Shown in pieces: positions 1 to 49,464 of a stretch of DNA of 49,464 nucleotides. The notes below the pieces were generated by a model. The model had not been told where the DNA came from. It was given only the letters and a program-made list of their open reading frames with translations, and did no database searches. Within the stretch, counting starts at the first letter, position 1. Every line of letters begins with the position of its first letter. The translations under genes were made by a program, and so were the position numbers. Origin of the DNA: Caldifarciminota bacterium (lineage in GTDB: Bacteria; Hydrothermota; Hydrothermia; WGAB01). The DNA lies in NCBI GenBank assembly GCA_015490555.1, contig WFXO01000005.1, forward strand, positions 1 to 49,464, in the 5' to 3' direction.

Positions 1-1158
1 GTCTTGGGCGAACTGGCCATCGGAATCCTCATTGGACCATACGCTCTGGGACGGTTGATCCATCTTCCGGTGATTGGCCCGTTATTTCCCCTCGCAAGCC
101 AACATTCGAACATTCCCATCAGCCCCGAGTTGTACTCCCTCTCCCAAATTGCCGTCATCCTCCTGCTCTTCATTGCCGGTCTTCATACGGATCTTCAGCA
201 GTTTCTCCGATTTGCTCGACAGGCTACGGTCATTGCCCTGGGCGGAGTGATTTTCCCCTTTCTTTTGGGGGATCTTACAACCGTATGGTTTGGCTTTGCA
301 GACCACTTTTTACACCCTACGGCATTGTTTATGGGGGCGGCCCTCACCGCAACTTCGGTAGGGATTACCGCCCGCGTCTTAGCCGATATTAAGAAACTCA
401 ATACTCCCGAGGGCGTGACCATCCTGGCCGGTGCAGTGGTGGACGATGTCCTGGGAATCCTCGTGCTCGCCATCGTGGTCGCGATCGGTGTCCAAGGAAA
501 GGTTTCCTGGGGTTCGATCGGATGGATTTCCCTAAAGGCTGCAGGCTTCTGGATTGTCCTGATGGTGGTCGGGATCCTTTCTGCCGAACGCGTCATGAAG
601 GCCCTCCGTTGGTTCCGGTCGACCGGAGCAACCCTCGCATTGGTGGTTGCCATTGCCTTTTTCTTCTCTGCCCTCGCAGAACTCTTCGGCCTCGCCATGA
701 TCATTGGGGCGTATGCCGTGGGACTCTCTCTGTCTAAAACGGAAGAGGCATCTGAATTGGTTGAACAGTTAGAACCGGTTTATCAAATCTTTGTGCCCAT
801 CTTCTTCGTGGTGATGGGCATGATGGTGGACCTGGGAAGCGTTGTCCACGCCCTGGCCTTTGGCGCAGTCTTAACGATCATGGCCATTTTAGGGAAAGTC
901 CTCGGATGCGGGTTGCCTGCCCTGGGGGTAGGCTTCAATCGATTGGGCTCCCTCAGAATCGGGATCGGGATGTTGCCCCGTGGAGAAGTCGCCTTGATCG
1001 TCGCGGGCGTCGCCATCGCAAAAGGGACCATCCAGAGCGACATGTACGGGGTCGCCGTGATGATGACCATGATTACAACGCTGATGGCCCCCATTTTCCT
1101 GGTCCCGCTCTTCAAAAACCCGGTGAGCGGGCTTCGGCATCCCCCAGATAAGACCTAA
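1..1158 (+). CDS. Na+/H+ antiporter, CPA2/NapA-like family (5' end cut by window)
   Basis: Polytopic inner-membrane protein of the monovalent cation:proton antiporter-2 (CPA2) type, expected to exchange Na+ (or K+) for H+. The reading frame is open to the left edge and starts inside what is normally the first re-entrant segment (VLGELAIGILIGP), so about 20-40 N-terminal residues are missing. About 11 hydrophobic segments are visible. The family signature is the double aspartate in GAVVDDVLG (about residues 147-148 of the visible part); in NapA/NhaA-type proteins this DD pair marks electrogenic exchange. There is no TrkA-N nucleotide-binding domain after the membrane part: the protein ends shortly after the last helix. 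It is followed after 59 nt by the glmL-like gene on the same strand. Family assignment is firm; the exact ion is inferred. Confidence 0.88.
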   Translation, partial: VLGELAIGILIGPYALGRLIHLPVIGPLFPLASQHSNIPISPELYSLSQIAVILLLFIAGLHTDLQQFLRFARQATVIALGGVIFPFLLGDLTTVWFGFADHFLHPTALFMGAALTATSVGITARVLADIKKLNTPEGVTILAGAVVDDVLGILVLAIVVAIGVQGKVSWGSIGWISLKAAGFWIVLMVVGILSAERVMKALRWFRSTGATLALVVAIAFFFSALAELFGLAMIIGAYAVGLSLSKTEEASELVEQLEPVYQIFVPIFFVVMGMMVDLGSVVHALAFGAVLTIMAILGKVLGCGLPALGVGFNRLGSLRIGIGMLPRGEVALIVAGVAIAKGTIQSDMYGVAVMMTMITTLMAPIFLVPLFKNPVSGLRHPPDKT

Positions 1159-1217
1159 GATGGCTGTAAAATATTGCGGTACCAAAAGTTCCTTAAGAAA
1201 CCGCCAGGAGTAGAACC

Positions 1218-3059
1218 ATGGGAGAACACGATCGGAAAACAAAGGTTGAGCGTGTGATTGCCACAGACTGTGGAAGTACGACAACCAAAGCCATCCTCAT
1301 TGAGAAAGTCGAGGATGGATATCGCTTAGTTGCACGCGGTGAGGCTCCGACCACGGTAGAAGCACCTTACGAAGATGTCACTCGAGGGGTTTTGAATGCA
1401 TTTCGAGAAGTAGAAGAGCTCACCGGGCGGAAGATCCTGGATGGTGAGGTCATCGTAAAACCCAAAAAGAACGACCAAGAAGGGGTGGATCTTTACGTCT
1501 CTACGTCATCGGCGGGGGGCGGCCTGCAGATGCTTGTTGCCGGAGTGGTCAAAAGCATGACTGCAGAAAGTGCGGCACGTGCTGCGCTGGGCGCCGGTGC
1601 GATCGTGATGGAGGTCATAGCCTCCAACGACGGCCGAATGCCTCACGAACGGGTGGAATTGATCCGCCGGCTCCGGCCCGATATGATCCTCTTAGCAGGG
1701 GGCGTGGATGGGGGAACAACAAAACATGTCGTCGAACTCGCGGAATTGATCCGTGCGGCAGATCCCAAGCCCCGGTTTGGGACCGGGTACCAGTTGCCGG
1801 TCATCTATGCTGGAAATAAAGACGCCCGCCCCCAAATCCAGGAGATCCTTGGAAAACAAACGGCTTTGGTCATCGTGGATAACATTCGTCCTGTGCTGGA
1901 ACGGGAGAATCTCCAGCCGGCCCGTGAGAAAATCCATGATCTGTTCATGGAACACGTGATGCAGCATGCCCCGGGTTATGCCAAACTGATGTCTTGGACG
2001 GATGTGGCGATCATGCCAACCCCGGGGGCCGTCGGGTCCTTGGTCGAAATTGTCGCGAAACGGGAAGGGATCGAGGTCTTAGGGGTGGACATTGGGGGCG
2101 CAACCACAGACGTCTTCTCTGTTTTCCAGGGCATCTTCAACCGTACCGTGTCCGCCAACCTTGGAATGTCTTACTCGATTTCCAACGTTTTGGTGGAGGC
2201 TGGGTTAGAAAACATCTTACGCTGGGTCCCCTTTGACATTGACCCCTCAGATCTCCGGAACCGCATCCGAAACAAGATGATCCGTCCAACCACAATCCCA
2301 CAGACCTTAGAAGAGTTGATTATCGAGCAGGCGATTGCGCGGGAGGCGCTTCGCTTGGCCTTCGAACATCATAAGGCCATGGCGGTGGGCCTCAAAGGAG
2401 TCCAGACGGAACGGACGATTTCGGATGCCTTTGAGCAGACGCTCACCGGGGCAAGCCTGGTCAACATGATGACGCTCAACTTGATCATCGGCTCCGGTGG
2501 GGCCTTATCTCATGCCCCTCGACGTGCTCAGGCAGCCTTGATGCTTTTAGATGCGTTCCAGCCGGAAGGGGTGACCATGCTGACCGTGGACTCGATCTTT
2601 ATGATGCCCCACCTGGGAGTCTTGGCAGAAGTAGAGCCGGAGATTGCCATGGAGGTCTTCTGGCGGGATTGTTTGATCCGACTGGGTCACGCGGTAGCCC
2701 CCAAAGGGGAAACAAAACCCGGGAAAAACACCCTCCATGTCCGGATGGAACTCCCCAATGGGGAGGTGGTCGAAACCGATTTGCCTTATGGAACGGTGAA
2801 ACGGATCCCCTTAGGAGTCGGGGAAAAGGCGCACGTCATTTTAGAACCTGAACGGGGATTCGATGTAGGTGCCGGGAAAGGGAAACGTTGGGAAGGGGAA
2901 TTGGAGGGTGGGGTGGTCGGAATTATTTTGGATGGCCGGGGCCGCCCCTTAAAATTGCCACAGGACAAAGGGGAACGGATCCAGGCCCTCTCTTCATGGA
3001 TCCGGGCCCTGGAGATCTACCCATGGGAGCCTTATGAACGGCTCCTGAAACGACGATAA
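1218..3059 (+). CDS. GlmL/MutL-family ASKHA ATPase (glutamate mutase accessory-type)
   Basis: 613-residue protein of the GlmL/MutL family (TIGR01319/PF13941 type), named for a gene beside the B12-dependent glutamate mutase subunits in clostridia and thought to act as a reactivating chaperone-like ATPase. Visible ASKHA-fold elements are phosphate-1 DCGSTTTKA (residues 17-25), a second phosphate loop in GVDIGGATTDVFS near residue 290, and an adenosine-type loop IGSGGALSH near residue 425. The ATG is preceded by AGGAG (1206-1210). No mutase S or E subunit, or other B12 enzyme, lies in the window, so the client is unknown. A ctgTAAAAT sequence at about 1166-1174 may be a -10 box, but no -35 is convincing. 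It is not the DNA mismatch repair MutL, which has a different fold. Family confident, function inferred. Confidence 0.88.
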   Translation: MGEHDRKTKVERVIATDCGSTTTKAILIEKVEDGYRLVARGEAPTTVEAPYEDVTRGVLNAFREVEELTGRKILDGEVIVKPKKNDQEGVDLYVSTSSAGGGLQMLVAGVVKSMTAESAARAALGAGAIVMEVIASNDGRMPHERVELIRRLRPDMILLAGGVDGGTTKHVVELAELIRAADPKPRFGTGYQLPVIYAGNKDARPQIQEILGKQTALVIVDNIRPVLERENLQPAREKIHDLFMEHVMQHAPGYAKLMSWTDVAIMPTPGAVGSLVEIVAKREGIEVLGVDIGGATTDVFSVFQGIFNRTVSANLGMSYSISNVLVEAGLENILRWVPFDIDPSDLRNRIRNKMIRPTTIPQTLEELIIEQAIAREALRLAFEHHKAMAVGLKGVQTERTISDAFEQTLTGASLVNMMTLNLIIGSGGALSHAPRRAQAALMLLDAFQPEGVTMLTVDSIFMMPHLGVLAEVEPEIAMEVFWRDCLIRLGHAVAPKGETKPGKNTLHVRMELPNGEVVETDLPYGTVKRIPLGVGEKAHVILEPERGFDVGAGKGKRWEGELEGGVVGIILDGRGRPLKLPQDKGERIQALSSWIRALEIYPWEPYERLLKRR

Positions 3060-3078
3060 GGAGTTATGTGAAGGGTAT

Positions 3079-3137
3079 GCCCCTCTCTGATGGGGGCTGA
3101 ACGGGTAAGGACCTCGGCCGAGGGTCGAGGCCGAGGG
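3079..3137 (+). promoter_or_regulatory. Structured leader of the diguanylate cyclase gene; possible Shine-Dalgarno-masking hairpin
   Basis: The 85-nt gap before the GGDEF gene holds a small hairpin GCCCC/GGGGC (3079-3083 with 3093-3097) and then CCTCGGCC (3112-3119), perfectly complementary to GGCCGAGG (3129-3136) with a 9-nt loop. The second arm overlaps the GAGG that serves as Shine-Dalgarno 8 nt before the ATG at 3145. The first arm can also pair within the 12-nt palindrome 3112-3123, giving two competing folds. GGCCGAGGG occurs twice (3116-3124 and 3129-3137). No GEMM (c-di-GMP riboswitch) core is recognisable. Pairing is seen in the sequence; regulation is inferred. Confidence 0.4.
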
Positions 3138-3144
3138 AAGACTT

Positions 3145-5502
3145 ATGGACTGCAAGCCAATCCAAAATCGTCGGCTGGTTGCCGCCCTCATCGGTGGACT
3201 TTTCCTCCTCCATCTTTTCGTAGTTCAACATTGGCCCGCTTCTCCAGTCGTCCATATGATCTTGATCCTTCCGATTGCCATTGCGGGCGAAATCTTTGGA
3301 CTCTCGGGAGGCCTCGTTGCTGCCCTGTATGCATCTGTCCAGGTCTTCGGAATCGTCCTGATTTTAGGGGCGAAAGCCATCATGGCTCAGTCGCCGACCA
3401 CACTGTTCTTCGTCGTGCTCCTGCTCCTTCTAACGGGGGGACTTTCGGGGATCTTTGGGGAAATTCTTCAGACGAAAATTCGACAATTGGCTCATTCCAC
3501 CACGCGGCAGACTGTCCTGATGGAAGTCATGGGTGCATTGACCCACGCGAAGGATCTCTCAGAACTGTTTGATCAAACCGTTGAGATCCTGCATCAGATC
3601 TGTAAATACCAATACCCCGCTCTCTGGGAATTCGATGAGGAAAGCCAGGAACTCGTGGTCGTCGCCCCTCCGGACATCCAACCTGCACGGATGCAATTGG
3701 GGCAAGGGATCGTTGGGGGAGCCGCACAGAAGCAGGCACCCGTGCTCGTGAACGACCTCGGACCTTCCAATCGAGAACCTCGGTTAGTTGCCAGTGCAAA
3801 AGCATGCGTAGCCTACCCAATCGTACGGGATCACAACATCCTGGGTGTGTTATCGGTTGAGTCTGAGACTCCCAATGTCTTTCAGGAGGAGGATATCCAA
3901 ATCCTGGGGGCGATCGCGGAATTCTTGGGGGTATTAATGGAACGAGAACGCCTTCTCTCGAGACTCGACCAAAAGGGAGAAAACCTGGCGGCTTTCTATG
4001 CAGCAGTCATTCGATTGATGGCAACGCCACGTCACGGGGATGTCATCGAACCCTGTCTTCAAGACGTTGCGACCTTTCCCGATGTCATTGGGGTTCGTTT
4101 GTGGCTGACCGAGGGGCACTATCTCTACGAAGTCGAGAGCCTCAACAAAGCCCCCTGGTCCATGCCTTCACAAATTGGCCCCTTATTAGGGAAAGACCAA
4201 GGGCCTACGTATGTGTATACAGACGATCTATTTATGGATCTGATCCGAACGTCTCATGATCCCATCATTTTGAGCGAAGTCGAACTAAAAACCACCAATG
4301 TTCCATGGGCGTATATCCTGGACCAGGTTCATCAGCATGAGAAGGAGATCCGGAGCCTTGGGTTCTTTCCCTTACAGTCCCCTGAGGGATTCCTGGGCGT
4401 CATGATGGTCGCCTCAAAACGGCCCATCTTTTTGGCCGATCGGATCCACATCCTCACCATTTACACGAGGGCCTTGTCCATCTTGTTGGCCTCACGTTCT
4501 GATGCAAACAAACTGGAATTCTTCGATCACATCGCCCGCCTCGCATTAGAAACGCCCAAGGTGTCCGTTGTTATGGAACATGCGGTGCGTCAACTTGAAG
4601 ACATCCTCCCATTTGACCATGCCCTTCTGATCCGGATTTCAGACCATCGGAATCATCTTGGGGAGGTACTATTTACCACATCCAGGAGAGAGGTAGTGCC
4701 CTTCGTTCAAGTGGGACAGTCGATTTCATTAGAAGATGCGGGGCTCCTTGACGTTGTGCAGGCTCAATCGCCCATGGTGTATGCTGATCTGACGGACCAA
4801 TCCCAAACTCCCCCGTTCCGGGATCTCTATCTCCAGTCCGGAATCCGGAGTCTGGTGTGTGTACCGTTATTCTTTCAGAGCCAAGTCCTGGCAATCCTTA
4901 TCGTCGGCAGGGAACTCCCAGATGCCTTTTCCGATGTTGAGATTGGAAGTTTGGAGGAAATTTCCGACTTTCTGGCTATCATCCTGCACAACATTTGGCT
5001 CCAGGAACGGCTCCAACACGAATCCATCACCGATCCACTCACCGGTTTGCGGAACCGAAAGTATTTGGTCCAACGTGGGAAAGAGGAAATCGCACGCTCT
5101 CAACGCACCGGTGACTCCTTCTCCATCCTCCTCATTGACTTAACGGACTTCAAGAAGATCAACGACACGTATGGCCACCTCTTCGGGGACGAGGTGTTAA
5201 GTGAAGTCGCGCATCGAATCCAAAAAGTGATCCGAAGTGGGGATATCGCAGCGCGGTACGGGGGAGACGAGTTTGTCATCCTCATGCCAAATACGCCCTA
5301 TGAAGCGGCCGGAAGGGCCGCGGAACGATTGATCCAGGTCATTGAAGCACCCATGGAGATTCGTGGGAAGACGATTACTGTCAAGGCGAATATCGGAATC
5401 GCATCGTTCCCTAAGGATGGCCAAGACTTCTATACCCTTGTTGACTTAGCAGACAACCGGATGTATCAAGCCAAGATTCAGGGGGTCCCTCTGATTCTTT
5501 AG
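3145..5502 (+). CDS. Membrane-bound GAF-domain diguanylate cyclase (GGDEF)
   Basis: 785-residue signalling enzyme predicted to make cyclic di-GMP from two GTP. The N-terminal 110 residues hold about four transmembrane helices. Three GAF-like sensory modules follow (about 128-265, 283-450, 460-620); the middle one is the least typical. A complete GGDEF domain occupies about 628-785. The active-site motif is an intact GGDEF (706-710), with the metal/GTP Asp in LLIDLTDFKKIND (about 663-674). RSGD (697-700) lies five residues ahead of GGDEF and matches the RxxD inhibitory I-site, so product feedback inhibition is expected. There is no EAL or HD-GYP domain. The gene follows glmL by 85 nt and converges on the TauE gene with a 20-nt gap. 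The signal sensed cannot be told from sequence. Confidence 0.93.
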   Translation: MDCKPIQNRRLVAALIGGLFLLHLFVVQHWPASPVVHMILILPIAIAGEIFGLSGGLVAALYASVQVFGIVLILGAKAIMAQSPTTLFFVVLLLLLTGGLSGIFGEILQTKIRQLAHSTTRQTVLMEVMGALTHAKDLSELFDQTVEILHQICKYQYPALWEFDEESQELVVVAPPDIQPARMQLGQGIVGGAAQKQAPVLVNDLGPSNREPRLVASAKACVAYPIVRDHNILGVLSVESETPNVFQEEDIQILGAIAEFLGVLMERERLLSRLDQKGENLAAFYAAVIRLMATPRHGDVIEPCLQDVATFPDVIGVRLWLTEGHYLYEVESLNKAPWSMPSQIGPLLGKDQGPTYVYTDDLFMDLIRTSHDPIILSEVELKTTNVPWAYILDQVHQHEKEIRSLGFFPLQSPEGFLGVMMVASKRPIFLADRIHILTIYTRALSILLASRSDANKLEFFDHIARLALETPKVSVVMEHAVRQLEDILPFDHALLIRISDHRNHLGEVLFTTSRREVVPFVQVGQSISLEDAGLLDVVQAQSPMVYADLTDQSQTPPFRDLYLQSGIRSLVCVPLFFQSQVLAILIVGRELPDAFSDVEIGSLEEISDFLAIILHNIWLQERLQHESITDPLTGLRNRKYLVQRGKEEIARSQRTGDSFSILLIDLTDFKKINDTYGHLFGDEVLSEVAHRIQKVIRSGDIAARYGGDEFVILMPNTPYEAAGRAAERLIQVIEAPMEIRGKTITVKANIGIASFPKDGQDFYTLVDLADNRMYQAKIQGVPLIL

Positions 5503-5522
5503 GGGCGACACCTCTGCGGAGA

Positions 5523-6281
5523 TCACGACCTCCAGATCTCCCTTAAATACCGAATCCCCAGGAAGAATAAAGCAATCGCGAAGATTCGTGTCAGATAACT
5601 ATTCGGGATCCGGTGGGCGATCCAGGCGCCCGAAGGAGCACCGAGAAAGACCCCGATCACAAAACCCGGGATAAGATCGAGTCGGATATTCCGAAGTCGA
5701 AGGTTGATGAGGGAGGCCACAAACGTCCGCGGCACCATGACAACCAAGGCAACTCCCTGGGCCATACGCTGCGCAAAATGAAGAACCAAAACAAAGATGG
5801 GGATATCGATGGACCCACCCCCGACCCCCAGGAAGGAACTTAAGAAGCCTGTTACAGCACCGAGGAGAAGGAGAACCCACGGTGATGGAAGATGAAAGGC
5901 TGCCGGTTCTCCAAGATTTTGACGATGGAGAACCCCGTAGAACATGGTCAGGGAAACCAACACCAGAAAGGCCCCAAAGATCCCACGGAGTCGCTTTTCT
6001 TTGATCCGATCTGCCAGCAAGACTCCGGGACCACAGGTCAATAACGCCCCAATCCCCGTCCAAAGAGCGGCCTGTAAGGGTAACGAGCCATACCGTAAGT
6101 AGGACAAGGCGCCACTGAGTCCTGTAAAAAAGATGATGGACAAGGAGGTCGCGTGGGCCTTTTTCTGTTCCAAGTGGAAGAGTTCAGAGAGGAGAGGGAC
6201 AAGAATGACACCTCCGCCTAACCCCAACAGGCCACCAAGGGCCCCTGCAGCAAAGCCTCCCAGTAATGCTGTAAAAAACAC
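5523..6281 (-). CDS. TauE/SafE-family sulfite/anion exporter
   Basis: 252-residue inner-membrane protein with about eight hydrophobic segments and the family's internal duplication: a glycine-rich GGLLGLGGGVILVP near residue 20 and its counterpart FLGVGGGSIDIPIF near residue 150. Members export sulfite, sulfoacetate or related organosulfur anions, but many are uncharacterised, so the substrate is open. The start is a GTG (6279-6281) with AGGAGA (6289-6294) about 8 nt upstream. It lies 57 nt downstream of the EF-G-like gene in the same direction and is probably the last gene of the proS-infB operon; it converges on the diguanylate cyclase gene. Confidence 0.88.
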   Translation of the reverse strand: MFFTALLGGFAAGALGGLLGLGGGVILVPLLSELFHLEQKKAHATSLSIIFFTGLSGALSYLRYGSLPLQAALWTGIGALLTCGPGVLLADRIKEKRLRGIFGAFLVLVSLTMFYGVLHRQNLGEPAAFHLPSPWVLLLLGAVTGFLSSFLGVGGGSIDIPIFVLVLHFAQRMAQGVALVVMVPRTFVASLINLRLRNIRLDLIPGFVIGVFLGAPSGAWIAHRIPNSYLTRIFAIALFFLGIRYLREIWRS

Positions 6282-6338
6282 GTACGTTTCTCCTACTCTT
6301 GGTAGGGACGAATGTTGATCGAGGATGGTCTCTGGGTC

Positions 6339-8363
6339 TTACGACTCTTCTTGTTGTTTCTTCAGTTCCTGGATCACCCTTTGAGCAATCTCACGTGGAA
6401 CCTCGTCATAGTGAGAGAACTTCATGGTGAAGGTCCCACGTCCTTTGGTAATCGAACGCAAGGTCGTTGCGTATTTGTACATCTCCGCCAGGGGAACATA
6501 GGCTCGGATCTTTTGGTACCGGCCTTCGGCGTCCATCCCTAAGATCTTGCCCCGGCGTGCGTTGATGTCGCCAATGATTTCCCCCATGTATTCCTCGGGG
6601 ACGCTGACTTCCAGTTCATAGATGGGTTCCAAGAGGTAGGGATCGGCCTTTTCTTCAGCATCGCGAAACGCCATGGACCCTGCGATTTCGAAAGCGAGGT
6701 TCGAAGAGTCCACGGGGTGGTACTTCCCGTCGTACAAGGTGACTTTGACGTCTACCACCCTGACACCGGCGAGCACGCCCTTTTCCATGGCCTTCTTGAT
6801 CCCGGTCTCCACAGCCGGTCGGAAGTTCTGAGGAATGGCCCCACCAAAGATCGCATCCACGAACTCATATCCCTGTCCTCGAGGGAGGGGTTCGATCTTG
6901 ATGTAGCAGATCCCATATTGGCCGCGACCACCTGTTTGTTTGACGTATTTCCCCATGCCCTGCGCGGGTTTCCGGATGGATTCTCGATACGGGATCCTCG
7001 GCCGATCGGTGTCTACCGACACACCAAACTTCTCGCGCAGTTTGGAAACGATCACATCCAGATGGACTTCGCCCAACCCGGAGATCAAGGTCTGCTTTAA
7101 TTCAGGGTCATAGCCAAAGGTGAAAGTAGGGTCTTCGTTGTGAAGTCGGGAGAGGCCTTCCGAAACCTTTTCTTCGTCTTCCTTGGTTTTAGGGACAATC
7201 GCGAGCGAGAGACGGGGCTCCGGAAATTCAATCCCCGGCAGAGCACCCCGGAGTTCTTTGGATCGAAGGGTATCCCCTGTATGAGTCTCTTTCAGTTTCA
7301 CAAGCACGCCGATCATCCCGGTGGTCAGGCCTGGGGTCTCGGTGCGTTCTTTTCCACGAATCAAATACACCTGATTGATTTTTTCCGGCCGTTCTGTTCG
7401 TGCATTGATCAGTTCTTGGCCGGATTTCACCTCGCCCGCATAGACTCGGACAAAGTACAACTCCCCGACGTGGGGTTCCGAAAACGTCTTGAAAATAAAG
7501 GCCACAGGCTCGGAACTCGTCGAATCTACCTCGATTTCTTCGTCTTCGTGGATTAATTTCTCCGGCGGTCGATCCAAGGGGGACGCTGCAAAGTCCGCCA
7601 AAAAATCCAAAAGTTCTTGGGTACCAATGTCTTTGGCGGCATCCCCAAAAAGGATCGGATAGATATCGCCTTGAACAACCCCTTGTCTGAGTGTCTGACG
7701 GATCACCTCTGGTGCAATTTCCTCCCCAGCAAAGTACTGTTCAAGGAGTTCATCGGACAGTTCGATCACGGACTCCAGGGCCGCTTCTTTCCATGCATTG
7801 GCTGTATCTGGGTCGTCAGCCCCTGAAACATCCCCAAAGAGCAAGTCGATGACGCCCTGAAAGGCGTTGCCTTTTCCGATGGGGTACTGGACAGGGACGG
7901 CTTTCTTCCCGAAAACCTCTTGGATCTCTTCGACGACTTTCACCGGATCCGTTTCCTCGATGGTGCACTTATTCACGAAGATGATCCGGGGGAGATTCCG
8001 TTTTTCCGCGAGCCGCCAGTAGTTTTCGGTCCCAACTTCTACACCTTCCTGGACGTTGATCACCACGAGTGCGTTATCGGCAACACGCAAGCCAGAGCGA
8101 ACTTCCCCCTCGAAGTCGAAGAAGCCTGGCGTATCAATCAGATTGAGGGTTCGGCCCTTCCACGGCAGATGCGCCACGCCGAGGTTGATCGAGATCCCCC
8201 GTTTCACCTCTTCTGGGTCAGAGTCCATCACGGTATTCCCTTGTTCGACTTGTCCTTTCCGCTGGATGACACCAGCCTGCAGTAAAAGGCTCTCCGCAAG
8301 GGTCGTCTTCCCCGAACCTCCATGTCCAATGATCGTTACATTGCGAATATCTTCCGGTTTCAA
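6339..8363 (-). CDS. Elongation factor G-like GTPase (EF-G2 type) with altered G4 motif
   Basis: 674-residue protein with all five EF-G domains; EF-G promotes tRNA-mRNA translocation, whereas the role of the EF-G2 paralogues is less settled. GTPase motifs: P-loop GHGGSGKT (13-20), switch I RGISI (55-59), DTPGF (77-81) and NKCT (131-134). The usual DTPGH histidine is replaced by Phe; a non-His residue here is typical of the EF-G2 group. The NKxD guanine-specificity motif reads NKCT, so its Asp is missing, which is unusual. Domain IV-V sequences are intact (for example GRGQYGICYIKIEP). The start is TTG, overlapping the TGA of the DUF948 gene (TTGA), with a long AGGAGGAGAGGAG Shine-Dalgarno stretch just upstream. 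No canonical fusA is seen in the window. Confidence 0.9.
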   Translation of the reverse strand: MKPEDIRNVTIIGHGGSGKTTLAESLLLQAGVIQRKGQVEQGNTVMDSDPEEVKRGISINLGVAHLPWKGRTLNLIDTPGFFDFEGEVRSGLRVADNALVVINVQEGVEVGTENYWRLAEKRNLPRIIFVNKCTIEETDPVKVVEEIQEVFGKKAVPVQYPIGKGNAFQGVIDLLFGDVSGADDPDTANAWKEAALESVIELSDELLEQYFAGEEIAPEVIRQTLRQGVVQGDIYPILFGDAAKDIGTQELLDFLADFAASPLDRPPEKLIHEDEEIEVDSTSSEPVAFIFKTFSEPHVGELYFVRVYAGEVKSGQELINARTERPEKINQVYLIRGKERTETPGLTTGMIGVLVKLKETHTGDTLRSKELRGALPGIEFPEPRLSLAIVPKTKEDEEKVSEGLSRLHNEDPTFTFGYDPELKQTLISGLGEVHLDVIVSKLREKFGVSVDTDRPRIPYRESIRKPAQGMGKYVKQTGGRGQYGICYIKIEPLPRGQGYEFVDAIFGGAIPQNFRPAVETGIKKAMEKGVLAGVRVVDVKVTLYDGKYHPVDSSNLAFEIAGSMAFRDAEEKADPYLLEPIYELEVSVPEEYMGEIIGDINARRGKILGMDAEGRYQKIRAYVPLAEMYKYATTLRSITKGRGTFTMKFSHYDEVPREIAQRVIQELKKQQEES

Positions 8364-8713
8364 GACTCCTCTCCTCCTTTCTTTTTGGATTTAATCTTCC
8401 CCCAGAGGAAACCTGCCGCACCTAAGAGAAGTGGCACCACCCGTTGATCTGCCTTGAGCCACCGAACCCCCCAAGAGGCCCCTCGAAGGATCTGCAATAA
8501 CTCATGGAGCCCCTGTTCTGCTTCTTTTACGGTCTCGGTCGTATGTGTCGTCAATTCGTTCAAGTTTTTCAAGATCGGGTTAAGGTCGCGATTTAAATCC
8601 CGAAGCATTTGATTGACCTCCTGGAGGGTCCTCCGGAGGTCATAAATGAGGAGAATGATGAAAAAAGCCAAAACGACAAAAACAGAAACGGCAACGGCAA
8701 CAATAATTTCCAT
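8360..8713 (-). CDS. Small membrane-anchored coiled-coil protein (DUF948-like)
   Basis: 117-residue protein with one N-terminal transmembrane helix (about residues 2-24), a long helical, probably coiled-coil stretch rich in heptad-like Leu/Asn/Thr positions (about 25-78), and a second short hydrophobic patch near residue 100 followed by a Lys-rich tail. This layout resembles the DUF948/YtxH general-stress-type proteins of unknown function. I chose ATG at 8713, 10 nt after the ptsI stop; a TTG start at 8749 would overlap ptsI. Neither has a good Shine-Dalgarno. Its stop overlaps the TTG of the EF-G-like gene, so the two are probably translationally coupled. Confidence 0.7.
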   Translation of the reverse strand: MEIIVAVAVSVFVVLAFFIILLIYDLRRTLQEVNQMLRDLNRDLNPILKNLNELTTHTTETVKEAEQGLHELLQILRGASWGVRWLKADQRVVPLLLGAAGFLWGKIKSKKKGGEES

Positions 8714-8723
8714 GGCGTCAATC

Positions 8724-10508
8724 TTAAACTGCGATTTCAGAACTGTCAACTTGACTCAAAGGGATGAAGGGAATAAGTTCCCGGATCTTCCCCTTGAGGT
8801 ATTCCAGGACCACTTGACGGACCTCTTCGGCGGTTTTGAGGTTCAACACCTCTTCTTTGAGGACACGGGCTTTCTCCTTGGAGATGCTCCGAATGACTTC
8901 CTTGGTCTGCAAGAGATAAGCGGGTACGACCGAAAGTTCATCCACATCCATACCCACGAGCAGAGGAATCGCCAAGGGATCGGCCGCCATTTCCCCACAC
9001 ACCGAGACCAAGACATTCTGGCTGTGCGCCTTGCGAACCGTCTCGTCTAAAAGGCGCAGAACCGCTGGATGGAGGTGATTGAATAAGTACGAAACCTTTG
9101 GGTTTTTTCGGTCTACTGCCAACACATACTGGGTCAGGTCATTGGTCCCGATACTCACAAAGTTTACTTCCCGGGCAAGGGCGTCCACCATCAGGGCAGC
9201 CGCCGGTGTTTCGACCATGATGCCAATATCCGGACAACATCGCCGGCGCTCTGGGTCGGAATGGACCTCCTGAGACACCTCTGCCAAAATTTCCTTAAAC
9301 TCCAGGATCTCTTCTAACGTCGAGACCATAGGGAGCATGAATTTCAGGTTCTCTCGCTCATTGGCTCGGATCACTGCCCGAAGTTGGGTCCGTAAGGTCT
9401 TTTGGTCTTTCTCTTTGAGGAGCAGTCGGATCCCACGGAGACCCAGAAACGGATTGTCTTCTTTCTCTCCCAAGAACTTGTCACCCCCAATATCGAACGC
9501 ACGGATGGTTGCGGTGAACGGATATACTCGATCCGCCATCTCCTGATAAATTCGATATTGGGTCTCTTCATCCAGTCGGCCGGTATAAAAGAGGATTTCG
9601 GTTCTGAAGAGTCCGATTCCGCGTTTTTCTACGCGATCTAAGATCGCCAACTCCTCGGGAAAATCGATATTCAAAGAGAGCCCGATCTGGAAGCCATCTT
9701 CGGTGATCGCCTCTGTCCCCTTCAAGCGTAGCAGATCTGTCTGAAACTTCTGAAATTCTTTCATCTTGAGGACATACATCTTCCGAGTGTGACGACGCGG
9801 ATAAAGGATGACGGTCCCTAAATTCCCATCCACAATGACCCGTTGTCCGTTCTTTACGGTGTCCATCCCCTCTACACAGAAAACGCCAGGAATCTGGAAA
9901 TCTCGAAGAATAATCGCAGCATGGGATGTTTGCCCGCCCGATTGCAGGACAACCGCACGGATGTCTTTCTGGGTCAAATAAATGGTCTCTTTGACGGATA
10001 GGTCGTCCGAAAAGATCACAGTACCTGGCTTGACTTGGAGGAAGGTAGAGGGTTCCGTCGCATGCATCTTTGAAATCAATTCCTTCGCGATCTGGAGCAC
10101 CTCACTCGCACGTTCTTTGAGGTACCGGTTCTCGGATTCCTCGAACTGGCGAGCCAAATCTTTGGCCACCTTTTGAACGGCGTAGTCGGCCCGGACCTTC
10201 TGTCGTTCAATGCTGTGAATCACCCCTTCGACGAACTGTTTGTCTTCCAGGATCAGAATTTGGGTTTCTAAGAGTTGAGCCATCTTTGGGGGCTGGTTTC
10301 GTTGGGTCAGTTCCATCTCCGCGATCAGTTCGCGTCTTGCATTCTGAAATGCCTGAATCTCTTCGGGGATCCGCTCTACAGGGATGATCTTCCGCGGGAT
10401 TCGCAGTTGGACATGCCGCAAAACAAACGCGGGCCCGATCGCGATCCCGGGCGAAACGGGGATCCCCTTGAGGGTGATCTCTGCCTTTTTAGTCTTCTCC
10501 GAATCCAT
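8724..10508 (-). CDS. ptsI: Phosphoenolpyruvate-protein phosphotransferase (PTS enzyme I)
   Basis: 594-residue cytosolic enzyme that transfers phosphate from PEP to HPr. The phosphorylated histidine is His196 in SGGQTSHAA. The PEP-binding barrel has the family signatures GIGLFRTEILF, VSIGTNDLTQY and VCGEMAADP with its active-site cysteine. Length matches the family (about 570-600). The ATG overlaps the 3' end of the HPr gene by 20 nt, giving a ptsHI pair. No sugar-specific enzyme II or HPr kinase is in the window, so whether the pair feeds sugar import or a regulatory phosphorelay cannot be decided. Placement inside a nusA-infB operon is unusual. Confidence 0.96.
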   Translation of the reverse strand: MDSEKTKKAEITLKGIPVSPGIAIGPAFVLRHVQLRIPRKIIPVERIPEEIQAFQNARRELIAEMELTQRNQPPKMAQLLETQILILEDKQFVEGVIHSIERQKVRADYAVQKVAKDLARQFEESENRYLKERASEVLQIAKELISKMHATEPSTFLQVKPGTVIFSDDLSVKETIYLTQKDIRAVVLQSGGQTSHAAIILRDFQIPGVFCVEGMDTVKNGQRVIVDGNLGTVILYPRRHTRKMYVLKMKEFQKFQTDLLRLKGTEAITEDGFQIGLSLNIDFPEELAILDRVEKRGIGLFRTEILFYTGRLDEETQYRIYQEMADRVYPFTATIRAFDIGGDKFLGEKEDNPFLGLRGIRLLLKEKDQKTLRTQLRAVIRANERENLKFMLPMVSTLEEILEFKEILAEVSQEVHSDPERRRCCPDIGIMVETPAAALMVDALAREVNFVSIGTNDLTQYVLAVDRKNPKVSYLFNHLHPAVLRLLDETVRKAHSQNVLVSVCGEMAADPLAIPLLVGMDVDELSVVPAYLLQTKEVIRSISKEKARVLKEEVLNLKTAEEVRQVVLEYLKGKIRELIPFIPLSQVDSSEIAV

Positions 10509-10755
10509 GCTCCACCAACTTCACCAAGGCCTCCACCGCCTCTTCTTCATCCGGTCCTTCAGCCCGGATCGTAATCTCAGAACCTTTCGGTGCAACCAAC
10601 ATCATGAGCCCCAGGATGCTTTTGCCGTTGACCTCATTCCCATTCTTTACCACAGTGATTTGTGACTCGAAATCTGAGGCCAGTTTTGCGAAGGCGGCCG
10701 CGGGTCGAGCGTGCAGTCCGAGGGTATTGACGATCTTGACAGTCCGCTCCTTCAT
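10489..10755 (-). CDS. ptsH: HPr phosphocarrier protein
   Basis: 88-residue HPr, which accepts phosphate from enzyme I and passes it to sugar-specific components or regulators. The active histidine is His15 in GLHARPA. Ser46 in NGKSILG matches the regulatory serine that HPr kinase/phosphorylase modifies in many bacteria; that kinase is not in the window. The gene starts 6 nt after the ylxP stop, lacks a clear Shine-Dalgarno, and overlaps ptsI by 20 nt, so it is probably translated through coupling. Full length, all key residues present. Confidence 0.96.
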   Translation of the reverse strand: MKERTVKIVNTLGLHARPAAAFAKLASDFESQITVVKNGNEVNGKSILGLMMLVAPKGSEITIRAEGPDEEEAVEALVKLVEHGFGED

Positions 10756-10761
10756 ACTGGT

Positions 10762-11043
10762 TTAGAGAAAGGAGAGCCGGTAGTCCAGGATATGGACCCC
10801 CCGCTCCCGCTCCACAAACGTCACCACATGAGATAAGAGGGAATTCGCCCCTTGTGTATCCGCAGACGCCACCACAATCATCAACGTCGCTCTCTGCCAC
10901 AACCCTTGAGAATCGATCTCCGCAACCGACACATTAAATCTCTTCCTCATCTTCGTCTTCAGCCCATTGAGAATGACCCGTTTCTCTTTCCGGGTCGTGC
11001 ACTGTGGAAGATAAAGATCCATTTCCAAGAGGCCGATGGGCAT
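10762..11043 (-). CDS. ylxP: YlxP-like DUF503 family protein
   Basis: 93-residue protein of the DUF503/YlxP family (PF04456): a small ferredoxin-like fold usually encoded between infB and rbfA. The family pattern is visible as the N-terminal strand MDLYLPQCTTRKEKR, then LKTKMRKRFNVSVAEID and the central WQRATLMIVVAS. It is probably linked to ribosome maturation because of this conserved context, but the biochemical role is not established. It follows infB by 3 nt and precedes the HPr gene by 6 nt. rbfA and truB, the usual next genes, are absent here; PTS genes follow instead. Confidence 0.85.
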   Translation of the reverse strand: MPIGLLEMDLYLPQCTTRKEKRVILNGLKTKMRKRFNVSVAEIDSQGLWQRATLMIVVASADTQGANSLLSHVVTFVERERGVHILDYRLSFL

Positions 11044-11046
11044 TGT

Positions 11047-13179
11047 TTATCGGCTCAACTCTCGTTCAACTTCAACCAGGGTATAGGCTTCCAGGATGTC
11101 GCCGACTCTTACATCATCAAACCCTTCCACGCGGACCCCACACTCATATCCCTGGCTCACCTCTCGGACATCCTCTTTAAACCGTTTGAGGGAGGCAATT
11201 TTTCCTTCGAAGACCACTTCGCTATCTCTCCGGACCCGGATCTTCGCGTCCCTTCGGATCACCCCACGCAACACATAGCATCCTGCTACCGTCCCCACTT
11301 TCGGAATTTTGAAGATCTCTCGCACTTCGGCGGTGCCTAAAATCTCCTCTTGATACTCGGGCTCGAGCATGCCCTTCAAGACTTTTTCAATATCTTCGAG
11401 CAGGTCGTAAATCACTTTGTATGTGCGGATCTCGACTCCTTCACGCTTGGCTGCTTCCCGTGCACGAGCATCCACCCCCACATTGAATCCCAAAATTAAC
11501 GCATTCGAAGCCGATGCCAGCATCACATCACTTTCCGTGATATTGCCGATCCCGCTGTGGATCAAGTCAATACGGATATCCTGGAACACCATCTGGGTTA
11601 ACGCATCTCCAATCGCCTCCACGGACCCCTGACAGTCTGCTTTAACGATGACGGGAACCTCCGTAATTTCTCCCTTTTGGAGCAGTTCTTGGATCCTGCG
11701 TGTCAGGCTCCGCTGGTCTCCTTTCGCCATCTGATGTTTAAGCAACTCTTTACGTTCTTCTGCTTTCTCACGGGCTTCGCGCTCCGAATCTACAACAATG
11801 AGTTGGTCTCCGGCGCGTGGAAGTTCATCAAAGCCTTGAACCAACCCAGGATCCGAAGGTTTCAGTTCTTTCAAACGGTTCCCGAACTCATCATAGATGG
11901 CGCGGACCTTCCCGTAGGAGGTCCCGGCCACAAAGGGATCGCCAATCTTTAACGTTCCCCGTTGAACAATAACGGTCGCGACGGGGCCGCGCCCTTTTTC
12001 CAACCGACTTTCCAAGATCACACCCCGTGCCTTGCCTTTAGACATGCTGCGGAGGTCTAACTCCTCAGCCATCAACAACACCGCATCGAGGAGAACATCC
12101 ACCCCTTCGCCGGTCTTTGCGGACACTTCTACCATGATGGTATCGCCGCCCCAATCCTCCGGGATCAGACCGTGGTCAGCGAGTTCCCGTTTGACGCGTT
12201 CCGGGTCTGCATCCGGAAGATCCATCTTGTTGATGGCCACGATGATGGGGACACCGGCGGCTTTCGCGTGGTTGATCGCCTCGACAGTCTGGGGCTTCAC
12301 TCCCTCCACAGCCGAGACCACCAAGATCACAATATCAGTCACTTGTGCCCCCCGGGCCCGCAATGCGGTAAAGGCCTCATGGCCCGGGGTGTCAATGAAG
12401 GTAATTTGATGCCCTTCGTGAAACACACGGGATGCTCCAATGTGCTGGGTAATTTCCCCGTATTCTTTTGCTGCGATATTCGTTTTTCGGATGTAGTCCA
12501 AGAGCGTGGTTTTTCCGTGATCCACGTGCCCCATCACGGTTACCACAGGAGGCCGAGGCTCGGTATACTCCACCTCTTCCTCCACAATTTCTTCCTCTAC
12601 CGCTTCGGTGGAGACCGTGAAGCCGAAGCGCTCCGCAAGGACGGTAATGGTCTCAAGATCCAGGGTTTGATTGATTGAGGCCATGACCCCCAGGGTCATG
12701 GCCTCTTTGATCACATCCACCGGGTTGACGCCCATCATCTTGGCCAGTTCGGCAACGGTCACCGGTGCAGGAATGACCAAAGTTTTCTCCTCCTGGACCC
12801 GTTCTTCTACGGGCCGTTCGGAGGGCCGACCTTTGGTTACCCTGGATCGTCGACGGGAGGGCTCTTTCTTCGGCGTTCCGTGGAGGGTTCGCTTGATTTT
12901 CTCCCGAATCTTTTCCTTGGTGAGTCGACGGTCTCGAGGCCCCCGCCGCCGGTCTCCCTGAATCCCCCAGATCTCTTTCTTTTTCTCTAAGGATCGCTGA
13001 TATTTTTTCCGGCGTTCTTCCATGAGCCGGGTAATGGCTTGAATCATTTCTTCGTTGACCGGACTCGTGGGGGACTTCAGGGAGTACCCCAGTTCCTTCA
13101 ACAACCCTAATAGGGTACCTGTCGAAAGATTGAACTTTTTGGCTAAATCCTGGACTTTGACCGGACCCTTTTCTGTCAT
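11047..13179 (-). CDS. infB: Translation initiation factor IF-2
   Basis: 710-residue GTPase that delivers fMet-tRNA to the 30S subunit and promotes subunit joining. From the N-terminus it shows an IF2_N helical module (about 7-50), a short Arg/Lys-rich linker (about 55-125), a second IF2_N module (about 137-190), the GTPase domain with GHVDHGKT (217-224), DTPGHEAF and NKMD, then domains II-IV. The linker is short compared with enterobacterial IF-2. The ATG overlaps the nusA stop (ATGA) and the order rimP-nusA-infB-ylxP is the classical one. Confidence 0.97.
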
Positions 13180-14402
13180 TGGACCACCTTCTTCTCGATG
13201 CCCTCCTCGATCTTCTTCAAGACCAAGAGTGCGGTTCGTTCATCTAATCCAGTGCGCTCCATGAGTTCGGCAAGAAGGGGAACATCGGTAAACACGAAGT
13301 ACCCGGCTTTTCGCAACTTCTCGTTCACATCGGGCGGAACATCGAGTTCAAGCACGGTAAAGACATCCTTCGGTAACTCGTATTCGCTCGAGGGAACCAC
13401 AATGATTTCCTTGCCGACCAATCGGGACGCCAGGATGATGTTGAGTCCATCCTTCCCCTTGGCGTCCGCGACCTTATCGTCTTCAACTACGGCATAAATC
13501 TTATCGTCCTTCTCGAAAACCATCAGCGGGACCACGGGCGAGAGTGCAGAGGTCGCCATCCGGATGGTGTCGGGATACCAACGAACAATGTCAATATTTT
13601 CACTCCCCAACTCTTGGACCACAGGCCGGATCCGTGTTCCACGGATCCCAATACACGCGCCCACTGGATCCACCCGTGGGTCCTTGGACCGTACGGCGAC
13701 CTTTGCGCGACGGCCTGGGACACGTACCACAGCACGGACTTCGACCGTCCCTTCGGTTACCTCCGGAATTTCCTGCTCCATCAACCGGCGGATAAAGTCG
13801 GGGTGAGTCCGAGAGAGGATTACCTGGGGCTTCCGGCGTGTGACCTTGTCCACATCCAGAATGATGGCCAAAACTTCTCGATTGATGCGGTACTTCTCGC
13901 CAGGGATCTGCTCTTCCGGAGGAATAATTCCCTCGGCTCCGATTTGGACATAGACCCCGGTCTTATCCACCCGCCAAATCCGCCCTTTGATCAACTCACC
14001 CTTCCGTTTCTGGAAGTCCCGATAAATCCGGAGCCGTTCCGCTTCCCGAATCCGTTGTTGGAAGTTGTTTTGGATTCGTGCAATCAACCCGCGCCCAAAG
14101 GATTCTAAGGGCACCTGGACCATGATCTTTTCACCGGGCTGGATATCCGGGACCGCCTTCCGGGCCTCTTCGAGGGAAATCTGGAACTCTGGATTGGTGA
14201 CGCGCTCCGCCACCTCCTTCTCGATCAAAATCGAGAGATCTCCGCGTTTCGCGTCCAGCCGGACCTCAATCGGGTGATCAGGCCCGTACTTCTTCTTCAA
14301 AATGGAAACAATCGCCTCTTTGAGGGACTCAACAATAAAGTCGGTACTCAACTTCCGAGTCCGCGCAATGTATGCGATGGATTCAATGATTTCCTGATTC
14401 AT
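13176..14402 (-). CDS. nusA: Transcription termination/antitermination protein NusA
   Basis: 408-residue RNA polymerase-associated factor for pausing, termination and antitermination. The N-terminal RNAP-binding domain (about 1-125) is followed by an S1 domain (about 130-200) and two KH domains (about 225-345) that include the GACIGIRGTRIRPV motif. A C-terminal segment (about 345-408) resembles a helix-hairpin-helix module and is shorter than the acidic repeats of E. coli NusA. The start has GGGAGGT 3-4 nt before the ATG; the gene follows rimP by one nucleotide and ends in an ATGA overlap with infB. Confidence 0.96.
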   Translation of the reverse strand: MNQEIIESIAYIARTRKLSTDFIVESLKEAIVSILKKKYGPDHPIEVRLDAKRGDLSILIEKEVAERVTNPEFQISLEEARKAVPDIQPGEKIMVQVPLESFGRGLIARIQNNFQQRIREAERLRIYRDFQKRKGELIKGRIWRVDKTGVYVQIGAEGIIPPEEQIPGEKYRINREVLAIILDVDKVTRRKPQVILSRTHPDFIRRLMEQEIPEVTEGTVEVRAVVRVPGRRAKVAVRSKDPRVDPVGACIGIRGTRIRPVVQELGSENIDIVRWYPDTIRMATSALSPVVPLMVFEKDDKIYAVVEDDKVADAKGKDGLNIILASRLVGKEIIVVPSSEYELPKDVFTVLELDVPPDVNEKLRKAGYFVFTDVPLLAELMERTGLDERTALLVLKKIEEGIEKKVVQ

Positions 14403-14403
14403 A

Positions 14404-14838
14404 TTACCTCCCTAAGCGGATCTGTGTAATTTCTTCTCTCGGTATCTTAAGGGTTCCCTCTTCGGTTTGCAAAATAATCTCTGTCGGCGTAAATGCGTCC
14501 AGTTTCCCGGTATAGAACCCCTTTAAAGTCAAAACCGTTACGTCTTTCCCGGTCGCCCATTGGAGTTCCCGATCCTTTTTGAGCACACGGTTTACACCCG
14601 GTGAAGACACCTCCAAGATATAGGACCCTTCAATGGGATCTTCGATATCCAACAGGACCGAGAACTCACGTGAAAGATCTTCGCAGTCTCTTATTGTAAC
14701 CCCACCTGGCTTATCAATAAACACCCGGAGAATCTTCCGATTGCCTACGCCCTTCAACTCCAAATCCACCAGGGTCAATCCCCGTTCCTGGAGCAACGGT
14801 TCTAACATCTTTTCCAATTTCTTTTCCAAATCGGTCAT
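14404..14838 (-). CDS. rimP: Ribosome maturation factor RimP
   Basis: 144-residue protein needed for 30S subunit maturation. The N-terminal alpha/beta domain has the conserved LVDLELKGVGNRKILRVFID stretch and the YILEVSSPGVNR loop; the C-terminal part (about 85-144) is the Sm-like barrel. The ATG overlaps the proS TGA by 4 nt. The rimP-nusA-infB order is conserved in most bacteria, supporting the call. Confidence 0.95.
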   Translation of the reverse strand: MTDLEKKLEKMLEPLLQERGLTLVDLELKGVGNRKILRVFIDKPGGVTIRDCEDLSREFSVLLDIEDPIEGSYILEVSSPGVNRVLKKDRELQWATGKDVTVLTLKGFYTGKLDAFTPTEIILQTEEGTLKIPREEITQIRLGR

Positions 14839-16544
14839 GACACATCAGCCTTGAGATCTTGAACGATGGTTTGAACGCGGTCCGGGAGATCTGCGAGGGG
14901 AACGTCGATCTTCTCCCCCGTCCATCGGATCTTAATTTCGCCCAGGCCTTGGGCCACCTTCCGTCCCAAAACCACATGGACAGGAACTCCCACGAGGTCG
15001 GCGTCCTTAAATTTGATGCCTGGCGATACCGCGCGGTCATCCCAGAGGACCTCAACCTGTTTTTCCTGCAGTGCTTGATAAACAGACTCAGCCTGGGGCC
15101 GAACCTTCCCGGGGTCAACTTCCACGATTTCTACATCAAATGGGGCGATCGAGGCTGGCCATCGAATCCCATGTTCATCGTGGTACAACTCCACGGCAGC
15201 GGCCATAATTCGACCGATCCCAATCCCGTAACTGCCCATGATGATGGGTTTTTCCTTGCCGTCCCGATCCGTGAAATACGCGTGCATCGCCTCCGAATAC
15301 TTGGTCCCCAACTTGAAGATATGGCCGATTTCAATGGCATTTTCGACCGTGAGAGGCGTGCCACAGTGAGGACACTGATCCCCCGCTCGAACCGTTCGGA
15401 GATCTGCAAACCGTGAAACCTGAAAGTCTTGGTTCACGGCAACACCCACGATGTGATAATCGGACTCATTTGCGCCACACACCATCCCTTCGGCGCCTTC
15501 CAGGAGTTCATCGGCAATCACTTCATCCACCTCGAGACCAATCGGCCCGACAAACCCTACCTCCACACCGAATTGGTTCCAGACTTCCTCCGGTGTCGCA
15601 ATCCTCGCTTCCGGTCCTAAAACACGTTGTAACTTTGCCTCGTTGACATCGTAGTCCCCACGGACGAGGACCAGGACCGTTCGTCCCCCTACCTTATACA
15701 CCAAACTCTTAATTAACAATTCCGGGCCCACTCCCAGGAATGCCGTCACCTCTTCAACGGTTCGGACATTGGGGGTATGAACTTTTTCCCTTTTTTGGAA
15801 CGGACTTTGAGGCGTAGGGAGAGCGGGCTTGGCGGTCGCCACTTCCGTATTGGCCGCATATCCACACTGCGGACAGTGGACTAAGGTATCCTCCCCGGTA
15901 GGAGAAATCACCATAAATTCCTCGGATTGGGAGCCGCCCATGAGTCCTGAGGAGGCCTCGATGACCAAAAATTTCAACCCGGATCGCTGAAAGATGCGGG
16001 TATAGGCTTCTCGATGAAGGTCATAACTCTGATCCAGCCCCTCCCAGGTAGCATCGAAACTATAGGAGTCTTTCATGAGGAATTCTCGGCACCGGAGGAG
16101 TCCGGAGCGGGGGCGGGGTTCATCCCGGAACTTGGTCTGGATTTGATACCAGATCTGGGGCAAATCCCGATATGACCGGAGGAAATGACGGGCCAGTTCG
16201 GCAAAGAGTTCCTCATGGGTAGGCGCAAGGGCCAGATCCCGGCCTTTTCGGTCTCGGAGTCGAAACATGTCATCCCCAAAGTCTTGCCACCGGCCAGATT
16301 CTTCCCAGAATTCGCGGGCGGTCAAACTCGGCATGAAGAGTTCCTGGGCACCGATTCGATCCATCTCCTCACGGACAATGGTCATCACGCGCTGCATAAC
16401 TCGCCAACCCAGGGGTAGAAAGATATACACACCCGCCTGGTGTTGGCGAATATACCCTGCCCTCAGGAGCAGTCGGTGGGAGGGTGACTGCGTTTCCCGA
16501 GGATCTTCTTTCAATGTGGGAATCAGATGTTGGGACCAGCGCAT
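14835..16544 (-). CDS. proS: Prolyl-tRNA synthetase, bacterial type with editing insertion
   Basis: 569-residue class II aminoacyl-tRNA synthetase charging tRNA-Pro. Motif 2 is seen in TKFRDEPRPRSGLLRCREF (about 140-160) and motif 3 in MGSYGIGIGRIMAA. Between them lies the YbaK-like editing insertion (about 225-390) of bacterial ProRS, and the anticodon-binding domain fills the C-terminus. It is the first gene of a ten-gene minus-strand operon. A near-consensus promoter sits immediately upstream and the ATG has no Shine-Dalgarno, so translation may be leaderless. Confidence 0.96.
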   Translation of the reverse strand: MRWSQHLIPTLKEDPRETQSPSHRLLLRAGYIRQHQAGVYIFLPLGWRVMQRVMTIVREEMDRIGAQELFMPSLTAREFWEESGRWQDFGDDMFRLRDRKGRDLALAPTHEELFAELARHFLRSYRDLPQIWYQIQTKFRDEPRPRSGLLRCREFLMKDSYSFDATWEGLDQSYDLHREAYTRIFQRSGLKFLVIEASSGLMGGSQSEEFMVISPTGEDTLVHCPQCGYAANTEVATAKPALPTPQSPFQKREKVHTPNVRTVEEVTAFLGVGPELLIKSLVYKVGGRTVLVLVRGDYDVNEAKLQRVLGPEARIATPEEVWNQFGVEVGFVGPIGLEVDEVIADELLEGAEGMVCGANESDYHIVGVAVNQDFQVSRFADLRTVRAGDQCPHCGTPLTVENAIEIGHIFKLGTKYSEAMHAYFTDRDGKEKPIIMGSYGIGIGRIMAAAVELYHDEHGIRWPASIAPFDVEIVEVDPGKVRPQAESVYQALQEKQVEVLWDDRAVSPGIKFKDADLVGVPVHVVLGRKVAQGLGEIKIRWTGEKIDVPLADLPDRVQTIVQDLKADVS

Positions 16545-16553
16545 TGGAGCGTA

Positions 16554-16582
16554 ATTTTACAGGGTGGCCAAAACCCGGTCAA
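16554..16582 (-). promoter_or_regulatory. Sigma70-type promoter of the proS-nusA-infB operon, probably leaderless
   Basis: Read on the minus strand: TTGACC (16577-16582, 5 of 6 matches to TTGACA), exactly 17 nt, TAAAAT (16554-16559, 5 of 6 to TATAAT). Only 9 nt separate the -10 box from the proS ATG, so the predicted start of transcription is within a few bases of the start codon. No Shine-Dalgarno fits in that space. Transcription start not verified. Confidence 0.72.
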
Positions 16583-16631
16583 TTCGAGTTTTTATAGAAA
16601 TTGCGGACGTTTCAAGCCTTACGGAACGGCA

Positions 16632-17684
16632 TCACCCCCGGAAAAGATCCAGATAGTGGGGTTCCCATAACGGCCCGGTCAAAGACAACATGGCAGTCCG
16701 GGGAGAGACATTTCGGCGAAGGGCCTCCTCAACCTCCCCAAGACGCCGAAATAGGCTCTCCACCTGTTCCAAGGTTAAGTGTTGAGCCAGTTTTCGGAGG
16801 TCTTCGATCCGATCAACGTTGGCTACAATCTCTGGGGTGCCTAACTTGATGGCAAGGAAGTCTCGAATCAACGTCGCAAGAGTCCACAAGACCACCTGAG
16901 ACTGAGCCATGTCTACTGTGAGAAGGTTCAGAAATTCCACCAGTCCTGCCTTTGCCCGTTCCAACCATTGGTCTATTAAATCGTTGCGGATGGAGAGAAC
17001 GGCATGGTCGATCAGAGAGCGGGCCAAGCCCAAACTCCCGGACGAGAGCCGGTAGAGTACCTCAATCGGGAGATCTCCTCTCTCTGGCCAGGGATACCGT
17101 CGAAATTCCTCCAGTGAAAGGAGGGAAAACCGGAGCACCCGACACCTGGATCGCACAGTCGGCAAGATCGCTGTGGGACGAGAGGAAACCAACAAAAAAA
17201 TGGTATGGGAAGGGTGTTCCTCCAAGACCTTTAAAAAGGCGTTTTGGGCCTCCAGGGTTAGATTCTCGGCGTTCAGGACCACGACAACGCGAAACCGGGC
17301 CTCCAAGGGCGCCCGTGTCACTTCCTGCTCCACCTCTCGCACCTGGTCAATGGAAATCTTGAGTTGGGCATGGAATCCAGGAGGTCGAACCCAGCCCTTC
17401 TGACCCAAGGGCTCCCCTTTCAATTTGTCCGGGAGCAGAACCCAGAGATCTGGATGCTGAAACCGATTGATCTTCTGGCAGGAGGGACACGTCCCACAGG
17501 GGCGGATCTCCGGAGAGGTGCAATTTAGCGCTTTCGCAAACTCCAGCGCAAAGGTGGCCTTTCCAACACCTTCAGGACCTTCTAACAAGTAGGTGGGAGA
17601 AAGGGTTCCAGACTCGAGGGCCGCCACGACCGAACGTTTGGCGATATCCTGTCCGATTACGTTCTTAAAGTCGTATTGAGGCAT
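16632..17684 (-). CDS. holB: DNA polymerase III delta' subunit (clamp loader)
   Basis: 350-residue AAA+ protein of the clamp-loader complex. It begins with the conserved FKNVIGQDIAKR segment, has a P-loop EGPEGVGKAT near residue 42, and a zinc-type cysteine cluster CTSPEIRPCGTCPSC (four Cys) near residues 60-75, as in gamma/tau and delta' proteins. SSRPTAILPTVRSRC matches the SRC sensor-1 region. The ATG at 17684 has GAGGAGG about 7 nt upstream; a longer frame to 17717 would overlap the previous gene more deeply. It overlaps the acyltransferase gene by 20 nt and is last in its operon before the proS promoter. Confidence 0.9.
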   Translation of the reverse strand: MPQYDFKNVIGQDIAKRSVVAALESGTLSPTYLLEGPEGVGKATFALEFAKALNCTSPEIRPCGTCPSCQKINRFQHPDLWVLLPDKLKGEPLGQKGWVRPPGFHAQLKISIDQVREVEQEVTRAPLEARFRVVVVLNAENLTLEAQNAFLKVLEEHPSHTIFLLVSSRPTAILPTVRSRCRVLRFSLLSLEEFRRYPWPERGDLPIEVLYRLSSGSLGLARSLIDHAVLSIRNDLIDQWLERAKAGLVEFLNLLTVDMAQSQVVLWTLATLIRDFLAIKLGTPEIVANVDRIEDLRKLAQHLTLEQVESLFRRLGEVEEALRRNVSPRTAMLSLTGPLWEPHYLDLFRG

Positions 17685-18291
17685 CCAGGTCCTCCTCAGC
17701 CCGTCGGTTGACTTCATCGAGAGCGAGTGCGACTTCTTCTAAGGTCGTTTGCTCGCCGAGCGGATAAGGTCCCTCGACGCGGATCCGGCACCGCGCAAAG
17801 GGCAAAGGGACAAGGAATTGATCCCAACTCTTGAGGCGGCGAGCGGGTTGTGCCGCGACGCCAAGGAGGTAAAGGGGAGCGCCCGTTCGACGCCACAAAG
17901 CAAGGGCTCCGGGTTTCAAGACACGTCGGGGACCACGGGGGCCATCCGGCGTGATGGCCACCACACCGTCTTGGGTCAGGACTCGCGTGAGTGCGTCCAG
18001 AGCCGGTTTTCCCCCGCGCGTAGAGGAACCGAAGACAACCCGGTACCCGAAGGTTCGCAAGATCCGTGCTGCCAACCGGCCATCCCGATGCTGAGAAGCC
18101 AAGGCGGTTACCCGCCATCTCCGGTAGGTAGCAATCACCGGGAAAAAGGTCTCATGCCAGAGCACAACGATCGCCTTCCTTCTGGGGATTGGATCCGCCT
18201 TGACCCGGAGGGTCCACATCCACACGCGGTACAACGCGGTGATCAGGAGTCCTCGGAGGGCATCGAACAACTCGCGGAGCCAAGCCTGCAT
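17665..18291 (-). CDS. DUF374 family lysophospholipid acyltransferase-like protein
   Basis: 208-residue member of the LPLAT superfamily, DUF374 branch (PF04028). One N-terminal hydrophobic segment (about 8-28) is followed by the family's WHE motif in VVLWHETFFP, the SSTRGG motif and TPDGPRGPRR. Relatives are thought to acylate lipid A precursors or other envelope lipids, but DUF374 proteins are mostly uncharacterised. It starts 8 nt after the yjbQ stop and overlaps holB by 20 nt. Family confident; substrate unknown. Confidence 0.85.
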   Translation of the reverse strand: MQAWLRELFDALRGLLITALYRVWMWTLRVKADPIPRRKAIVVLWHETFFPVIATYRRWRVTALASQHRDGRLAARILRTFGYRVVFGSSTRGGKPALDALTRVLTQDGVVAITPDGPRGPRRVLKPGALALWRRTGAPLYLLGVAAQPARRLKSWDQFLVPLPFARCRIRVEGPYPLGEQTTLEEVALALDEVNRRAEEDLDASIRL

Positions 18292-18299
18292 TCGAGGGA

Positions 18300-18719
18300 C
18301 TATTCTCCAATGATTTTGATCAAGACGCGTTTCGGGCGACGGCCATCAAACTCGCCATAAAAGATCTGTTCCCATGGGCCAAAATCCAATTTCCCGTTGG
18401 TAATGGCCACCACAACCTCCCGGCCCATAATGGTTCGCTTCAGATGGGCATCGCCGTTGTCTTCACCCGTACGGTTATGCCGGTAGCGGCTGATCGGTTC
18501 GTGAGGGGCCAAATTCTCCAGCCATTCTTTGAAGTCCTCGTGAAGTCCGGGCTCATCGTCGTTAATGAACACGCTGGCCGTGATATGCATCGCATTCACC
18601 AGACACAAACCCTCTTTGACCCCACTCTCTTCCACGGCTTTTTCAACTTCCTTGGTGATGTTGATCAACGCCACGCGCGTCGGTGTATTAAACCATAATT
18701 CTTTGCGGTAACTCTTCAT
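18300..18719 (-). CDS. yjbQ: YjbQ family protein (UPF0047)
   Basis: 139-residue protein of the UPF0047/YjbQ family, annotated in places as secondary thiamine-phosphate synthase because of weak activity; the physiological role is unclear. Conserved motifs seen: [29 protein letters not shown], and [16 protein letters not shown] at the end. Two tandem ATGs follow AAGGAGG; the second (18719) has the better 7-nt spacing, the first (18722) adds one Met. It lies 22 nt after tldE and 8 nt before the acyltransferase gene. Confidence 0.9.
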
Positions 18720-18741
18720 CATGGATCCTCCTTCCATCCAT

Positions 18742-20073
18742 TCAGTCTTTTCCTGCAATCTTCATTTGACGAACCATGAACGTCGGTGTCGCGAGACTCC
18801 CTCGAAATTCCAAATCATTGGCCACGCGGTCAATGGTGGCATAGAGTTCTTCCAACCCGAGGGAGATGGTCACTCCCTGCACTGGGTCGCTCAACGCCCC
18901 GTTGGAAATCAATCGGCCATAGGCTCCTGTGGAAAAGTTCCCCGAGACTACATCCAAACCAAAGCCCAAGGTCCCCATCACGTAAAATCCACGGTCTATC
19001 GAGGCAATGATCTCTTCTGGGGTGTCCTCTCCCGGTTGCATGTAGAGATTGGTCAGCCCGATCCCAGGGCGATACCGATAAGAACGGAAGCCATTTCCTG
19101 TCGGTTCTCGTCCTCCTTCCTTGGCACTCCGGAGGTTGTCCACAGGCAGTTTGGGGACCCCTTGATCGACCAGGACTTTCCGTTGGGTGGGAACCCCCTC
19201 ATCATCGACCGGGGTAGACCCTGGCGCGTCTTCCATGGCCGGGTCTTCGATTACAGTCAGCAGGGGAGAAAACAGGGGCTTTCCCAAACGACCCGCAATA
19301 AAGGACCGATTTTTGTTGAGATTCTCGCCCTGTAAGGCCTGGAAGATGGCCCAGAGCAATCGTGTCCCGACAACAGGGGCAAAGACGACGGGCATTTCAT
19401 CGGTGGGAATGGGTTTCCCACCCAAGACGTCCTTTGCTCGCTGGAAGGCCTCCTGGGCTACCCGATCGGCGGGCGGGAGTTGATCCCAAAATCGCCGGCT
19501 CCATCCCGCATAACCCTCCATCTTTTCCCCTTTTTGATCTAATCTTACTTCCGCCCCCAAGGAGAAAGACGTGCTCCACCGCTCCATCTCCATCCCTTTG
19601 GAGGTGACCAGAACGACATGGGCCCGACTCTTTTGAGCCGATCCCTTCTTGAGTCCGATGAGGGAACTTCGGGGATAGGCTTGAACCACAGATTTGGCGT
19701 GATCAACCAAGGCTTCTGGAGTCAACTGTTTGTAGGTCAGATCGACCAGTTTCATCGGGGTGAGGGCTGGGAGAGGTCCTTCGGGCATGACATAGCCGGG
19801 GTCTTCCTCCGCAAATCGAAACAGCGCAATGGCACGTTCTAAGAGTTCCTGAAGGCCCGCGTCCGACAGGTCATTGGAATCCACAAAAGCCGTACGGGTC
19901 CCTTGCTGGATGAGCAATCCCACCCCCTGGGAGCGCCGGAAATCTACGCGGTCGATGTCGTCGTTTTTCCACGAGGCCCGAACGCTTTCACTCCAGACCA
20001 TATAAACTTCCGCCTGAAACTTCTTCTTTTCGGTCCATTTCAGCAGTTTCAGGGCTTGGTCTTTGAGCGTCAT
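18742..20073 (-). CDS. tldE: TldE/PmbA-type subunit of the TldD/TldE protease
   Basis: 443-residue protein of the TldD/PmbA superfamily lacking the HExxxH zinc motif, as expected of the non-catalytic TldE (PmbA) partner. TldD/TldE is a heterodimeric metalloprotease that degrades unfolded peptides and in some bacteria matures peptides such as microcin B17. Conserved C-terminal features are seen in [23 protein letters not shown] at 20073 has TAGGAGGT 6 nt upstream and overlaps the tldD TGA (ATGA). No signal peptide is visible, although its partner TldD has one. Confidence 0.9.
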
Positions 20074-21557
20074 GCGCGACCTCCTACGGTGATTTTCCCG
20101 ATCCTCAACGTCGGTTGCCCCGTCGTTACAGGGACCCACTGCCCCTTGCCACAGGTCCCGGGACCGTAATCCCAATCCGATCCGACCATATCAATGGTTT
20201 TCAGGACTTCAGGGCCGTTGCCAATGAGGGTTGCGCCCCGCACGGGCACCGTGAGTTCCCCGTTCTCGATGAGATATGCTTCACGGACGGTAAAGGTAAA
20301 AGTGCCGCTCGTCGGATCCACCTGGCCACCGGAAAAAGATTTACAGTAGATGCCATACTTGGTGGCGCGAATGATCTCCTCCGGGGGTGTTTCCCCTGCC
20401 AGGATGTAGGTATTACTCATCCGAACCAGGGGAGGATAGCGGTAGGACTCTCGCCGGCCATTGCCGGTCCGGGGAAGTCCCAGTTTTTTGGCGGAACGGA
20501 TGTCCGTCATGTAAGCCACCAGGACCCCTCGCTCGATCAATACGGTCTTCTGCGAAGGGGTGCCTTCGTCGTCGACATTGTACGAGCCACGTGCATGGGG
20601 AAGGGTTGCATCGTCCAACAAGGTCACCAGTTCAGAGCCGACTTTTTGTCCCAGTTTTCCCGTATAAAAGGAGGAGCCTTCTGCGACGGTATCGCCCTCT
20701 AAGCCATGGCCGATCGCTTCGTGGAACAAGACCCCGCCCCAGCCCTTTTCCAAGACCACGGGGAACTCGCCTGCGGGTGCATCCTGTGCATCCAACATCG
20801 TCACAGCCTCACGGGCCGCTTCTCGTGCAACGTCTTCCGGAGAGAACTGATCGAAGAGTTCGAAGCCGCCTTTGATGGACACCCGTTTTCGCCCTAAATG
20901 CCGCCGATCTCCCCGCTGAGCCAGGACCTGGACAGTGAAGTAGATGACGGGCTGTTCATCACCGGTCAGGACCCCCTCAGAGGTCAGGATTTGGAACCGA
21001 CGGAGATCCTCCGAATAGGATACACGGACGTTGAGCACATGGTCATCATAAGCATAGGCTGCCTCTTCTGCACGTCGAACAACCTCCACACGGCGATCTT
21101 CTGGGAGCGTCTCCAGAGGGATTTTCGGGGTGAGAAGCCCTCGGTCGTACGACCGGTATTCAGGGGTTACAGAAATGCGTTGGGGATGGGGTTGTGTGAC
21201 CACCGCACGGGCTGCTTGTGCTGCCTGGAGTCCTGAGCGTACATCCATCTCATCCGCATACGCATACCCGGTACTTTCACCTCGGACGACACGGACCCCG
21301 ATGCCCTGCTCGATCCCCCAGTGTAACTCTTCCATTTTCCGCTGATCCACGGTGATCTGGCGTCGGATCCGGTGTTCCACAAAGACATCGGCAAAATCTC
21401 CGCCATTCCAAAGCGCTTGTTCCAAAATTTTCTTGAGATCCTCTGGATCCATCAGGCCCTCCTTCGGGTTCGTTCCCTCACTTGACCAGAGGGGGATCGG
21501 ACGGAACGCCAAGAGTCCCAATCCAATGAGACTTTGCAAAAACTGACGTCGATCCAT
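20070..21557 (-). CDS. tldD: TldD-type zinc metalloprotease subunit with N-terminal Tat signal
   Basis: 495-residue catalytic partner of the TldD/TldE protease. The zinc motif HEAIGH (about residues 279-284) is intact, and a C-terminal cysteine in GTCGKGQ (about 469) matches the third metal ligand region. The first 26 residues begin MDRRQFLQSLIGLG and continue hydrophobic to about PLWSS, a twin-arginine (Tat) export signal; classic E. coli TldD has none. The start ATG has no Shine-Dalgarno but a good promoter with its -10 box 7 nt upstream. It heads tldD-tldE-yjbQ-acyltransferase-holB and is divergent from proline dehydrogenase. Export is inferred. Confidence 0.92.
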   Translation of the reverse strand: MDRRQFLQSLIGLGLLAFRPIPLWSSEGTNPKEGLMDPEDLKKILEQALWNGGDFADVFVEHRIRRQITVDQRKMEELHWGIEQGIGVRVVRGESTGYAYADEMDVRSGLQAAQAARAVVTQPHPQRISVTPEYRSYDRGLLTPKIPLETLPEDRRVEVVRRAEEAAYAYDDHVLNVRVSYSEDLRRFQILTSEGVLTGDEQPVIYFTVQVLAQRGDRRHLGRKRVSIKGGFELFDQFSPEDVAREAAREAVTMLDAQDAPAGEFPVVLEKGWGGVLFHEAIGHGLEGDTVAEGSSFYTGKLGQKVGSELVTLLDDATLPHARGSYNVDDEGTPSQKTVLIERGVLVAYMTDIRSAKKLGLPRTGNGRRESYRYPPLVRMSNTYILAGETPPEEIIRATKYGIYCKSFSGGQVDPTSGTFTFTVREAYLIENGELTVPVRGATLIGNGPEVLKTIDMVGSDWDYGPGTCGKGQWVPVTTGQPTLRIGKITVGGRA

Positions 21558-21564
21558 GTCGAAA

Positions 21565-21593
21565 GTTATACAGGCCCCTCCCCAGGAGGGCAA
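21565..21593 (-). promoter_or_regulatory. Promoter of the tldD operon, probably leaderless
   Basis: On the minus strand: TTGCCC (21588-21593), 17 nt, TATAAC (21565-21570; 5 of 6 to TATAAT), then 7 nt to the tldD ATG. The short distance leaves no room for a ribosome-binding site. The -10 context CTGTATAA is identical to that of the divergent proline dehydrogenase gene. Confidence 0.65.
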
Positions 21594-21689
21594 ATCACGA
21601 CTGTTCCCCCCATCGAACTCCGTCGTGTGCTTGTGCTTTCAGCGATATGGAATCCTATGTAGGGATACCCTCGTGATTTCAACGGTCTG

Positions 21690-21695
21690 TATAAT
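21690..21695 (+). promoter_or_regulatory. -10 box of the proline dehydrogenase gene, probably leaderless
   Basis: Perfect TATAAT lying 6 nt before the ATG at 21702, in the context CTGTATAAT. There is no Shine-Dalgarno. No convincing -35 hexamer is present at 16-18 nt spacing, so an activator or another sigma contact may be needed. The 144-nt divergent region 21558-21701 holds this and the tldD promoter and nothing else that I recognise. Confidence 0.5.
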
Positions 21696-21701
21696 TGACG
21701 T

Positions 21702-22628
21702 ATGACACGGGGCTTTTTTCTATGGCTTTCCAATCGTCGATCCTTAAAACGCCTCACCCGTGACGTTCCCCCGTTTTGGAAACTGGCTTCCCGCTTTGTA
21801 GCGGGCCACACCTTAGATGAAGCCATGGACGTGGTCCGATCCCTGAACCGGGAAGGGATCCGGGTCACTTTAGATCACCTGGGGGAAAATACAACAAATC
21901 CCGAAGAAGCCGTTCGAGCCGGGGAGGCGTATCTCGAGATCCTCCGCCGCATCCACCAGGAAGGTCTGGACGCCAGCATCTCCCTGAAACTCACCCAGAT
22001 GGGACTGGACCTCTCGGACCGGATCGTCCGCGACATCATGGACCGGATTGTCTCCCTCGCCTACGAACTCAACAACTTCGTACGCATTGATATGGAAAGT
22101 TCTGCCTATACGCAGAAAACGTTGGACCTCTTCTATTGGCTTCACGGGAAATACAACGACCATGTGGGGATTGTCATCCAAGCGTACCTGTATCGCAGTG
22201 AGCAGGATATCCGGGATCTGATCGAGATCGGCGCCAACGTTCGGCTCTGTAAAGGGGCCTACAAAGAACCCCCGGAGATTGCGTTTCCCAAAAAGCGTGA
22301 CGTCGACGAAAACTACATACGGCTCCTGGATCTTCTGCTCAGTCCGGAGGCCATCGAAAAAGGCACGTTCACCGCGATTGCGACCCACGACGAGGCTCTG
22401 ATTCAGTACGCCAAAGACCTCGCTGCGAAACGGAACATCTCAACCGATCACTTCGAATTCCAAATGCTCTATGGCATTCGCAATGACCTCCAGCGGGCCT
22501 TGGTGCGTGAGGGGTATGGGGTCCGAGTCTATGTTCCTTTTGGCACGGAATGGTATCCCTATTTTATGCGGCGGTTGGCGGAGAGGCCGGCCAACGTCTT
22601 CTTTGTTTTGAAAAACCTTTTCCGTTAG
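21702..22628 (+). CDS. Proline dehydrogenase (monofunctional)
   Basis: 308-residue FAD-dependent enzyme oxidising L-proline to pyrroline-5-carboxylate and feeding electrons to the quinone pool. Family motifs are seen in order: VTLDHLGE, ISLKLTQMG, RIDMESS, IVIQAYLYR, VRLCKGAYKE, IATHDE, FEFQMLYGIR and YVPFGTEWYPYFMRRLAERP, which contains the proline-binding Arg pair. It matches the roughly 300-residue PutB-type enzymes of Gram-positives and thermophiles rather than bifunctional PutA. No pyrroline-5-carboxylate dehydrogenase gene is in the window. It is a single-gene unit on the plus strand, converging on the next gene with only 4 nt between stops. Confidence 0.94.
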   Translation: MTRGFFLWLSNRRSLKRLTRDVPPFWKLASRFVAGHTLDEAMDVVRSLNREGIRVTLDHLGENTTNPEEAVRAGEAYLEILRRIHQEGLDASISLKLTQMGLDLSDRIVRDIMDRIVSLAYELNNFVRIDMESSAYTQKTLDLFYWLHGKYNDHVGIVIQAYLYRSEQDIRDLIEIGANVRLCKGAYKEPPEIAFPKKRDVDENYIRLLDLLLSPEAIEKGTFTAIATHDEALIQYAKDLAAKRNISTDHFEFQMLYGIRNDLQRALVREGYGVRVYVPFGTEWYPYFMRRLAERPANVFFVLKNLFR

Positions 22629-22632
22629 CCGT

Positions 22633-23244
22633 TCACATTAAGTGGAGCCAATCGGAGAGGAGGAACCCTACCCGCCCAATGAGGAGGGAGACCCGCGCCA
22701 TCACCGTATAGCCAAAGGTTGCCCCGAAGGCGATCATAATGAAGTAAATTCCGATGCGCGCCACCCATCCCATGACCCCCTCTCGTTCCCGGGAAAAGTA
22801 AAAATAGAGCAACGACGTGATCACCCCAAGGATGAGGAGAAAATTGTTGATGGAGTGGAAGGGATGGAGGATGGTTGCCTGGATCTGGGGAAAGAGGAGC
22901 CCCTGGGTGGTGCCGGTGAGGGCCAGCCCCGCACCCAGTCCCACGGCAAAGGCCATGGGGTATCGAGAGTACCAGGCGTATTTGGGGACGATCCGGAAGA
23001 GCATCAAAATCCCCAAAACCAAAGGGATCAAAAGGAGGTCTTTTCCCAAAAGCCCCTGTTTCTGAATGCCCACAAGGAGGTTCGGCGCCACCGTAAAACT
23101 CCAGATGTAGAGAAGCCAGAAGGCGGCGGAAACGCCGACATAAAGGTGTTCTGCGGCTTTGTAAAAGGGGTTATCCCCATACAAAAAACTGAAAATCGCC
23201 AAGGTTAAGAGGGCTGCAAGCCAGATCCCAATTACCGTTGCCAT
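22633..23244 (-). CDS. Unknown six-helix membrane protein (fourth gene of DUF6754 cluster)
   Basis: 203-residue, very hydrophobic protein with about six transmembrane segments (roughly 4-20, 35-55, 70-86, 95-115, 130-147, 160-195 of the chosen frame). I do not recognise a family with known function. Polar landmarks are YGDNPFYKAAEHLYVG after the first helix and HPFHSINNFLL before the fifth. I chose the ATG at 23244, 11 nt after GGAGG; a TTG 9 nt further up is possible. It overlaps the end of the preceding gene by 13 nt, so it is co-translated with the three genes before it. Confidence 0.7.
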   Translation of the reverse strand: MATVIGIWLAALLTLAIFSFLYGDNPFYKAAEHLYVGVSAAFWLLYIWSFTVAPNLLVGIQKQGLLGKDLLLIPLVLGILMLFRIVPKYAWYSRYPMAFAVGLGAGLALTGTTQGLLFPQIQATILHPFHSINNFLLILGVITSLLYFYFSREREGVMGWVARIGIYFIMIAFGATFGYTVMARVSLLIGRVGFLLSDWLHLM

Positions 23245-24026
23245 CGTTCCCAAAACCTCCAGTTGCCATAAAGGATCATGAGGATGATGAGAATGTGGAC
23301 CATGGCCTGTGCGGGCATGCCCCGACTCCCTAAGCCAGGTCGTTGAATCAGAGTTTCGTATTCTGCCGCACCTTTGAGTCCAGCCAGCATTCCAACGAGT
23401 TGCTTCGATTGGATGTATGGATATGTTTCCGGTCCCATGACCGCGGTGACACCGGTAATCAACTTGGCGCCGTATCGGGCCTGGGCAAACTGGATCCAGG
23501 AGCCGTATGTCCCTCCGGAGGCCAGGTCAATGATCAACGCGATATCGTCATAGTTATGGACGTTTTGGAACATCGGCAAAGAATCCAACGGGTTCCCTAA
23601 GGCATCCTCAGGAAAGACATCCCGGATTTCCTGGCCGATTGAGACAATCACTGCTTCCAGGCCAGGCTTGTATCCCAAGTTGGCGTAATCCTCGCCATAG
23701 ACTTTGTTGTGGCGTCGAGCAACCTTTTCCAGGACCTGGACCCCGTTCGGAAGATCCAGCGCACTCTGGAGGGAAAGAATGGCGACTTTTGCCCCCTTTC
23801 GGAACAGGTGCTCAAGGATCGCTTCGTACATCGGGTTCATTTCTGGCATCGTGCTCGGGCCAAAGTCCACGCCGACCAGGACAAGGTCACCGGGTTGCAG
23901 GGCCTCAATCGCTTGATAGGCCATCTCCACGGGAGGTGAGGGTTGGACCCGGGCGGTCCACCGCAGCAAGAGCGGGATGGAAACCGCCAGAAAAACCAAG
24001 GTATAGATGATCCGTCGTGTCCTCAT
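23232..24026 (-). CDS. Unknown envelope protein with helix at each end (third gene of DUF6754 cluster)
   Basis: 264-residue protein with a transmembrane helix near the N-terminus (about 6-24), a soluble domain of about 200 residues and a C-terminal helix (about 240-258). The soluble part alternates strands and helices (for example GDLVLVGVDFGPST, GAKVAILSLQ, LEAVIVSIGQE, IALIIDLASGGTYGS), suggesting a Rossmann-like fold. The segment GAKLITGVTAV followed by KQLVGMLAGL resembles GAIQIAGTTAT and YVLIGEEMLA in the DUF6754-type protein of the same cluster, in the same position relative to the C-terminal helix, so the two may be distant paralogues. ATG at 24026 overlaps the previous stop (ATGA). 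Confidence 0.7.
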   Translation of the reverse strand: MRTRRIIYTLVFLAVSIPLLLRWTARVQPSPPVEMAYQAIEALQPGDLVLVGVDFGPSTMPEMNPMYEAILEHLFRKGAKVAILSLQSALDLPNGVQVLEKVARRHNKVYGEDYANLGYKPGLEAVIVSIGQEIRDVFPEDALGNPLDSLPMFQNVHNYDDIALIIDLASGGTYGSWIQFAQARYGAKLITGVTAVMGPETYPYIQSKQLVGMLAGLKGAAEYETLIQRPGLGSRGMPAQAMVHILIILMILYGNWRFWERWQR

Positions 24027-24634
24027 CGCAAATACGGTCGCTCCAAGCCAAACAGAATCCGAAAGGCCATGCCTACGGCTCCTAAGGCTACACCGATCTG
24101 GATTCCGCGTTGGGCCGCAAGGTTCGGAATCGACATAATCCACTCGGTGATGCCCGCAAAGGCCTGCTCACTTACGGGGATTCGGCCGAGCATCACCAGA
24201 ACCGCTGCCAGCAAGAGCAACAAGGCTTCCATGTTCCGGATTCGAAACGCACGGAAGGCCGCTGAGGCCAGGAAAAAGGCCAGGAGGGAAAACATCGTGG
24301 ACTGCAAAGGGGCAAGGATGTACCCGTACACCCACATCAAGGAGGAATACGGTCCAAAGGGGTCTCCCTGCTGGAAGGACCACACCCCTACGGCCAGTGT
24401 TCCGAAGAATCCCATGAGAAGAATCAAGGAGTACAAGACATTTCGGCCTCGTTGGAGGTTTTTCAAATGGGTCCCGACCAGGTTCAGGAGACCGACCACC
24501 AGGGCAAAGGCGGACACGATCGTATACCACAAGAGTAAGGTCTGCTGGAGGTTTTGGAGAGGGCGGATAAAGAACGCCGCAAGGATCAAAAATCCTGTAA
24601 CGACGGAGAACGCGAAGGGCAACGTCCGCTTCAT
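24023..24634 (-). CDS. Unknown polytopic membrane protein (second gene of DUF6754 cluster)
   Basis: 203-residue protein with about six transmembrane helices (roughly 5-23, 33-53, 64-84, 96-125, 133-150, 170-195). No known family recognised. A short loop with HLKNLQRGRNVLYS after helix 2 is strongly basic and so probably cytoplasmic. The ATG overlaps the TGA of the DUF6754-type gene and its own TGA overlaps the next ATG, which indicates tight translational coupling and probable complex formation. Confidence 0.7.
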   Translation of the reverse strand: MKRTLPFAFSVVTGFLILAAFFIRPLQNLQQTLLLWYTIVSAFALVVGLLNLVGTHLKNLQRGRNVLYSLILLMGFFGTLAVGVWSFQQGDPFGPYSSLMWVYGYILAPLQSTMFSLLAFFLASAAFRAFRIRNMEALLLLLAAVLVMLGRIPVSEQAFAGITEWIMSIPNLAAQRGIQIGVALGAVGMAFRILFGLERPYLR

Positions 24635-25404
24635 CGTGTGTTCAGCAAGGGGGTGATGTCAATTCCAAACATCTTCAACACAATCGCCACGATCAGGAAG
24701 ACCACAATTGCCATCTTTGCCCAGTCCTCAGCGCGGATACTGCCAAGGAGGTTCGGCTCTTTGGAGAGGACCGCGGAGGCCGCCAGCATCTCTTCGCCGA
24801 TCAGGACGTAGTCACAGGCGACCACGAAGAACGGCAACTGTGTAGTCGCCGTCGTGCCCGCAATTTGGATGGCCCCGACGCTTTGGGCCGTTTCGGCCAA
24901 GATCAGACTTTCAGCGTAGAAATAGCCCTGGAGGAAGACTGCGCCGGGTTTCTCCCGCAACATGACCCCATCCACACCTGCGGCATAACCAAACTGGTCT
25001 GAGGTCAGATAGAAAATGGAAGTTTCAGAGTAGAGGTCCGGCCGGCCCGCGCTTTGGTATGCTTCTTTGACAATTTCTTGAGCGGTGGCCATCACGATGG
25101 GGTCGGCGTTCGGCATGACGAACCCCACCTGGTATTCTGCCGCCTTCTGTGCAACGCGACGGAGGATCCCCATTGCGGCTAAAACTGCGATGTTGTTGAG
25201 CCCCAGGATTCCGGTGGTATACAAGACTGGACGACCCATTTCTGCGGCACGGCCGACGGCATCGTCCAGGGCCTCTAAGCCCGGGATCTTCCGAAGGCGG
25301 ATCTCACGACGACGAGCCTCACGAATCCAATAGAGGAACAAACTGGCGAGGGCGACCAACACAACCAGGATCCCCACCTTTGTTGTGTCAATCATAGCGG
25401 CCAA
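24631..25404 (-). CDS. DUF6754-like membrane-anchored protein
   Basis: 257-residue protein with an N-terminal helix (about 10-28), a basic stretch REARRREIRLRKIPGLEALDDA, a soluble core of about 170 residues and a C-terminal helix. The core contains GRPVLYTTGILGLNN, VGFVMPNADPIVMATAQEIV, GYAAGVDGVMLREKPGAVF and DYVLIGEEMLAASA; this resembles the DUF6754 family, whose function is unknown. Two starts compete: TTG at 25404 with a perfect AAGGAGGTG at about 8 nt, which I prefer, or ATG at 25395. It begins 48 nt after lysA and heads four overlapping membrane-protein genes. Confidence 0.72.
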   Translation of the reverse strand: MAAMIDTTKVGILVVLVALASLFLYWIREARRREIRLRKIPGLEALDDAVGRAAEMGRPVLYTTGILGLNNIAVLAAMGILRRVAQKAAEYQVGFVMPNADPIVMATAQEIVKEAYQSAGRPDLYSETSIFYLTSDQFGYAAGVDGVMLREKPGAVFLQGYFYAESLILAETAQSVGAIQIAGTTATTQLPFFVVACDYVLIGEEMLAASAVLSKEPNLLGSIRAEDWAKMAIVVFLIVAIVLKMFGIDITPLLNTR

Positions 25405-25418
25405 TGTATAGCACCTCC

Positions 25419-25431
25419 TTGACAAAGTCAA
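25419..25431. promoter_or_regulatory. Palindrome upstream of the DUF6754-like gene
   Basis: TTGACTTTGTCAA (minus strand) is a perfect 5-bp inverted repeat around TTT in the lysA-DUF6754 gap. Its first half also reads as a -35 hexamer (TTGACT, 25426-25431), with TACATT 17 nt downstream, so it could be an operator overlapping a promoter. The strong Shine-Dalgarno lies inside the would-be spacer, which argues against that promoter. Confidence 0.25.
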
Positions 25432-25452
25432 ATCTCGGGCCTTTGGGAACCC

Positions 25453-26679
25453 TCATCCTGTTTCCACAGGACCGATGGGAGGGACTTGTTCCCTGGGGTG
25501 GACCAGACGGTGATGTCCTTCTTCGACCACAACTTCTGGTGGACGAGGACGGAGGTTGTAGTTCGAAGCCATCACATAGCCATACGCGCCGGTGTCCAGG
25601 ATGACGAGGAGGTCGCCAGGTTCTAAGCGTTCGAGACGCACGCTTCGTGCAAACATGTCCGTGTTCTCGCAGATGGGGCCGACCACGGCATACTCCAAAA
25701 TCTGCGAATTCCCAGCCTCTTCTGCGCAAACAATCCGGTGAATTTGTTTGTACAGGGCGGGTCGAACAAAATCGTTCATCCCTGCATCCACAATCGCATA
25801 TCGAATCCCTTTCATTTCCTTGACATACAGCACCCGGGTCACCAGGATGCCTGCCTGCGCCAACAGTGTCCGACCCGGCTCTACAATGACCGGAACCGGC
25901 AGGTCTGCCAAAACGGGAGAAAGCGTCTCCCAAAAAGTAGCCTCGTCCCAGGATTGTTGGTAATCCAGAAAGAAGCCACCCCCAATGTCTAAATATTCCG
26001 GGTGGTCCAACGCATCCAAGAGGGGTCGAACCTTCTCAATGGCTTCCAGATAGGGTGCGGCATCCCGGATTTGGGACCCAAGATGGAAGTGAAGTCCAAC
26101 GAAACGTAGTTTTTCACGAAAGCGGCGGTACAAGGGGAGGACCTGGTCAAGGGGAAACCCAAATTTAGAAGATCCAGAGCCTGTCGCAATCTCTTGCAGC
26201 GTGTGAGGAAATACATCGGGATTGACCCGGATTCCCACCCGGGTGCCAGGGTGATGCGCTGCCAGATACTCGAGTTCCCCGGGGTTTTCCACATGAATCG
26301 CAAAAATTCTGGTTGCAGCGGCGAGATCTAATTCCTCAGGCGTCTTGCCCACTCCGGCAAATACAATTTTGTCAGGGGGGATCTTTGCACGAAGAGCCTG
26401 CCGGAGTTCCCCTTGAGAAACTACATCGGCCCCGGCTCCCAAAGACGCCAAGGTTTTGAGGACTGCAAGGTTCGCGTTCGTCTTCACCGAATAAGCAACG
26501 AATTTGACGTTCGGGATCCGTGAAACCCAGTGTTGGTACCGATGTCGGATCCAGGCCAGATCGTAAACATAAAGTGGGGTTCCGTAGGTTTCCGCCAGTT
26601 CGGGGACGGGTACTCCCCCAAAATGGAGTACACCTTCAATCCGTTGAACACCCAACGAAGTCTTTACCGAACCATCCAT
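25453..26679 (-). CDS. lysA: Diaminopimelate decarboxylase
   Basis: 408-residue PLP enzyme converting meso-diaminopimelate to L-lysine, the last step of lysine synthesis. The PLP lysine is Lys66 in VAYSVKTNAN; other family motifs are HFHLGSQI, DIGGGFFLDY, EPGRTLLAQAG, the substrate-binding VGPICENTDMF and GAYGYVMASNYN. The chosen ATG at 26679 overlaps the 3' end of the M23 peptidase gene by 16 nt, with GGAAG 12 nt upstream. It is the only metabolic gene at the end of the surface-protein cluster; a link through peptidoglycan diaminopimelate is possible but unproven. Confidence 0.95.
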   Translation of the reverse strand: MDGSVKTSLGVQRIEGVLHFGGVPVPELAETYGTPLYVYDLAWIRHRYQHWVSRIPNVKFVAYSVKTNANLAVLKTLASLGAGADVVSQGELRQALRAKIPPDKIVFAGVGKTPEELDLAAATRIFAIHVENPGELEYLAAHHPGTRVGIRVNPDVFPHTLQEIATGSGSSKFGFPLDQVLPLYRRFREKLRFVGLHFHLGSQIRDAAPYLEAIEKVRPLLDALDHPEYLDIGGGFFLDYQQSWDEATFWETLSPVLADLPVPVIVEPGRTLLAQAGILVTRVLYVKEMKGIRYAIVDAGMNDFVRPALYKQIHRIVCAEEAGNSQILEYAVVGPICENTDMFARSVRLERLEPGDLLVILDTGAYGYVMASNYNLRPRPPEVVVEEGHHRLVHPREQVPPIGPVETG

Positions 26680-28685
26680 AGTTTTCGGGTCTTCCACTCG
26701 TGTCCGCTTTGCCACCGGAGGAAGTAGATCCCCTCTGGGAACTTGGGGAGAACCTGTTTTTTGCTCAGTCGCATGGTGTAAACACGGCGTCCAGCAATGT
26801 CAAAGATCTGGAGGTCCAGCACCTTCCCTTGAAGAGGCTGGAGTTGAATCCTCCCGTATGGGAGATACAACACGCGAAGGTCAGGGCTCGGCCCCTCGTT
26901 TAACGGCCTTTGCTCCTCAACATTTACCTGGGCCCATTCTGCGAGGATCCGGAGAAAGGTCTCTCGAGCCGAATCCGGATAGAGGGCCTCCCACGGGAAT
27001 CCGAGTACCAAGGTAGAGGGGGTTTGAACCCCCGCAATTCCAAGCCCAGGGAACTCCAGGACCGGTTGGGCGTCGTTTTGCGTCACCGTGAGAACACTGA
27101 TGGTATCCACAGGATAGGCGCCGTGCGTCCCTGCATCGAGCCACGCACTCCACCCTTCAAAGAGAGTTCCTGAAAGCCCCTGGACAGGGATAGGAGGGGT
27201 ACCTACGGCTTTAGTCCCAACACCTCCAATCAAGGTATCCATGCGTACCGAGTCTTGAGGGTTTTCACTCAACGTCGCGGCAATCGAAGAACCGGAGAGC
27301 ACGACCTTATGACCCCGGGATAGGATCTGGTATACCGCGGCCCATTCAGTCTCCTGAAAGCCTGTTCCAGATCGTCCCCAGGATAGAAGGAGCCAATCCG
27401 CAGTGGAATCATGGGGGACCCCTGCGGCGTCCGTCAAAATGTTCCCGGAAGAAACACCTTCTAAAAGTCGCCAGTAAAGGGTGGCTTCAGAGGAAAAGGA
27501 CGTGCCGTCTACCAGTAGGAGATTCGTGGAGTAGCCGCGGCGGATCACAAAAGCATTAGACGTGTCGGTTTGATTCGGGGGGATGGCCCAGTCCTCCGCC
27601 AGAATCCGGAAGGCAAAGTTCCAGCCCGGAGGCATCGGATATTGGGTGACATATAGGGAGTCTTCGGGCCCGAGGGTCGCCCATAGAGTCCAAGGTGCAT
27701 CGTTGAATCTCAGAAAAACCTTATAACGCGCGATATCGGGGGCCTGCGAACGCCGCCACTCAAACTGGGCCCGGCCATCGGGCAAGGGTAGAAGTCGGAG
27801 GGGGAACGGCGGATCCGGAGGTTCAACATCTGGAGGCTCTGCGTGAATCGAAAGACTCACCGTATCCGCATTTCCCTCAGTGTCAAATGCAAAAATGACC
27901 AGGGTATAATCCCCTTCCCCCAAGAGTTGGAAATTCAAGGCATCGTTGGTCTCCAGTTGGTTCGTGACAATGTAACAATGGCTTCCGTTCGTGGACCATG
28001 GCGCATAGACGTTCAGGGTATAGGTGTTGTCAGGTTTCGTATCGAACTGGAAACGAATGTGGGGGGCAATGACCTCCGAATCCCCTTGGTACAAAGCAAA
28101 CCCGATTTGATAAACGCCGTTGTTGGTCCCCCAGGGGCTGTAGTCGGTGGTATCCATTGCCAAGGCCACGACGTCCACCAATCCCGAGAGATGTTGTGGA
28201 TCTATTGGGGATCCCAGGCCGTCCGTATAGAAAGAAACCTGATAAATCTGGGGTGGATAGGGATCGCTAAAAGGTTCCAGGCCAGGGGGGATCAAAGGAT
28301 TCCGGTTGACATATCCCGATGCGCCTCCCCCATCCTTAAAGTGGACATGATTCAAGGGATTGATATAGCCGACGAGTTCTCCTTCCTGGACGTAATCACC
28401 GATTTCCAGGTCGGCTCGAGGGACAACATGGACATAGGCAAACCGGCCGACCCGAATCCCACCGTTGCTCCCGGATCCCAGCCAGAGAACCGATCCTGAA
28501 GCCACCGCATACACTGGGGTCCCCTCCGCAGCGGGGATATCCACGCCGGAGTGGAAGTGAGGGGGAGGGCCTTCTCGAAACTCACAGAAGGTTCCGGAGA
28601 CGTCATGTTGTTGGGTCATCGGGACCAACGGCCAGGGATAGGAGAAGACGTAAAGGACTATGGCAGTCGTAAGACTCGCGAACAT
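26664..28685 (-). CDS. Secreted M23 metallopeptidase-like protein with T9SS-type C-terminal sorting domain
   Basis: 673-residue modular surface protein. The N-terminal ~25 residues look like a signal peptide. A LytM/M23 peptidase domain follows (about 30-120) with the zinc ligands intact: HSGVD (45-49), YVH (84-86) and HVH (113-115). M23 enzymes cut peptidoglycan cross-bridges or peptides. After a beta-rich region (about 145-290) comes a fibronectin-III-like domain (about 298-385), then an alpha/beta domain of about 210 residues starting TNLLLVDGT that resembles the Rossmann-like domains of FCB secreted proteins, and finally a sorting-like domain (last ~80) with LDLQIFDIAGRRVYTM and EGIYFLRWQ. 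It overlaps the genes on both sides. Confidence 0.85.
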   Translation of the reverse strand: MFASLTTAIVLYVFSYPWPLVPMTQQHDVSGTFCEFREGPPPHFHSGVDIPAAEGTPVYAVASGSVLWLGSGSNGGIRVGRFAYVHVVPRADLEIGDYVQEGELVGYINPLNHVHFKDGGGASGYVNRNPLIPPGLEPFSDPYPPQIYQVSFYTDGLGSPIDPQHLSGLVDVVALAMDTTDYSPWGTNNGVYQIGFALYQGDSEVIAPHIRFQFDTKPDNTYTLNVYAPWSTNGSHCYIVTNQLETNDALNFQLLGEGDYTLVIFAFDTEGNADTVSLSIHAEPPDVEPPDPPFPLRLLPLPDGRAQFEWRRSQAPDIARYKVFLRFNDAPWTLWATLGPEDSLYVTQYPMPPGWNFAFRILAEDWAIPPNQTDTSNAFVIRRGYSTNLLLVDGTSFSSEATLYWRLLEGVSSGNILTDAAGVPHDSTADWLLLSWGRSGTGFQETEWAAVYQILSRGHKVVLSGSSIAATLSENPQDSVRMDTLIGGVGTKAVGTPPIPVQGLSGTLFEGWSAWLDAGTHGAYPVDTISVLTVTQNDAQPVLEFPGLGIAGVQTPSTLVLGFPWEALYPDSARETFLRILAEWAQVNVEEQRPLNEGPSPDLRVLYLPYGRIQLQPLQGKVLDLQIFDIAGRRVYTMRLSKKQVLPKFPEGIYFLRWQSGHEWKTRKLWMVR

Positions 28686-29716
28686 AGATGGATCTCCGTC
28701 CTCTCATTTGATAAAACAATGGGAAGGTGGGTCGGACGATCCTCCCAACACTCCGGTGTTGAAAGCGTCCCATCAGGAAAAATCCAGAGGAAACACGTTC
28801 GGGTTGACTCCCGGTGTGGTGACCAAAGGACACCGACAAGATCCTTTTGGAAGAAAGCCCAGACCCTGGATCGTGGAGGGATCACAGGGAGGACACTTCG
28901 GGTTTGCCCTGTGGAAGGATCGAGGAACTGCCACGCATTGCCGACGCGGGCGACCAGCACTTTCGAATCGATCGGAGAAGCCAGGAGAACTTCGGTAGAA
29001 GACGTGACTTCCCAGATTTTGCGGTTTTGGTGCCACGCGGTTAAGCGGAAGGTCGTGGGCACACCCTCGCGAATTTCATAAAGAGCGAGGATCAACGTCC
29101 CCTGGATGACCTGGGCATTCCGGAAATATTGATGGGGTAAAAACCACGAATCGGTAGACTGGTTAAGGTTTTGATACCAAAACATCCAGGTTCCCGAATC
29201 CGTTTGAGCAATCGCCCAGAAATTCGAGGGAGAGGGGCCCAAGACCTCGAAGTTCGTTTCATCTAAAAAGACCGACCCCAAGGGCTGAAGGACGGTGATC
29301 GAGGAACTATTCTCTTTTGGGAGGATCATGGCTTGGAGCCGGCTGGGCCAAAGAACCACGGGACGGTCTCCAATCCATGAAAGAGAAGGGGATAATTCGT
29401 CCACAACGCCGGGAAACTCCCAGGATCTTTGGAGTTCACCTTCCAGGGTGACTTCTCCTACGATCCAAACCGAGGTTTCGGGGTTCAACCCAAGGAAAAC
29501 AAATCGTTTCGATAGAGGAAGCCACTGGAGTCCTTTAAGAATGATCGTAGTGTCTGCCAAATAAAGGGTATCGCCCTGTTGTGACCACCGTAGATCTCCC
29601 TGTTGCGACAAACCGTACGCTTCATAACACGCGGGGAGCGTTTGCCAGACTTGGGGCTGTGGAGGTCCAGGGAGAGAGGAACCCGCTTGAAGAACGACAA
29701 GAAGCCAAAAAAACAT
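28658..29716 (-). CDS. Secreted protein of unknown function, possibly beta-propeller
   Basis: 352-residue protein with a short signal peptide (about 1-12, cleaved before QAGSS or LPGPP), rich in Trp and in repeated strand patterns such as WLPLSKRFVFLGLNPE, WIGDRPVVLWPS and FWAIAQTDSGTWMFWYQ, spaced about 40-50 residues apart. That spacing suggests a WD40/NHL-like beta-propeller, but no canonical motif is present. There is no C-terminal sorting domain. The ATG has AAAGGAGGACGG directly upstream. It sits 86 nt after the FG-GAP gene, beyond a strong hairpin, and its end overlaps the M23 gene by 28 nt. Function not recognised. Confidence 0.65.
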   Translation of the reverse strand: MFFWLLVVLQAGSSLPGPPQPQVWQTLPACYEAYGLSQQGDLRWSQQGDTLYLADTTIILKGLQWLPLSKRFVFLGLNPETSVWIVGEVTLEGELQRSWEFPGVVDELSPSLSWIGDRPVVLWPSRLQAMILPKENSSSITVLQPLGSVFLDETNFEVLGPSPSNFWAIAQTDSGTWMFWYQNLNQSTDSWFLPHQYFRNAQVIQGTLILALYEIREGVPTTFRLTAWHQNRKIWEVTSSTEVLLASPIDSKVLVARVGNAWQFLDPSTGQTRSVLPVIPPRSRVWAFFQKDLVGVLWSPHRESTRTCFLWIFPDGTLSTPECWEDRPTHLPIVLSNERTEIHLCSRVLRLP

Positions 29717-29752
29717 CCGTCCTCCTTTGGGAAATCATCAAGATGAAATTTT

Positions 29753-29780
29753 GGGGGACCGGAAGGGGTTCCGGTCCCCC
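29753..29780. terminator. Perfect 12-bp GC-rich hairpin between FG-GAP gene and next gene
   Basis: GGGGGACCGGAA (29753-29764) and TTCCGGTCCCCC (29769-29780) are perfect complements around a 4-nt loop, 22 nt after the FG-GAP stop. No run of T follows on the minus strand (AAAATTTC follows), so it is not a textbook intrinsic terminator. It may be a partial terminator or an mRNA 3'-end stabiliser that sets different expression of the upstream and downstream halves of the cluster. Confidence 0.5.
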
Positions 29781-29802
29781 AGGTCGTTTCGAAGAAACCC
29801 GA

Positions 29803-31506
29803 TCAGTGGCTGATCAGTGTCCGTGTGGTGACCGTCCCTTCCGGCGTTTTCACTTTGATGAAGTACACCCCGTTCTGGAGGGATGCGGTATTCCACTGGA
29901 GACTATGGTTGCCCTGGTTCAACTGACCGCGGTAGAGTTCTGCGACCCGGCGACCCGCAATGTCATAGACCTCCACCGAGACTTCACCTTTCCGGAGCAT
30001 GGTGAAGCGGATGGTGGCTTGATTGTTGGCCGGCACCGGGAAGACCTTGAGATCCACTGGATTCAGATAGTGGACTTCCCATTCCTGGACACCGGTGACA
30101 TCATGTTCAAGCATGCAGAAGAACCCACTATCCAAGGGGTAGAACGGATAATCCGAACTGCTGCGAACTTCCCATGAGTTGAAGAAGATTTCCTTTTGAC
30201 CGTCGCCATCCAGGTCATTCCCCAGGGCCACCACCACACCAGGTATGAGGCTATAATACACCCAGACGGAATCAAACCAGGTGCTATCGGACCAGAAGTC
30301 ACTGTACAGGTCGTACATGGTATAGGAATTCGGATCGCTCAAATCCGTCCCGGTGAACTCCAGATCCCAGACGTGGCCGTAGTCATCCGTGAAGTAAATA
30401 TCCGGCGCATCGGAGCCAGGGCCGTGATCTTGATCACCGGCGCGGAGACCCAAAATCGAGAACATCGGCGTTGAATCGTTGACCATGAACTCGACGGTAT
30501 ACGTTGTAAGATCGGATGTATTTACATCGGCGCCTGCCTTCACAAAGTGAATCCGGCTCCGGAGGAGGGACCCAATGATCAACTCCGGTTTCCCATCACC
30601 ATCCATGTCGTAGGCATCCACAATCTTCGCAAACGGATACCGGTCTTCCGTATCGATATTATCGAGATAGCCTTTGACTTCATAGGTATTTGGACCTGTG
30701 GCTTCGATGATCTGAAGGCCAATGTTGTTCCAAACCATGACGATGAGGTCCGTATTCCCATCGTTATCGAGATCTGTCACGAAACCGGAGACAGAACTTC
30801 CTCCCCAACCCAAGTCGCTTCGCTTGGCAATAAACTCTTGGTTCACCACGTAGAACCCGGGGAGATCCCCCACGATCGAGAAGATATAAGCGTTATCGAA
30901 GGCCGTACTGGCGTTATTCACCCACATCACTTCCTGGACGCCGTCGTTGTCGAAGTCACCCGCGACGAGGTCTTCACACCGATACCGGTCGGGGACCACC
31001 GCACCACCCTGTTCCCATGCAAACTCCGTGATCTGAGCAACGAGTTGGTAGTCGTTATCGTTGCCGGTCCATTCGAAAACCCAAAGACCCACATGCTGGC
31101 GAGAAGTATCGCCTCCCGCACCGGTCATGGCGACAAGGATTTCTCCCTTTCCATCGCCGTCAATATCCCCGGTCGTCACGCTTCGAGCCGTGGATGTATA
31201 TCCAGTCGGGCCTGGACCACTGAATGTCCAAACCTCTTGAAGATTATTGTCGCCTACCACCTCGAAAACGTGTACGCGGCCACCGTTCTTGTAGTCCGTG
31301 ATGATGACCTCTGGGTTCCCATCCTGATCCAAATCCGTGCCCACGACGGTAGAACGGATGTACTGATAGTACGACGAATCGGCGTAGACGGAGTCATTAG
31401 GGTTATCGCACCAGGCGATTCCAAAGGTACTATTGTCTCCGTCGTCGGCCAGGCCGACACCGACCCATAGCCCAACGAGGAGGGCCATCCACATACGCTT
31501 CTTCAT
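29803..31506 (-). CDS. Secreted FG-GAP/VCBS seven-bladed propeller protein with T9SS-type C-terminal sorting domain
   Basis: 567-residue exported protein. A signal peptide (about 1-20, ending GVGLA) is followed by an integrin-like beta-propeller. Six calcium loops of the form DxDxDGxxE/D are visible: DLDQDGNPE, DIDGDGKGE, DFDNDGVQE, DLDNDGNTD, DMDGDGKPE, DLDGDGQKE; a degenerate one (GDQDHGPGSDAPD) lies between the last two, making seven blades. The last ~80 residues form a type-A sorting-like domain with VSVEVYDIAGRRVAEL and NGVYFIKV, as in proteins exported by the Por/type 9 system. Three start codons stand in a row (GTG ATG ATG); the second ATG has the best 7-nt spacing from AGGAGG. It lies 40 nt after the PorV-like gene. 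Confidence 0.88.
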   Translation of the reverse strand: MKKRMWMALLVGLWVGVGLADDGDNSTFGIAWCDNPNDSVYADSSYYQYIRSTVVGTDLDQDGNPEVIITDYKNGGRVHVFEVVGDNNLQEVWTFSGPGPTGYTSTARSVTTGDIDGDGKGEILVAMTGAGGDTSRQHVGLWVFEWTGNDNDYQLVAQITEFAWEQGGAVVPDRYRCEDLVAGDFDNDGVQEVMWVNNASTAFDNAYIFSIVGDLPGFYVVNQEFIAKRSDLGWGGSSVSGFVTDLDNDGNTDLIVMVWNNIGLQIIEATGPNTYEVKGYLDNIDTEDRYPFAKIVDAYDMDGDGKPELIIGSLLRSRIHFVKAGADVNTSDLTTYTVEFMVNDSTPMFSILGLRAGDQDHGPGSDAPDIYFTDDYGHVWDLEFTGTDLSDPNSYTMYDLYSDFWSDSTWFDSVWVYYSLIPGVVVALGNDLDGDGQKEIFFNSWEVRSSSDYPFYPLDSGFFCMLEHDVTGVQEWEVHYLNPVDLKVFPVPANNQATIRFTMLRKGEVSVEVYDIAGRRVAELYRGQLNQGNHSLQWNTASLQNGVYFIKVKTPEGTVTTRTLISH

Positions 31507-31546
31507 CATCACACCTCCTTTTGTTTATCTAAGCACCCCAGCAGTC

Positions 31547-32593
31547 TTAGAACTGCATCCGGAGGCCAAATCGATGGGCCTCCTGGAGGCGTCCAACGCC
31601 TAAATAAGAATAATCAAGATAGAGTTTCCAGGGGCTCTTGGGTTTATACGCCTGGAAGCCCAAACCCGCCGTAAACCCACCCTCTCGATCCGTCAAAAAG
31701 ATCCAGCGGTGTCCGAGTCTCAAGGTGAGGAAAGGTCCTACATAGAGTTCCGTGCCGACGTTGAAATAGGGGGTATTGTCATTCGGTGTGATGAAATCCA
31801 CCGCCCAGATCCCACGAAGCAAGGAGGAAGCAAAGAGACGGGGAAGAGGGCCAGAGAGCCCAACCTGGAATCGCATAGGAAGTTGGAAAGATTCGGTTCT
31901 CAAGTCTGCAACGACGTTGGGGGTTGAATTCGGATCTCGTTCCGGATCGATGTTATAAATGAAGCGTGTATCTTCTCCCATGAGCCGCATCTTCCCTCCA
32001 AAGTTTGCGAAGTTCATCCCGATGTTGATGCCCTTAAGATATGTCTTAAAGTGGATGCCGATATCTACCCCAAAAGTCCCGGCCTGCATGTGCCAGATCT
32101 TTTCACCAATGTATTTGAAGGCCATCCCGAAGGAGAATCGATCGGTAAAGGGAACGCCATACACAACAGCCACCGCAAGGTCTTGAACCATAAAAGTTTC
32201 CCCGGTTCCTTCAGGGCTTTCCTCGGTTCGTACGGGCATTTCTCCACTACCCAAATATGCGATATACCCTCCAATGGTCCCTCTTCCTTTTAAAGGCATT
32301 ACTGCTCCCAAAAAGGAATATTGGATATCCGCGATCCATTTGGTCTGGGTGAACAGAAACTCCCGATGTTTCAAAAGGCCTAACCCGGCCGGGTTCCAGT
32401 ACAGGGCAGAGGCATCGTTCGCAACGGCCACGAAGGCCTCACCCATGGCCGTGGCGCGGGTTCCGACGCCAATCTTGAGAAACTGGCCTGCAGTCGTTGC
32501 AACGTTTGTGGTGATGCTCCACCCGGTTGTGTTTCCGACAACGAGGACCCCCAAGAGGATCAAAACGGTGTGGATTTTCAAGAGCCTTTTCAT
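31547..32593 (-). CDS. PorV/PorQ-like outer-membrane beta-barrel protein (UPF0164 type)
   Basis: 348-residue predicted FadL-like outer-membrane barrel. A signal peptide (about 1-25) precedes the family signature FLKIGVGTRATAMGEAFVA ... DASALYWNPAGL (about 39-74). The rest is alternating amphipathic strands and the last residue is Phe (FGLRMQF), the usual barrel-assembly signal. In Bacteroidetes PorV shuttles T9SS cargo to the attachment complex and binds C-terminal sorting domains; here the downstream genes encode proteins with such domains. The start has AAGGAGG and a 6-nt spacer. It lies 12 nt after the 1001-aa gene. Family confident, cargo role inferred from context. Confidence 0.85.
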   Translation of the reverse strand: MKRLLKIHTVLILLGVLVVGNTTGWSITTNVATTAGQFLKIGVGTRATAMGEAFVAVANDASALYWNPAGLGLLKHREFLFTQTKWIADIQYSFLGAVMPLKGRGTIGGYIAYLGSGEMPVRTEESPEGTGETFMVQDLAVAVVYGVPFTDRFSFGMAFKYIGEKIWHMQAGTFGVDIGIHFKTYLKGINIGMNFANFGGKMRLMGEDTRFIYNIDPERDPNSTPNVVADLRTESFQLPMRFQVGLSGPLPRLFASSLLRGIWAVDFITPNDNTPYFNVGTELYVGPFLTLRLGHRWIFLTDREGGFTAGLGFQAYKPKSPWKLYLDYSYLGVGRLQEAHRFGLRMQF

Positions 32594-32605
32594 CTCACGC
32601 CTCCT

Positions 32606-35600
32606 TCACTTAATCACGGCAAACTTGCCGATGGCCTCGCCCACCGGCTTGCCGTTGTAGTAGCCCTCAACATGGAAGATGTAGAGGCCATAAGCAATTT
32701 CTTGGCTATTCTTGTTCAGGAGGTTCCATGCATGCGTTGAAGGAGAGATATAGCCGGGTTCACCGGGGAAGTGACGCAAGGTCCGAACCAATTCCCCGTT
32801 GACCGTATAAATCCGGATGATGGCTTCTTCTGGGAGGTGGATGAAGTGAAGTTCGCGTGCCCCACGTCCAAATTGGACACTGGGATCCTTGATCTCCCAC
32901 TTTGCTGCGACAACGTAAGGGTTTGGAACGACCGCAACCTTTTTCAACTGTTCCCGGATGGAGTCCTCTACAGATTGTTGGGCGGTCGTGCGGATCACCA
33001 AGGTATCCAAAGTCGTGAACGGTACGTGGAACAAGATGTTCATGATATCACCGGGTTGGGGGGCGATATAGGGCTCCGTGGTGTCATCATGCGCAAAGAT
33101 CGCCACCACCCATGGTAAACTCATGCCCTCCTGGAAGATCCATAACACATCATTCCCATTGGGATCGCTTATCATGGTATCCCCATCTGCTTCCGTCAGG
33201 CGGAAGTAGACCGGAGTTCGGTGTCGCCCCTGTACATAGAAAACGGCGAAACGAAATCCAATCGTATCGGGAGACCCCCCGTAGGATCCATAGCCGACAA
33301 TCGTGGAATCGAAATCGATTTCGAAATAGCCCTCCACAGGCGCGTTAATGCTGAGATTACGGATTCCAAGGTTTGAGGCTCCCCACCATACCACGGTGTC
33401 GTATCCTGCGTCGGTGTTGTTCAAGATGACCCGGAACCCATCCGTAATGGGATTGGCGTCTTCCCCATGAATCTTGTTGCTGTGGTCAATCAGAATGGCC
33501 CCATCTGAAAGCCGAACCAGAGAGAATGTCGTCTCTGGAGGAGTCCGTGTGGAAGTGATCTCAAACGTGATCCGATACGAATCCGAAACCACCTCCGAGG
33601 GGAGGGCAATGGAGGCGGTGATGTTCCCCGTGGTAACCCAATTGGAGGATAGGGAATCAAACCTCAATTCAGAAGGGATCACTCCAGCGGGAGGCTCTGT
33701 GGGAACCACTTCCACCACGGCAGGGTTGTTGTCTACCGGGTAGATCGAAGAGAGAAGAGGTGGAAGGTCCAAGGTGGTATCACCCAGGTTATAGGCTGCA
33801 ATGGCGTACCAATAGTGTTTGCCGTTGATGACGGAGGAATCTGTGAAGGAGTGTTGGAGACCCGTATCATCCCCCAGATAGAAATGCACACCATTCACAT
33901 CAATGGGGTGGAATCCGGTGATGCCATCGGCTAAGTCAAACTGCGCGATTGGGGTCCACCACACCAGGCGACCAAAGCCATCGGTGATCGGGTCTCCCCA
34001 CGTGGCACCCCGATCTTCGCTCCGGAAGATCATGTACCCTTCAAATCCAGGGAAATGCTCGGAGAAATCATCCCAGTAAAGAGTCACATAGCCGTTTCCA
34101 GGGAGCGCGACAAGATGAGGGGGCTCAGGAGGACGAGGGAATTGATAATTGAGACGGTAAATCTGCTTTGCCCGCATGGCGTTTTGATAGAGATCCGCGG
34201 AGTCCTCGCCCATGATCACCGCAATGGAGAACTGCTGGGAAGCACCCTTGGGTAGAGGGAAGAAGCCGGAGGAGAAGACCGAAACGATATCCCCGGGACC
34301 AGGGTCAATGGTGTAGTCCCCGGGACGCATGATCTCTAACATCACAGAGTCATTGCCCGCAAAGATTCCTGCGGTTCCGTAAGGGAAAGACCGAACGGCA
34401 GTCAGACCGAGTTCTTCTTTTTCATCCGGATCCAGAGTTTCGAAGTTCGGTTCCCCCAGGTCAGGCACTCCGTTCCCTTCCCCAAAGTCCCCCGTGCCCG
34501 GGATGCCATCCCGACCGGTGTCATCGGTCTGTGGATCCCAGTCCCCATCATCATCAATCCCGTTGTATTGGCTTTCATCAATCAAGCCATCACCATCGTT
34601 ATCGATCCCGTCGGTAATCGAGGCTTCTGGGGATTCGAGGAACATGAAGCCGAGCCAGCCACATGGATAGGGGCGACCGTCTGCGCCGATCCCCAGCCCG
34701 TTTTCATCGTAGTTAAAGACCATGTTATTGGTTGTATCGAAGCCGAACATGTCATCGGAAAAGTCAGAACCTGGCCCTCCGATTCGGAAGTCCCCAAAAT
34801 ATCCGACCACCATGGAGTCGATGTCTTTGTTGGAAATATTGGTAACCTTGTAGACCCAGATGATCACATCCTCGACCGGCTGTGCGGCCCATTGGTACCC
34901 TCGGACTTCCACCTTGATCCCAAGGCCGCGGAGTCCATTCCCTGGGTCGTATTCAGGATTCCCATAGGTATTTCCAGGGATAAACTCTTCATTGGCGCTA
35001 TCGACCATTGCGTAATAACTTTCCTGGTCTGCAATGATCTTTGCGACGACCGAATCACCCTCCAGATCCCAATAACTGAACTGTCCGGCCCAGCGTCCAG
35101 ACAGGCCTTGGATGGTATCTCCCAATTGGCCCACGAAGTCGGCCCAGACCTCGGGCCAAGTCTCTGGATAGTTCGAGAAGGCAATGGAGGGCTGTGCAGG
35201 ATTCACATAACCGGGGATGGGTTCAAAGTCCTCATCTCCGCCGTCCTGGATGGGGTCATCCACAATGGAGATCCAGACACTATCGCCGGTCGCTGGGTTA
35301 TAGGCCTTCACGCGTGCCCCAAACAGGGGGCCCATCTCGTAGAGGTACTCGTGGCCAGAGTTGGCAGGCCATTCCAAGCGGGGCCACGGATCGACTCGGT
35401 CTGGCCCACCGATTGGGCCGTGGTTAAAGAACTTGACGCGGATCTTGTTGCCTTCATGAACCCCTGCTTTACGCAGGGCATGGCCCATGATCGTTGCCCC
35501 TTTCCCCGCTTGTTCCGGACTTAACTGCACGGTGGGAGGAAGCCACTTCTGGCGAGGAATCCCCGCGATCAAAAACCCCGGCAAAATGAACCAAACCAAT

Positions 35601-35611
35601 ACCTTTTTCAT
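32606..35611 (-). CDS. Large secreted surface protein with Ca-binding loops and FlgD/sorting-like C-terminus (partner of TonB receptor)
   Basis: 1001-residue exported protein with a signal peptide (about 1-17). The N-terminal 320 residues are a beta-rich domain I do not recognise. At 335-347 and 351-389 lie Asp/Gly-rich loops (GIDNDGDGLIDES, GIDDDGDWDPQ) typical of calcium-binding thrombospondin-3-like repeats. A fibronectin-III-like domain (about 493-625) follows, then a long beta region, and a C-terminal module (about 894-1001) with VVPNPYVVAAKWE, IIRIYTVNGELVRTL and EIAYGLYIFHVEG, which resembles FlgD-Ig/T9SS sorting domains. Such proteins recur in FCB lineages beside TonB receptors and PorV-like proteins. 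It is 10 nt after the receptor gene. No enzyme motif seen. Confidence 0.8.
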   Translation of the reverse strand: MKKVLVWFILPGFLIAGIPRQKWLPPTVQLSPEQAGKGATIMGHALRKAGVHEGNKIRVKFFNHGPIGGPDRVDPWPRLEWPANSGHEYLYEMGPLFGARVKAYNPATGDSVWISIVDDPIQDGGDEDFEPIPGYVNPAQPSIAFSNYPETWPEVWADFVGQLGDTIQGLSGRWAGQFSYWDLEGDSVVAKIIADQESYYAMVDSANEEFIPGNTYGNPEYDPGNGLRGLGIKVEVRGYQWAAQPVEDVIIWVYKVTNISNKDIDSMVVGYFGDFRIGGPGSDFSDDMFGFDTTNNMVFNYDENGLGIGADGRPYPCGWLGFMFLESPEASITDGIDNDGDGLIDESQYNGIDDDGDWDPQTDDTGRDGIPGTGDFGEGNGVPDLGEPNFETLDPDEKEELGLTAVRSFPYGTAGIFAGNDSVMLEIMRPGDYTIDPGPGDIVSVFSSGFFPLPKGASQQFSIAVIMGEDSADLYQNAMRAKQIYRLNYQFPRPPEPPHLVALPGNGYVTLYWDDFSEHFPGFEGYMIFRSEDRGATWGDPITDGFGRLVWWTPIAQFDLADGITGFHPIDVNGVHFYLGDDTGLQHSFTDSSVINGKHYWYAIAAYNLGDTTLDLPPLLSSIYPVDNNPAVVEVVPTEPPAGVIPSELRFDSLSSNWVTTGNITASIALPSEVVSDSYRITFEITSTRTPPETTFSLVRLSDGAILIDHSNKIHGEDANPITDGFRVILNNTDAGYDTVVWWGASNLGIRNLSINAPVEGYFEIDFDSTIVGYGSYGGSPDTIGFRFAVFYVQGRHRTPVYFRLTEADGDTMISDPNGNDVLWIFQEGMSLPWVVAIFAHDDTTEPYIAPQPGDIMNILFHVPFTTLDTLVIRTTAQQSVEDSIREQLKKVAVVPNPYVVAAKWEIKDPSVQFGRGARELHFIHLPEEAIIRIYTVNGELVRTLRHFPGEPGYISPSTHAWNLLNKNSQEIAYGLYIFHVEGYYNGKPVGEAIGKFAVIK

Positions 35612-35621
35612 GTCTGCCTCC

Positions 35622-38237
35622 TTACAAACTCAATGAGAGACCCACGGTAATCGTACGAGGAGGACTAAAGTAATACGGTCGTTTGTAATACCCTGGATCC
35701 GCTGAAGGTCGGGTCATCATGGTAAACGTGGCTCGGCCCGTATCTGTGTAAACATATCGTTCATTCATGGTATCGAAGAGGTTGTAAACTTTTAAGAAAA
35801 TCCTCAAGATTCGGTTTTGGAAAGACCACTCTCGATAGGCATAGAGGTCCACATTGAAATGGGAAGGACGACGTCCAGAGTTTTCTTCCCCACGGAAGGC
35901 ACCGGTTGTATCCGTCGGAGTATACGGTAACCCACTTCCATAAGAAGCAATTAATGAAATCCCATACGCCTTGGGCCGGGTCCAGGAGAGGGTTGCGTTG
36001 ATCCGATGGCGTTCATCCCAGTTCAAGGGGATCATTTTCTTGGGGGGTTCTACTCCGTGTCGTAAGTCGTAGAACAAGTCTCTGGGTGCAGAGTTGAGCC
36101 CTTCAGCGATTTGATAGGTATAATCCAACTCACCCGAGAAGTTCCCTAAGTTCCGAGCCTTCAGATAAAGGGTGATCCCCCGGACATTTCCGTAGTCGTT
36201 GTTGATGTAAGTCACATAGTGGTCCCCCTGGACCATGGTGGGCAGCATTTTGGTCGCAAGCAAGTCGCGGATGTCTTTGTAATAACCGATGACTTCAATG
36301 CCGAAATGATCCCCGATGCCCTGTTTGAACCCTACTTCGTACGCAATGGTCTTCTGGGGAGCCAAGTCCGCATTCCCCATCCAGGTCCTGTTGGCCTTCT
36401 TTTGCCATTCAAACTCGGAGTTGCGGTAGAGATAATACAACGGTGGAATTTGCGTAAAATGTCCATACGAAAAGTGGAAAACCCCGGTTTCAGAGATCGG
36501 GAAGGCAATCCCCACGCGTGGGGAGAGGGACCATTTGGGGTCAACCCATCGGTATCCTGGGAACGGCCGATTGGGATCACTCCAAATCATCGGACTGGGT
36601 GCGGAATCATTCACCCAAACCTTCCACTTCGGATCAAAGTAATCGAACCGGATCCCGACATTGACAATGATGTCTTTGAACTCCATCTTGTCCTGGATGT
36701 AAGCCGCGTATTGAACCGGATAATGGGTGTAAACATTGAGATGGTAAATCGTATCCCGGATGGGTAAGGCGGGCGGTGTCGTGTCTGGATTTGTAACATA
36801 CATCTCAAAACGGTGGACTTTATAGTTCTGGGCTTCAACCCCCCACTTGAAAAAGTGGTGCTTTGTCCATTGATAGGAAAAGTCTACCTTCCCGATGAGG
36901 GTCCGCGTATATCGTTTAAACCACAGGGTGGAAACGCCACCTCGATAGAATTGATGGTTCGACAGGAAATAGCCCCAATAAGGGAACTTGTAAGCGGGGG
37001 AGTAGTAGTCATCGTACACAAATTGCCGAAGTTCTCGGTAGGTATACCCAAATTTTATCGTGTAGGTGAAGTTCTTCGTCGCCATGTGGGTGAGTGAAAT
37101 GATCCCAGTGTACCCTTTTTGGATGTGGTGGGGGTTCGACAGAGGGGTCCAAAGCAGGACATGATTGCTTAAAGAACTGTACGACTTGTAATGCCTGTAA
37201 TCATAGATTCCAGTAAAGTAGACTTTGAGATTGGGATTCGGGACATAGGAAATCTTGGTATGGTAAAAATAGTTGTGATATGGGTTCATCGGGACTCGTG
37301 AGCCGTCACCATGGCCAATGGTATCCTCCCGCGTGTCTGTCGGAAGATACTTGTTGTAACCGAACAGCCACCCTTCATCTTTGAAGATTCGGCCTCCGAA
37401 GAAATAACGGATCTTCTGAGAGAGGGGACCAGAGATCGTCCACCTCAGGTCTTTGGAAGCGAGGGGGTTTACCAGATCTACGCCAGGGAAGTAATCCGTA
37501 TGGTTAGAAACCTTATCCCCAGAATATAGGTCAATTCCAGCCTTGAATCGGTCCGAGCCTTCTTCCGTGACCACATTCACAACGCCGCTCATGGCGTTCC
37601 CGTATTCCGCATTGAACGTCCCGGCCACCAGTTCTAACTGCCGAACAACATTCGTGGCAACAGAAATGGCTCTGCCGGAAAAATAAGGGTCTTGGACCGG
37701 GATGCCATCGATGTAATACAGAATCTCGTTACTTCGACCTCCCCGTACGTGGATTCCGCCGCCCGGATCCTGTGTAATCCCTGCTTTTGTCGTCAGAATC
37801 TGAGTTACGTTCTCCACAGGGAGATTTCGGATCTCAGCCTTGTCGGTAATGATCATGCTGGACGTCTCATCCTTGCGGATCACCGGCTCTTGGGCTTTGA
37901 CGACAATCGGCTTGACTTGGAGGGTCGTGGGCTCCAGGTAGAAGTCGACTTGAGTGGTCAAGTCTACACGAACTTTGACCCCTTTCTTGATCACTGGAGC
38001 GTATCCCAGCATGGTGGCCTTGAGATCGTACGTCCCAGGGGGAACATTGAGGATCATATAGGTACCATCTAAGTCTGCGACGGCGCCCATTCGCGTCCCT
38101 TCAATGATCACATAGGCATCCGGCAGGGGTTCACCGGTCTTTGCGTCGAGGACCCGCCCCATGATCTTTCCGGTTTCCCCTGCCCAAAGACTCCCTACCA
38201 AGAGTAAAGATATCCAGGGAAGGGCCTTTCTGAACAT
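35622..38237 (-). CDS. TonB-dependent receptor with N-terminal carboxypeptidase-regulatory-like domain
   Basis: 871-residue outer-membrane protein. A signal peptide (1-19) is followed by a CarboxypepD_reg-like beta domain (about 22-105: GKIMGRVLDAKTGEPLPDAYV), a plug domain (about 118-230: VTQILTTKAGITQ, IHVRGGRSNEILYYIDGIP, YGNAMSGVVNVVTEEG) and a long 22-strand-type barrel to the C-terminus (TVGLSLSL). This order matches SusC-like receptors of Bacteroidetes; no clear TonB box is seen. The substrate is unknown. The start has GGAGG 6 nt upstream, inside the end of the lipoprotein gene. tonB, exbB and exbD are not in the window. Confidence 0.92.
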   Translation of the reverse strand: MFRKALPWISLLLVGSLWAGETGKIMGRVLDAKTGEPLPDAYVIIEGTRMGAVADLDGTYMILNVPPGTYDLKATMLGYAPVIKKGVKVRVDLTTQVDFYLEPTTLQVKPIVVKAQEPVIRKDETSSMIITDKAEIRNLPVENVTQILTTKAGITQDPGGGIHVRGGRSNEILYYIDGIPVQDPYFSGRAISVATNVVRQLELVAGTFNAEYGNAMSGVVNVVTEEGSDRFKAGIDLYSGDKVSNHTDYFPGVDLVNPLASKDLRWTISGPLSQKIRYFFGGRIFKDEGWLFGYNKYLPTDTREDTIGHGDGSRVPMNPYHNYFYHTKISYVPNPNLKVYFTGIYDYRHYKSYSSLSNHVLLWTPLSNPHHIQKGYTGIISLTHMATKNFTYTIKFGYTYRELRQFVYDDYYSPAYKFPYWGYFLSNHQFYRGGVSTLWFKRYTRTLIGKVDFSYQWTKHHFFKWGVEAQNYKVHRFEMYVTNPDTTPPALPIRDTIYHLNVYTHYPVQYAAYIQDKMEFKDIIVNVGIRFDYFDPKWKVWVNDSAPSPMIWSDPNRPFPGYRWVDPKWSLSPRVGIAFPISETGVFHFSYGHFTQIPPLYYLYRNSEFEWQKKANRTWMGNADLAPQKTIAYEVGFKQGIGDHFGIEVIGYYKDIRDLLATKMLPTMVQGDHYVTYINNDYGNVRGITLYLKARNLGNFSGELDYTYQIAEGLNSAPRDLFYDLRHGVEPPKKMIPLNWDERHRINATLSWTRPKAYGISLIASYGSGLPYTPTDTTGAFRGEENSGRRPSHFNVDLYAYREWSFQNRILRIFLKVYNLFDTMNERYVYTDTGRATFTMMTRPSADPGYYKRPYYFSPPRTITVGLSLSL

Positions 38238-38238
38238 C

Positions 38239-38724
38239 CTAACCTCCTATCGTATCAATCACGGTCGTAATAAACTCTGTAGTTTCGATCACGACAGGGA
38301 TCACCAGAGTCCCCAGATCCAGAACCTGTTCGGATTGCAGTTCAAACTCGTCCGTCGTATCATCCGGATAAAGGGTCCCAATCTCCCAGTAATGGAACGT
38401 CAGGGAGTCCACGACCAAGTTATCGACGGAATCTAAGAAGGTAGTATCCACACTGACAAGAAGGGTTTCGTATTTTGCTTCTTTTGTGAGGATCAAGCGG
38501 TAGGAGCGAGGGGGCAAGACCAGTTGGAAGAATCCCATGGAGTCGGTGTAGGTATAATCAATGCTCGGTTTGGAGACAACTTTGACACTTTCGACGGGTG
38601 CAGAGAAGACGGAGTCAACGACAGTTCCTTTGACGGTTGCGGCTTTTGGACTCTCGAGTTTGTCCTCACATCCCCCTCCGACCAGGATACTTAAGAAAAA
38701 GCCCCATACGAACAATCGCCTCAT
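38239..38724 (-). CDS. Putative lipoprotein with carboxypeptidase-regulatory-like domain
   Basis: 161-residue exported protein. The N-terminus ends in a lipobox-like VGGGC, so Cys19 may be lipidated; glycine at all three preceding positions makes this less than certain. After it comes a small beta-sandwich (about 28-105: ATVKGTVVDSVFSAPVESVKVV, GFFQLVLPPRSYRLIL) like the N-terminal domain of the adjacent TonB receptor. GGGAGG lies 5-6 nt before the ATG. It stops one nucleotide before the receptor start and begins 47 nt after infA, so it either continues the ribosomal operon transcript or uses a promoter I could not identify in the gap. Confidence 0.75.
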   Translation of the reverse strand: MRRLFVWGFFLSILVGGGCEDKLESPKAATVKGTVVDSVFSAPVESVKVVSKPSIDYTYTDSMGFFQLVLPPRSYRLILTKEAKYETLLVSVDTTFLDSVDNLVVDSLTFHYWEIGTLYPDDTTDEFELQSEQVLDLGTLVIPVVIETTEFITTVIDTIGG

Positions 38725-38771
38725 AACAACCTCCCGGTCTTCCTTACAACCCCACGTGTTTGCAAAAATTT

Positions 38772-38990
38772 TTATTTATAGCGGTAAACGATCCTCCCAC
38801 GGGTCAAATCGTAGGGCGTAAGTTCAACGGTGACCCGATCCCCGGGGAGGATCCGAATATAGTGCATGCGCATTTTGCCCGAAACATGGGCCAAAACGAT
38901 CATTCCATTGTCCAATTCCACCCGAAACATCGCGTTCGGGAGGACTTCTTTAATGGTGCCTTCGACTCGTATTACGTCTTTCTTTGCCAT
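38772..38990 (-). CDS. infA: Translation initiation factor IF-1
   Basis: 72-residue single OB-fold protein that binds the 30S A site during initiation. It matches canonical IF-1 along its length: [45 protein letters not shown] and GRIVYRYK. It overlaps the map gene by 19 nt. In most bacteria infA is followed by rpmJ-rpsM-rpsK-rpsD-rpoA-rplQ; here surface-protein genes follow instead. Confidence 0.97.
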
Positions 38991-39751
38991 TGGCTCTTAT
39001 GTACCTCCGTCAGGATCTCTGGACCATCGGCAAGGATGGCTACGGTGTGTTCAAAGTGTGCGGAAGGTTGACCATCAGCGGTAACCACGGTCCACCCATC
39101 GGCCAACGTGCGGACTTCATGGGTCCCCATATTCACCATGGGTTCGATGGCCAAAACCATTCCGGGCTTTAATTTTGGGCCTTTTCGATGCGAATCTACA
39201 AAGTTGGGAATGGAGGGATCTTCGTGTAGACGCAGGCCGACTCCATGTCCTGCCAATTCTCGAACAACGGAAAACCCGTGGGCCTCCACCTCCTCTTGGA
39301 TGGCTTTTGAGATTTCAGAGAGGTAGTGCCCAGGCTGAGCCATAGTGATACCTTTATAAAGTGCCTTCCGGGTCGTTTCAACCAGTTCTCGGACCCGTGG
39401 GGGAACCTCTCCCACCACAAACGTCTTGGCGGCATCCCCGATATAGCCCTGGAAAATGACCCCTATGTCAATTTTCACCAAATCTCCAGATCGGATCACC
39501 TTGGCACGAGAGGGGATCCCATGAACAACTTCGTGGTTTAACGAGATACAACTCGAGGCAGGGTATCCACGGTAGCCCAAAAAAGCGGGGAGACCCCCGT
39601 GTTTTCGGATAAACGCATCAATCTTTTGATTCAGGTCGGAAGTGGTAACCCCGGGTCGGATGTAAGATTCGATATACTCTAAGGTCTGCGCAACTAAGCG
39701 GGAGGCCTTACGAATTCCCTCGATTTCCTCATCCGTTTTGAGGATGATCAT
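38972..39751 (-). CDS. map: Methionine aminopeptidase type I
   Basis: 259-residue dinuclear metalloenzyme removing the initiator methionine from nascent proteins. The five metal ligands are visible: Asp in VKIDIGVIF, Asp in YIGDAAKTF, His in [12 protein letters not shown], Glu in LAIEPMV and Glu in HFEHTVAIL. The length is typical of type Ia enzymes. The gene overlaps adk upstream (23 nt) and infA downstream (19 nt); secY-adk-map-infA is the classical order. Confidence 0.97.
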
Positions 39752-40394
39752 TGCGTAGGACCTGTTCGATGGCGTAAGTTACGGCTTCAGGGTTCCCGGT
39801 CCCTGACACCTCACGGAGGAGACCCCGTTCCTTGTAATACTCGATCAAGGGGGCCGTTTGCTTGCGATAAACGTCCAGCCGCTTTTGGATGGTTTCCGGC
39901 TTGTCATCCGGCCGGGTGATTAAAGGTACCCCACAGTGATCACATCGTTCGTCCTCCTTGGGGGGATGGGAAAGGAGGTTGTATGTGGCCTTGCATTGGG
40001 GACACACCCGGCGTGCACTCAAACGGCGGATGATCTCCTCATCTGGTACTTGCAAAAGGATCACGTGATGAATTGTGATCTGCCGATCTTTCAGAATCTT
40101 CTCCAGACCTTTGGCTTGTTGGAGGGTTCGAGGAAACCCATCCAGAATAAACCCTTCTTTCACCGTATCCAGGGTCTCTTCAACCAGTCCCAACATGACA
40201 TCATCTGGGACCAATTCCCCTTTTTCCATATATTGCTGAGCCTGACGGCCCAGGGGAGTCCCTTGGCGAACCGCATCCCGGAGGATATCTCCTGTGGAAA
40301 GTTTGGTGAGGTGAAAGCGTTTGGCAATGATCTCTGCTTGGGTTCCCTTCCCCGCACCCGGGGGGCCAAGGAAGATGAGGTTTAGCCGCGCCAT
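39729..40394 (-). CDS. adk: Adenylate kinase with Cys4 zinc lid
   Basis: 221-residue enzyme interconverting ATP + AMP and 2 ADP. P-loop GPPGAGKGT (10-18), the AMP-binding DGFPRT and a long-type LID carrying four cysteines (CPQC and CDHC), which bind zinc in Gram-positive and thermophile enzymes. It overlaps secY by 13 nt and map by 23 nt within the spc operon. Confidence 0.97.
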   Translation of the reverse strand: MARLNLIFLGPPGAGKGTQAEIIAKRFHLTKLSTGDILRDAVRQGTPLGRQAQQYMEKGELVPDDVMLGLVEETLDTVKEGFILDGFPRTLQQAKGLEKILKDRQITIHHVILLQVPDEEIIRRLSARRVCPQCKATYNLLSHPPKEDERCDHCGVPLITRPDDKPETIQKRLDVYRKQTAPLIEYYKERGLLREVSGTGNPEAVTYAIEQVLRNDHPQNG

Positions 40395-41701
40395 CCTCGA
40401 ATCCGCCCCTTCTTCAGGAGGCCTTCATATTGGCGCATGATCAGGTGAGCCTCAATTTGCTGCATGATTTCGAGAGCCACCCCGACGATGATGAGCAAGC
40501 GTGTGCCACCGAAGTAGAAGGGGATGTTCGTCCACCGGATCAGGTGCCAGGGAAGAATGGCAATCAAGGCAAAGAAAATAGCACCTGGCAAAAGAATCCG
40601 AGCCATCACCCGATCGATATACTCTGCCGTTTTCTGGCCTGGACGGACTCCTGGGATGAACCCGGAGTATCGTTGGAGGTTTTCTGCCATATCCCTCGGA
40701 TTCATGACGACGGCGGTGTAATAGTAAGCAAAGAAGATGATGAGCAAGCCATAAACAATGTCATATACCAGATTTCCTGGCTGGAACCACTGATTGAACG
40801 TCTGGGCCCATCCCGTCTGCACAAAGGTCGTAATCGTATTGGGGAACATCATCAGACTTTGTGCAAAGATGATCGGGATCACGCCCGCAGTATTCACTGT
40901 CAAAGGCAGATAGGTTTGCTGTCCCCCATAGACGCGCCGCCCCACGACTCGTTTGGCGTACTGGATGGGGATTCGACGCTGGGCTTCCGTGACAATCACC
41001 ACTGCAGCTGTGGTGACCAACATCACTAAGGCTACAAATCCAAAGGCTAACGGGGAGAGCGCGCCGGTCCGAAGAAGCGTGATGGTCTGAGCCACCTCAT
41101 TCGGAACCGTATCAAGAGTACCGGCATAAATGATAAGTGAGATCCCGTTCCCGATTCCGAATTGGGTGATCTCTTCCCCCAACCACATCAGGAAAACACT
41201 CCCTGCGACCAGGGAAATCACAGTGACAAAGATGAAGAAGGGGCCAGGATTCGGAACGACAGGGGCACCTGAAACGGGGCTGGTAAGCCGTTGCAGGAAG
41301 ACAGAAACGCCGAAGGCCTGGATGGCCGCCACGAGGATTGTTAAATATCGCGTGTATTGTTCGATCTTCCGACGGCCATGCTCCCCCTCTTTCTGGAGAC
41401 GTTCCAAGTAGGGAACAGTTGTGGTCAACAACTGCAGGATAATCGATGCAGAAATGTAGGGCATAATGCCCACCCCAAAGACAGCGGCTCTGGAGAGGGC
41501 TCCGCCCACGAACATGTCAAATAGGCCGAACGTAGTCCCCTGGAGTGATGTTCGGAAGAATTCTCCCAACGCCCGTGCATCTACTCCAGGGAGAGGGATA
41601 TGTGTTCCGATTCGATAAACGGCAATGATGGCTAAAGTGAAGAGGATCTTCCGTCGAAGGTCTTCGATACGGAAGAGAGAACCCAGACCCTCACGAAGCA
41701 T
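40382..41701 (-). CDS. secY: Protein translocase subunit SecY
   Basis: 439-residue core channel of the Sec translocon with ten transmembrane helices. Family landmarks: the N-terminal HIPLPGVDA, the plug-region GIMPYISASIILQLL, YAKRVVGRRVYGGQQTYLPL (cytoplasmic loop 4) and GFIPGVRPGQKTAEYI. It follows rplO by 2 nt and overlaps adk. It would export the signal-peptide proteins encoded downstream. Confidence 0.97.
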   Translation of the reverse strand: MLREGLGSLFRIEDLRRKILFTLAIIAVYRIGTHIPLPGVDARALGEFFRTSLQGTTFGLFDMFVGGALSRAAVFGVGIMPYISASIILQLLTTTVPYLERLQKEGEHGRRKIEQYTRYLTILVAAIQAFGVSVFLQRLTSPVSGAPVVPNPGPFFIFVTVISLVAGSVFLMWLGEEITQFGIGNGISLIIYAGTLDTVPNEVAQTITLLRTGALSPLAFGFVALVMLVTTAAVVIVTEAQRRIPIQYAKRVVGRRVYGGQQTYLPLTVNTAGVIPIIFAQSLMMFPNTITTFVQTGWAQTFNQWFQPGNLVYDIVYGLLIIFFAYYYTAVVMNPRDMAENLQRYSGFIPGVRPGQKTAEYIDRVMARILLPGAIFFALIAILPWHLIRWTNIPFYFGGTRLLIIVGVALEIMQQIEAHLIMRQYEGLLKKGRIRGWRG

Positions 41702-41703
41702 CG

Positions 41704-42300
41704 TTATGACTCTCCTTTCGATTCGGTATCTTCAGCAGAAGGCTGTTCTTGTTCGGATGGAAACTCCGATGGTTGGTCAGGAGAGGGTTCTGTGGAAGGA
41801 GAAGCCTCAGGGGTGGAAGTCGACGATGCTTCGTCCTCAGAAGGAGTTTCTTTGAGGGACAGGATTTTCACAGACCCACCGGCGGATTCAATGGCTTTTT
41901 TGGCCTTCTCACTGAAGGCGTGGGCCTCAACGGTCAACTTCTTTGTTAACTCGCCACGGCCCAAAATCTTTACAGGGAGATCTCTTCGCACCAGCCGTTT
42001 CTCTTTTAATGCGGCGATGGTCACCACCTCACCCTCTGAAAACTTCTGTTCTAACTGGTCCAGGTTCACCACTTCATATTCAATTCGGAAGGGGTTTTTA
42101 AATCCCCGTTTTGGCAATCGCCGATAAAGGGGCATCTGTCCGCCTTCAAAGCCGGGTCCTTTCGCGCCCCCCGAACGGGCTTTTTGTCCCTTGTGTCCTC
42201 GGGTGGAGGTTTTCCCATGGCCCGAGCCCGGACCACGGCCAACCCGTTTTCGCTTTTTCTTCGCGCCTTTCTTCGGTCCGATGTTACTCAGTGTCAGCAT
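41704..42300 (-). CDS. rplO: 50S ribosomal protein L15 (uL15) with acidic C-terminal tail
   Basis: 198-residue uL15. Residues 1-150 match the family, with the basic [21 protein letters not shown] segment and [11 protein letters not shown]. Residues 151-198 form an extra tail made almost only of Ser, Pro, Glu, Asp, Thr and Gln, not part of ordinary L15 (about 145-150 residues). It is probably disordered and exposed. The gene overlaps rpmD by 17 nt and precedes secY by 2 nt. Confidence 0.95.
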
Positions 42301-42487
42301 GTTCCACTTCCTCCACTTGAACCAATCCTTTAACCACGCGAAGCATCCCGCGTAGGGCAGGGGTGTCCTTATGGATCCGGGATTTGCCGATCCGCCCCAA
42401 ACCTAAAGCCTCTAAGGTCCGCTTAGCCTTCTTGTGTTTCCCGATGCTCGACCGGACCTGTGTCACCTTGAGTAATCTTTCTTTCAC
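42284..42487 (-). CDS. rpmD: 50S ribosomal protein L30 (uL30)
   Basis: 67-residue uL30, slightly longer than the usual 59-60 because of an acidic C-terminal end ([10 protein letters not shown]). The core [20 protein letters not shown] and [15 protein letters not shown] is typical. The start is GTG with AGGAGG 7 nt upstream, lying 65 nt inside the 3' end of rpsE. Confidence 0.94.
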
Positions 42488-42998
42488 TTCTGAACCTCCT
42501 GATGAGTCTCTCTACGGGGACTCCACGCATCCGTGCAACGGTCTCTGGGTCTTTCAACTTCAAAAGGCCGTCTAAAGTCGCCTTTAATAGATTCACGGTA
42601 TTGTTGGCTCCTAAGGATTTCGTCAAGGCATTTTCATAGCCAGCAGCCTCTAAAACCGCACGGACCGGTTGACACGCAATAATCCCTGTTCCGGGTGCTG
42701 CGGGTTTAAGCAAGACTTTGGTCGCTCCGACACGTCCGATGACATCGTGTGGCAATGTACCTTTGAGAATCGGCACCTTTTTGAGGTTTTTGTATGCATT
42801 TTGTGTCGCCTTCCGGATTGCGTCTGGTGTCTCTGCGGCTTTTCCGTGTCCGATCCCCACGGTCCCTTTTCCGTCACCCACAACAACCCAAGCCGAGAGT
42901 TTAAACTTCCGACCACCTTTGGTGGTCTTGGACACACGCTTGATGGTGACGACTGTTTCTACAAATTCTGTGACTGCGTCGCTAATGAGATCTCGCAT
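42423..42998 (-). CDS. rpsE: 30S ribosomal protein S5 (uS5) with extended C-terminus
   Basis: 191-residue uS5. The dsRNA-binding-like N-domain ([28 protein letters not shown]) and C-domain ([19 protein letters not shown]) are intact. The last ~21 residues are encoded by DNA that also encodes the start of rpmD in another frame, an unusually long 65-nt overlap. The gene begins 1 nt after rplR. Confidence 0.96.
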
Positions 42999-42999
42999 G

Positions 43000-43377
43000 T
43001 TAGAACTCCAAACCTCCTTCTCTTGCCCCTTCTGCTAAGGCTTTGACCCGACCATGATAGCGATATCCCGAACGATCGAAGACCACTTTCTTGATACCTC
43101 TCTCCAGGGCCCGTTGAGCCAGAAGTTTGCCTACCAACTTGGCCTTCTCGATCTTGCCCTCCAGTTCCTTGACCTGGTCACGGATCTCTGGAGACAAGGT
43201 CGAAGCCCCTGTGATCACCTGACAAGGTCCAAAGGGTGGATCAATCACGATCTGGGCATAAATGTGTTTGCTTGTCTTTTTCACCGTAATTCGAGGCCGT
43301 TCCGGGGTTCCGTTCACCTTTTTGCGTACGCGGAGGTGCCGCCTTTTTCTTCGCCACTGTTTTTCCTCTGGTCTCAT
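43000..43377 (-). CDS. rplR: 50S ribosomal protein L18 (uL18)
   Basis: 125-residue 5S rRNA-binding protein. A basic N-terminus ([17 protein letters not shown]) leads into the core [18 protein letters not shown] and the C-terminal [28 protein letters not shown], all canonical. Located between rplF (13-nt gap) and rpsE in the spc order. Confidence 0.97.
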
Positions 43378-43390
43378 CTTCTCACACTCC

Positions 43391-43936
43391 TTACTGAGCT
43401 TTCACAGCCGATTTCCCGGCCTTCCGCCGGACATACTCACCGACATAGCGAATCCCTTTGCCCTTATAAGGCTCGGGTGGACGAATCGCGCGGATATTCG
43501 CAGCCATTTGACCAACCTTCTGCTTGTCAATCCCCGAAACCACAATCCGGTCTTGACCGACCGCCTTCAAGGTCACGCCTGGCATCGGCTCGACACGGAC
43601 CGGATGCGAAAACCCGACCGTTAGAACGATGGCCTCCCCTTCCTGCTTGACACGATAACCCGTCCCGACCAACTGCAACTCTTTTGTAAAGCCTTGGGTG
43701 ACACCGATCACCATGTTGTTGATGAGTTGTCGGATGGTTCCATGGAGTGCACGAGAGAGTTTGTCCATGTTGCGCGGACGAACACGGATCTCTGTTTCCG
43801 AGACCTCGACCTCGATTTGAGGAGGAATCTTCTGGCTCAGGCTCCCCTTCGGGCCTGTGATGACCAGTTCGTCGCCCTTCCATTCGACTTTCACACCTTG
43901 AGGAATCTTTACCGGGAGTTTGCCAAGCCGTGACAT
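43391..43936 (-). CDS. rplF: 50S ribosomal protein L6 (uL6)
   Basis: 181-residue uL6 with the usual two-fold repeat: N-domain from [18 protein letters not shown] and C-domain containing [27 protein letters not shown], which binds 23S rRNA near the sarcin-ricin loop. Length is normal. It follows rpsH by 12 nt with an AGGAGG-type site before the ATG. Confidence 0.97.
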
Positions 43937-43948
43937 CGTCTCACCTCC

Positions 43949-44347
43949 TTACCAGGCGTAAAAGAGGACCTCGCCACCCACACGGCGTTTCCGGGCCTCT
44001 CGGTCAGTCATAATCCCCTGAGATGTGGAGATCACCGCGATCCCTAAGCCATTTTTGACCCAGGGGATATGATCCGCATCCACATAAATCCGTCGTGAGG
44101 GTTTCGAGACGCGCTGGAGATCCGTAATGACCGGGGTACCGTCCTCGGTATACTTTAACTGGACAATGATTTTCCCGCCCCGTTGGTCTTCAATCACCTG
44201 AAAGTCTCGGATGAAACCTTCTCGCTTCAAGATCTCCAAGATCCGGATCTTCATTTTTGAGATTGGCAAGATTTCTACTTCTGGCTTCTTTGCGCGGACG
44301 CCATTGCGAATTCGTGTGAGCATGTCTGCAATCGGATCCATGTTCAT
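43949..44347 (-). CDS. rpsH: 30S ribosomal protein S8 (uS8)
   Basis: 132-residue uS8. Recognised by DPIADMLTRIRNGVRA at the N-terminus and the C-terminal VISTSQGIMTDREARKRRVGGEVLFYAW, including the STSxG(I/L)M motif that contacts 16S rRNA. GGAGGT lies about 8 nt before the first of two in-frame ATGs (44347), which I take as the start. Confidence 0.97.
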   Translation of the reverse strand: MNMDPIADMLTRIRNGVRAKKPEVEILPISKMKIRILEILKREGFIRDFQVIEDQRGGKIIVQLKYTEDGTPVITDLQRVSKPSRRIYVDADHIPWVKNGLGIAVISTSQGIMTDREARKRRVGGEVLFYAW

Positions 44348-44362
44348 GGTCTACACCTCCGA

Positions 44363-44551
44363 TCACCAACTGGCTTTTTTCACTCCGGGGATCTTTCCCT
44401 GGAGTGCGAGTTCCCGGAAACAAATGCGGCAAAGGCCAAACTTCCGAATATATCCTCGTGGTCGCCCACAGCGCATACACCGATTCCGATGCCGAATCTT
44501 GTATTTTGGCTTCTTCAGAAAAGATTTGGCCATTTGGGCTTTCGTCGCCAC
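44363..44551 (-). CDS. rpsN: 30S ribosomal protein S14, zinc-binding short form (uS14)
   Basis: 62-residue zinc-type uS14 with the four ligand cysteines in RCMRCGR and [10 protein letters not shown], and the C-terminal [11 protein letters not shown]. The short C+ form is typical of Gram-positives, thermophiles and many candidate phyla. It is 2 nt from rplE and 15 nt from rpsH. Confidence 0.97.
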
Positions 44552-44553
44552 GA

Positions 44554-45096
44554 TTACCTCCTTTCAAACGGAAAGCCTAATTCCTTCAAGAGGGCCAAGG
44601 CCTCCCGATCCGTTTCTGCCGTTGTCACGATATTGATGTCCATACCAAAAACACGTTTGACTTTATCGATGTCGATCTCGGGGAAAACCGTATGTTCATC
44701 TAAGCCAAAGTTATAGTTCCCACGTCCATCAAAGGAATCCAGGGGAATCCCACGGAAATCTCGGACTCTGGGGAGCGCTGCATTCACAAGTCTTTCAATA
44801 AAATCGTAGGCACGAACCCCACGGAGAGTCACTTTCAACGCAATCGGCATCCCTTTTCGCAAATGATACTGAGCCACGTTTTTTCGGGCCCGGATTAACA
44901 ACGGTTTTTGGCCGGTGATGAGCTTCAAATCTTCAGCAATCACGTCCAAGATCTTGGGGTCGCGCACGGCCTCCCCGTCGGTCACCATCACGACGACTTT
45001 CTCGATTCTGGGGACCTGCATCGGGTTCTTGTACCCCAGTTCTTTCATGAGTTTCTGTCGGATTTTTGTTCGGTATTCTTGCAGTAAGTTCGCCAT
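44554..45096 (-). CDS. rplE: 50S ribosomal protein L5 (uL5)
   Basis: 180-residue 5S rRNA-binding protein. The core contains [59 protein letters not shown] and [11 protein letters not shown] chose ATG at 45096, right after the rplX TAA (TAAAATG); a TTG start 9 nt earlier would add three residues and overlap rplX. Confidence 0.96.
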
Positions 45097-45097
45097 T

Positions 45098-45412
45098 TTA
45101 ATCAATCACCCCGTCGCACTTTTTGCAGTATCGAACCTTTCGATCGTCCTCAAACCGAAACCCTACGCGTGTCGGTTCTCCGCAATTAGGACACACAAGC
45201 CGCAGTTTGGAAATATGAATCGGTGCCTCCATTTCAATGATCCCCGAGGGCTGCGTTTGACTTCTGGCTCGCATATGGCGTTTCACGATATTTGCACCTT
45301 CTACCAAAGCCCGCTGGGCCTTCGGAAACACTTTCTTGACTTTCCCAACATGGCCTCGGTCCTTCCCCCGCATGACCATGACCGTATCGCCGCGCTTGAT
45401 CTTCGCCGCCAT
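45098..45412 (-). CDS. rplX: 50S ribosomal protein L24 (uL24) with zinc-type cysteines
   Basis: 104-residue uL24 whose KOW motif is KRGDTVMVMRGKDRGHVGKV. The C-terminal half carries CPNC and CKKC separated by about 20 residues, a C+ zinc-ribbon version. Its ATG overlaps the rplN TGA by one base (TGATG). Confidence 0.96.
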   Translation of the reverse strand: MAAKIKRGDTVMVMRGKDRGHVGKVKKVFPKAQRALVEGANIVKRHMRARSQTQPSGIIEMEAPIHISKLRLVCPNCGEPTRVGFRFEDDRKVRYCKKCDGVID

Positions 45413-45780
45413 CAGACTACCTCCGGTGCCAAGGAGACGATTCGCATGAACTTCTTTTCACGGAGTTCACGTGCCACCGGACCGAAGACGCGGGTGCCTC
45501 TCGGCTCGTTATTTTGGTCAATGAGAACCGCCGCATTGTCATCGAACTTGATATAGGTTCCATCTTTCCGGCGCATTTCCTTTCGGGTCCGAACAATCAC
45601 CGCGCGAGCGACTTCCCCCTTCTTCACCGGAGACCCAGGGATCGCTTCCTTAATGGTCACGACCACCACGTCACCGACATAGGCGTATTTCCGTCTCGTG
45701 CCGCCGAGGACCTTAATCACCATCGCTTCTTGTGCTCCCGTATTGTCTGCGATTTTGAGCCTCGTAAAATCCTGGATCAT
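45412..45780 (-). CDS. rplN: 50S ribosomal protein L14 (uL14)
   Basis: 122-residue uL14, full length and canonical: [56 protein letters not shown] and [14 protein letters not shown]. It forms bridge B8 to 16S rRNA. It starts 17 nt after rpsQ. Confidence 0.98.
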
Positions 45781-45797
45781 GGGGCCATCCTCCTTCT

Positions 45798-46064
45798 CTA
45801 CAGGACCGGGGCCTTCCGCACAATTTCAACAAGCCTCCACCGCTTTAATTTGGAAAGGGGGCGGGTCTCCATAATCTTAACCAAATCCCCCACTTTGGAG
45901 GCATTGTTCTCGTCGTGTACGTAAAATTTCTTTCGCCGCTTAATGTATTTTTTGTATTTCGGGTGCTTGACCAGGGTCTCCACCACGACCACCCGAGTTT
46001 TGTCCATCTTATCCGAGGTGACCACCCCGATCCGAACTTTTCTCTGTCCTCTATTCCGTTCCAT
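45798..46064 (-). CDS. rpsQ: 30S ribosomal protein S17 (uS17)
   Basis: 88-residue OB-fold uS17 with [40 protein letters not shown] and [20 protein letters not shown]. It overlaps the 3' end of rpmC by 14 nt. Confidence 0.97.
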
Positions 46065-46251
46065 GGCTCTCTTTCTCTCTTAAAATCGTCAGGATCCTTG
46101 CGATATCTCTTCGAATCAGCCGAAACCGGTGCGGCTGACTCAGGGACCCTCTGGCCTTCTCTAACCGAAGTTGAAACAACTCTTCTTTGAGTCGGTGCAA
46201 TTCGTCTTTGAGTTCTTCCACCGTCAGTTCGCGCAATTCCGAAGCCTTCAT
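46051..46251 (-). CDS. rpmC: 50S ribosomal protein L29 (uL29)
   Basis: 66-residue two-helix uL29 near the peptide exit tunnel, recognised by [20 protein letters not shown] and [19 protein letters not shown]. Its ATG overlaps the rplP stop by 4 nt. Confidence 0.96.
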
Positions 46252-46667
46252 ACCCCACCCTCCTCGATCGAAACGAACCGGGTCTTCACAGGCAATTTAA
46301 AGGACGCCCGTCGGAACGCTTCTCGTGCATCTTCCTCGCTGACGCCCCCTAACTCGAAGATAATCCGTCCCGGCTTGACCACAGCAACCCATTCTTCCAC
46401 GTTTCCTTTACCCTTCCCCATTCGTGTTTCAGCAGGTTTCTTGGTCATCGGTTTGTCCGGAAAGATCCGGATCCAGAGTTTTCCACCCTTTTTCAGGTAT
46501 CGGGTAATCGCAATCCGTGCCGCTTCGATCTGGCGTCCGTTGATGTGTGCCCTTGTCACAGCTTTCAAGGCGTACTCTCCGAAGGCAATGTAGTTTCCGG
46601 CTTGAGCCTTGCCCTTCATCCGGCCGCGTTGGACCTTCCGGTATTTAGTCCGTTTCGGCATCATCAT
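46248..46667 (-). CDS. rplP: 50S ribosomal protein L16 (uL16)
   Basis: 139-residue uL16: [17 protein letters not shown] at the N-terminus and [27 protein letters not shown], the loop approaching the peptidyl transferase centre. Three ATGs stand in a row; the first (46667) restores the family's Met-x-x-Pro-Lys-Arg start and has GAGGAGG 10 nt upstream. It overlaps rpsC by 4 nt. Confidence 0.97.
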
Positions 46668-47323
46668 GGCAGTTCAGCCTCCTCCTCTTCCCGCTTCAGG
46701 ACATCGCCTTTGTACACCCACACTTTCACCCCAATAGTCCCGGTCTTCGTGAAAGCAGTCTCCTGAGCATAGTCAATATCCGCACGCAACGTCTGGAGCG
46801 GCACTCGGCCTTGGATATACCATTCTTTCCGAGCGATTTCTGCGCCGCCCAGTCGTCCTTTACACTGAACTCGAATTCCCTTTGCTCCCATCCGCATGGC
46901 CATTTCCACCGCACGTTTCATGGCACGCCGGTGGGACACCCGCTGTTCGATCTTCTGAGCGATGTTCTTCGCGATGAGCGTTGCATCAATTTCCGGAATC
47001 CGAACTTCCACAACGTTGATGTGAATATCCTTTTTGCCTGTCAATTCCTGAAGTTCGCTCCGTAAGTTCTCCACTTCTCGTCCACGCTGTCCAATCACGA
47101 TCCCTGGACGTGAGGTGTAAATGCTTACGCTCACGCGATCTACCGTTCGTTCAATAATGATCCGGGACAGGCCCGCGTGTTTGAGTCGTTTTTCGAGGTA
47201 GTCCCGGATTTTCAAATCTTCTTGCAGGTTCTCACGAATCCTTTTGCCACGGGCAAACCATTTGGCTTCCCAGTCCTTGATATAGCCAAGCCGAAAGCCA
47301 ATCGGATGAACTTTCTGACCCAT
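46664..47323 (-). CDS. rpsC: 30S ribosomal protein S3 (uS3)
   Basis: 219-residue uS3. It starts [13 protein letters not shown] with GGGAGG upstream of the ATG at 47323; the open frame to 47410 is a run-in over rplV. The KH motif is [15 protein letters not shown] and the C-domain carries [20 protein letters not shown]. It begins 2 nt after rplV. Confidence 0.97.
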
Positions 47324-47325
47324 GC

Positions 47326-47673
47326 TTACCTCCCTTCCGTCACTTCGATGGTGATATGAGACATCCGTCTCCGTCGCATCACGGCCCGGCCACGCCAGGC
47401 TGCGCGCCATCGTTTCAAAATCGGTCCACGGTCGACTTTCGCTGTCAAGACCACCAACTCCTCATCTGGTCGTGCTTCCGTTCCTGCTTTTTCCTGATAG
47501 GACGCCACCGCTGCTTTGAGTCCCTTGAGGATAATCGAGGCCAGTTTCCGTTTTCGGTTCATCTCCAGGATCCACCGCGCTTCATGAACAGGCTTCCCGC
47601 GGATCAAATCCAGGACCGGCTTCACCTTCTTCGGTGACACGAGTATGAACCGCTGGACACTCCGTCCCACCAT
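47326..47673 (-). CDS. rplV: 50S ribosomal protein L22 (uL22)
   Basis: 115-residue uL22 with [20 protein letters not shown] and the tunnel-lining hairpin region [23 protein letters not shown]. It assembles early and contacts all 23S domains. It begins 1 nt after rpsS. Confidence 0.97.
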
Positions 47674-47674
47674 C

Positions 47675-47962
47675 TTACTTCATCCTCGCTTTTTGAGCAC
47701 CTTTAAGGCCTTTGTGGCCACGGAACGTCCGCGTCGGCGCAAATTCACCCAACTTATGACCAACCATGTCCTGCGTAATGTAAACAGGGATGAACTTCCG
47801 ACCGTTGTGGACCTGAATCGTGTGTCCTACAAAATCGGGGGTAATCGTGCTCCGCCGAGACCACGTCTTAATCACACGTTTCTCACCCTTCTCGTTCATT
47901 TCGCGGATTTTCTTCAGCAACTTCGGATCCACATAGGGTCCTTTTTTCAGTGACCGTCCCAT
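47675..47962 (-). CDS. rpsS: 30S ribosomal protein S19 (uS19)
   Basis: 95-residue uS19 with [38 protein letters not shown] and [18 protein letters not shown]. Full length. Lies 2 nt after rplB in the S10 order. Confidence 0.98.
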
Positions 47963-47964
47963 AG

Positions 47965-48789
47965 TTACCTCCGTCTCTTCACAATGAACCGGTCGGAAGG
48001 TTTATTCTTCTTCCGGGTCTTTTTCCCTTTCGCAGGTAACCCCCATGGACTCACAGGAGGGCGTCCGCCCTTGGACCGGCCCTCACCTCCCCCCAAGGGG
48101 TGGTCACAGGGGTTCATCACCACACCACGAACTGTTGGACGACGACCCAGCCAGCGGGATCGACCTGCCTTGCCAAGAATCACATTCTCGTGGTCCACAT
48201 TGGATACCCGCCCGATGGTTGCGTAGCAAGTCTGCAAGATCATCCGAACTTCGCCGGAAGGGAGTTGGACATACGCATATTTCCCTTCTTTCGAGAGAAT
48301 TACGGCTGCAGTTCCGGCAGCCCGTACCAATTGCCCTCCACGGCCGGGATAGAGTTCCAGGTTATGGATCTCCATCCCCTCCGGGATCTCTTTCAAGGGC
48401 AAGTGATTTCCCACCTTGAGTTCAACCCCGGGTCCGGAGACGACCGTCTCTCCCACACGGAGGCCTTCGGGTGCCAAGATGTAGCGCTTTTCGCCATCTA
48501 CATACTGAAGGAGCGCGATGAAGGCGGTACGGTTGGGATCGTATTCGATGGAGACTACCTTTGCAGGAACCCCGTGCTTCTCCCGCCGAAAGTCCACAAT
48601 CCGAAGGAGCTTCTTATGGCCGCCTCCTCGGTGTCGAACCGTGATCCGGCCAAAGTTATTCCGGCCACCTGTCCGTTTCTTCGGCAACAGGAGGGACTTT
48701 TCCGGCTCCTTCTTCGTCAGGACAGAATAATCCACCACCGTCATGAAGCGACGGGAAGGAGTGTATGGCACAAAACTCTTCACTGGCAT
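47965..48789 (-). CDS. rplB: 50S ribosomal protein L2 (uL2)
   Basis: 274-residue uL2, essential for subunit joining and peptidyl transfer. Recognised by [20 protein letters not shown] in the N-domain and [20 protein letters not shown], whose conserved His is present, in the C-terminal loop. Length is normal. It lies 2 nt after rplW. Confidence 0.98.
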
Positions 48790-48791
48790 CG

Positions 48792-49082
48792 TTACGCTCC
48801 TTCAAACAGTGGTATCGAGTCGCCTTCCTTTAAGAACACGATCGCTTTTTTGAACGAACGCGTCCGTCCCATCACCCGAAATCGCCGTTTCGGTTTACCC
48901 TTGACGTTGATGACGTTGACCTTTAGGACCTTAACCTTAAAGAGGTCTTCGATGGCCTTTTTGATCTCGGGCTTGTTCGCGTCCTTGGCGACCTCAAAAA
49001 CATAAGCGTTCGCTTCACGCTGAAGACGAACGCTTTTCTCTGTCAGAATAGGTCTTATTATAATGTCTCTTGGGTCTCTCAT
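48792..49082 (-). CDS. rplW: 50S ribosomal protein L23 (uL23)
   Basis: 96-residue uL23, docking site for trigger factor and SRP at the tunnel exit. It starts [20 protein letters not shown] and contains [20 protein letters not shown]-like family sequence (here [14 protein letters not shown]). ATG overlaps the rplD stop by 4 nt. Confidence 0.96.
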
Positions 49083-49464
49083 GCCAATCGCTCCTGTAGG
49101 CCACTGATCGCGTCTTTCTCCAGAACCACATACTCGGAATTCAGGACGTCGTAAGTGTTGGCCTCACTGTCAGATTTGGTGTTCACCTTCGGCAGATTCC
49201 GGGTGGAAAGGTAGAAGTTCCGTTTCGTTCCGTGGGTCACAAAGAGGACCTTTTTGCCGTCCAATCCGAGGTTTTTCAGGAGTTCGACAGCCATTTTGGT
49301 TTTCGGCGGCTGTTCTTCAGGGACCGTCTCCAACACGAGAATCCGGTCTTCACGGGCTCGGTCCGATAAGGCCATTTTCATCGCAAGACGCTTCACTTTC
49401 TTGGGAGGATCGTAGCCATAATCTCGGGGGCGCGGTGGGAAGGCCTTTCCTCCGCCCACGAAAA
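49079..49464 (-). CDS. rplD: 50S ribosomal protein L4 (uL4), N-terminal part cut by window
   Basis: About 128 C-terminal residues of uL4; the frame is open to the right edge and begins at [17 protein letters not shown], part of the tunnel-lining loop, so about 70-80 N-terminal residues lie outside. The visible part includes [15 protein letters not shown] and [24 protein letters not shown]. rplC and rpsJ are expected further upstream. Confidence 0.95.

Follow-up and report, generated by a model that had tools for sequence, protein, structure and literature searches.

We infer that four overlapping genes, here called A, B, C and D, encode the subunits of a single inner-membrane complex, and no searched library or paper describes the ABCD system, with B and D compared at the sequence level. 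The genes lie on the minus strand of the window, that is, the whole 49,464-nucleotide stretch of DNA that was analysed (Table 1). The original prediction had described four overlapping genes with two ATGA overlaps and one of 13 nt, and all of these open reading frames were found in place. A and B share 4 nt (ATGA at 24634-24631), B and C share 4 nt (ATGA at 24026-24023), and C and D overlap by 13 nt given a D start at ATG 23244. Gene A probably starts at TTG 25404 rather than at ATG 25395 because an AGGAGG motif lies nine bases upstream of the former, a choice that is also consistent with the end coordinate of the original prediction. A gene for a diaminopimelate/ornithine-type decarboxylase lies upstream of A on the same strand, 48 bases away, and a proline dehydrogenase gene is convergent with D on its other side. 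An Rfam search of the window for RNA elements gave no match, and a terminator looked for near the four genes was not found.

Table 1. Positions of the four-gene module, its putative ribosome-binding site and the MutL-family gene within the window
Feature	Position	Strand	Basis
Gene A, DUF6754 protein, short form without fibronectin-like domain	24631..25404	-	PF20539 E 4.6e-101; AlphaFold2 pLDDT 93.3
Gene A plan: N-out TM helix, cytoplasmic alpha/beta domain, TM helix (predicted)	24631..25404	-	
Gene B, six-helix membrane protein, N-in (predicted)	24023..24634	-	invariant P6, S124, R128, R176
Gene C: TM helix, extracytoplasmic alpha/beta domain, TM helix (predicted)	23232..24026	-	AlphaFold2 pLDDT 97.2; terminal charges
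Gene D, six-helix membrane protein, N-out (predicted)	22633..23244	-	invariant Y22, D24, N25, Y28, E32, R94
AGGAGG, ribosome-binding-site-like	25414..25419	-	nine bases before TTG 25404; direct sequence reading
MutL-family ATPase (ASKHA type), full-length, with C-terminal extension	1218..3059	+	PF13941 E 1e-131

The evidence for a common complex comes foremost from the way in which the four genes travel together. Scanning 84,980 species genomes with A returned 265 relatives, of which the best 80 were taken for locus reading, and these 80 also supplied the profiles of the four proteins that were searched against all open reading frames. Across the 80 genome loci and this genome, 87 of 113 A-containing modules are complete, and all 87 have the order A-B-C-D on one strand. 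Complete modules occur in Fermentibacteria, Cloacimonadota, Zixibacteria, Eisenbacteria, WOR-3 and others, so the neighbour conservation that the original prediction proposed as a check is extensive. That 87 modules over many phyla should combine these four families in one and the same order goes far beyond chance. Incomplete modules are mostly cut by contig ends or fall below our strict coverage rule. The original prediction had also held that each gene standing alone in relatives would count against an assembly, and here we found only a few orphan copies of A, with three real exceptions in which A occurs without B, C and D (L064, L075 and the third copy in L083).

The modules also appear to be copied as wholes. 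Two or three lie in tandem in many loci, the four genes have correlated distance matrices (r 0.74-0.90), and in 80 of the 87 modules the sets of five nearest modules share at least one member in all four genes. The conserved order, the correlated distances and the shared nearest modules together indicate that the four genes were inherited and duplicated together. A tree of the concatenated genes separates two main module types spread across many phyla, with the deepest split weakly supported on one side, and tandem neighbours are often of different type. Two loci group in unexpected places in this tree, one assigned to ANME-2 (L029) inside the Fermentibacteria modules and one assigned to Armatimonadetes (L049) inside those of Cloacimonadota, and were therefore treated as probable misbinned contigs.

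Within the phylum of the window the module is nearly universal. A was found in 140 and C in 143 of 147 genomes; among the 93 good genomes the counts are 90 and 89, respectively. A single genome carries up to seven copies of A, and the genome studied here has three modules, one in the window (contig C5) and the others on contigs C8 and C87, while none of 14 well-known control genomes contains A. Being so widespread in the phylum, with as many as seven copies per genome, and occurring in several neighbouring phyla as well, ABCD probably has a central role, and three of its four proteins are without a family name while the fourth belongs to a domain of unknown function.

That fourth protein is A, which the original prediction called DUF6754-like and which is a clear member of that family (PF20539), scoring 337.7 bits against a cut-off of 27 and covering nearly the full model (profile positions 6-251 of 257). 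The family is defined as a single domain of unknown function, and its model includes neither the partners B, C and D nor the fibronectin-like domain described below. B, C and D have no significant Pfam or NCBIfam family, and scanning 59 C members and 40 D members singly gave no significant family match (for the 40 D members, no Pfam family). The best family matches were below threshold, namely Gpr1_Fun34_YaaH for B (E 0.029) and DUF2231 for D (E 0.011), the latter not repeated across the 40 D members. A known transporter family, secondary transporters included, for the six-helix subunits, a clear match to which the original prediction had named as a finding against it, was rejected on the grounds that Pfam and NCBIfam give only these sub-threshold matches. 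In addition, searches of A-D taken as far as E 1 gave no ATPase subunit or domain that would indicate an ABC transporter or another ATP-driven type, Pfam and NCBIfam show no Rnf/Nqr membrane subunit among them, and there is no Band_7 domain of the kind found in SPFH scaffolds. Profile searches of PDB sequences with A, C and D yielded nothing meaningful, and a literature search found no paper naming DUF6754 and no helpful account of GlmL/MutL or of membrane complexes in WOR-3.

Confident structure models, built with AlphaFold2 from alignments, show in both A and C a six-stranded alpha/beta domain between two TM helices, and hydrophobic segments number six in B and six in D, as expected for the two six-helix proteins of the original prediction. 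These alpha/beta domains weakly match RCK, SIS and other Rossmann-like structures. They differ from them in that Foldseek against the PDB found no match to A below E 0.001 and two generic best matches only for C, with no fold match of either exceeding a TM-score of about 0.37 on the query. Since B, C and D lack a family assignment, sequences in the PDB offer no match to A, C or D, and neither A nor C has a convincing counterpart in fold, the original view that no known system matches stands. Its proposal that two of the proteins share one plan is upheld by the helix-alpha/beta-helix arrangement of the A and C models, but the matching topologies it claimed are not supported, given the predicted placement of the two domains on opposite sides of the membrane. 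Moreover, no A/C homology was detected by profile comparison, even with secondary structure added, and the same comparison detected none between B and D. The helix-strand order common to A and C may reflect shared ancestry or convergence.

The predicted orientations rest on signals in the protein sequences. Most relatives of A start with a signal peptide, followed by a fibronectin-like domain (weak fn3 matches in L017 and L015) and then a TM helix with a strongly basic stretch behind it, and because of this arrangement the DUF6754 domain is predicted to be cytoplasmic. The fibronectin-like part is absent from the A of the window, from L013 and L014, and from the third copies in Zixibacteria, and is therefore accessory. 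A further variant, at positions 567-4049 of a Mcinerneyibacteriota locus (L056), is a 1160 aa protein in which about 900 residues of unknown sequence precede DUF6754. C begins with MRTRR and ends in basic residues after its last helix, on account of which its alpha/beta domain is predicted to be extracytoplasmic. Charges likewise predict B to be N-in and D to be N-out.

The module may not be complete at four genes, as a MutL-family protein and a second protein, n0, are recurrent partners. In WOR-3, Fermentibacteria, Latescibacterota, Eisenbacteria and related loci, MutL followed by n0 immediately precedes A, a position that n0 also takes in Zixibacteria. The pair is often preceded by gcvP and a small gene, n4, and in some loci the modules are followed by a gene for a lipoate-protein ligase, named from its sequence rather than by family search. 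n4 is conserved and has no family match (for example L024 1726-2130). n0, about 375 residues long, is conserved and contains barrel-sandwich-like repeats (for example L093 1435-2622 and L044 6256-7395). It matches no family above cut-off and weakly resembles RnfC_N (E 0.0035) and Biotin_lipoyl (E 0.00087) below it, differing from RnfC/NqrA and biotin-lipoyl proteins in extending into further regions without family match, and A-D match no Rnf/Nqr subunit. Away from the modules, paralogues of MutL and n0 again occur as a pair or as one fused open reading frame. Such fusions of a MutL domain to an n0 domain are seen at L095 5686-8562 (958 aa) and L096 7056-9857 (933 aa).

Members of the MutL/GlmL family (PF13941) are accessory ATPases of B12 mutases. 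The upstream neighbour of the module is a full-length member of this family but is longer (about 600 aa, compared with 450) and falls far under the NCBIfam GlmL equivalog cut-off (226 versus 475). A MutL-family ATPase encoded beside a B12-dependent mutase would point to a GlmL-type reactivase system; in the loci read, the neighbours of MutL are n0, n4, gcvP and A-D, and its partner there is n0 rather than a mutase. In the present genome, MutL is a single-copy gene about 20 kb from the four-gene module and n0 is on contig C26, neither of them next to any module.

A shared absence involves most of these genes. One genus (g67), represented by two genomes (G126 and G127) that are 94-95% complete, is without A, C, D, n0 and MutL, all of which other members of its family possess. 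This joint absence is one genus and one evolutionary event, and we weigh it as such. A partial counter-example is G013, a fragmented genome that is 90% complete, in which MutL and n0 were found and A, C and D were not. Together, the gene order, the duplication of the module as a unit and the fact that g67 is missing A, C and D at once strongly support the stable inner-membrane assembly put forward in the original prediction.

What the assembly does is less certain. It is possible, though short of probable, that ABCD is a transporter-like inner-membrane machine or gated conduit with MutL and n0 as cytoplasmic helpers, transport and the part given to MutL and n0 both being guesses. In such a machine, the membrane core would consist of B and D, with 12 helices per ABCD set, plus two helices each from A and C. 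The alpha/beta domain of A would face the cytoplasm and that of C the outside, where the A of most relatives would add its fibronectin-like domain. The cytoplasmic A domain may sense or bind something, and the B/D core would couple it to the C domain on the outside. Invariant polar residues in or next to membrane helices (H244 and N255 of C, both inside the TM helix after the domain; D24, E32 and R94 of D; R128 and R176 of B) could line the path, while two further invariant residues of C, D141 and E224, are in its alpha/beta domain. From the cytoplasmic side, MutL and n0 would serve all copies, using ATP to assemble or energise them. Against this reading, the module itself contains no substrate-binding, transporter family or ATPase domain, the joint absence that ties in MutL and n0 is confined to a single genus, MutL and n0 are not beside the modules of this genome, and in G013 they were found and A, C and D were not. 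A broader version, in which ABCD forms a new class of energy-coupled machine with a B/D core, opposed A and C domains and MutL plus n0 to drive or load it, as a core feature of a whole branch of the FCB-related phyla, is doubtful. If the link to MutL and n0 is real, MutL-type ATPases would gain a role outside B12-dependent mutases.

The distribution of conservation bears on the transporter-like reading and on its main rival alike. In A, conservation is spread over the whole domain and is not concentrated after strands (p 0.88), on which basis an active-site crest in A was rejected; in C, a mild concentration after strands was observed (p 0.02). The pattern in A counts against a transporter-like machine and would suit a packed assembly no less than a ligand site. 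Since this conservation extends beyond any ligand crest, the main rival is a membrane scaffold or envelope-organising assembly, in which repeated alpha/beta units of A and C would be packed on either face of the membrane, with B and D as anchors. The very high conservation of A, with 58-63% mean identity between phyla, is typical of tightly packed repeated assemblies, and the many copies per genome and the outer fibronectin-like domain agree with such a role. SPFH (Band 7) proteins are membrane-anchored and thought to assemble and organise membranes, and an SPFH gene lies between two modules in L090. However, SPFH neighbours occur in few loci only, A-D differ from these proteins in architecture and have no sequence match to them, and a scaffold does not readily explain polar invariants inside membrane helices. 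We know of no scaffold with an ABCD-like subunit set, and we regard this explanation as rather unlikely.

The recurrent neighbours raise the further prospect of a membrane-bound enzyme or redox complex linked to glycine cleavage and lipoyl proteins, which we judge improbable. L102 and similar loci have the order gcvP, n4, MutL, n0, one or two ABCD modules and lipoate-protein ligase; the weak lipoyl and RnfC_N matches of n0 point the same way, as does the genus without the module, where GDC-P is absent from G127 and has one match in G126 where most genomes have two. Yet no cofactor, haem or iron-sulphur motif was seen in A-D, other modules adjoin unrelated genes (a subtilase, a CbiQ-type transporter, a TonB receptor and Wzi), and gcvP in this genome is on a different contig from the window.

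An inner-membrane part of a type IX or other outer-membrane export route is very unlikely. Genes near modules, in this window too, do encode subtilases, outer-membrane proteins and secreted proteins that carry sorting domains, but the two genomes of g67 without A, C and D keep Omp85 proteins and 65 (G126) and 50 (G127) type IX sorting-domain matches. The module is therefore not required for these, and a role in type IX secretion or outer-membrane biogenesis is largely refuted by this profile. That the four membrane proteins act separately and merely share an operon is similarly remote, as the three loci with A alone are set against the constant gene order of the 87 complete modules from many phyla, the duplication of all four genes together and the joint absence described above.

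Other genes of the window were also noted. Two minus-strand genes encode secreted proteins with type IX-like C-terminal sorting domains, at 26664-28685, where the product is also an M23 peptidase, and at 29803-31512; this genome has about 43 such sorting domains. A TldD/PmbA metallopeptidase pair is encoded at 18742-21593 on the minus strand, and genes of the same sequence cluster lie upstream of n4-MutL-n0-ABCD in L044.
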